Origin: Mikrocytos mackini
Lineage: Eukaryota > Endomyxa > Ascetosporea > Mikrocytida > Mikrocytiidae
Direction: 5' to 3'
Assembly (NCBI GenBank): GCA_030180075.1
Contig: JASNJN010000089.1
Coordinates: 1-45,293 of the forward strand
DNA length: 45,293 nucleotides
Each line of letters begins with the position of its first letter. Position 1 is the first letter of the stretch. Under the pieces are notes generated by a model that was given only the letters and a program-made list of their open reading frames with translations, was not told the DNA's origin and searched no databases. This document shows positions 1-45,293 of this stretch, one piece after another. Made by a program: the position numbers and the translations under genes.

Positions 1-1552
1 AAGCTAATTACAAGCAGGAAATATCGCGTTTATTGAGCAATTTTGGTGTATTTACTTTATACACGGATGAATGGAAGTCTCCTAACAACAAACGAATGTT
101 AAACGTTACCGTATCGTCGGAGACAAAGTACTTTTTCTTAGGAATAGTTGAAATACAGACACCTTTTGGCTCCGAAGCTTGTATACAGAAGTTGTCAAAT
201 TTAGTTTCAGATTTTGGCATTTATTTGAGCACAGATGTAATATGTTTTGTATCCGATGGATGCAAAATATGAAGAAGGTTGGGCGTGAACTTCCTTTCCA
301 ACATCAGATATGTTTTCTTCACACCCTGGATTTGGCAATAAAGCATTTCTTAAGGTCGAAAACGCCAACCTTGAGATTAGATTCTCCTACATTGCCTTTT
401 ATTAACTCGGATGATGAGGATATCGAAGACTCATATGAAGACTTAACAAACGATGCTAGCGAATGCAATAGTTTATCTAGTGATAGCCACGAAGGCTTAC
501 TCGAAGATAGTATAGATGAAGATGAGTCCGACTCAGAGATGCAGCGACCTTCCACATCTAATATAAACCGAAGTTCAGGAAAACATACAAAGATTTATAT
601 TGGGGATGTAATAGACAAAGTTAAAAGTATCATCAAGCATATACGAGCACATTCGGAATACTCTGAATATATAGGTTGGGACAAACTAAAATTATGTTCA
701 AACATAAGATGGAATTCGGTCTATCCTATGCTTACAAGTTTTTTCGAAAATCAATCAGATTTTCAGGACACAATTACGAAGCTTAACATTTCTTTTTATA
801 TTACTAAAGAAGAACTGGATTTATTAAAGGCATTGTGTTATTTATTGGAAGTTTTGGATGCAGTGTTTACTATCAATAGCAGAAGAAGTGCACAACTGTT
901 CGATACTTATGTATCGATTGACTATATATATGATAGCTTGGAAGAAAAAAATATACCATTTTATAAAGATTTTGTTAGAGAATTAAAGTCTTTGATTGAT
1001 ACTCGTATGAATAAAGAATTAGAGCGGCAGCTGAAATTCTTCATGAGCCAAGAAAGAGATTACAATATCAAACTTTTCGTCGAGCTTCTACAAAAGCACT
1101 TAAAATTATGTTCACGAGAACAAAATCAAACAATTGAAGAAGATACAGTAAGTATAGAATCCGATAAAAACTCAAAAACAGAGGAAATTACTAAACGAAA
1201 CATGAAAGATGATTTAAACAAAAACATTAATACTGTTAAACAACCTAACTTACAGAAAAAGACAACGACATATTCAATAAATGATATAAACAATGAAAAC
1301 TTATGGCGTTATTTCAACAATGAAGTCAACACATATTATAAAATATCTACAAAAGGACCGTTGTTGAAAAAGTTAGAGTCTTGGTTTAATACTATAAAAC
1401 CCAATAATGTTGAGGTTGAAAGAAGCTTTTCTATTGCGGGTATATTGTTAACAAAACAAAGAAATAGGTTGTCTACTAAAAAACTAAATCAGATCATGTT
1501 TTTAAAGTTCATATATTTGGAAAAGGAACGTGCAAAACAGGCGACGAAATAA
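1..1552 (+). pseudogene. hAT-family transposase remnant, frameshifted and cut by the window edge
   Basis: Open frames at 3-272 and 179-1552 together read as one hAT transposase. The first has the hAT hallmark YTDEW followed by a SPNNKRMLN-type stretch, which is the usual setting of the first catalytic Asp. The second ends in the hAT C-terminal dimerisation domain (VEVERSFSIAGILLTKQRNR, then LSTKKLNQIMFLKF). The frames join near 262-272, where SDGC-type residues break into a stop and resume in the next frame as KVGRELPFQHQICFLHTLDL. An acidic, serine-rich insert lies at about 400-560. The N-terminal zinc finger would lie upstream of the window. The single frameshift suggests a fairly young dead copy; a sequencing error is possible. 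Confidence 0.85.
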
Positions 1553-2216
1553 TTAAATATTTTGATATGAATGAAGAATTAAATATAAATAGCATTGTAG
1601 GAAACGATGTAATTGTTTAATTTATCATGTTAATTATTATTCATATTTAAACAAGGATTATATTTCTTTATTTATAGAATAATTTATAATTATAAACGTC
1701 ATATTTATTTAACCCTGTTATATATAATGATAAATTGATTATCACACTCTTTTTGTTATTTTGCAAGTGTACACACTTGTTTAGTTTCTCATTTGTTTAA
1801 ACAGGTAAGATTTAATGTAAACAATTGGAATTGTCTTTTGATATATTCTCTTTGTGTTTCATTGTATAATAAGTAACTTGAATACTTTCCGCATTTTATC
1901 TCTATCTGGTGGATTATTTCGGCTGAACTTGGGTATCCGGGCTATTGCATTTTAATAATGCTGNCTATCTTATCTAATCTAGTAGGTCTTTATTCGGTTA
2001 TTTAGGAATAACATTATAATCATTGGTCTATAGACCATGATAGAAGAAATAGTTTCCTAAGTCTAATCAATTCAAGTCTTAAATTACAAATTGGTGTTCG
2101 TCTTATGGTTCTGTAATGTATTGTAACGAACATATCTGTAATATTCGGAAATAAGTTGTGTATTCATCAATAAGAAGTAATTATGCTTTGTATGGATCAT
2201 ATAGATATCGTTTGTT
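1553..2216. other. non-coding AT-rich spacer after the hAT gene
   Basis: No credible gene was seen. It probably includes the 3' non-coding part of the hAT element, but I could not identify its inverted terminus. It holds a 14-bp perfect palindrome at 2024-2037 and one ambiguous base at 1963. Confidence 0.5.
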
Positions 2217-2226
2217 GTGTTGAACC

Positions 2227-2602
2227 AGACATGAGAATAACCGACCCGACCGCCCGAACCCGACCCGATCGGGTCGGGTTCGGGCGGAAGAAGGACCCAA
2301 AATCGCTAAAAATTCTCAACAAATCGTGAAACATGAAAATAATGAAAATATAATAATATAAACTTCAGATTTACATTCCAGTAATTAAGCAAACGTGGGA
2401 AAGATTCCCAATGGAGTATTTGAGGCCTTAGGTCTAAGAAATTTTGAACATCCACTCATATTTTGGTGTAAATTTTAACAGAATTTTTGAAATTACATGA
2501 TAAATTACTACCAAAAAATTTATATTTTCTACCCGAACCCGCCCGACCCGAATCGGGTCGGGTCGGGCTCGGGTAGGGAAAACACCTAAAATTCTCATGT
2601 CT
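2227..2602. mobile_element. MITE with GC-rich palindromic ends, copy 1 (376 bp)
   Basis: The element has 12-bp perfect terminal inverted repeats (AGACATGAGAAT at 2227-2238, its complement at 2591-2602). It is flanked by a 10-bp direct repeat GTGTTGAACC (2217-2226 and 2603-2612), read as the target duplication; 9-11 bp is typical of Mutator-like (MULE) elements. Just inside each end is a GC-rich palindrome built from CCCGA/TCGGG words (about 2240-2287 and 2530-2577), striking in AT-rich DNA. There is no coding capacity. A second copy with the same end modules and a different interior is at 25604-25983. Confidence 0.8.
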
Positions 2603-2732
2603 GTGTTGAACCTGGTCCAATGATATAAAGCTTTGTCGGTTGTCCTATAACTTCCCGGTTTTTTGTTGTTTATAAAAACAAATGTTATTTTTTTACAAAA
2701 AAATAACACATCTCTACAGACAACCCAACAAG

Positions 2733-3650
2733 ATGACTGACCAATTGATCGGAGGCATTAGCACAACACAGAGCATTAAAGACGTAATATCAAGTTTAAC
2801 CAAAGAACAAATCAAGTTAGAACTGAATGAACGTCATATTTTTTGCAGATACTAACCTACAAAGGAATAGAGACCTGCTTGTTGAACTAATCACAGGCGA
2901 ACACAAAATCCAAAAGGAAATGGGGGAGAAAACACGAACACAGCACAAGCTAATAGCACTAGCTAACAAAAAAATTTTGATATCTCCTCTAAAGAAATAT
3001 AAAAAGTATGAGCTTATGGAAATCAATACAGCCGTTGCCATTCTTAAACATCGTGACGAAGTTACTGCACGTAAAATGTATACATATATAAAACGCCCCG
3101 AGGGATATGATGTACGCAAAGTATATAAGAATACCGAGTTGTTGGAAGACAAAGAAGAAATAACTACACCAAGCATTCCTGAAAAAAGACCAAAAAGGAT
3201 CCAACATTAACCGAATCAATAGAAACCACAAATAATGACAGTAAACAGAAGTTGTTCATTTCAAACATGATTCCTCCATCAAAGTTTGCAGAAAGAGCCG
3301 AAGATTTAACAGGAAGAAATTGAACTATTTGGATAGAAGAATTTAACGACTTTATTGTTTCTACCGGGCTTATTAATGCATCACAAGAAAGACAAGTTGC
3401 AACATTAAAATCTCTATTAGGAACGGAAGGTAGAAGGTTATTAAAAGAACAGGAAGAAGATCAAAGCACTGTTAAAAACATCAAACAATTGATGACAAGG
3501 TTATTAACAATTACACATACAAGAACTTATAACCATTGTGAATTTTTTAGTTACAGACAATTAGAATANCAATCTGTACAAGAGTAATATAAGGAGTTCA
3601 TTAATAGCAAATCACAAAAAGATTTTAACTCTGCTTTGGAACTAGTCATA
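2733..3650 (+). pseudogene. decayed Gag-like gene of a retroelement
   Basis: A start at 2733 opens a frame with a SAP-like N-terminus (LTKEQIKLELNERHI, then, after a frameshift near 2840, LQRNRDLLVELITGE). It continues in 2827-3210. After a stop at 3210 a Gag/capsid-like stretch follows at about 3268-3560 (WIEEFNDFIVSTGLI, then LGTEGRRLLKEQ), itself broken by a TGA. SAP-like N-termini and this W...F pattern are known from invertebrate and fungal retroelement Gag proteins. No pol follows in the expected place. The identification is by pattern only and the family is not assigned. Confidence 0.5.
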
Positions 3651-3654
3651 ATAG

Positions 3655-4292
3655 GAGAGAAGCGATAAAGAGAAAAATATCAGACCTAGCGATGTATATC
3701 GACGGAAGTCTGAAGCCATCAAAGGCGAGGGATGTTGAACAAAAACACAAGGCCAAATCCAAAGCCTCAGCTAGACTGTTATTGTCAAAACTCCGCGAAA
3801 CCAACAGTATGATTGGTACCCACGAGAGGAGACAACATTGGAGAAACAAAGTCTTCGAACAGAACTGAGATACTGAGAGATTCGGCAGGTTCAAGGAGGC
3901 AAAGCCAGGTAACCTGAAATATGTGGTCCCCCTAATCCAAGCACGCATGTATCGTTTTGGAAGGAATTATGGGGCCAGGAGAGGTTGTGCAATCAGGAAC
4001 AACTTTCGGCAGCCATCAGTAATAGTGGCATTTCGAACATTCCCAAGACCTCCCATAATAAGAAAATGGGTCTCCATGAAATGCGAATGCGATAATGAAT
4101 TCCAATCCCTGGAAAGCACCAGGACCAGATGGAATATTCATGTATTTGATTCGCAAAGTTGGAGGTACACTCGTACCAGTAATAGGGAGGTTGTTTAATG
4201 AACTCTGGAATGAAATAACATATTTTAGAGGAAATCGCTTTTGCAAACGAAAGGGTCTAAATCAGCTCAAAATGACTTATATTGATTATTAG
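3655..4292 (+). pseudogene. non-LTR retrotransposon (LINE) reverse-transcriptase remnant
   Basis: Three pieces in different frames read as the stretch just before and at the start of a LINE reverse transcriptase. A basic linker (RRQHWRNKVFEQN, about 3829-3867) comes first, then PSTHVSFWKELWGQ (about 3937-3978), then NPWKAPGPDGI followed by FMYLIRKVGGTLVPVIGRLF (about 4098-4195). KAPGPDGI is the canonical first RT motif of LINEs. The sequence stops being recognisable after 4230, before the FADD box, so only a 5' piece of the RT survives. It lies directly after the Gag-like remnant but belongs to a different class of element. Confidence 0.75.
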
Positions 4293-5361
4293 CTGTTCTT
4301 AATGCTGACCTTCTATCCACTTTTTGAAAATTTTCAAAAATAATCTTCATTTTGATTTTCGCCTCATTCTCAGCTCTAAATAATCGTCTCTTCTCAGAAA
4401 TTTATGGAACCCGACCAAAATCAATTGGAAACCGAGACCAGCTTGCTGTTTATAAGCTTGGGATCTACATGTAAAGTAAATATACATGTTTATTTTTTTT
4501 TTGTAACGGAGAAACTAATTATATATTTAATTATAAATTTCTCCTTTCAACCTACTGGCCTACTCATAATCCCTTAATAAAACTAATTAAAACCTTCCAC
4601 AAGTCTTAGACTTGACGAGTATTTGTTTCACAAACACTGTATTTTGAAACAGGCTTATATTGAACCCATTTATATTGACTTTTAACTTTCAAAACATTAT
4701 TAAACCGATATGCCCTCATTTAAATACATATTCAAAATCAGAGGGTCTGGTTACTTCTCTATAACAAATGATCCCTTATTTAGGGTTTGTTAACTTCTTA
4801 TATTTTAAAGTGTTATTTTGTAACTCTGAGCCTTGTAGAAAGGGGCTTATTTTGAATAAGCATTTCAAACGGCTTTTGGAGTCTTTCAATTCCCACATCT
4901 GTTGCCCTTATATAAACCCATGCGCCCCTTTTCTCTATTTAGGTGTATAGATACTCGGTGAGCGTCTTTTGGGTTAAGGACAAAAGTTTAGAAGTTAACT
5001 TTTTGTTTTGTGAATAAACCTTTTATCGATCTGCCATGCCCTGACTAACTTAATACCAGGCAAATGGACTTTTAATAGTGTTTTGAAATGAGCTTGCCGT
5101 TTGTAAACTTTCCCTGGGCCTGTATCACCCAGTCAGTTTTACGGCATTTTTTCTTTGTTTCAGAAATAAGCCCAGTGTCAATAATAGACTGAGTTTCAAA
5201 AATAAACCATGTTTTAAAAATAGCAATAGTCTGTTATCAATTACAAACGCTAAATTTGAAGAATTATAAAAGTGTTTGCCCTAGTTTTATTTTGAAAATA
5301 CTTTGAGCCAGTATCATCTGAATACCTTCCGCTCACCCCTTGTATATTAAGGCTCACGACT
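4293..5361. other. non-coding stretch, nothing recognised
   Basis: No credible open frame or conserved motif was seen. Short recurring words built on TTTCAAA and AATAAGC occur, but no clear repeat unit. It may be old transposon debris. Confidence 0.4.
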
Positions 5362-6332
5362 AGGGTGCGGATAATATGTGACTTTTTGGTGTACGAAAAA
5401 TATGTGAATATGTGACTTTTTGGCGAAAAAATATGTGATTTTTCAAAGGAGGCATATTGTCACCCAATACATCTGAAAGTTTATGTTCTAGCATGTTTCT
5501 CGTGTTCAATTGGCATGGATTCTATAATTTTTATTGCTTAAGCTATGGAATTTTTTATTTTTTATCAATTATATTTCCATGGTGTTAAAAAAATGAGAAT
5601 TAAAAATTTCTTGAAATTTTTGCCTGAAAATGCTTCTATGCGTTTATTTCAACAAAATAACATAGCTAAGATATTTCTTATCATTTGAAAAGCATATATA
5701 AATATTTTTATGACAATCTTGAAATTTGCCATATTTGGTCTATAAAATTTTGTTTTATCAACCTAAAGTTCATTAATTTTCTCTGAAATGATATCTACAT
5801 ATACAACTATACTTTAGAAATCATTTAATAACAAAATTTTGGGAAAATTCGAACTTTTTATTTCCCCATTTTCTCGAGTCACTTATTTTGACACAACTTT
5901 TTTATTGAATATAATACCTTATTTCGTGTGTAAAACACGTTATTGATGTGTTTGCACGTGTTCATTGTGTTTTTAATCAAGTTTTGTAAATAATTTTTTT
6001 TTCGAAGGGGGACCCTTGCGGCCCCCTTCTCAAAAAAATAAAATTTATATATATTTTCACCCATTTTTTTCGAAAATAGACCCCATACCGACCGGAACGC
6101 AAATATGAGGGTTTTCAAAACATAACAAACCCTCAATACAAGTTAAATACCTCAGCTATTTTCTAGTTTTTTTTTAAAAAAAAGTTGTGTGAAAATAGGT
6201 ATCTCCATTTTCTCCCCAAATAGGGGTCTGATATGTGGATATATACGACTCTACATTATAATTTGAGCCAAAATTTCCAGTTCGATATGTGGATATATAT
6301 GTGATATGTGGATTTTCATATTATCCGCCCTA
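5362..6332. mobile_element. non-autonomous DNA element with about 17-bp inverted ends
   Basis: The left end TAGGGTGCGGATAATATG (5362-5379) is the near-exact inverse of CATATTATCCGCCCTA (6317-6332), differing by a 2-base insertion. Inside each end lie short subterminal repeats: ATATGTGACTTTTTGG twice on the left (5375-5430) and GATATGTGGAT three times on the right (6231-6313). No transposase frame is present. The ends abut TA on both sides, compatible with a TA-target Tc1/mariner-type element, but no longer target duplication is visible. Confidence 0.5.
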
Positions 6333-6483
6333 ATTATAACACCGTATAATCAATTATGCGGTAAAATGTAAACATTTTTTCAAAAATATTGTTGTGCAAA
6401 AGAATTCAATCAACATTTTTGAACAAACACAAAAATGAATGACGTAATTTCAAAGTTGTACATAAAATTATTTTCCCTCAAAA

Positions 6484-8547
6484 ATGAATTCACAACAACC
6501 ACACCAGGAAAACTTGAGCAGTAAAACAACAACATTTTTTGCAATCTTCATAGCAACATTGGTAGTAGCCAGCACAATAGTTGTCTTTTTTATTTTGAAT
6601 GAACGGAAACAAAAATCTTCACAATCAACAACTTCTAGACTCCCTATGCCTAAGGAAGAATCTAAACCATCGGAACCAACTCTAGTTCCAGAGGATGAAC
6701 CAAGAACGATTCGGACCAATGACATAACATTGTTGGAAAATGAAAAAAAAATCGAAAAAGAAGATTACGACACCGATAACGAAGAGGGCAAAAAGAAGCT
6801 GTCTATATATAACACACCTACTAGTTCAAAAAGCAATACAGGCATACACAACCCACAAGACTATTTTTCATTTTTACTGGACAATGAAATTGAGTCTAAA
6901 GAAGCAACCAAAAAAAGACAAGAAAACGATCGTTACGTTATCAATAATAAACTAAAACAAGCTTATCAATCAAACAAAGAAATAACACCCATCCTCAATA
7001 AACTATACAAGAACATTAAACAGTTGGATATTCACCAACTCAAAGCCAACATCAAAAACAAACAAATCATTTCAACTAAAATAACTGAAAAACTATATGA
7101 TCTACTTACATCTTACATAAATGATATATACAGCATATCTGATTTGCTAACTTCTCCACAAATTATGGTTAGACTTTATGAAAACTACAATACAGTTCTA
7201 AAGACAACAATAAACGTTCTATTGGATGCTATAAATGTTAAAAGAGATATCAATTTAACAAAGTTTAATGTTGAAAGGTTGATTCAAGAATCGAAAAACA
7301 TCTTTAATCAGCACCGTGAAATGGTAAAAAAATTATATTCCCAAACAAACGGTGATAACTTAAATACACAAAGCCCAATCAAATCTATACAAGTTGGTTA
7401 TAAAATCAATAACATAGAAAATAATAAAAAATTACACAATATCGAAGAGGACCCTAAAGAACAAAACATTGATGTGTTTTACAATGATAAACATAAAGAT
7501 AACCTCGAATTGATGAATACGATCAAAATTCACCAGACGCAATTAATTGACATTATGGATACATTTACAAAAACTTCTCGTATCAAAACTACTGAACAAG
7601 ACTTTATCAAAACTATATCTACACAATTAGAACATTTTAAGACATTAGATGATCTGAATACACTTTATAAAAATAAAACAAATAAACGATACATAAACAA
7701 CACAGAAAGAAATTACAACAAACAAACACCTAACCAAGGAATTATGAAAACTAGCAATACTAAATCATCAAATGAGCTGGAACAGATTACAAACTTTAAA
7801 ATGAAAGTAAATAGATACTTATCACATGGTGGACACTTTGAAAAGGAAAAAGTAACAAAATTGTTTATGAGTTGTTTTGGCAGCTTAGTGTCCTCAATAT
7901 TTCTCGACATATACAATTCTTTAAAACTTATAAAAAGCGATATATTGGTCTTATTGCCAAACCCTGCCAACCAATGCGAAGGACCAACTTGTTCAACACA
8001 TGAAGATAACGAAATAACAACTAAATTGAATGAAGATGATAAACTAGACACATGCATGGAAAGACCACTTGATAATGAAAATGATCAAAATAACGACAAA
8101 AGCCAAGGCGAATCAGAATTAGAGTTTGTTGAAATAAACAATGGTAATTGGGCGCACATTCTCAAAATTATCAGAAGCTTAAAATTAATACCTTCATTAT
8201 TAAAAAAAATTAAAATAAATGAGAATTATCAACTCAATAAAGCAATAGAGAAATATACAACATTTATTACTGATTTGGAAATTGAGGAAAAGATTGCCCA
8301 ATTACAAAAGGTATCATTTTCATTTAAGAATAACAGATATGATGAGATTGAACCTAATTTACTCGAAAAATACGTTCTTTTATGTTCAAGAATTAAAAGT
8401 TTGAGAAAGTATATCAAACAGATCGTAGAAATAAATCTATTTCTAACTCAAAGAGTGAGTTGTTTTTGGTATATTCAAGATTTGAATAAGTTTGTTACTT
8501 TTATAACAGATTTGAATGGCTTAATGGATACTAAATCGGACAAATAA
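6484..8547 (+). CDS. 687-aa membrane-anchored protein of unknown function
   Basis: An intact frame with no recognised family. It has a short polar N-terminus, then one strongly hydrophobic segment at residues 16-38 (a signal anchor or TM helix), an acidic/serine-rich linker to about residue 110, and a long Lys/Asn/Glu-rich body that looks helical. Two cysteines cluster near residues 495-500 (CEGPTC). The start codon is preceded by TTCCCTCAAAA, resembling the CCC-type motif seen just before microsporidian start codons. The layout of a ~16-residue N-terminus, one TM and a Ser/Thr-rich linker is shared with the disrupted gene at 26105-31891, suggesting a lineage-specific surface or secreted family. 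That link is inference. Confidence 0.8.
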   Translation: MNSQQPHQENLSSKTTTFFAIFIATLVVASTIVVFFILNERKQKSSQSTTSRLPMPKEESKPSEPTLVPEDEPRTIRTNDITLLENEKKIEKEDYDTDNEEGKKKLSIYNTPTSSKSNTGIHNPQDYFSFLLDNEIESKEATKKRQENDRYVINNKLKQAYQSNKEITPILNKLYKNIKQLDIHQLKANIKNKQIISTKITEKLYDLLTSYINDIYSISDLLTSPQIMVRLYENYNTVLKTTINVLLDAINVKRDINLTKFNVERLIQESKNIFNQHREMVKKLYSQTNGDNLNTQSPIKSIQVGYKINNIENNKKLHNIEEDPKEQNIDVFYNDKHKDNLELMNTIKIHQTQLIDIMDTFTKTSRIKTTEQDFIKTISTQLEHFKTLDDLNTLYKNKTNKRYINNTERNYNKQTPNQGIMKTSNTKSSNELEQITNFKMKVNRYLSHGGHFEKEKVTKLFMSCFGSLVSSIFLDIYNSLKLIKSDILVLLPNPANQCEGPTCSTHEDNEITTKLNEDDKLDTCMERPLDNENDQNNDKSQGESELEFVEINNGNWAHILKIIRSLKLIPSLLKKIKINENYQLNKAIEKYTTFITDLEIEEKIAQLQKVSFSFKNNRYDEIEPNLLEKYVLLCSRIKSLRKYIKQIVEINLFLTQRVSCFWYIQDLNKFVTFITDLNGLMDTKSDK

Positions 8548-8656
8548 ATTAATTTATATTATTAAATCAGGTTATTTATAAATACTTTTACCAACACAAC
8601 TATTAATGAAATAAGCTTTTAAAGTAAGGTGAGATTTAATATAGACAACCCATTAC

Positions 8657-9754
8657 TTACATCATTATTTTACCTTGGCCGGTTCTATTTCCAATATTCG
8701 CAGTGTTGTTGCCACTATCATTGCTTAGTAGATTCCCAGCTGGCCCATAAAATAACTTAGCAACAACAATGAATATAGTACCACAGATAAATCCTGCTAC
8801 CATTCCAACATACTTGACATTTCTTTTTATATTTTTTCTCCTTTTCCATCGATTAAACTTCACTATTTCAATTGCTCGCTCTTCATTAGTAAGTTTAAAT
8901 TGTTTATTTCCATAATACTGCTTATCTGTATAAAATAGTAATGCTTCCTCGGTAACTTCAGTTTGTTCTGATTCATGTAATAATTGGCCAAAGTTCAAAA
9001 GTTGTAGTTTGAGTTTGTTCTTTTCAATAAAAGTTGCTTTTTTGTCCTTTTGTATTTCTGGAACGTTGTTTTCAACTCTAAATCTCAATTTTCCGTGTAA
9101 TTTTGTGAAATTATCTTTATTGTCTATTCTGAAACATTCCATATACTCTTGGCCCTTTAACTCCTTGGTTCTATCGACAATATCATATTTACCTCCCCAC
9201 TCAACCGATTTGAAATTTCCAGAATTTTTTTCAAAAGTTAAACGCAAAACCAAACTTTCCTTTCTCTCGTCCAAAACGATCCAAGTAAAGATATTAGCAG
9301 TTTCTTCATTGTTAAAGAGACCATCAAAGTTACTGGGTAATTCGAAAGGAATAACAAATGCATTGCCGTTCAAAGTTCGATCAGACAAAGAATATTGGTA
9401 GGAAAACTTGTGAGTCTTCAATTTTACGTCCAAATCGGCTACTTCATCCAGATAATCAATTAGTTCTTCATATTTGTTGGTTGTATTGTCCAGTGCAATA
9501 GGAAGCTTCCTTGTGTATTTCGAGCTTACATCTCCCGCCCACACAAATAAGTCAAACCTGTTGAATGTCGTTTTCGAATCTATGTGTGATAACTCGAACA
9601 GTGTAAATATATTGTAAGAAGTTTGGGTTGTGTGTGGTAGAGCGGCATTTATAGACTTTATGCATGTGTGCAATGATTTCGTTGGAATAGCAATCGAAAC
9701 GGTGTTGATATCGAACGTACACAGCAATACTAAGAGGATAAACATACGTTTCAT
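8657..9754 (-). CDS. 365-aa predicted type I membrane protein, unknown function
   Basis: The N-terminus (MKRMFILLVLLCTF) is a clear signal peptide of about 20 residues. A single hydrophobic helix near residues 316-338 (MVAGFICGTIFIVVAKLF) is preceded by a very basic stretch (RWKRRKNIKRNVK). The short tail is rich in Asn and Gly. The region between has alternating short hydrophobic segments suggestive of beta structure, with several possible N-glycosylation sites. I do not recognise the family. The basic stretch on the ectodomain side of the TM is unusual and could indicate processing. Upstream on the minus strand is a TTTATATAAATT element about 10 bp before the start. It is convergent with the 687-aa gene, 109 bp apart. 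Confidence 0.8.
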   Translation of the reverse strand: MKRMFILLVLLCTFDINTVSIAIPTKSLHTCIKSINAALPHTTQTSYNIFTLFELSHIDSKTTFNRFDLFVWAGDVSSKYTRKLPIALDNTTNKYEELIDYLDEVADLDVKLKTHKFSYQYSLSDRTLNGNAFVIPFELPSNFDGLFNNEETANIFTWIVLDERKESLVLRLTFEKNSGNFKSVEWGGKYDIVDRTKELKGQEYMECFRIDNKDNFTKLHGKLRFRVENNVPEIQKDKKATFIEKNKLKLQLLNFGQLLHESEQTEVTEEALLFYTDKQYYGNKQFKLTNEERAIEIVKFNRWKRRKNIKRNVKYVGMVAGFICGTIFIVVAKLFYGPAGNLLSNDSGNNTANIGNRTGQGKIMM

Positions 9755-10000
9755 TTTCTAAAGAATTTATATAAATGAAATACAACAAAACTAAACCTTG
9801 TTACAATAATAAAAGTGCATAGTCTAACTTTTAATTTAACATAGAGATTATAGACAGCGACATTCTAACACCAATTCTGCTATGTAACGTTATAAAATGG
9901 CATTATACTTATGTATTCATTTTAATAGAAACTTATTTTACACACTTGTGATTTTAATTTTATTGTTCGATTTCTTGACATTTTATTTTAACATATTTAT

Positions 10001-11182
10001 TTATCCAAAGAAAACCGCATTATACCTAGCTATTCTTGGCCCCACTTCTTCGTACTGTTGTTTAGTATGTATATTATTTGCAAACTGGGGCACCTTTCCT
10101 AATATGCTTGCTCCAAACCACACTGCGTACCTTTGTTTACTATGCGTAATAACTCTAGCTTTTGCTCTCTTATTATTATGTTTTTCTAATACGATTCTAT
10201 TTAAGTCTCTTTGCAGTCTTTTATCGAAACCCTTAAACATTGTAGACCCTCCGCTTAATATGATGTTGTCGTATAAATTCAGTCTTTCTACCATTGGGGA
10301 TTTTTGTATGCAACTGTCCACAAGTTCTGGGAGTGTCTCTGTGAAATTACTTCCATAAAACTCTGGGTTGAAGAATAACTCAGGTGCCAAAAATTGCTCG
10401 TAACCGACGTCCACAGTTTTCTTCTTGTTGTGCACAAAATAGTCGTGTTTGATAAATCCGTGCTTTTCGTTTGGATCGTCAAACCTATCGAATTCCTTAA
10501 TAATAGAAGGACAATTGTAACTATAATTTTCCTTTATTTCTGCAGCTATTTGGTTCACTTTATCCGTGGGAATGTCTTCCTTTCGCTTTCTGAGAAGTTT
10601 AGCAATGAACTTAGTGATGTCCCCTCCAGCCAAAGGCATACTTTTGATGCAACTGCTCATTACATATCCCTTTATAATTGGAATTATGTGAGTGACACCG
10701 TCCCCCGAATCTACAACAACACCGCTAAGGTCTTTGTTGGTTTCTTTTGAAATACGGGATGCGTACAATGCCATAACAGCCTGTACTCCAATATAGAAGC
10801 CTGGGACGTTGAATGTCTCGAACATTAACTCGGCCAAACGCTCTCTGTTTTCCGGGGAAGTCATGGGAGGCTCTGTTAGTATTGTGTAGTTCTCCTCGGG
10901 ATTTGTTTTGAGCTTTTCATAGTAAATTGCACTCATGTATCGCTCGTAGTCGTCCCAATTGCCAATTTGGCCGTGGTTAAGAATGCTTGTTTGTTCGTAA
11001 TCAGGTATTTTTGTTGTTGTTGAAACTCCAACTTCAAGGTCGAGATAGTTGCCAAGGAATCTTTTCTTCTCTCCGTGCTGCAGCATTTGTGTCTTAAATA
11101 TATGCGTTGGCTCAAAGTTGCCGGCGAACCCAGCTTTTGTATAGCCTGTACCAACGTCAATGACAATTACTTCGCGGTTCAT
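10001..11182 (-). CDS. ARP3: actin-related protein 3 (Arp3)
   Basis: Arp3 is one of the two actin-like subunits of the Arp2/3 complex, which nucleates branched actin filaments. The actin ATP-site motifs are present: DVGTGYTKAG (residues 9-18), VVDSGDGVTH (156-165) and ILSGGSTMFKGF (about 308-319). Arp3 rather than actin is indicated by TEPPMTSPENRERLAELMFE, GYVMSSCIKSMPLAGGDIT, the DVGYEQFLAPELFF stretch, VITHSKQRYAVWFGASIL and the C-terminus GPRIARYNAVFFG. At 393 aa it is slightly shorter than fungal and animal Arp3 (about 418), mainly from shortened loops. No other Arp2/3 subunit is in the window. Identity as Arp3 is confident; whether a full complex exists in this organism is not shown. 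Confidence 0.92.
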   Translation of the reverse strand: MNREVIVIDVGTGYTKAGFAGNFEPTHIFKTQMLQHGEKKRFLGNYLDLEVGVSTTTKIPDYEQTSILNHGQIGNWDDYERYMSAIYYEKLKTNPEENYTILTEPPMTSPENRERLAELMFETFNVPGFYIGVQAVMALYASRISKETNKDLSGVVVDSGDGVTHIIPIIKGYVMSSCIKSMPLAGGDITKFIAKLLRKRKEDIPTDKVNQIAAEIKENYSYNCPSIIKEFDRFDDPNEKHGFIKHDYFVHNKKKTVDVGYEQFLAPELFFNPEFYGSNFTETLPELVDSCIQKSPMVERLNLYDNIILSGGSTMFKGFDKRLQRDLNRIVLEKHNNKRAKARVITHSKQRYAVWFGASILGKVPQFANNIHTKQQYEEVGPRIARYNAVFFG

Positions 11183-11566
11183 CGGGAATTGTTCTTAAAG
11201 AAAAAAATTAAAATTTAAAATTTGTAAACTTGAAATTGAATGAAAGCATTAAAAGCTTGTTATTGTTATCTATATTGTGAATTTGTGAAATATCTTAACC
11301 CGTTGCAACCGTTTTTATTCTATTTTGGTTATAAATTTAGTTTTTTTAGAAATAATGACAAATCAAGAAACTGATACAAACAGCATGAATCTCACCTTTT
11401 ACCACAGTCTGTGTGGGATCAAAGATTAGAACTTGGTTACAAAGGGTTTCATTAGACCTGACAATACTTATAGAAGGAATATGAACAAATCTCACAAAAT
11501 TAGCATGAAAAGGCAATAAAGACTTACAAACTACCACAGATATATAAACTCAAAAAGAAATATATA
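11183..11566. other. intergenic spacer upstream of Arp3
   Basis: It should hold the Arp3 promoter near 11183-11230 (AAAATTTAAAATTTGTAAA on the plus strand, an AAATTT-type element). I see no other gene. Confidence 0.5.
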
Positions 11567-14229
11567 ATGGACAACTCTATAGATGCTTTCAAGCTTCTCG
11601 AATACATTTTCTTTGAAAATATAAGCGTATCTATTCCAGAGCCTCATGGAACAGGAAAGACATCGTTCATGCTATTAATAAAAAACCTTATCAACCATCA
11701 ATTCTTAAAAGTATTCAGCTCCCCGAGTATTAAATTGAGTACATATCCGCAACACGAATTAGAATATAATCTAGAGGGTAGATACAAACAACCCAAACTT
11801 GATTCGGAAGTTACAATAACAGGTCAAAATATCTTCGACCTTCACTCACGAACAATAATTACGTTTCTAGACTTACAAGAAATTGTTAACAAAGCAGATA
11901 AAGAAAAAATAGATAGTAGCTCCCTGAAATGTTTTGTTGTATTAACCATGAACGCAGAAATCATTGAATTTATTAAAGAGAACACAAACTTAAACACGAA
12001 ACAGATAGGTAAATTAGACGCTCTTAATAAATCTAATTCGGAATTTTGACCTACGATAAAAACAAAGAAACCCAACACAGATCAGAAACCTTGGAAGGCT
12101 TAAAGACATTATATAAAGAAATCACTGAGTATATTCATGGTGAAATAACAACTAAGCAACTAAAAAGAAAATCTAGTGGTAATTTATACTTATTAAATGA
12201 AGAAAAGAAGACGACAGATTACACAGTTAACAAGTTTATTATTACGACAGACGAAATCAACATACTACAATCCAGAATCAATTACTCTGCCGATGAAAAG
12301 TCGACCGAGATAGTTAACCACATGGTCATTGGAATGTTGGCATATAAAGCATCAACGAAAAAGAATAGAATACTGCCTACTTCGATTCAATATGTTTTCA
12401 GTTCTGTTCTACCTCTCTGTCAAATATAAAATAAAATGGAATACCCTGTGATAGAAGATTTCACCGAATTCAATAGAAAAAGAGCCACTCTTTTGGCGAA
12501 GTTACAAGTATCAATCTCTTTAAATTAATGTCTACTTCTTTTTACAATTTAAAATCTTCCAGACTCAACCTAGAAAAGATAATTTACGAACTAAAAATAA
12601 ACAAGTTAGATATTCTTCCATTTTAGAACGTGGATTGCCTGACTCGGAAATTGGCGGTTTAAATGAGAAATGGAATGAATGTGTTATAGAAACGCGGAAA
12701 ATACTAAACATTCCTTCAGAACAAGATGAGGTTATTGATATTAAACTCATTGTTATTTCAATATGCAGTTTCTTAATAGGTCTTTATAAACAGCCTAAAT
12801 ACAATATAGGTAAAGACTACCTTGTTGCAGATGTATATCTGAAATACTTATACAATTTAGAATCCAAATTTGACACACTTCTACAGGACGGGAGAAATAT
12901 CACAGATAGTAATGATAATGTTAAAGAAAGTTCAACCAATAATACTTCGATTCAAAGTATTAACAAAGATACTGAATCTAAATCTGACATCAATAGAAAG
13001 TTAATCGTATAATACTTGCCAACCTCAAACTGAATACAAGAAGGATTCTTAGCTTTTTAATGGCTGACAATGTAGAAGGTAGCCTTCGTGTGAGTAGATC
13101 CTACAACCTTTCCCCGGAAATGGAAATAGCAGATTTCTGGGAAATTTATGAACAGTTAAAAAAAGATGATTTTTCTTTGGACTTCCCCTACCAATAACAC
13201 AGAAGAATCTTAAAGATTTATTCGAAAATAATATTAAAAAGTAACAGAGGACAAACTCAAATTCCTTTGGGGTTTATATAACTTAGGTTACATTTACGCC
13301 GATAGCTACAAATTTCAAGCGAATGACAAGTTACCAAATCTTATTCAGAAAGTAGTAGTTTTAGATTGGACGAATCAACAGAAAGAATTAGCTTTTAAAA
13401 ACACAGTAGTGATGATTACCATACTAAATCAGGGAATTGTTAAATGGAAAATTTTAAAACAGCATAATTTACAAAATAGGAAAACGAATTGAAAAAACTC
13501 AAAAAAGTGTATTCTTTAAACACCGAAAGCATAAAGAAAATGATGATACTTTTAAAAAATAATAATAGAAAAAAGACCGGAAGAAGTACAATTTGAATCT
13601 GAATTTTATTCTTTATTTAACAAATACATCAAGAAAGAAATTAAGAAAACATGGAAAAAATTGGATACCAGTGACATCAAACAAAGGTTCTATACAAAAA
13701 GACAACATAGGATGTTTAGGTTTGAAAACTCGATAATGGAACTGAGATAGCTAGGATACAAAAGACCGATATCTATGGCTTTCTAAAATTCAATAAAGTC
13801 CAATAAAAACAACGAAGGAATATAAGACAAGACAAGTCAATATATTTTCGCATCGAATTGAAGCGCAATATTAATGAAATTAAAGGGTTTGCAGCGTTTT
13901 ATGATTGTAAAAAAGATTATACACAAATGGAATCCCTTGAAAAGAAAAACGTATTCTATGCTGCAGCTTCTATAGTAGAACCGAATGTAGATGGGGACAT
14001 GAAAATAAAAGACAAGTGATTTAAATGCCATATTTAAGTACGCTTGCTAAGGTATGATGATGATAAAGAAAACTTAAGAAATTTAGAAGATAAAGTAAGT
14101 ATAGTAAATAGATTAGTAAACCATACTTTACGAAAATATGCTTGTATATTACTATTTAGTAGTGATGGTCACGAGAGCATAATAGCTTTTAAAAGAGTAA
14201 ATTCAATGCATAATATGATTTTATTGTGA
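11567..14229 (+). pseudogene. decaying gene(s), N-terminal P-loop-like, many frameshifts
   Basis: A chain of plus-strand fragments in changing frames: 11567-12049, about 12046-12429, 12436-12525, 12635-13012, 13063-13197, 13244-13492, about 13575-13750, 13858-14019 and 14044-14229. Codon usage and Lys/Asn-rich composition match the neighbouring genes, so this looks like one or two once-coding genes now broken, not random DNA. The first fragment has PEPHGTGKTSFM (residues 24-35), resembling a Walker A motif whose first Gly is lost, and later FVVLTMNAEIIEF, resembling an AAA+ beta-strand/sensor-1 pattern. An origin-recognition or other AAA+ ATPase ancestry is possible but weak. The first fragment could still be expressed as a 160-aa protein. 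Confidence 0.45.
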
Positions 14230-14451
14230 TAATCACGAAGTATGCCATTATAGCGTTAAACCGGATTGTACCTCGGAACTACCATTGTTGTTTTTTAATT
14301 CAATAGAAAGATTGAACCTTAATATTCGTTAAATGTCACATAATAACTTTGTTAAACCAACACATTTTCAGATAATAGGGTTCGGTAAAGTTATATATTC
14401 ATAATAATACCTTTCATTTAATTATCCTTTGTCAATTGTTGGCATCGCTAA

Positions 14452-14889
14452 TCATAATCTTCTTCCTCTGTTTCCTCCTTTAGCTCTAGTTCTATCAGCG
14501 GGTGTAGGAGTGACGTCCTCAATTCTCCCTACTTTGAGCCCACTTCTAGCTAATGCTCTGATACACGCAGAGAGTCCGGGTCCGAACGATCTGGAAAGAA
14601 CTCCCCCTTTAGCCTTAAGTCTCAAATGAACGGCTGTTATTCCTCTGGTCATGGCTAGAGCAGCAGCCTTTTGGGCAGCTTGCATAGCAGCATATGGCGA
14701 TGCCTCATCTCTGTCGTTTTTCACGAATTGACCACCACTGAATCGGGAAATTGTTTCTGCTCCGTCAAGAGTTGTGATGTGAATAAATGTGTTTGCTCTT
14801 GTAGTGTATATGTTTGCCAAAGCGAAGTTTTCGCGCTCTAGAGCGTTCTTATTGTTAAGGTTCGCTGTGTCGACGAGTTGTTCAGACAT
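14452..14889 (-). CDS. RPS14: small-subunit ribosomal protein uS11 (RPS14)
   Basis: uS11 sits in the platform of the 40S subunit and contacts the mRNA exit region. The 145-aa protein has the full eukaryotic pattern: [69 protein letters not shown] and the terminal [19 protein letters not shown] followed by NRGRRL. Length is normal for the family. The start is preceded on the minus strand by AATTAAAATTTC, an AAATTT-type element typical of microsporidian ribosomal-protein genes. Confidence 0.97.
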
Positions 14890-14899
14890 GATTTGTTTG

Positions 14900-14910
14900 A
14901 AATTTTAATT
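14900..14910 (-). promoter_or_regulatory. AAATTT-type element upstream of uS11
   Basis: On the minus strand this reads AATTAAAATTT and ends about 10 bases before the uS11 start codon. An AAATTT-like signal close to the start is a known feature of microsporidian genes, especially ribosomal-protein genes. The assignment rests on position and sequence only. Confidence 0.5.
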
Positions 14911-15164
14911 TTTGAAAATGTTTTGACCGCGTATATTGTTTATGGGAAGTCTTAATCGTGAAAATTGGTCTTATGTATAGGCCAACTCTGGTGATACTCC
15001 CGCCAATTATTTATTTGTCTGGTAATGACGTCTTACCTACGAATTTCATATTTTCTAAATAACCACACAATGAAGCACTATTTACTACAAAACTAATAAA
15101 AACTTTACAAAGCACATCATACATTTAAACTACACATATTTCATTTCCAAATAAAAGCTTGAAT

Positions 15165-17837
15165 TTAATTATTTTGCTCATCCATTTCTGACTCTTCTCC
15201 CTTTTCATCATTTTCTTCTATTTCTGTAATGTCTTTCTTTCCTTTAATATAATGCACTAAATATTGATACGCCAATTTGCTTGCATTTTCAATACACACG
15301 TCTCTGTCAACATGTTTTGCAACTACTATTTTAATTTTATTAATTCTAACTGTGCATTCATAGTTATCGAAAGTAGAATTAATATCAAACAACAGTTCCA
15401 AATTGTCTTTTGAAATTCTCTCTTTTGTATTTTCAAGTATTCTTTTTGCTATTTGTATTCTGTTCATTCTGAACAGATTTTTAAGCTCATTTTTATTGTA
15501 ATCTTTAAATATTCTGTATTTGTTTAGAATAGTCTCCGTGAATATATTTTCTTTTATAAACTCCTCTATTATGTCGAAGTATTTAATGTCTTCTCTTAAA
15601 TGTAAATCGCCTGTCTTTTTGATTGGTCTAAACAATACATGGATAGCGTTTATTCCAAACAAGCCTCCTATAAAGCACTCAAAACTATCACAGTATTGCC
15701 TGTACACATGTTCAACGGATTTTACAAAGTACGAAGAAAGAGTAGTAATTGTTGCTAAGTTAAGCGTTTTGTTTGAAATAAGCTTGTAAATAACAGTAAC
15801 TGTGTTTTGCCATGATTTGTTCCTTGTAGTTCTTAACGCATTATTTGCACCAAATATATTTGTATTGATTTCTCTTTCGTTCAAACAAACAGCAGACTTC
15901 ATTACGTGGAAAACAATGTAGAAGTTTAATATTGAATCTCCTACATTTTCAAGAACTTGAAAAGCAGACTCATTTAAATTCATTATAAAAGAACCATAAG
16001 CTTTGTAGAAGTCCTCTTTTCTATACTGTTGTGTGTACGAGTTAATAAATTCAGATAAGTCATTTAAAATAGGAAGAAAGTTTTCATTTCCTGGTTTTTT
16101 GACTAAATGTGTAAACCCTTTTAAATGCCATTTCTTAAGTAAACAAACAACATAAAATTCAGAAAATATTTGAATGTTAGTAAAGCTGTCTTTATTGACT
16201 ATATATCCAAACCTTATAATAAGCCCTACAATAGATCTGGATAGTGTCGTATAGTAACTAAGCATAATCGCGTGATCTTTTTTATCTTTTTCTGGGATAC
16301 TTTCGTTCATCAGTACAAAGTTTGTGTGTACATCATTTTTCTGTTTGCCTAGCCGTGCTTCATCTTTACTTGTCAACAAGTTGAACCTATCATCTAGTTT
16401 GTATATTGGTAAATGCTTTCTGTTGACGAAGTTTTTAAAATAATTGTGGAATATTTCGCAAGAAATAGAGTGATTCATTCCAATCAAACCTTCTAAACTA
16501 AGTTTGTGCTCTTTACTGGAAGGGTTGCTTAAAAAGTGCTGTGTTACACTAATGAATTTGTTGAAGTAAATGCCTACCAAAGACAATTTTCCAACACTGT
16601 CTACGTTACACTTTGTGTAAGAATGGTTATGAGTGCCATTATGATGATGTCCCATGTTTATGTCTTCCACTTCGGTTTCGCATTGAATGTCTAATAAAGT
16701 CCACAAAACATCGTATAGCTGATTTCTCTTACGGGCTAAAAAGATCAAGTCATTCTTTTCAAGCTTTCTATCAAAAGAACCGCAAAAAATAGTGAATAAG
16801 TCAGATTGAAAGTAATTTATATCCAACACTATATTTTGTAGAAACCTGTTATTTTGTGACTCGGTCAAAATAGACATCCTTAGAATTTTAAGAATCTTTT
16901 GCATTTCATTCGAAATTAAGTGTAAAGAAGATAAACTATCCAACAAAGCAATGAAGTTGTTTATGAATGTAGATTCCAATAAAACTTTCACAGAAATAAA
17001 TATGTCTTCCAAAAGCTTTGTTTTTATGAATTGAGTAATTTCATTTGTATTTGTAATTGGGTTGTTGTCGTTGATTTTAATAAATAGTTTAAAAGGAAGT
17101 TCTGAAGAAGGAATTTTAAGTTCAGGGGCCAAATTTTCTAGTTTGTTGGGGACAGTGAATACACGCACAAAGTCACTTTGTGCGTATTTATTTAGCTGTT
17201 TGTACTTTGGTTTATTGTTGTTAGAATTAGAATGAGCTAGGCTATTTGTATCATTTGTGTCGTCGATGTCGTTTGGATTTAAGGTGTAAATTGAAGTATA
17301 AACAAGCGAAGAATAAACCGTTTGCTTTTCACTGTTTATCTGCTGAAGTAGTTCAGTTGGGGGAAGATATTTTCCGCTTCTAAAGACTAGTGGAAGAATA
17401 TAAAATTTGTTTTTTCCATTTAAGACGTTTCTGGAAAGCTCGTCAATGAAGAATTTGGTAGAGTAGTGTATCAAAGTAAAACTTATTTCTTTAAGGGCTT
17501 TAAATTCACTCGAAGTCGCTACTGAACTTAGGAAGGAAGAAATTTGTGTATTTTTTGTAGGTGTGAATTTGTAAGTCTTGGTCGTAATTAGATTTCTGTA
17601 CACACGCGGATTCATTAGATTCTGGTTGTCTGTTGTTGTTAGTGTGAGAGGATACTTGGTAAATAGAATTAATCTATTGTATGGGGCTGCGGAGTTAATT
17701 TTTGAGATTCCGTTTCCATGTTTATTTGGTTTTGTAATATCATTGCTACTCAGGTTTGATATATAATAGGCATTGAATTTTAAGAATTGTTCAAGGTAGT
17801 TATCCATAACAGTTGCCTTAGAACCTTTTCTTTCCAT
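15165..17837 (-). CDS. Dicer-like ribonuclease III
   Basis: RNase III enzymes cut double-stranded RNA, and Dicer is the one that makes small RNAs for RNA interference. Residues about 625-730 carry both RNase III signatures: LENVGDSILNF, with E630 and D634, and DSFECFIGGLF, with D717 and E720. These are the four acidic positions expected to bind the catalytic metals. Residues about 770-862 resemble a dsRNA-binding domain (FDNYECTVRINKIKIVV, then IENASKLAYQYLVHY). The 600 residues before the nuclease are not assignable by eye; part (about 420-560) could be a degenerate first RNase III domain, as Dicers have two. No helicase P-loop is visible. A helicase-free Dicer or a single-domain RNase III are both possible. 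A second Met at residue 11 is an alternative start. Confidence 0.78.
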   Translation of the reverse strand: MERKGSKATVMDNYLEQFLKFNAYYISNLSSNDITKPNKHGNGISKINSAAPYNRLILFTKYPLTLTTTDNQNLMNPRVYRNLITTKTYKFTPTKNTQISSFLSSVATSSEFKALKEISFTLIHYSTKFFIDELSRNVLNGKNKFYILPLVFRSGKYLPPTELLQQINSEKQTVYSSLVYTSIYTLNPNDIDDTNDTNSLAHSNSNNNKPKYKQLNKYAQSDFVRVFTVPNKLENLAPELKIPSSELPFKLFIKINDNNPITNTNEITQFIKTKLLEDIFISVKVLLESTFINNFIALLDSLSSLHLISNEMQKILKILRMSILTESQNNRFLQNIVLDINYFQSDLFTIFCGSFDRKLEKNDLIFLARKRNQLYDVLWTLLDIQCETEVEDINMGHHHNGTHNHSYTKCNVDSVGKLSLVGIYFNKFISVTQHFLSNPSSKEHKLSLEGLIGMNHSISCEIFHNYFKNFVNRKHLPIYKLDDRFNLLTSKDEARLGKQKNDVHTNFVLMNESIPEKDKKDHAIMLSYYTTLSRSIVGLIIRFGYIVNKDSFTNIQIFSEFYVVCLLKKWHLKGFTHLVKKPGNENFLPILNDLSEFINSYTQQYRKEDFYKAYGSFIMNLNESAFQVLENVGDSILNFYIVFHVMKSAVCLNEREINTNIFGANNALRTTRNKSWQNTVTVIYKLISNKTLNLATITTLSSYFVKSVEHVYRQYCDSFECFIGGLFGINAIHVLFRPIKKTGDLHLREDIKYFDIIEEFIKENIFTETILNKYRIFKDYNKNELKNLFRMNRIQIAKRILENTKERISKDNLELLFDINSTFDNYECTVRINKIKIVVAKHVDRDVCIENASKLAYQYLVHYIKGKKDITEIEENDEKGEESEMDEQNN

Positions 17838-17865
17838 AAAAAATTTAAATTGTTTCGATTATAGA
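17838..17865. promoter_or_regulatory. 28-bp bidirectional promoter between Dicer-like and ABCF genes
   Basis: Only 28 bases separate the two divergent start codons. The interval is AT-rich and centred on AAAAAATTTAAATTG, an AAATTT-type element that reads nearly the same on both strands. The 5' untranslated regions must be almost absent, or each promoter lies within the other gene. Confidence 0.55.
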
Positions 17866-19680
17866 ATGCCCGTAAAAAGAAAGACAACGAAGAAGAAACC
17901 TTCCACTAAGAAGGTAGTCGTCATTAAGGCCACAGAGGTCAAGAAACCGGTTTTAAAAGAAGATAATTCTGACTTCGACTATAGTTTGATTTCCCATTTA
18001 TTCACAGACGGTGAGTCCTACCACTCACATACTACATCAGGTAAAGGAAAGTCTGCATACGATCCAGATATCATTCTGGAGAACATTAGCGTACGCACAG
18101 TGGAAGGATCAGGGCCTTATCTTATCAAGGACTCTGACGTACGATTTGTACATGGGCGTTGTTACGGTATTATTGGCGTCAATGGAGCCGGTAAATCCAC
18201 GCTATTACACTACCTAGCCCATAGAAAGCTTGATGGTATTCCTGCAGCTCTCACCATTTATTGTGTAGATCAGGAAACAAAGGGAACTTCGGAAACAGCC
18301 TTAAAGTTTGTAGTTAATTCGGACAAACTTTCAGTTACCTTACTAAAAGCAGAGAAGCACTTGAGCTCTCTAAATGAGCCGACTGAAGAAGACATATTCA
18401 AACTACGAAAAGTCACAGAATGTCTCGATGGATTAAATGCCAATACACTTGTTGAACGAGCTAAGGAAACTCTCAAAAGACTCGGTTTTACGGAAGAAGC
18501 TATGGGAATTCCAATCTCTGACTTAAGCGGAGGTTGGAGAATGAGAGTGTCTCTCGCAGCTGCACTTCATTCGAACGCGGACTTCTTAATGCTAGACGAA
18601 CCCACAAATCATTTGGACTTTGACACGTTAAATTTCTTAGTAAAAAGAATAAACGACCTTACAGGAAATGTTAGCACCGAAGAAAACGAAGCGGGGTTAA
18701 GTCAATTAGATCTCAAAGGAGCAAAAAGCGCCAATAAAACTGAAAAGAGACATAAATGTGTGATTGTTGTTTCTCACGATAGATCTTTCTTGAATTCCGT
18801 ATGCACAGACATAGTCCACTTAAATGCCCGGAACCTCACTTACTACAGAGGAAATTTCGACACTTTCTTAAACGCTAAAATGGCTAAAGAAAAGTTCCAA
18901 CAAACAACATACGAAAGACAGCAAAGAGAAATAGCAAACAACGAAGATTTTATTCGTAGATTCAGAGCGAACAAAAAGTTAGCCAGCATGGCACAATCTA
19001 GGATGAAAGTACTAGACAAAATGGACAGAGTAGACGCAGTGACAAACGACAAGTCTTTAGATTTCGCTTTTGATGATCCGGCTAAGTTAAGCAACGAAGT
19101 TTTGGCGACTATGGAAAAGGTTTATTTCGACTATGATCCAAAATCAGAAAATGAAGATTGTCTTTTGAAAAATGTCAACTTAAAAATAAGTCTAGGAGAT
19201 AAAATAGGATTAATTGGACTTAATGGTTCGGGAAAGAGTACGCTTATTAAGCTCATTGAAGGTCAAATTGAGCCCAACGATGGAATAGCTTCAATAAACA
19301 ACAATATGAAAATTGGTTACTTTAATCAACACTCTGCAGAAAGTCTGTTAGGCGATTTAACACCTTTTGACAACATCAAGCATTTCTTCCCAGACACAAA
19401 AGATCCTGAAATATACAAAAAACTGTCTAAATACGGACTTAACACAGAGACTCATTTGGACAAAAAAGTGAATGAACTTTCTGGTGGTTTAAAAGCTCGT
19501 TTGAACTTTATAATTTCGACTTGGTACGCGCCTCATTTCTTACTATTAGACGAACCCACTAACCATTTAGACCACTTGACTATCGATGGTTTAATCAACG
19601 CCCTTAAAATATTCAAAGGCACAGTGTTTGTTGTTTCGCATGACTCTTATTTCCTGGAAAGCGTGTGTGATACATTTTAA
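17866..19680 (+). CDS. ABCF-family twin ATPase, GCN20/ABCF3-like, ending at a premature in-frame stop
   Basis: ABCF proteins are soluble twin-cassette ATPases that act on ribosomes; GCN20-type members regulate Gcn2. The start has a Lys-rich tail. Cassette 1 has Walker A GVNGAGKST (residues 104-112), signature LSGGWRMR (about 220) and LDEPTNHLD (about 243). Cassette 2 has Walker A GLNGSGKST (about 451), LSGGLKAR (about 539) and LDEPTNHLD (about 562), then the switch histidine in VVSHDSYFLE. Both cassettes look catalytically complete. The frame ends at TAA (19678-19680) right after VCDTF, a few residues short of the usual cassette end (the strand before DGKI). The same frame continues to 20169. 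GCN20 versus other ABCF members is tentative. Confidence 0.9.
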   Translation: MPVKRKTTKKKPSTKKVVVIKATEVKKPVLKEDNSDFDYSLISHLFTDGESYHSHTTSGKGKSAYDPDIILENISVRTVEGSGPYLIKDSDVRFVHGRCYGIIGVNGAGKSTLLHYLAHRKLDGIPAALTIYCVDQETKGTSETALKFVVNSDKLSVTLLKAEKHLSSLNEPTEEDIFKLRKVTECLDGLNANTLVERAKETLKRLGFTEEAMGIPISDLSGGWRMRVSLAAALHSNADFLMLDEPTNHLDFDTLNFLVKRINDLTGNVSTEENEAGLSQLDLKGAKSANKTEKRHKCVIVVSHDRSFLNSVCTDIVHLNARNLTYYRGNFDTFLNAKMAKEKFQQTTYERQQREIANNEDFIRRFRANKKLASMAQSRMKVLDKMDRVDAVTNDKSLDFAFDDPAKLSNEVLATMEKVYFDYDPKSENEDCLLKNVNLKISLGDKIGLIGLNGSGKSTLIKLIEGQIEPNDGIASINNNMKIGYFNQHSAESLLGDLTPFDNIKHFFPDTKDPEIYKKLSKYGLNTETHLDKKVNELSGGLKARLNFIISTWYAPHFLLLDEPTNHLDHLTIDGLINALKIFKGTVFVVSHDSYFLESVCDTF

Positions 19681-20169
19681 AGTTTAAATGTGGATGGGAA
19701 AATAAAGACGCATTATACAGTTGAAGAAGCCGTTAACGAAGCGTATAAATTAAAAGAAAACTTTACTATTAAGAAAAGGAGCAATGAAAATTCAGAAGAT
19801 AAAGATAAAATTAAAAAGGAAACGGAAAACAAAACCAAAGAAGACTTTAAAGATGACGAACTAATTATACAGTTTGTAGAACGTGCGCTTGACAAAGGAC
19901 AGTCTCCAAAAATACTTGGGAAAATGATGACGAAGTGTAAAGCTAGTGGAAAGAACACAAGAGTAGTGAATAGTTTGTTGTTTTATCTTATTAATAAATA
20001 CTTCGATGAAAAGAAAAATGATGAGGTTATAAATGAATGGAAATTAATATTAAATATTATAATTCCGCATGAAGGACCTGCGCAGGACACAGCAAATGAA
20101 ATAATCAATAGAATAGCCAAAGATGAGAAAGATAAAGAACACCTATACGATATTATTTTAAATAAGTAA
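19681..20169 (+). other. in-frame continuation of the ABCF gene beyond the stop
   Basis: The frame is the same as the ABCF gene. It begins SLNVDGKIKTHY, which is what normally follows VCDxF at the end of an ABCF cassette, so the TAA at 19678-19680 interrupts a formerly continuous protein. Next come the family's usual post-cassette lysine-rich stretch and about 110 residues of a helical, unrecognised domain (DELIIQFVERALDKGQSPKI, then EWKLILNIIIPHEG). It is open for 162 codons with no further stop, so selection was recent or still acts through readthrough. A separate short protein from the Met-less start is unlikely. Sequencing error cannot be excluded. Confidence 0.65.
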
Positions 20170-20549
20170 AATAGTACATAGATTATTTATTAACTAAAAT
20201 AATTCTTTGCTATTTATACTTTAATTGATTTTACAATTAAAATATATAATTTTAACTTTTGTAATTTTTGATGTTTCGTTTTAACTGTGAATGTTTTGGT
20301 GTTGATTATGAAAAGAGAGTGATATTTTGTAACACATCGAACAAACTAGTTATAAATAAATAGGTAGGCAATTTATGCCATATCTGGTTTGTGTGCGAAT
20401 GTATACAAAGAATGATGAGCAGGGGCGAGTAGACTCGCTTCAAAATCTTATTAGGCATCACCATTTGGTTTGAATATGTGATATGTCATTTATCATATCA
20501 TATTACGTAACCATAATCGATATCAAAGATATTTGTCATGTAAAATAGT
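20170..20549. other. intergenic spacer
   Basis: AT-rich with no gene seen. It holds a perfect 14-bp palindrome GCGAGTAGACTCGC (about 20427-20440). Confidence 0.45.
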
Positions 20550-23500
20550 TTGAATACACAAATTATAAAATTTTTTGATTTTAAAAAATTAAGTATGCAA
20601 CAACTTTCTCTGGACACCTTTCCTTTAGACAAGGCAACAACCAAGATCATAACATACCCCAATGGATTCAAGGTCCTTCTAATTTCTGATCCTAACGTTA
20701 AACAAGCTAAGGGGACCATGTTAATTTCTGTAGGAAGCACAAAAGACCCAAACGAGTATCTTGGTCTCGCCCATTTTCTTGAACACATGGTTTTCATCAA
20801 GAGCGAGAAGTATCCCGAGGTAGACCACTTCATGTCTTATGTAGGCAGGAATGACGGATATACAAACGCTTACACAGCTTCAGACCGCACTTGTTTTTAC
20901 TTCTCCATCGCTGCACAGAACTACGAGCACGCCCTCGACATTTTCGCTGAGTTCTTTCACAACCCATTTGTGTTCGACGAGTCATTTGTAAATAGAGAAG
21001 TGAACGCAGTGCACTCAGAGTACGTAAACTCAAAGTCTGAAGATTATTGGCTTACACAGTACTTGTTACAAAACCATATTCGCCCTGAAATTGATCATGG
21101 CAAGTTTAATATGGGCTGCTTAGAATCACTAGGCAACAACCCACAAATTATGTCCGCTTTGAAAGACTTCCATTCAAAGTATTACACGCCCAACAATATG
21201 ACACTTGTTCTTTGCACCAATCAAAACATAGAAGCAATAGAAACGATGGCAAATGGAAAATTCTCTTCCGTAATAAACAACACTATTGCATCACAAGAAA
21301 AAGAAAAGGGATTAAATAATACAAATTTGTTCACGATCAATAAAGAAGAAAAGACATTTTTCCCCAATGAAAGCTTTGATTTGGAAATTACTAAACACAG
21401 CTCGCTTTCAAAGAAGGACAAATTAGAAGTCTTCTTTTCTACCGATTCTATTTTACCTTACTACAAATCCAACCCTATTTTTGTTATACATAGGTTTATA
21501 AATTCCAAAATAAGAAACACGCTTTATGACGCTCTAAAACAACTTGAGTACATTACAGACTTACATTTTGACACGTATGAGAAATGTGTGGACATTTCTG
21601 TGTTACATCTTTCTGTTGACTTAACGAAAAAGGGATTGGAAAACAAAGACCAAGTTATTTATTTGATTTTTACATGGATAAACATTCTTAATAGTGCATC
21701 AAATGAAAGTTCAACTGAGTATTACAACGAAACAATGCACAAGTATGATTTAAGTTGGTGTTACAAAGAGCCTGCAAACAATGCAGAACAAATGATTAAA
21801 TACGCAAATGTCCTCCACGACATATTTAAAGTAGATGAAAACAACAAAGAACTTACTTTGGAAAGCTTGTTAAGAATAAAGGAAGTTAACCTAGAAGTGT
21901 TAAGATTGTTTACTAAACAAATGGTTGATATGAACAGAGTTAAAATATTTGTTGGAAGTGAAGAGTACAAAAATGAACTAAATCTCAAAGCAGGAAAATA
22001 TTACGATAAATATTACTGTAAAGAAACAATAAAAATAAATGATAAATGTTCAAAAGAAGTAGAATTACTTTTCCCAAAAGAAAACATTTATATCAAAAAA
22101 GAAGAAATCGAAGAAAAGATAGAAAGTTACAACAAATTCAATGAAAACGATAACCAAAATACGTTTGTGAATTTGGCACAAATGCCTTTGGTAGAAGACA
22201 ATTTATACTTCACAAATGATTCCAATTTTAACATAGAAAAGAATTACATTTTTATCAATTGGATTTCTTCATTTCATAATTCAAACGTTGAGAACTATTT
22301 GTTTACAAAAATACTAATAGAATTAATAGAAAACAAATTAATACCAATTTTAGAGCATCCTTCTGAGTGTCTCTACAAATCTCAGTTATACAACACGCAA
22401 AGAGGACTTTGTTTAACAATAAGCGGTTTAAATTCTGGGTTTAGAGATATAATTTTGTTAATTTTGAACGAAATCAAATCGTTTGATTTTAACACTGTGA
22501 AAGACACACAAATTGAAACTGAACGTCAAAAGTTAATAAGTAGTTTAGTTGCAAACGATGAAAAACAGCCATTTAAGATGAACAGAGAAATTATAAACGC
22601 TTTGTTAAACAAACATGATTACTACTACACAGAAAAGTTGTTAGTACTGAAGAAACCAGACTTTGTTGAGATGTTTAAACGTAGGATTGGAGAGTTAAAA
22701 CATAGCGTGTTTGAAAGAAGCTTTGTAAGTGTTTATACACATGGAAACATTGCACAAAGTGAGCAGTTTAACTTACAAAAAGACGTTATTGAAATGTTTG
22801 GAGGGAACACAAATTTGCAAAAGGAACCATTCCCAACTTTGATGCTTCTGGATGATCATTCTAATAATATTAGTAATGAAACAGAAAATTCAAACAAACA
22901 TGCAAAGGTTATAAATAATAAGGGATTATGTGTACGTCTGGCTTCAAGCAATGAAAAGGCGGAAAACAACCTTGTTTGTATAACCAAACAAATACATTCT
23001 TCTGAACTTTCGCACATTCAATTAAAAGTCATAAGTTGTCTTCTAGATAATCTTCTTTCGGACGAGTTCTTTGCTAAGCTTAGAACAGAGAAGCAACTAG
23101 GTTATGCTGTTTTCATTCGAAACTGGCACATCAACAATGTCAACAATTTAGTGTTTGTGGTTCAAAGTCCAAACACATCTGTAAATGACGTACGTAAAGA
23201 AATAGAGAACTTTATCGAAAGTACTGCAAATGAGATTATAGAAGGATTGAAAGAGGAAGTTTTGGAAAGTACAAAACAAGCGCTAATTAGCACTTGGAAT
23301 GAGCCAATTATGAAGATGAAAGATGCAGCGATTAAAAATTGGAATGAAATTTACAGTGACCGATTTGATTTTCAACATGAAACAAAACTAATTGAGTGTT
23401 GCAAAGCCGTTACAAAAGAAAACATAAAAGAATGGTACTTTGATTTTATAAAGGATGATGGAAAATTGAACAAAACTGTTGTTATTGAAGTTGATAAAGA

Positions 23501-23585
23501 GTTAAAAGATGATAAAGAAAATTTAGAAAATAGATTTGGGGAGTTGTTTAAGACAAAAATAATTATTGAAGGCATGAATAAGTAA
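20550..23585 (+). CDS. insulin-degrading-enzyme-type M16 metalloprotease
   Basis: M16A peptidases are zinc enzymes that enclose and cut short peptides. The inverted zinc motif HxxEH is at residues 75-79 (HFLEH), with the third ligand at E157 in REVNAVHSE, the expected spacing. The C-terminal half has FFAKLRTEKQLGY and FVVQSPNTSVNDVRKEIE, matching the substrate-contacting Arg...Tyr of insulysin. About 1,011 aa, the full four-domain length. A second Met at residue 16 (20595) is a good alternative start, because an A/T-rich AAATTT-like stretch (20560-20590) lies just before it. No signal peptide is evident, so it is probably cytosolic. Microsporidia commonly carry such proteases, some of them secreted. 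Confidence 0.95.
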   Translation: MNTQIIKFFDFKKLSMQQLSLDTFPLDKATTKIITYPNGFKVLLISDPNVKQAKGTMLISVGSTKDPNEYLGLAHFLEHMVFIKSEKYPEVDHFMSYVGRNDGYTNAYTASDRTCFYFSIAAQNYEHALDIFAEFFHNPFVFDESFVNREVNAVHSEYVNSKSEDYWLTQYLLQNHIRPEIDHGKFNMGCLESLGNNPQIMSALKDFHSKYYTPNNMTLVLCTNQNIEAIETMANGKFSSVINNTIASQEKEKGLNNTNLFTINKEEKTFFPNESFDLEITKHSSLSKKDKLEVFFSTDSILPYYKSNPIFVIHRFINSKIRNTLYDALKQLEYITDLHFDTYEKCVDISVLHLSVDLTKKGLENKDQVIYLIFTWINILNSASNESSTEYYNETMHKYDLSWCYKEPANNAEQMIKYANVLHDIFKVDENNKELTLESLLRIKEVNLEVLRLFTKQMVDMNRVKIFVGSEEYKNELNLKAGKYYDKYYCKETIKINDKCSKEVELLFPKENIYIKKEEIEEKIESYNKFNENDNQNTFVNLAQMPLVEDNLYFTNDSNFNIEKNYIFINWISSFHNSNVENYLFTKILIELIENKLIPILEHPSECLYKSQLYNTQRGLCLTISGLNSGFRDIILLILNEIKSFDFNTVKDTQIETERQKLISSLVANDEKQPFKMNREIINALLNKHDYYYTEKLLVLKKPDFVEMFKRRIGELKHSVFERSFVSVYTHGNIAQSEQFNLQKDVIEMFGGNTNLQKEPFPTLMLLDDHSNNISNETENSNKHAKVINNKGLCVRLASSNEKAENNLVCITKQIHSSELSHIQLKVISCLLDNLLSDEFFAKLRTEKQLGYAVFIRNWHINNVNNLVFVVQSPNTSVNDVRKEIENFIESTANEIIEGLKEEVLESTKQALISTWNEPIMKMKDAAIKNWNEIYSDRFDFQHETKLIECCKAVTKENIKEWYFDFIKDDGKLNKTVVIEVDKELKDDKENLENRFGELFKTKIIIEGMNK

Positions 23586-23758
23586 ATATTGAATTATTAA
23601 TATTAAACAGTCGGATCTATATTATGTAAGCTTAAATATTAAATATTATATAGAATGATTAATAATTAACATAAAACCAACTATAAACAAACTTGTTTTA
23701 AAATGAATTTTTAAAGTAAACTAAATATTGTTCAAACAAAATATATTTATACTTCTGT

Positions 23759-24964
23759 TTAATTTTCTAATTTCTCCTTTTCTTTTCTTAGAACTTCTAA
23801 ATCAATTTTAGACTCATCCATATCATTTTTCAATTTTAGTACATTTGATGTTATCTTCCTAATTATTTCCTTTCCTTGTTCACTTTCTTTATTTTGTTCT
23901 GCCTTTTTAAGAATCTCTCTATATTTTCCAATCTTTTCGAATATGACTGCTACTTTAACCAAACATTCTTTTTCTTTAAGCCCCAACTCTTTTAATTTAG
24001 CTTCTTTTTCTATTGAAATATACATTGGTGTTTCTTTACAAATCAAATTGCTTGCATAGTTTATGTTAACATTCGAAGCCTTCAAAATAGGTACTTTTTC
24101 TAACCCTTCATTAAAAACAACTTCGGCTTCCTTTGTATCTTTAAAACGAATTAAAGCCAAAGATTTATTGAAATTGTTTTCTATTTTTACAATGCTTCCT
24201 ATACCCTTAAGTAAAGAATAAAGTTTCATTTTGTTGTTTAGGAATAAAGGTAACCGTGTGAAAATGACAGTGGATGAAATACGACTGCTATTTTGTACGG
24301 GCCTATCACTGAATTTGTGTACGTTGCTTTCTTTATTGTAATAATTTGGATTATTGTGGCTTGGTTGTCTTTGTTGCTGGCTATGGTTGAATGGAGTTTC
24401 CCTTCTGTTATTATCGAAGTTATTATATTTATTATAATTACTATAATTATAATTGTTGTTATGATCATAGTTTGTTTGTCGTTCGTTGTACCTATTCTCT
24501 GGGGTTGGCCTATATTGATTTGTATGGTGTTGATTGTAACCGCTATTGTTTGGTTTACTTTGACTGTTTGGATAAGTCTGTCTCGGAGCATATTGGTTGA
24601 CAACAGCCGGTTTGTTGTAAGGAGTTTTCAGTTTCTTTGTGGTTGTTTGTTGTTGAGTTTGTGAAGGCGTGGAAGGTTTCGAGGATTCATTGGACTTAAC
24701 GACGGGTTGTGATTTGTAGGAAAGCGTCCTGATGGAAATATTCTGTGTGTTTAAATGTCTCACTAAGTCCTTTATGAAAATACCTGTATTATCTCCTAAA
24801 AATTCTTCTAAACGTGTCTGGAGATAAACATCAAGTTGGGTTTCTTCGTCACACTTCGGAGCGACCATAAGAAGGTATTCTACTAATGAAGATGGATTGT
24901 ATGTAACCAATTTAGTGAGCTTTGTGTTCATGAAGTCTTTGAGGTCGTCTTTAGCGCTAGTCAT
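23759..24964 (-). CDS. RBM26/27-like RNA-binding protein (PWI-like fold plus RRM)
   Basis: Residues 1-76 match the N-terminal PWI-like fold of RBM26/RBM27 (DDLKDFMNTKLTKL, then NPSSLVEYLLMVAP, QTRLEEFLGDNTGIFIKDL). Residues about 85-225 are a low-complexity linker rich in Asn, Gln, Tyr and Pro. Residues about 237-310 form a divergent RRM (STVIFTRLPLFL as strand 1, KSLALIRFKDTKEAEVVF as the RNP1-like part, in which the usual aromatics are mostly lost). The last 80 residues are a likely coiled coil. In animals and fission yeast these proteins help deliver RNA to the nuclear exosome. The CCCH zinc finger of the animal proteins is absent. Family assignment is by motif order and is moderately sure. 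Confidence 0.7.
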   Translation of the reverse strand: MTSAKDDLKDFMNTKLTKLVTYNPSSLVEYLLMVAPKCDEETQLDVYLQTRLEEFLGDNTGIFIKDLVRHLNTQNISIRTLSYKSQPVVKSNESSKPSTPSQTQQQTTTKKLKTPYNKPAVVNQYAPRQTYPNSQSKPNNSGYNQHHTNQYRPTPENRYNERQTNYDHNNNYNYSNYNKYNNFDNNRRETPFNHSQQQRQPSHNNPNYYNKESNVHKFSDRPVQNSSRISSTVIFTRLPLFLNNKMKLYSLLKGIGSIVKIENNFNKSLALIRFKDTKEAEVVFNEGLEKVPILKASNVNINYASNLICKETPMYISIEKEAKLKELGLKEKECLVKVAVIFEKIGKYREILKKAEQNKESEQGKEIIRKITSNVLKLKNDMDESKIDLEVLRKEKEKLEN

Positions 24965-24975
24965 AGATTTTTATT
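24965..24975. promoter_or_regulatory. 11-bp spacer between divergent start codons
   Basis: Only AGATTTTTATT separates the start codons of the RBM26/27-like gene and the 163-aa gene. Transcription signals for each gene must overlap the other's coding sequence or lie at this spot, unless a start codon is misplaced. Confidence 0.45.
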
Positions 24976-25467
24976 ATGAAAAAGTTATTTTCTAAGAAAG
25001 TCCAGAAAACAGATTTAACCAACAAAAGTGAGTCTTACAGCAAGATCGCAGCCCTACGTGTCAAAAAGGATCCTATAGAAATAAAGGAAAAGTTAAACGA
25101 TTCAAATTTGAAGAAAGAGGAACTTACCATGAAAAAGAACAAAAGTGTCATACACAAACTAAAAGGTGGGCAGCACACAGGCCGCCAGAACTTTCTAAAG
25201 AAATTTGGGAACAAAAGAAAGAAGCTAGACTCCAAGAACTTGCTTGCAGATCTAACATACAAAAGTTTCCACGACAGTAACCCTCTGAATGTATCTCCCA
25301 TCCCTTTAACACCAAGAAGAAGTTCTTTAAAGAAAGTTAAAGTTGTGGATAAATTAGATGAGCATGCAAATGAGGCCAAAAAGAAATTGGAGTTCGATAG
25401 TAACAACACAATCAATTTAGACGATGTTGAAGACACCAAGTCTTTAAAAGACGTCAAAACTTTGTAA
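24976..25467 (+). CDS. 163-aa basic protein of unknown function
   Basis: Lysine-rich throughout with no TM segment or recognised fold. Distinct stretches are KGGQHTGRQNFLKKFGNKRK (about 64-83) and SPIPLTPRRSSLKKVK (about 107-122). The second is a run of Ser/Thr-Pro and basic residues like a phosphorylation or nuclear-localisation segment. The acidic C-terminus contrasts with the basic body. It diverges from the RBM26/27-like gene with an 11-bp gap. A nuclear or nucleolar role would fit the composition but is a guess. Confidence 0.7.
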   Translation: MKKLFSKKVQKTDLTNKSESYSKIAALRVKKDPIEIKEKLNDSNLKKEELTMKKNKSVIHKLKGGQHTGRQNFLKKFGNKRKKLDSKNLLADLTYKSFHDSNPLNVSPIPLTPRRSSLKKVKVVDKLDEHANEAKKKLEFDSNNTINLDDVEDTKSLKDVKTL

Positions 25468-25603
25468 TTGATAAAAAATCTATACTTTATTTTATAAATT
25501 CATTTTGAGTTTAAAATGGGTTAAATATGTTACACTTAATAATTAACTAAGCTTATTATTATTGTGAATGAATTACATATTAAATATGAAACATAATATT
25601 AAA

Positions 25604-25983
25604 GCAGAGTTGAGAATTTCCGACCCGACCGCCCGAACCCGACCCGTTCGGGTCGGGTTCGGGCGGAAGAAGGTCAAAAAAACGCTAAAAACTCTCACAT
25701 GGATGCACTTTTAAAAATATGCACAATATTAGTTATTTACGCTAGATATTTGCGTAATTTTATTTTTCAAATAGTTAATTTACTCTGATATTAGATTATA
25801 TGATGAAAACAGGCTAAAACAAATAATTTTTGAGTTTTGTTTCGTTATTTTTGAATATCATAAATTTGGGGGAATTAATTTTTTAGTAGAAAAATTCTTA
25901 CAAATTTCCTACCCGACCCGCCCGACCCGAAGGCGGGGCGGGTCGGGTCGGGTTCTGGATTTAGGCAAAATTCTCAACTCTGC
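25604..25983. mobile_element. MITE with GC-rich palindromic ends, copy 2 (380 bp)
   Basis: Perfect 15-bp inverted ends (GCAGAGTTGAGAATT at 25604-25618 and its complement at 25969-25983), bounded by the direct repeat ATTAAA (25598-25603 and 25984-25989). GC-rich palindromes of CCCGA words sit just inside each end (about 25621-25667 and 25911-25954). They match those of the copy at 2227-2602 closely, while the AT-rich interiors share little. It lies between the 163-aa gene and the disrupted membrane-protein gene. Confidence 0.8.
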
Positions 25984-26104
25984 ATTAAAGAATAAGTTTT
26001 TAGTAAATAATTTTATAATTCAATTATTTTACCATTTAAAATACAAACAAAAACAATGTAATTCTAATCCACAATTAATTAAACACAAAATATTAACAAT
26101 TTCA

Positions 26105-27062
26105 TCATATTTCAAATAAATCCAAAAAATATTTCAAGAAGTCTTGGAATTCACTTTCTAATTTATTCAGAATAGCTTCAACAAGGATTATGTTACCTTC
26201 TACGTATTCTTTATATAAACCTTCATCGAAATCTTCATAATTTTCTGATATAATATCCAACAGTTTATAAATTAACCCAACAATGTATCCAAAGTGTTCG
26301 TATTCTTTATCTTCTTTATAAAATGGTTCAAAAAATTCATCATCTTTACCTCCCTTGTGGTAATAATTTTGTTTTACGTATGTATCTCTGAGTATTAAGT
26401 ACAACAACATATACGAAAGTCCGTTTGATATATTTGGGAAATTAGAAATTAATGTAAGATCGATTTTGTTGTCCATGTTTTCTTCCCATTTTGCTCTTAT
26501 AACGTCGTGTTGAAGAATGTTGTTAAAACCACTATTTCCAAACGCCCATAAAATCTTTGACAGTATAAATACTCTGCCAAGTGCAATTCTTTCGGTTATG
26601 TTTGGAAACAACAAGAACACAATGCTGAACAGGTTGATGTTTAGTGTCTCCTTGGTTGAAATTGCTCTTGTGGTTTCGTCTGACACAGTAACTTCACTTA
26701 CAGATGTTTCATGAGATAGAGGCCATGCCAAATCTGGGATTTCTATTGATTTTGCTTTTAGATTGTAATGAATAAACCTAAAAATGGCTCTCATGTATCG
26801 GTTGGCATTAATATAACGCTCAAATGTATCGCTTTGTTTGTCTGATAAAGTTAAACTTGTTGGAAGATGGATTTTGATTTTTTCTAAATTGACAAAATAA
26901 ATTTTGAGAAACTCGAAAGTTTGCTCACTAATTATTTTCGAGATCATTGTTGGGTTTAATATTTCTCGATCGACTGAATTATCTTCTTCGTATTCTTTTC
27001 TGAATTGTAATATAGAAGATTCATCGAGGCCTAATTTCTCTAGTTTATTCTGTGTTTGTTCT
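26105..27062 (-). pseudogene. 3' part of a membrane-protein gene split by a retrotransposon
   Basis: Minus-strand frame open from 27062 to 26105. It starts upstream of the first Met at 26947 with residues EQTQNKLEKLGLDESS, so the Met is internal. The body is helical, with a hydrophobic patch at about residues 105-140 of the Met form and an acidic tail. No family is recognised. The 5' exon-like piece with the start codon is at 31693-31891. The two pieces share the 5-bp duplication GTTCT. Counting it once, they give 1,152 bases, exactly 384 codons in one frame. The Met at 26947 could still allow a 280-aa truncated product. Confidence 0.85.
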
Positions 27063-27579
27063 TAACGTGCCCATAATGAAGGGCTACGTATTAATAATTA
27101 AATATCCACGGTGTTAATAATAAAAAGTAAAACTTTAGAAATTACTTATGGCAGAGTATATTTGCACATTAAATAAAATTTATTATATATGTTTATTTTT
27201 ACTTTAAGCGATGTATTTTGTTTCTCATCAAGTTTTAACAATGATTTGGGGGCTTAATTTTGTATTTATTGTCTTGATTAAAAATTTTCCTTTATAATCG
27301 GCGAATTTTCGGAATTTCTTCATTTAAAATTTGAAAATCGAAAAATGGTAACAAATAAATGTAATTTTTTTGGTAAAACAATTAAATCAAAAACCGAGCC
27401 CCAGATCTATGTTAAAATTTGATGAGAAACAACATAACTAATTGCGGCGATATTTACACTCGAAAATTTTTCAAAATTTCTTGTGCAAATATACTTTTCC
27501 ATTACTTATATGTCAGGAAATAACTACTACGCCAACTATAGAGGCAGGGGAGGTCGCTCTGATACCTTTGGGCAACACA
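27063..27579 (+). repeat. left LTR (157 bp, interrupted by a nested MITE)
   Basis: LTR sequence at 27063-27149 and 27510-27579; the 360 bases between are the MITE plus one copy of its 9-bp duplication. It starts TAACGTGCCCA and ends TGGGCAACACA, an imperfect inverted pair. The Gag start codon (27510) is inside the LTR. Confidence 0.9.
27150..27500. mobile_element. foldback MITE nested in the left LTR (351 bp)
   Basis: Ends GGCAGAGTATATTTGCAC and the complement of GGAAAAGTATATTTGCAC (27150-27167, 27483-27500), 16 of 18 matching. The duplicated target ATTACTTAT (9 bp) is at 27141-27149 and 27501-27509, and occurs once in the right LTR, proving insertion. Much of the interior also pairs with itself, for example TTTGTTTCTCATCAA near 27218 with TTGATGAGAAAC near 27418. 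A 9-bp duplication fits the MULE superfamily. Confidence 0.9.
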
Positions 27580-28400
27580 AACTGAATTCAGTAATGTCAA
27601 ACTACAGGCAAACACCTGTAGCCCAAGATTCACAGCGAACAACGAATTCGTATAATAACAGCACAAAATCTGATTTATTACGCGGACAAATGACTTTCAA
27701 CTTCGACACCCGCATTGGGAACGCGAAAGGACCTACACTCACAATTAACAAACTGTGTATAAAGTCTAAATATGATGTTGATGCAATACCTTCATGGATC
27801 AAACGATTTGAGCAATTAAACGAGTTAAATGAATGGTCTGAATCAGAAGCTCTAAACATGCTAAGAGTCGTAACAGACGAGGGGATTCACAAGAAATTTG
27901 AAGGCGCACATGGTGCTGGCGATGCGTTAAATCGCATAAAAAAGTCATACTTCACGCTAGCGCAATACTCGTACTACAAACAGAAGATGAACGAGATTAG
28001 AATGGGCGAATTTAGTAACTTTGCAGAATTTGCCTTCCGTCTTACAGAAATCGCGGACAAGACCAATATTTGCATTTCAGAAGCAAAGAATTATATTACG
28101 GAGCGCGAATTGATTGATGTTTTTGTTTCAAAAATCCCTGTACGTTTGAGAAGAAAAGCGTTGGATTTGCATGGTGAAGAACTAATAGACCTTGCAACGA
28201 AACTGGGTAATTATAATGCAGATGACAAACTGTATTTTAGCGACATATATCAAGACGAACTGCGAAGGCCGAACTTTAAATCTTCCCACGGACAGTCTAA
28301 TCATAGAGGATTTAACCACCAAAGACAAGCTAGATTTAATGGGACTGGCTATAGAGGTACTCGCAACCCAAATGAGTACAATGGTCATAATGGAGGATAA
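27510..28400 (+). CDS. Gag of the Ty3/gypsy element
   Basis: Gag forms the particle that packages retrotransposon RNA. The start at 27510 (MSGNNYYANYRGRGG) is inside the LTR; the longer frame from 27483 only adds MITE-derived codons. Capsid-like signs are WIKRFEQLNELNEWSE and GEFSNFAEFAFRLTEIADKT. The RG-, N- and H-rich tail replaces the usual CCHC zinc knuckle as the likely RNA-binding part. It ends at TAA 28398-28400. The same frame runs on into protease, so Gag-Pol was one frame and this stop is either a readthrough signal or a nonsense mutation. Confidence 0.85.
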   Translation: MSGNNYYANYRGRGGRSDTFGQHKLNSVMSNYRQTPVAQDSQRTTNSYNNSTKSDLLRGQMTFNFDTRIGNAKGPTLTINKLCIKSKYDVDAIPSWIKRFEQLNELNEWSESEALNMLRVVTDEGIHKKFEGAHGAGDALNRIKKSYFTLAQYSYYKQKMNEIRMGEFSNFAEFAFRLTEIADKTNICISEAKNYITERELIDVFVSKIPVRLRRKALDLHGEELIDLATKLGNYNADDKLYFSDIYQDELRRPNFKSSHGQSNHRGFNHQRQARFNGTGYRGTRNPNEYNGHNGG

Positions 28401-29543
28401 AGAAGCCAATATAGGAATAACAACTACAATAATTCAAATAGAAAGGAAAATGAATTTGGACAACGTCGCGAGTTCAATGGCAGTCGGAATCAGGGCCATG
28501 GAAATCAGGGAAACAGCCAACATGGTCGACACGACGCATACAATAAAGGGTTATTTATAAAGACACACACCGAGGAACAGTTTAACTTAGAATACGCCGG
28601 CGAAATCAACAAAAAACAAATATCAGTTACTATGGACACAGGTGCTTATGCTAGTTACATAAATTCCAGATTAGCAAATGAAACAGAAATTGAGGTTACA
28701 ACAAGCCCTCACAAGTTTCTAGTGGCTAATGGAAATGAGGTATGTATTAATAAGAAATCTCAGATAGAATTTAAACTTGATATTTGTCCTCACACGTTAT
28801 ACAAAGAGATGGTGTTCATAGTAGACAATTTACCGTGTGACGTAATCTTAGGGCGTTCTTGGTTGAAAAGAAATGAAGTAAGAATAGATTTCAGAAAGAA
28901 GCTCTTTGAAGTCAATGAAAACAGTGATATGGCTTTATGTGAAACAAAAACCTTGAATGCTGAAACACCTGAAGAACAACTTGAGTCTAAGGTAATGATG
29001 ATAAGCAGCAAAGAAAGGTTCTCTAAAAATATAAACCATTTCGAACAGTTGAAAGAGTTAAAGGCTATTCCAGGAGTCAAGCATAGTATAGAATTAACGG
29101 AAGAAAAGGATATAACGTCCAAACCATATTCGATTCCCTTGAAGATCTATCCACAACTTAAGCAAGAAATAACCAGATTGTTGAAAACAGGAATAATACG
29201 ACACTCTAACTCAACCATATGTGCACCGGCTTTTGCGATTAGAAAGAAAGATGATTTAGTGAGGATTGTATGTGATTATCGTAAACTAAATGCCGTAACC
29301 AGGAAGAGTTCCTACCCATTCCCGTCTGTTGATATGCTCCTATTACAACTTAAAGAAAGCGAATGGTTTAGCAAGTTGGACTTGCATACAGGGTATTATC
29401 AAGTGGAGATTGAGGAAAACGATAAACCAAAATCCAGTTTTGTCCTTCCAATTGGGCAATTTGAATGGAATAGAATGCCCTATGGTTTAGCTACAGCCCA
29501 AGAACATTCCAAAAGACAATGGAAAGGGTTTTGGCAAACATAG
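28401..29543 (+). pseudogene. Pol part 1: protease and first half of reverse transcriptase
   Basis: Same frame as gag after the TAA. The aspartic protease active site is TMDTGAY (Met at 28632) with the partner VILGRSWL. RT starts with the usual proline/hydrophobic linker, then VRIVCDYRKLNAVTRKSSYP, FSKLDLHTGYYQVEI and PIGQFEWNRMPYGL. The frame is lost just after GLATA (about 29490-29500), within a run of Cs, where one base is missing relative to the frame that continues at 29519. The frame ends at 29543. Confidence 0.88.
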
Positions 29544-30466
29544 ATGGTATAAAAATATTCTTAGATGATATAATTTTGTTTTCAAAAGATAAAGAGAGCC
29601 ACTATGAATTATTGAATGAAGTATTAGAGAGACTCAAAGCAGCTGACGTGTCGCTGAACATTGGAAAGTGTGAATTCTTTATGAAAAGCATAAAATATTT
29701 GGGATTTGTGATTGAAAAGGATACTATGTCGGCAGATTTAGATGCATTTGATAGAAAGAAGTTAACATCCAAACCAACCACACGGAGACAGCTAAGAAAA
29801 ATGATAGGTTACATAAACTGGTATCGTCCGTTTGTACCTTACCTATCAGAAAAGATAGCAAGTCTGAATGAGAAATTAAAATGTGATAAGGTATGTTGGA
29901 AGAATGAAGATCAACACTTAATAGAAGAAATAGTAGGGATAATTGAAGAAAATATTAAACTCCACTTACCTGATTATCAAAAACCATTTGTGTTATACAC
30001 AGATGCATCCGATAATGGGATATCCGGAATTTTGACGCAGAACAACACAATAATTCGGATATTTTCGGCAAAATTAAAAGATAGTGAAATGAAATATAAC
30101 ATCATGGAAAAGGAATTACTTGCAGTACTTCGAAGCCTACAAAAATTCCGATCCATAATCTTTGATAATAAAGTTACAGTTATGACTGATAACAATAACT
30201 TAACATTCGAAAAAGCAATTGACTCCTCAAGATCACAAAAATGGAAGTTAGTGCTAAGCGAATACAACTATGAATTTAAGCATATTCCCGGAAATATAAA
30301 CACAGGGGCCGATTACTTATCTCGTTTATACAATAGCGATAAAATAATGGAAAATAAATTACCTTTTGCCAAGGAAGACTCGCAGCCCAATAACAACTTA
30401 AACCTTATAATGGAACTAAAAGAAAACGATAAGGAAACAAAAAACAAAATGAAAGGAATTAGCTAG
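29519..30466 (+). pseudogene. Pol part 2: second half of reverse transcriptase and RNase H
   Basis: It begins in the RT palm; the catalytic box is FLDDIILFS, the Ty3 form of YxDD. The connection domain (IGYINWYRPFVPYLSEK) is followed by RNase H with its acidic residues in LYTDASDNGISGIL, MEKELLAVLRSLQKF and VMTDNNNLTF, and the closing HIPGNINTGADYLSR. It ends at TAG 30464-30466, which is in frame with the integrase that follows. Confidence 0.9.
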
Positions 30467-31549
30467 GAATTTGGAGTGGATATAAAGAGAGTTGATAAAG
30501 GAAGATTTGTCGTAGAGGATGAAGACAGTCATAAATTCTTAGAAACTATTCATATTAAACTATGTCACCCAGGTTCAAAGTCTATGTATAATACTTTAGT
30601 AAAGTATTATAAAATGAAAGGATTGAAGACACGTCTTGAAGAACTGGTTAAAGCATGTGATGAATGTCAAAAGCAGAAGTCGAGCAAGAATAAATATGGC
30701 AAAACTACGGGATATATTGAAAGTAATGAGCCTTGGGAAAGAATCAGTTCCGATATTTGGGGACCATTTGACACGGAAAATTTCGGAATCCCAGGAACAG
30801 GTTATATCATTACATTTACAGATTTGTTTAGCCGATATTCCCAATTTAGATATATAGACAATATAGAAGCAGAAACCATTGTCAAGACAATGAAAGAAGC
30901 CTGGCTGGATCGATATAAAACTCCAAAAAGTTTCTTAAGCGATCGAGGAACCCAGTACACCAGTAAGGTGCTACGAAGAACAATAAAAGATAGGAAGATT
31001 GAGCAACATTACACGACCGCATACAATCCGACCGGCAACTCCTTGTCCGAGCGACTTAATATATTTATCGGGACTGGAATGCGCATTTTACAGAACAAAG
31101 AATTGGATATATATTCGGCCGTGAAGAGAGTGCAGGATGCATACAATGCCAACTACAACAGTACTATTAAAAATTCTCCAGCCTGTCTGCAATTTGGAAT
31201 TGATCCTATGGATCCATTTAAAAGAAAGAGAAACATAGACATAAAAGAAACAAAGGAGATAATTAGGAAAGCGGCAGAGGCCAATGAAAAGAAACGAAAT
31301 CTAAATAGGATTACAATCGAGGATTACAAAATAGGAGATTATGTCCTCTTGAAGAATAGAATTGAAGGGAAATTATTACAGAAATGGTTGGGACCATACC
31401 AAGTAAAGGATACAAAAAGTAATAATAACGTACTCTTAATAGAAATGGAAAATAAGCAAGTATGGACTAATATCAAACGACTGAAGCCATATTTCATACT
31501 AAGAGTAAAGAATCAGATAGAGAAGAGAGGCAGGATAACGTGCCCATAA
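30467..31549 (+). pseudogene. Pol part 3: integrase
   Basis: Integrase inserts the cDNA copy into the genome. The HHCC zinc domain is visible (HIKLCH, then CDECQKQK). The catalytic triad is D in SSDIWGPF, D in FLSDRGTQYTS and E in NPTGNSLSERLN. The C-terminal domain has GDYVLLKN and LQKWLGPYQV, with no chromodomain. It is in frame with part 2 but separated by the TAG. It terminates at TAA 31547-31549, 14 bases into the right LTR. Confidence 0.9.
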
Positions 31550-31692
31550 TGAAGGGCTACGTATTAATAATTAAATATCCACGGTGTTAATAATAAAAAG
31601 TAAAACTTTAGAAATTACTTATATGTCAGGAAATAACTACTACGCCAACTATAGAGGCAGGGGAGGTCGCTCTGATACCTTTGGGCAACACA
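31536..31692 (+). repeat. right LTR (157 bp)
   Basis: Identical to the left LTR once the nested MITE is removed. It carries the Gag start codon (31623) again, which here reads out into the host gene in antisense. Confidence 0.92.
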
Positions 31693-31891
31693 GTTCTGTT
31701 GTGGAACTTGTGGACGATAGTGTCTTGTTTGAGGTTGAAGAAGTTGTCGAACTGGATTTTGAACCAGACTTTGTAGAAAAGTAGAAAATGGAGATCACCA
31801 AACTTATGGATATTAAAAAGAAAATTAAAAATGCCAGTATCATTGTATTAAATTTGACTTTCTCTCTCGAAATTGTATGTTTTTTCGACAT
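31693..31891 (-). pseudogene. 5' part of the split membrane-protein gene
   Basis: Starts at 31891. A 16-residue polar N-terminus (MSKKHTISREKVKFN) is followed by a hydrophobic segment at residues 17-38 and a Ser/Thr-rich linker, then the retrotransposon junction after codon 66. The start is preceded on the minus strand by CAAATTTTAAATTTTAAA, an AAATTT-type promoter element. The layout resembles the 687-aa protein at 6484-8547 and the 65-aa protein at 33316-33513. The rest of the gene is at 26105-27062. Confidence 0.85.
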
Positions 31892-31894
31892 TTT

Positions 31895-32389
31895 AAAATT
31901 TAAAATTTGAAAAGTTCGGCTTTATTGTGATGACCAGTGTTAAAAAAGAGGTATCATTAATTTCATTTTAAGAAAATTTCAAAAACCTGATGTGGTTTAT
32001 TATCTTGGAGGAAATGATATTACACGTATTTGAAACAACAGTATTGTGTTGATTATTGCTATTTATTATACGTATTTGTTAATATACTCGTCTAAAAACG
32101 TTTATTTTTACATCTTGAATAAAAGTGATATCATTTTAAATTTTAAAATTTATTTTATTGTAATAATTTTTTTATATACATAATTTATTTATAACATTTT
32201 ATTAATAATTTGCACTTATTTTTTGTTGTTCCAATACTGGTTATTGTTTTGTTTGTTCATTTCTATATCTTTTATGTTTTGACGCTAGAAATTAAAATTA
32301 TAAATATTAAATTGGGGATTATAAGATACATGTTAAAGTCATAGAGTTTATAAACCAAATTGATATAGAATTATTACTAGGTCATTTAA
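31895..32389. other. intergenic spacer
   Basis: Very AT-rich. Apart from the AAATTT-type promoter of the split gene at 31892-31910, nothing is recognised. Confidence 0.4.
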
Positions 32390-33240
32390 TTAAATTATGT
32401 TCGCGTTAGTTAAATATTCATAATTCATTTTAACCATTAATCTTTCTCTAAGTTTGTCGACACCTAGCCTGTTTCGTTTCCAATGGACTAAAGTTTTGCA
32501 TATTGAAAAAACTCTTTCTAATGTTCCGTTGGAAATTCCCAAACTATCACAATAACTTTTTAATTGAAATAATCTTTTAAACTTCGTTCTATAACATCAC
32601 CAAAATCATCATTACTAATCTTATTAGTGATAGCAGCTTCATACTCAAATATTTCAGTTCGTATACTATTGATATCAGGAGTTGCAGTTGTAGTATTAGT
32701 TCTAAATGGTTCGTTATGTGCTTCAGAATTGTTCATGCAATTTTCAAACTCCGTAACTTCCGATCCTGGTTCGTATTCTTCATTTCCGACATCATTAAAT
32801 TCCGTTTCCAGGTTTAATTGCAACTCAGCATTATCAGGTTGTATTGAAGAACTGCCAGGAAAGAGCTTTGTGCTTATAATTTCTCTTATTTAACTTTTTG
32901 AATTTGTGTGAGATTAGCATAGAGATCCTTGTTAACATAGCGGACTAACAAGGTTAAATCTTTATGTTGTGTTAACAGGAATGAAAACGATGATTCTAAA
33001 TGTAGAAGTAATCCGGATATAAAGGCTTTAGTTTTAGGTTCGGCTGACCTAAGATCGCGCAACTGTATAATCTTTTCCTGATAATCATCAAACCAAGAAA
33101 TGAAATGGAAAATTGTTGAATTTCTTTTTTGTAAAACAAGTGGAATCATGTTTATCTTCTCAAGTACAAGTATCATTTGTTTTAGAAATTTCGAGTCTCG
33201 CAATAATTCTAAAAGTCATCGTCTAGTAGGGTTAAACTTC
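32390..33240 (-). pseudogene. second hAT-family transposase remnant
   Basis: Reading right to left: NPTRR-stop-LLELLRDSKF (about 33195-33235), where hAT proteins have an Arg-Trp, so a TGA has probably replaced Trp. The fragment 32886-33203 follows, then the acidic fragment 32560-32823, then after another frameshift the dimerisation domain TLERVFSICKTLVHWKRNRL (about 32463-32522), continuing GVDKLRERLMVKMN. It ends at 32390. The sequence differs from the hAT at 1-1552 (a different C-terminal block), so two hAT families are represented. The 5' half is missing. Confidence 0.75.
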
Positions 33241-33315
33241 TTGGTGGCGCATTAAGAATTTCATTCTTTACAGTTTAAAAAAGAGTATAGAGATGAAGAA
33301 ACCAAAACCCAAACT

Positions 33316-33513
33316 ATGAGTAAAGCAAGTAAGTCTAATACTGTGGGAGTTTTTGTTTTGTTAGTGATATTGGTTGTATTGGGTGTTATTTTAATTGGAC
33401 TGCTTTTAGGTATGATTATAGTTAAATGTAGAAAGGGGAAAAGAAATAGAAAACTTTCGGTTAAGTATGAACGTAGAAGGACGGGGAATACCAGTGGGAG
33501 TATAAACGTTTAA
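33316..33513 (+). CDS. 65-aa single-pass membrane protein
   Basis: A short polar N-terminus (MSKASKSNT), one long hydrophobic helix at residues 10-36, and a strongly basic tail (KCRKGKRNRK). By the positive-inside rule the tail should be cytosolic. CCCAAACT directly precedes the start, resembling the microsporidian CCC-type signal. No family is recognised. It could be a truncated relative of the TM-anchored proteins at 6484 and 31891, or a genuine small membrane protein. Confidence 0.55.
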   Translation: MSKASKSNTVGVFVLLVILVVLGVILIGLLLGMIIVKCRKGKRNRKLSVKYERRRTGNTSGSINV

Positions 33514-33872
33514 GTAAAAGGTATATTATGTGTTGGGAATTTTTAAAACATTTTATTAACATATTTAATAGTAATAGTTAGTTTTTATTAAAAGTTTAGT
33601 TACATTGTAAATATGAAATTATATCTTTTTAAAGTGTTACAAGGGCAATATTTGAAAAATATTAAATGAAAAACGGGTCGCGATAGAGATCATGTTAAAA
33701 AAATTTCGCCATCTTAAGGAATTGTATTGAATTATGTTATAAAGTTTTAATATCACTACGACTTTTATGGTTAATTATAAATTTCATTTATACATTAAAT
33801 TAGAGTTATATAAGTAACAAATAATCACATGTATTTTTATTTTCATTTATTTATTTATTCGTTCGAGTTAGA
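33514..33872. other. intergenic spacer
   Basis: AT-rich. No gene, repeat or RNA structure recognised. Confidence 0.4.
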
Positions 33873-36092
33873 CTATAATTTTGCTTTATTTTCATTCTGT
33901 TGTTCTTCATCACATCCGCTCACATTAACATTCCAGTTTTTATCACTTATTTCGTACTGAGTAACGATTGGTTCATCAGTTCCATTGGGTATGATTTCCA
34001 TTCTATATTTTTCCGACCCATCATAATTCAATTCTACGACCATCAACTGTCCAATATTGTTAACATTTTTACGAGCTTCTGACGTTAAATATTTGTCATC
34101 TTTTTTATCCGATGAAATTGGTATTATATTCTCAAGTTCTAGCTTTGTCAGGAAGCTTATTCTTATGAGTACTGTTTCTCGATGATTGGAATCCATTATA
34201 TCTTGTTTATACTTACAATACGTTTGTTCCCATCCATGAAACTTAGTATTTGAGCTAAGTAAGTATTCTCCTGCTTTGTATTCAATTATGTAATTCTTAT
34301 TATATTTCCTATAATAATCATCCAACTGTTCATATTTATTCTTGAAAAATGGACTATATTTAGGTAAACCGCCATCTCCGTCCATAATAATGAGGAACAT
34401 CTTTCTAAAACGATATTTGTCAATATTGTCAGCGACTTCGTAAAGAAAGGTTCCGAATGTTTGGTATGCAACGACACAAAATTCCTTCCATTTCTCATTT
34501 CTAAAAGTTTCACAGCATTTTTCTGCTTGTCCATTGAATTTGCTTTCAGATAAGAAACCCATATAATTATGTGCTCCCCAATTATACTTTCCTCTAATTT
34601 CCCTGTTAGTCAAACCCAATGTATAGGTAACCCCATCTTCCTGAGTAGTTTCCCACCGTTTTATAGTGAGTAGCCCTGTCTGATACAATTGAGTGATAAC
34701 TTTGTCGTCTTTTCCTTCGCACTTGCGTCGAATTGCATTCAGTACTCCCGGCTTAACTTTTGTGCATTCGCCAGTAAGTTCAAACTTCTTGAAAAAATCA
34801 AAATTATCCCGTAAGAAATCCCATCTAAAATCGTTACCTGAAGTTTGGCTCCAATAATCACCACAACTTCCTCTCTTAAATGACAAGTTTACTGATATAG
34901 GGTTGAAAATTCGAGTTTGGGTGGTTGCAAAAGTATATCCGTCATATTGACAGATTAACATACCCATTATAATGTCTTTAATAGATTCCATTTCACTTGG
35001 TGTGTATGAGTCTTTAACAGAAACCTTTTCATCATCATTATTATGTGTATCTTTTTTGTTATAATTGTGCCGAAGACTTTCTTTATAAAAATCTATGAAT
35101 AAATCATCGCTAAATAAAGTCCTTATTTCTTTTTCAGTGTATCCTACTAATGTTGCATAAGATGCATCTGTTGAAATATTATTAGCGCCTAGTAATGGTG
35201 AATACATATCATCAATTTCCAACATTGTTACTCCGGTTGTGAATTGTAAGTGTATAAGATCGCTGTTATTTTTTAATGTTTGATAGAAACCATTTATAAA
35301 TTTAGTGAAAGGAGAAATATATCCTTCATCTTGTCTTTTGTGTTCTGCTCTAAGATTGTCTATAGCACAACCACTTTGATATATAGCGTCGTACTCATCT
35401 ATTAGTACGACCATTTTTGGTTCATAATCGTTTCCAAGTTTAACCAGTGCATGCATTATTAAGTTCATAAAGTTTATATACACTTCAATTTTCCTGTTAA
35501 GTATTGTTTCATTATTGGTTGGTATGGTTTCTGTTTGTAAATATGTTTTGTTGTTTATGTATTCAATGGCTTCTTTTATCGTTATATTGTTCGATTCTAG
35601 ATTGTGTTTTTCAACTATTTCCAGAAGTTTTCGAAGATAACTCGAAAGTGTATTATACATTAACTCTTCATAATGCGTAAGGAAACAAAAGCACATAACC
35701 GGGTATTTAGGCCAGCTATACTTTTCAGGTGTGTTGGTAAGTTCACCTTTGTTTGTGATGAAGTTTCCAGCATTATCTTTAAGGTGATGTTTGTAAATTT
35801 GTGTGTTGGAGAAGTGTTCTTTGTATTCTGGCCCGTTGGCTATTTTCTCGAGTGCATTGATTAACAGTGTTTTCCCGAACCTGCGCGGTCTAATGAAGAA
35901 AAATGACCCAGGTGTAACCATAAGTCGGGCATATAGGGCTGTCTTGTCTAAAAGTTCATTATCTTCTAATAATCGAATAATTTCCGTCGTGGCTACACCG
36001 GGTATATACTCTAGCTGCGTTGTATTTATATCGCTGTTTATTTCATTTGTAGTACCCTGGGGCAAGACGGGGGAAGTTTTGATATTTTTCAT
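33873..36092 (-). CDS. AAA-ATPase-like plus PD-(D/E)XK nuclease protein (739 aa)
   Basis: The N-terminal half is the AAA-ATPase-like domain of Pfam PF09820: FFIRPRRFGKTLLINALEKI (P-loop, K74), then VVLIDEYDAIYQSG (Walker B, D232/E233) and FTTGVTMLEIDDMYSPL. The C-terminal part carries a PD-(D/E)XK-type core, IIEYKAG (E604, K606), with acidic residues upstream in IIMDGDGG and the WEQTYCKYKQ helix after it, as in the PDDEXK_9 family that usually accompanies PF09820. The protein is intact, with an AAAAAATTTTAG stretch just before the start. This architecture is common in bacteria and patchy in eukaryotes, including fungi. The natural substrate is unknown; an NTP-driven DNA nuclease is the inference. 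It sits between transposon remnants. Confidence 0.88.
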   Translation of the reverse strand: MKNIKTSPVLPQGTTNEINSDINTTQLEYIPGVATTEIIRLLEDNELLDKTALYARLMVTPGSFFFIRPRRFGKTLLINALEKIANGPEYKEHFSNTQIYKHHLKDNAGNFITNKGELTNTPEKYSWPKYPVMCFCFLTHYEELMYNTLSSYLRKLLEIVEKHNLESNNITIKEAIEYINNKTYLQTETIPTNNETILNRKIEVYINFMNLIMHALVKLGNDYEPKMVVLIDEYDAIYQSGCAIDNLRAEHKRQDEGYISPFTKFINGFYQTLKNNSDLIHLQFTTGVTMLEIDDMYSPLLGANNISTDASYATLVGYTEKEIRTLFSDDLFIDFYKESLRHNYNKKDTHNNDDEKVSVKDSYTPSEMESIKDIIMGMLICQYDGYTFATTQTRIFNPISVNLSFKRGSCGDYWSQTSGNDFRWDFLRDNFDFFKKFELTGECTKVKPGVLNAIRRKCEGKDDKVITQLYQTGLLTIKRWETTQEDGVTYTLGLTNREIRGKYNWGAHNYMGFLSESKFNGQAEKCCETFRNEKWKEFCVVAYQTFGTFLYEVADNIDKYRFRKMFLIIMDGDGGLPKYSPFFKNKYEQLDDYYRKYNKNYIIEYKAGEYLLSSNTKFHGWEQTYCKYKQDIMDSNHRETVLIRISFLTKLELENIIPISSDKKDDKYLTSEARKNVNNIGQLMVVELNYDGSEKYRMEIIPNGTDEPIVTQYEISDKNWNVNVSGCDEEQQNENKAKL

Positions 36093-36105
36093 AAACTAAA
36101 ATTTT

Positions 36106-36243
36106 TTAAAAAATTGATCCTAATATTTTGAACATCTCTATACACTGTGGTTGAGCCTGTTCACATCTGACGTGCTGGGTGTGTCTTCCAGTGACCTTAG
36201 CACGCTTGTAGCCTCCTTTGTAAGAAGTTCTATATGTTGGCAT
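36106..36243 (-). other. 45-codon frame: probable Gag N-terminus inside an LTR
   Basis: Begins MPTYRTSYKGGYKRAKVTG at 36243. It starts 78 bases inside the 154-bp LTR at 36168-36321 and runs out of it. This matches the position of the Gag start in the LTR of the intact element (87 bases in), and both peptides are rich in Tyr, Gly and Arg. It is unlikely to be an independent gene. Confidence 0.55.
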
Positions 36244-36321
36244 TTTTTTAAAAGAATTTTTAATTTCTATATTTATTTACTTTCTTTGTAAGATCACTCA
36301 GGCGTGTCTTAGAGGCACGTC
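36168..36321 (-). repeat. LTR of a second Ty3/gypsy family (154 bp)
   Basis: Read on the minus strand it starts TGACGTGC and ends GCACGTCA, a perfect 8-bp inverted pair in the TG...CA form. It lies 54 bases past the end of the integrase frame, with a purine-rich tract (AGAGAAAAGAAAATGGAGAG, about 36330-36350) in between, as expected for a 3' LTR. No partner LTR is in the window. Its sequence differs from the LTR at 27063 and 31536. Confidence 0.75.
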
Positions 36322-36375
36322 AGTTTGCTCTCCATTTTCTTTTCTCTTTGTAGTTTCCTTCTGACTCAAATAAAC

Positions 36376-37082
36376 CTATGTAATAAGGTTTAACTCTTTT
36401 TTGTTCGCTTTAATTTGGATGACGTCTTTGTTTCTCTTAATAGCTAGTACTTCAAATGCCCCTTTCCATTTGAGATTAAGTTTACCTTGCTCAAGGTTCT
36501 TTAAGAGTATATATTCTCCTTTATTGTAACCACCTGTGTTAATTCTTTTTGTATTTTTCTTTTTATTTTCGGCTTCTGCACTTTCTTTAATTTTTGAGTA
36601 AATCTCCTCATTGTCAAACTCTGTTCTCTTTTGGAATGGGTCGATTGGGTTGTATCCTAATTGCAGATTTGCTGGCGAAGTACCTAAAGTTCTATTGAAT
36701 CCTGCGTTATAAGCATTTTCGATTTTCTGTAATGCTTGTTCAACTCCCATTTTCCTGTTCTTAAAGATCCTCATTCCGTTTACAAGGAAAACATTAGTCT
36801 CTCAGACAGGCTATTCCTTGTTGGATTGTATGAAGCGGAGTGTCTGGTTTTTATCCCAATATTCCTAAAGTAATTCTTTATTGAGTCCGAAGTGTACTGA
36901 GTTCCTTGATCGCTAAGGAATGTGTCTGGTTTTGGGAATTGGCTAAGCCAACTGTCCTCAGATCCTTCTATAATTTCCTTACTGCTAACTTCTTCGAAGA
37001 ATCTCATTGTAGAAAACGACTGAACATGTCTGTATAAGTAATTACGTATCCATTCATAAGTCATCCAAAATCAAGGCTGGAA
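36376..37082 (-). pseudogene. integrase remnant of the second Ty3/gypsy family
   Basis: Right to left: GYVITYTDMFSRF (about 37015-37053, one frame), then FFEEVSSKEIIEG and FLSDQGTQYTS with the second catalytic Asp, NPTRNSLSERL with the catalytic Glu, a frame break near 36777, then ENAYNAGFNRTLGTSPANLQ and the C-terminal KGEYILLKNLEQGKLNLKWK. It is a relative of the integrase at 30467-31549 but clearly a different family. The upstream part of pol is absent; the MITE-like element at about 37090 replaces it. Confidence 0.85.
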
Positions 37083-37089
37083 TCTTGTT

Positions 37090-37820
37090 TCCGCACTTTC
37101 TTCCATTTCCCACACTTTCTTTCAATTCCCACACTTTCTTCCGATTCCCACACTATCTTCCAACCTCCACGATCGTCCATTTTAGCATGTTTGCTGGTGG
37201 TTTTATGGTGTTTCACACATCATAAACGATGTATGACGATATTTCTCAGAGACTGAGACTATTTAGATCGGTTAATACAAAACTCCACGCTATAATCTTG
37301 AATATTACAAGCGCGTTCCCAATTTTGAAAATTTGAAAATTTAAAACAATTAAGTCATATAAACGTGTAAAATCGACTTTCCAACTTTCATGGCCTAATA
37401 TATTTGTAATAATTTTCAAAAATTATCTTTATAATTTAATATAATTTATTCCCACATGCCATATTTAGCGATAAAAATCAACTTCAAAATCACTGTAATT
37501 TGAGTACGTAGTCAGCAATTCAACTGTGTAGATATGCTTATATTTATTCATTAAACAGATAATCTGCAATAATTGGCCGATATTCAATGTATTTTGTTGT
37601 TCGTTAGGCTCGGAAAAAACCCAAAAAACCATTTTTAATTTTTTCAAAAACCTATGCTAGAGTACTCACCAAAAATGTTAAATATGCACAATATGGGGCT
37701 AATGTGAGTATGTAGCCGTGAGATGACATTATTTTCCGCATTTCTGGTAAAAATCATGATAAAATTGATCTGAGTGTGGGATTTGGAAGAAAGTGTGGGA
37801 AATGAAAGAAAATGTGGCGG
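37090..37820. mobile_element. MITE-like element with multi-copy terminal repeats
   Basis: The left end has three to four head-to-tail copies of a roughly 20-bp unit TTCCCACACTTTCTTCC (37098-37161). The right end has about two inverted copies (GGAAGAAAGTGTGGGAAATG, about 37784-37803, and neighbours). No coding frame lies between. Repeated terminal units are typical of MULE or hAT-type non-autonomous elements. Exact ends and target duplication could not be fixed. Confidence 0.5.
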
Positions 37821-37962
37821 CGATTTATAGCCCCAGACTGTGATCTGAATCTGACTCCCCGCCTTCTATTGTTCTCTCGGACCGCGTTTGAGCGTGTGGG
37901 GAACAGTCCACATTGTACCCCACGATGAGCAATTTCATCACCATGGGTGCGGTACAATGAGA

Positions 37963-38489
37963 GACGAAAAAAATTGGGCTGGAAAAATTGGGCTGCATTT
38001 TTCTAGCCCAAATGATTTTTGGGCTGCATTTTTCCAGCCCAAATAATTTCGAAGGGTTTGTAAATATGAAATTATATTGGCTATTTTATCGAATTTGAAT
38101 GTAAAAAAAATAAAAAAATCACAGTTAGACACTTGTAATAGCTGAATTTAACTTTAGTTTATTAAAAAATAATTCGGGCAACAACAAATACTCAATTAAC
38201 TCCTAAAATCTACTTTAAATTGACGGATAATCTAACGATAAGACACAAATAGGACACAAACCAAGTTGTGTATAAACAGAAAACCCTACTCTATTAAATT
38301 TGGTATATCATTGATATTTCTTTTCTACAAATGTTGGTAAACTTACCATAATTTCCAATAAAAAGTCGATATTTATATTTTTAATTTTTTGGAATTTTGG
38401 GCTGCATTTTCCAGCCCAAATATTCTATCTCCAACCCAACCCATGGGCTGCCCCAAAAAAAATGCAGCCCAATTTTCCATTCTCGTCTA
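37963..38489. mobile_element. MITE-like element with GGGCTG hairpins
   Basis: AGACGAAAAAAATTGGGCTG at the left (about 37963) is mirrored by CAGCCCAATTTTCCATTCTCGTCT at the right (38466-38489). Inside, TTGGGCTGCATTTTT...AGCCCAAAT hairpins occur twice at the left (37990-38046) and once at the right (38396-38421), plus a GC-rich stretch at 38430-38455. No frame and no target duplication recognised. The MULE coding sequence starts directly at its right edge. Confidence 0.55.
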
Positions 38490-40329
38490 GCATACTACAA
38501 AGAGATTAACAGAAACAAGAAGAAGTATTTAGTTGAATATTACGAAATCCACTCACACAATATTGTTTTGGACAAGATCAGACTTGGTAAGGATATAAAA
38601 CATGATTTGATTTCTAAATTAAAAAGCGGGAAGGAGATAGACAAAGTTTGGCGAGAAATATTAAAACAAGTTGATTTGGACAATGTTAAAAAACTAGATT
38701 TGGTTGGGCCTTCTTACTTACGTTATTTAAGGAATACATATGTCGATGTGCGACTAAGTGAAAACGATCTTGAAAGTTTACAGAAATGGAGAAATATAAT
38801 CAAAAAGAACGGCCTATTGGAAGATCAACTCATTATTCACAACGAAGACAAAGAAGGAAAAGACTTTTCGTTTATATATATGATGCAGACAAAAGAACAG
38901 AGGAATATAGTTGCGAATTTAAAGTTTGACACTATTATGATTGACTCAAGTTTTGGAACGAATCTCTACAACTACACATTAGTTCCTTTCTTTATTTTGG
39001 ACGAGAAACAGGCAGGGTTCCCTATAGCATTTGCTATATTTTCAAATGAGAACACAGAAAACTTAATAACAGTAATACAATGGTTGGTTGAAAAGAACCC
39101 TGAATTTAGAGGAATAAAATATTTGATGTCAAACTTAGCACCAGTGTATATGAAGGCTTGGTCAATAGCTAACGGACCGGGTGTTACATGGCTTTATTGT
39201 ACATGGCATTTCTACAAGGCAGTCATTGGAAAGATAACTTTACATTATAAGGACACAGAACAACGGGATACAATACAGTCAATGTTTATATTGATGTGTA
39301 ACGCAGTAGAGTAACAAGAATTTTACAAAACTAAATTGGAATTTTTGCAGTTTGCAAACAGCACTTCAAGGGAATTTTATAATTACTTTCAATCTTACCA
39401 TAATCACAAAGATACGAGATGGGCTCTTATACAAAGGCTAGAAACAGAAGTAAACGTTAACATGTTTGTGGAATCATTTTTTAGGATATTAAAGAAGGAC
39501 TGGCTTAACAATGTTAGAAAGAATAGGATCGATTTTCTTGTAAGGACTTTACAGGAATACACGCTGTGTCTTTCAGTGACTAATTTTATTGGGAATTTCA
39601 TTACAAAAGGCGACTTTCTAGGTTTTAGACAAAATAGCAAAGGGAAAACACAAAAGAGATTAGGTCTACAAGTTAAAGATTTTAATAAAGTTGCGGACAA
39701 TTGTTAGGAATATAAAATGTACAGAATTACTAAAAAGAGCCTTAACAAATGCGCTGATTGTTCCAACATTTGCGTACAATACAAAATTTGCTATCATTCG
39801 TTAGCGTGTACTTGTCTCTCACTTAAAAAAGAAGAATGTATGTAAACACATACACAAGGTTGTGAACATTCTAAAGTGGTGCAAAGAGGGGATGGACGGG
39901 GACGCGCGAGAAAACGATTATATTAAAGGATTTACAGAGGGAAACGAAGACAATATATTCACAGATCAAATTATAGAGAATGTTCCAGTTGAATGCGAAT
40001 TAACAGAAGATATAAGTACAGGAATAAACCAAGGGGAATGTGTAAAGGGTGAGGCATTTAGAGTAGATCGTGAAACGAAAGAGGACATAGTAGGGAGCTT
40101 GAGTAAAATACGACGGTTGGTACAGGATAATAAGATTTCAAAAGTTAAAGCAACACAGATGAAGCATATCTTGGGAGAATTAACATTAGCTGACAATTCA
40201 GAACATGACGATACTGCAAACAAATCAAAAATTAAACCGGTTACAGCATCAAAAACAACATATAAAACCCAAAGACAACAATTGAAGATTAACAAGCCGC
40301 GAGGAAGAAAGAAAAAAAACAAGCGTTAG
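38490..40329 (+). pseudogene. Mutator-like (MULE) transposase, inactivated
   Basis: One frame from 38490 to 39704, broken by TAA (39312-39314), gives a MULE transposase. First catalytic Asp: FDTIMIDSSFGTN. Second: MSNLAPVYMKAW, where Asn (codon 39132-39134) stands where Asp is expected. The C2H motif LYCTWHFYKAV follows, and the Glu is in NMFVESFFRILKK. After a second stop (39705) the frame continues with Cys/His-rich residues (CYHSLACTC) and, after a frameshift near 39838, CKHIHKVV, together like a SWIM zinc finger. The tail (39862-40329) is acidic and ends KPRGRKKKNKR, like an AT-hook. Four lesions, so a dead copy. The N-terminus is cut by the element at 37963-38489. Confidence 0.85.
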
Positions 40330-41589
40330 TTTTAATTATTTATAATAATGCCATTGTTTTCTTAAATACTTTATTTCGTTTTTCATTATAGTTTTGTTTA
40401 ATTTTTTATTTATAATAAGATTTGATTTATATAAACAAATTAAATAAAATGAATACCGTTGATATGAATTAAACCAATAATAACTATCAAATAAATTAAA
40501 TCATAGATCATTATTCTTATAATTATAATTAATTACGGGGTTGGTCGTTTTCTGTTCTTATTAACTCCTTATTTAAGCCTTTTAATATTTTCTTCGTTGT
40601 AAGGCGAGTTACAAGAAACACTATAGGTATTATCTGTCTATGCGTTTATTATTCATTTTACACATCTTGTTAGTTAAAATACCGTTTGCTAGAACTTCGT
40701 TTTGTGATGTACTTTGTAAACTTCAAAATATCTTTTCTGGGGTTCGTTGCAAAGTGGCACGTAATGACAATAGGAATATCATTCATTTGCAACCTTTCCA
40801 CCCCTCGTTTCTACTTATAATGCTCTACTCGCGCCGTTCAAAAAGTTTTCTGTAGAATCTTCATTTGTGTATAAAGTTTGATATAAAGTTGTTAGTTGTA
40901 GAAATAGATTGCTATCTATAGAATGCTTCAATGTTGTGTTTTATAACTCTCTCCTAAAGGAATAATTTTGTAGGGCCTAAAATAAATTTAACTTTGGGAA
41001 ATATTTGAAATAGGGATTTTTGTTCAACAGACTTAGCCATTTGATTATATTATGTGTAAATATATGTTTCGCGGATAGTCGAATTTTAGTGATGCGCCGT
41101 TTAACATATAGTAAGAAAATAACGTTTTTTAAAAAAATATCCAAAATTTAACTTTTATCATGTAATTTCACGGATTTCTGTATGTATGATATGGCACGAC
41201 AAAATTCGAACGGATTCATGAATAACTTTCGATAAAAACGTTTATTTATCGCCTGCCGCGGGCTGAAGCCCATGTTTAAATACATTTTTTTTCGCTATAA
41301 AATTCGACGTGTTTAATTAGTTAACCGCATACCTATGCTTCGCACCTACTAATCGTGATTATCCCTAGTTTTGTTAATAATAAAGTTCATAAGCATCAAG
41401 AATTTTGATGAAATAAAATTTGTGCGTAGTCCACCCTAAGGGGGATATAAATCAAATAGTTAATATATTAAAAAAAATGTTTTTAAAAAATAAAAAAACA
41501 ACAAAAAATAAAATTTCAAGGATACTATTAACATTTTTACTTATTTATAAGAAATTTCTTTTAATCTCTTTAATTCCTCTACCCGCTCA
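40330..41589. other. non-coding stretch between MULE and Helitron
   Basis: No credible gene. It includes a short GC-rich hairpin GGGCTGAAGCCC (about 41260-41271) and the palindrome-like CCACCCTAAGGGGG (41432-41445), either of which could belong to the Helitron's 3' end, but no CTRR terminus was identified. Confidence 0.4.
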
Positions 41590-44560
41590 ATATTTCGTTT
41601 GTTTTCTTTTATTTTTAAATATCTTTCTTGTGTAAATGGAGAAATTTTCAAAATTCTTTATTCTACTTAATCCAACATAAGTTAATCCTGGACAAAATTC
41701 TGATTTCCCAATATCAACAATAACATTCTCTAATGTCAATCCCTGACTTTTATGAATAGTTAAAGCAAAAGCATTTCTGATGGGAAATTGCGTTCTTGAC
41801 TTTTTGTAATTTTTTCATACAAAATTGTAACCCTTTTTATGGGAACAATGTTATCTTTTAAATAAACTGTGTCAGATCTGATATGTTCAAATTGTATCAT
41901 CAATCGATCTGGTATATATTGTCCATTTTCTTTACAAAAAATAACATCTTTTAATATTCCCATCGAGCCATTTGCTAATCCTAAACTTACACAATAGTTC
42001 ACTGTTAAATAAATCGGAGAATTTATCATTAAAAATAAGTGATACTCTAAATTTCCAACTGATTCCGTTTTAACATGTCTTAAATCCGGATGAGAATCCT
42101 TAGCAACCGAAAGATATATTTTATCACTAGACTCTGTCAGTTTTTTCAAGTTGTATGATAAAGCATCTTTATTCGTAGCAAACAATTTTAAGCATCTCAT
42201 TTCATCGTCATAATCTCCGGTTTTAATGAAATTTTTACTGAGGTATGTCCAATCTGAATCCACCGGGCTTCCTATTCTTAATCTTTCGAGAAGTTCTACA
42301 AACCCTGGTGAAGTTTCGTTTTGTTGTCTCATTATTTTATCCAAAATAAATATTTTATTAAATTTCTGATATAAATTATATCCTAGAAAATCTTCGATCC
42401 TGTTTGAATTTTTAGAATATAGTGGAATGCCCTTAACAGGTGGTAGTTGAAATAAATCCCCAACTAATATTATAGAAATACCTCCAAATATTTCGTCATT
42501 TATTTTAATTTGTTTTAATCTCTTATTTAGCCAATACAATTCTAATTGGCTCATCATAGATATCTCGTCAATTAGCAAAAATTCCGTCAGTTTATATTCT
42601 TTTTGGAATTCTTTTAAAACCTTGTCAGATAAATCACATTCTTGTTTCCTGGTAATGGGTAGTTTGAATGATTTATGTAATGTTTGTACATAATCACCTA
42701 TACTCACTACCGCCTTTCCTGTTGTAGCACAAATTAATAATTTCTGTCTTAACAATGATCTTATAATTTTTATCAAATATGTTTTCCCGGTTCCTGCCGA
42801 TCCTATAATGTAAACTAAGTCCGGTTTATTAATTTTTTTATTGGTCATTTTTAAAAAGTAGTCATACACTCTTTTTTGTGAACATGTGAGTGTTAATGTT
42901 TTAATATTCACATAACTGTTTGTAAATAAATAGTGAGGATTATCAAGAACAGAATTGAACAAAGATTCTATGTTTTTATATTTATTTTTATAGTACTGTT
43001 GCCGACAGGATCTATTGCTTTATTGTTTATTTGTGATTTTTTAATTAGTTCTTTTGATATCTCTTCGTTCAAATCTACATAATTTTCAAAATCTTGTTCA
43101 TTATGACGATTAATCACTGAGAGAACATTGTCGTTTTCAAAGATATTCTGTTCGGACGGTACTTGATCTGTACCAATTAAATTTGGTTTTTCTTTTTATC
43201 ATCAGAATACAAACCATAGTTAACATATTTAGTATTTTTTATTGAAAATTCTTCCCATTCATGAATCAACAAAAATTGTTCATTTTCTGAATATGATTTT
43301 TTAAATTGGTATTTTGAATCACGCCAAGGCCTGAATTTAATAAGTTGAAGCAAGCAATATTTAAAATAATTAGGAGTATTCTTAACATAAATATAATTTG
43401 GACTAAATTTTATCACCTTATTAGAAGAGAAATTTTTACGTTTAGCTAATTTATTATTGCATACATAATATTTTGTGATAAAATCATATAAATTCAACTG
43501 TATTTGTTTTTCTGGTCGCTTTTTGTAGAAATAAATTATTATTTTTTAATCAAGTTATCAGAATTTGGATTTTTAATAAGATTTAGTTCTTGTGAATCGT
43601 AAAGATTGACAGATATATAGTCTAAAGAACTTTCATACAATGGNAATCCCATAAGGATGTGTGTACATTCCATTAAGCCAATATATCTTCCACCTAATGT
43701 ATTTAATACAGAAGATTTTAAAATATTAGAAACACTTCTTTCGTTATCATCATTTATTAAATTTTTTATTAGATTTTCTAACCCGAAAGATGTAGATTCG
43801 CTTTTGGTAACATATTTTGTTTAATATTCTACTACGTGGGTTTCTGAGAATAGGAATTGCATATCAACATTTGCTCTCCATCCCAAAATTTGAAATACAT
43901 TATGTGTATTTACTAAACTATCATCTCTTTTAATTTCGTAATTTAAAAAATATTCCCCTATTTTGTTTTTATTATAAAGTAATGATGTTTTCGTATTTTT
44001 TAATTTTGGAAAACCAAACCTACATACAATTTTTTGTTTTTCTTCTTAAACAATATTGTTCGGAGCAAGAGGTATGGCGACAACATCGGTCAACAATTGA
44101 TTTATAATAGGAGGTTAAACATTTTTGTTTATTTGTTTCAACGACAGTTTACATGGGTGGTAGTCTTTATTAAACTTGTCAATAATATTACCATTAAAAT
44201 GAGAAGGCCATTGTTTAATGATATATTTATCTATTATTTTGGTTAATTTATTTTCTTTATTTTCAAATAGAACTTGATCATGTGAAGATAATTTATTACA
44301 CAAAGAAAGTTTAAGAAATTTTAAAACATCAGCGATCATTTTGTTTAAATCAAAATCTAATTTTAATTTTATGAAACCATGTATGTGTATTGTTCCTCGG
44401 TGTTGAAACTCAACACGATACCAAAACCACTCAGAAGGATGAATTCTATTACATGAAATTTTAATAAAAATATCAAATCTTTGCATAAAGTACCAATCAA
44501 TTAATGTTGTTTTCTTTTGTAATAAGATCATCTTGTCTAGAGTTTGCAATTAACCGTTTC
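41590..44560 (-). pseudogene. Helitron Rep/helicase polyprotein, decayed
   Basis: Helitrons transpose by a rolling-circle mechanism using a Rep nuclease fused to a PIF1-type helicase. Right to left: the HUH motif in EFQHRGTIHIHGFIKL (within 44115-44549), FGFPKLKN (about 44005-44030), the two-tyrosine site EY-stop-TKYVTK (43803-43830), then LYDFITKYYV and YCLLQLIKFRPW (43177-43497), a linker, then the PIF1 helicase (41760-42962) with GSAGTGKT, LLIDEISMM and GDLFQLPPV. Motif VI (AFALTIHKSQGLTL) follows in another frame at about 41690-41770. Several frameshifts and stops; the N-terminus before HUH is missing. Confidence 0.88.
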
Positions 44561-45293
44561 GATTGCATATCCGGTATCGAATAGTTTGTTGTCGGATACC
44601 GGAAATATTCGAAAATTTTTTCGATTCACTTATAAAAACACCTTTTTATCAACATTTGAAAACGCTCACATTTTTTAAAAAATTGTGTGTGTTCTAAGAA
44701 AAACATATTTTTCTGTAAATTATCGACGCTCAAAAACATGATATAAAATTTTTAGATTCTTAATCTCTTTAATTGTAATTCACTGGATGTTTCAATCTAA
44801 ATATATAATTTATAGGTAAGACTTATTATTTTAAATAGGATGGTTTATAATTTTATACAACACAATGAAATGATTAATATATTGTTTCCCACTCTTTCCA
44901 TACACAGCTTTCGTTAAATATGTCCTTACCATGCCTATTAGACATTTGTTGTTATCAACATTCCACTCAGTCGTTTATTCTAGATTTTCATTATATGGAG
45001 GTTAATAATTACGACGATTTTCGTTACAAATCTGAACGATATCATAATAATAAATATTTATACAAGGATTAATATAAATGTAACCAATATAAATATAATC
45101 TTAATATAAATAAACCTTTTTATGGTTTTTAACATTTTAAATAAACAAATTATATGATTTAAAGTTCCAAACAACAATATTTTTAAACAAATGAATAACT
45201 TGATTAAAACGATATCTGTATTTGAAATACAATTATATTTAAATCCCAATTTAATTACCTTGTCAATCTATATTTATGGAAATTTTTAATTTA
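44561..45293. other. non-coding AT-rich end of the window
   Basis: No gene recognised. An imperfect inverted repeat built on TATCCGGTATCG and CGGATACCGGA lies at 44570-44607. Confidence 0.4.

What the first reader, a model, noticed from the sequence alone, without database searches (positions are those of the whole stretch)
26105..31891. Membrane-protein gene cut in two by a retrotransposon, with the event fully readable
Seen: the flanks share GTTCT (27058-27062, 31693-31697). Removing the element and one GTTCT leaves 1,152 bases (384 codons) in a single minus-strand frame with its own AAATTT-type promoter, a TM segment and a Ser/Thr linker. The flanking pieces have no other lesion, so the loss is recent. 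The gene may still be intact in sister strains, making this a candidate presence/absence polymorphism in a surface or secreted protein.
Basis: seen in the sequence. Interest (0 to 1): 0.75.

Follow-up and report, generated by a model that had tools for sequence, protein, structure and literature searches.

The report
Membrane-protein gene split by a retrotransposon
In what appears to be the oyster parasite Mikrocytos mackini, a gene that looks like one of a large family of membrane-anchored proteins has been cut in two by a mobile element that later picked up a second one; the event is ordinary, but the protein family behind it looks interesting.

Summary
A 4,630-bp Ty3-type LTR retrotransposon (27063-31692) sits between two GTTCT copies that read the same GAA codon in one minus-strand frame. 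The halves are a 66-codon anchor (membrane segment, Ser/Thr linker) and a 318-codon body without other stops. The genome is Mikrocytos mackini (Rhizaria, oyster parasite), not a microsporidian; the AAATTT promoter is unsupported.

Added here: (1) a 351-bp MITE sits in the 5' LTR with its own 9-bp target duplication, so it came later. (2) Contig C126 repeats the right half with the last 28 bp of the LTR, so the break predates that duplication; there the anchor runs in frame into a hAT-like ORF. (3) The element is defective (two stops, one frameshift), yet its LTRs are identical. (4) The genome holds many ORFs of about 365-460 codons; seven of the eight relatives read start with a membrane anchor, and one is in the species' transcriptome. 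The split gene fits by layout and size; homology of its body is unproven.

No intact copy was found in the 13.6 Mb held (only part of the genome) or among the proteins searched. The proposed strain polymorphism is untested.

The parts
31694..31891 (-). N-terminal piece of the interrupted gene: ATG at 31891, short K/R tail, one TM segment, Ser/Thr linker (66 codons); a second in-frame ATG lies 48 bases further in
   Evidence: 100% identical at protein level in contig C126
26105..27061 (-). C-terminal piece of the interrupted gene (318 codons, stop at 26105-26107); orphan sequence, single copy in the genome held
27058..27062 (.). left copy of the 5-bp target-site duplication GTTCT
31693..31697 (.). 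right copy of the target-site duplication GTTCT
27063..31692 (+). Ty3/gypsy-type LTR retrotransposon, defective, antisense to the gene
   Evidence: domains; LTRs; no other near-identical copy seen in G000 (only best candidates are scored)
27063..27579 (+). 5' LTR, split by the nested MITE; LTR bases are 27063-27149 and 27510-27579, and 27501-27509 is the second copy of the MITE's target duplication
31536..31692 (+). 3' LTR, 157 bp, identical to the 5' LTR minus the MITE
27150..27500 (+). 351-bp MITE with ~20-bp terminal inverted repeats (GGCAGAGTATATTTGCACA / GGAAAAGTATATTTGCACA), inserted in the 5' LTR directly before the gag ATG
27141..27149 (.). 9-bp target duplication ATTACTTAT of the MITE, left copy
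27501..27509 (.). 9-bp target duplication ATTACTTAT of the MITE, right copy
27510..28400 (+). gag-like ORF, ATG inside the LTR, ends at TAA 28398-28400
   Evidence: relatives
28401..29543 (+). protease + first part of reverse transcriptase, same frame as gag after the TAA
29474..30466 (+). rest of reverse transcriptase (shifted frame) + RNase H, ends at TAG 30464-30466
30467..31549 (+). integrase (H2C2 + rve), frame ends 14 bp inside the 3' LTR
31665..33275 (+). segment (last 28 bp of LTR + right flank + hAT-like 3' part) repeated on contig C126 at 98.7%

Best explanation
One LTR-retrotransposon insertion, antisense to the gene, split a 383-residue single-pass membrane-protein gene of Mikrocytos mackini between its Ser/Thr linker and its soluble body. 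Later a MITE jumped into the element's 5' LTR. Separately, the right half of the broken gene plus the last 28 bp of the LTR was copied to another place (C126). Shown from sequence: the target duplication and phase match, the two open halves, the nested MITE with its own 9-bp duplication, and the shared LTR scrap. Inferred: that the gene was functional before, that it is now inactive, and that it belonged to an undescribed, fast-diverging family of anchor-linker-body proteins, possibly at the cell surface.
For: TSD and phase; long open C piece with coding-like codon use; identical 157-bp LTRs; PR-RT-RNaseH-IN order; the LTR/right-flank junction is seen in a second contig. The MITE is in one LTR only, with a perfect 9-bp TSD. 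Of 14 other copies examined, 13 had both ends resolved; 8 of 13 had a perfect 9-bp TSD and 2 more had 8 of 9. Several share flanks, so not all are independent, and one resolved copy (L008) spans 604 bp. Species: M16 peptidase 100% identical to GAHX01001183.1, and GAHX01 is the M. mackini transcriptome. Family layout: eight relatives were read (C125, C138, C322, C269, C539, C470, C321, C476). Seven have an N-terminal TM segment: five by hydropathy, windows within residues 13-47, and C539 and C321 by eye. C476 as fetched shows none.
Against: The C piece has no homologue in 5.8 billion proteins at E<=1 and no other match in the genome held at E<=10, so the gene is known only from its frame, layout and phase. 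The N piece alone does not score as coding. Homology of the C piece to the family body is not established: pairwise against C125, 7 of 2,000 shuffles reach the score; in the profile test 252 of 1,918 do. Left junction and left flank are seen in one contig only.
Confidence: 0.85

Rival explanations
1. The two pieces were never one gene: the element landed beside or inside unrelated sequence, the C piece is a separate gene starting at its Met 39, and the in-phase open frame on the right is chance.
For: First Met of the C piece is residue 39; the N piece does not score as coding; the bodies are not provably homologous.
Against: Phase match across the TSD; frame open up to the element on both sides; anchor, linker and body add up to 383 residues, in the size range of the family.
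Confidence: 0.1
2. The window junctions are partly assembly artefacts: short-read assembly joined LTR copies and flanks wrongly, and C126 is another such join.
For: The published M. mackini assemblies disagree strongly in size (49.7 vs 15.4 Mb), which the authors ascribe to handling of repeats; divergence between window and C126 is uneven, 1 substitution in 693 columns against 15 in 893, Fisher p 0.0017.
Against: A wrong join would rarely give a matching 5-bp duplication in phase; the right junction is present in two contigs with differing sequence.
Confidence: 0.07
3. The insertion is not damaging: the C piece or an LTR-driven chimera is still expressed and useful.
For: The C piece stays stop-free; the 3' LTR's gag ATG (31623) opens a frame that runs into the right flank on the plus strand.
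Against: No protein from the C piece in the collection, although it holds M. mackini transcript proteins (seen for two queries); the element is antisense to the gene.
Confidence: 0.08

Closest known systems
Ty3/gypsy LTR retrotransposons (Metaviridae)
   Same: 5-bp target duplication, two LTRs, protease-RT-RNaseH-integrase order, purine-rich tract before the 3' LTR
   Different: Very short LTR (157 bp) beginning TA, not the usual TG (it ends CA); gag ATG inside the 5' LTR and pol frame ending inside the 3' LTR; no obvious tRNA-type primer site after the LTR (read by eye only). Of 7 fetched relatives, LTR pairs were found in 4: the gag frame opens inside the LTR in 3 (C385, C634, C182), the pol frame ends within the LTR by 3-4 bp in 2 (C385, C634), and C553 shows neither (stop-to-stop frames, start codons not checked). 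A gag start inside the LTR is known from yeast Ty1 (recalled).
Mutator/MULE-type MITEs
   Same: 9-bp A/T-rich target duplications, inverted terminal repeats, no long ORF of its own, many copies (43 terminus matches on 27 contigs); 346 MULE genes are reported in this species (passage of PMC11069148)
   Different: No autonomous partner with the same termini was identified; in the window exact termini occur only at the MITE
Lineage-specific single-pass surface/secreted multigene families of parasites
   Same: N-terminal anchor, Ser/Thr linker, variable body, many diverged copies
   Different: No location or function shown. One paper search ('Mikrocytos' + 'surface protein') listed a single paper, on ribosomal protein trees; no wider search was made

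Membership tests
Ty3/gypsy LTR retrotransposon | two direct LTRs flanked by a short target duplication | tested here: met
Ty3/gypsy LTR retrotransposon | integrase downstream of RT-RNase H | tested here: met
   RVT_1, RT_RNaseH, then H2C2 and rve
Ty3/gypsy LTR retrotransposon | primer binding site matching a tRNA next to the 5' LTR | tested here: inconclusive
   sequence read by eye: no TGG start; no tRNA comparison made
MITE of a 9-bp-TSD superfamily (Mutator-like) | terminal inverted repeats, small size, non-coding, multi-copy | tested here: met
MITE of a 9-bp-TSD superfamily (Mutator-like) | 9-bp target duplications | tested here: met
   window site 9/9; 8 of 13 resolved copies 9/9, 2 more 8/9, 3 lower, 1 of 14 not resolved
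MITE of a 9-bp-TSD superfamily (Mutator-like) | autonomous MULE with the same termini | not tested
   not pursued beyond the pattern searches
M. mackini anchor-linker-body family (C125/C138/C322 type) | one N-terminal TM, Ser/Thr linker, ~300-residue soluble body, about 365-460 residues in all | tested here: met
   pieces read apart; linkers of C322 and C539 are poor in Ser/Thr
M. mackini anchor-linker-body family (C125/C138/C322 type) | sequence homology of the body | tested here: inconclusive

The most novel reading that the evidence does not exclude
Mobile elements may be reshuffling the anchor module of a large, undescribed membrane-protein family in this parasite. The same 66-residue anchor-linker that lost its body in the window is joined in frame, through a 28-bp LTR scrap, to a hAT-transposase-like body on C126 (391-codon ORF). 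The family keeps the anchor layout while the bodies diverge beyond recognition. TE-driven swapping of bodies behind a constant anchor would be a way to make new surface proteins.
Probability: 0.06. Interest if true: 0.7.

Novelty: new member of a known kind. Interest (0 to 1): 0.35.

Why it matters
As a gene disruption by a retrotransposon it is ordinary, and the species is already known to be full of transposons. It matters a little more because the layered insertions give an order of events in a little-studied parasite, and because following the broken gene exposed a sizeable, diverged, apparently lineage-specific family of membrane-anchored proteins that my one search did not find described. 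Such a family is a natural candidate for the host-parasite interface of Denman Island disease.

Tried and rejected
Microsporidian origin (my first reading, from the AAATTT wording and compact genes) was rejected once the M16 peptidase matched the M. mackini transcriptome at 100%. AAATTT as a promoter signal: not supported over all ORFs (5 of 29 within 30 bp, 3.1 expected with A+T matched). Among the 8 window genes I treated as host genes it lies within 30 bp in 4, two of which share one divergent intergenic stretch. It is not a family signal (2 of 7). Structure prediction of the C piece without relatives failed (mean pLDDT 38.5), so no fold search was run. PDB sequence search: one match at E 0.5. 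Profile comparison of the two family alignments with the C piece: probability 4.2% (E 0.0099) and 0.1%. Is the right flank part of a hAT transposon? The matches in C523, C69 and C206 start at window 32386 or later, so the anchor piece is outside that repeat.

Dropped or partial: one search used 8 of the 11 window ORFs it listed as the host set; the family alignments used 4 and 5 sequences out of 31 places found (queries and C126 included); the profile shuffles cover 1,918 of 2,000 because 82 returned no score; one search examined 7 fetched elements of more than 100 RT places.

Full report
What is there. Between 26105 and 31891 a minus-strand reading frame is interrupted by a plus-strand LTR retrotransposon at 27063-31692. 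The element is bounded by GTTCT on both sides. The 157-bp LTRs are identical once a 351-bp insert in the 5' LTR is set aside. Read on the minus strand, both GTTCT copies place GAA in phase: the right piece ends TTE, the left piece begins EQTQ. So the phase match can be seen without joining the pieces.

The organism. The M16 peptidase at 20544-23582 is 100% identical over 98% of the query to GAHX01001183.1. GAHX01 is listed as the Mikrocytos mackini transcriptome in PMC9998036 (passages seen); a very close sibling species cannot be excluded. M. mackini is a rhizarian parasite of Pacific oysters (PMC11069148, passages seen), known to be rich in transposons: 8,075 of 14,372 predicted genes and 4,228 LTR elements in PMC10245619 (abstract and passages seen). 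The genome held here is 13.6 Mb in 733 contigs, against 49.7 and 15.4 Mb in the two published assemblies. Absence statements are therefore limited.

The gene. The N piece (66 codons) has one membrane segment and 21 Ser/Thr in 28 residues; the C piece (318 codons) has no window above 1.5 on the hydropathy scale. The C piece scores as coding only in its own frame and is longer than any open run in 300 random sequences (maximum 145); the N piece does not score as coding in its frame. The C piece occurs once in the genome held, has no Pfam match at E<=0.1 and no relative at E<=1 in the protein collection. That collection does hold M. mackini transcript proteins (seen for two queries), so no intact version is visible there. 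This is weak evidence, because low expression would look the same.

A family. The N piece weakly matches other M. mackini ORFs: C321 at E 5e-4 and C322 at 0.04, in a low-complexity region. Following these led to ORFs with the same layout. C125 (435 residues), C138 (400), C322 (407) and C269 (365) each have one hydropathy peak within residues 17-35, 26-44, 29-47 and 13-31, then a linker with 15, 18, 10 and 18 Ser/Thr in its best 25 residues. C539 (380) and C321 show a TM by eye. C470 has the TM but is split by a stop. C476 (381) as fetched shows no TM. C322 as query finds 16 further places at 20-29% identity and E<=0.1, 11 of them in frames of 380-458 codons; C138 finds 4 further places; C321 finds 11 others at E<=1, 5 of them below 1e-3. 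C125 is in the transcriptome (P0121, GAHX01000175.1, full length; the two printed sequences differ at residue 42, W/R); the same search gave only two other hits, at E 2e-6 and 6e-4. The split gene fits this family by layout and size. Homology of its body is undecided. Smith-Waterman against C125 gives 69, near the C-terminus of both (7 of 2,000 shuffles as high; 12 other proteins scored 31-52), C476 is weaker (72 of 2,000), and a three-sequence profile does not separate it from shuffles (252 of 1,918). Against C321, 16 of 200 shuffles reach its score; against C138, C322, C269, C539 and C470 about half or more do.

The element. Protease, RT, RNase H and integrase come in the Ty3/gypsy order. 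The gag ATG (27510) lies in the LTR and the integrase frame ends 14 bp inside the 3' LTR. Of 7 related elements fetched, 4 showed an LTR pair; the gag frame opens inside the LTR in C385, C634 and C182 and not in C553, and the pol frame reaches 3-4 bp into the LTR in C385 and C634 only. Several relatives have gag and RT in one frame, for example 1,262 (C252), 1,296 (C182) and 1,363 codons (C553). The TAA at 28398, the frame change in RT near 29474-29543 and the TAG at 30464 therefore look like lesions. No near-identical copy was seen in the genome held, where only the best candidates are scored. The best-scoring other RT is 55% identical (62% over 158 residues in C385) among 121 other matches; the best gag is 44% (46% over 130 residues in C287) among 70, one of which is the 3' LTR itself. 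Apart from itself, the LTR matches three stretches of 53-55 bp at 91%. Identical LTRs beside a damaged coding region are slightly at odds. Either the copy was mobilised in trans when already damaged, or it decayed while 157 bp stayed unchanged by chance (0 of 157 allows up to about 1.9% divergence by the rule of three).

Order of events. The MITE is in one LTR only and has its own duplication, ATTACTTAT, so it came after the retrotransposon. Its closest copies elsewhere are 99% identical. The right flank (31693-33275) with the last 28 bp of the LTR recurs on C126. Differences: 1 of 28 in the LTR scrap, 1 substitution and 1 gap in 693 columns of flank, 15 substitutions and 3 gap columns in 893 columns of hAT-like sequence. 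The break is therefore older than this duplication, unless the C126 contig is an assembly join. In C126 the anchor piece continues in frame through the LTR scrap into a DUF659-like (hAT-type) body, 391 codons in all; the DUF659 match (E 1e-5) is below Pfam's cut-off, as is the hAT dimerisation match of the neighbouring ORF (E 0.025). With both parts open, a frame match has a one-in-three chance, so this is a lead and not a finding.

Verdict. The disruption is ordinary; the family it points to deserves a proper survey.

Noticed in passing
27150-27500: 351-bp MITE family with 9-bp A/T-rich target duplications (43 terminus matches on 27 contigs), with a 73% internal inverted repeat.
   Followed up: yes
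L062 523-1698 (contig C126): 391-codon ORF that fuses the 66-residue anchor-linker, 28 bp of LTR and a DUF659/hAT-like body.
   Followed up: partly
L063, L074-L080: Family of ORFs of about 365-460 codons, most of those read with one TM and a linker; C322 holds two in tandem and C321 an inverted pair; C125 is in the transcriptome.
   Followed up: partly
33270-35304: About 2 kb including part of the AAA-ATPase-like ORF 33873-36095 is repeated at 98.3% on contig C188; its edge interrupts the hAT-like sequence at about 33275, where C126 runs on.
   Followed up: no
25910-25955: Short GC-rich CCCGACCC / GGGTCGGG palindromic stretch in an AT-rich background downstream of the C piece.
   Followed up: no
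31623-31784: The gag ATG of the 3' LTR opens a 54-codon plus-strand frame (stop included), about 30 codons of it in the flank, opposite the Ser/Thr linker.
   Followed up: no
38385-39314: MULE transposase fragment in the window; no exact MITE terminus lies near it, the nearest being a chance-level match with 2 mismatches at 41053.
   Followed up: partly
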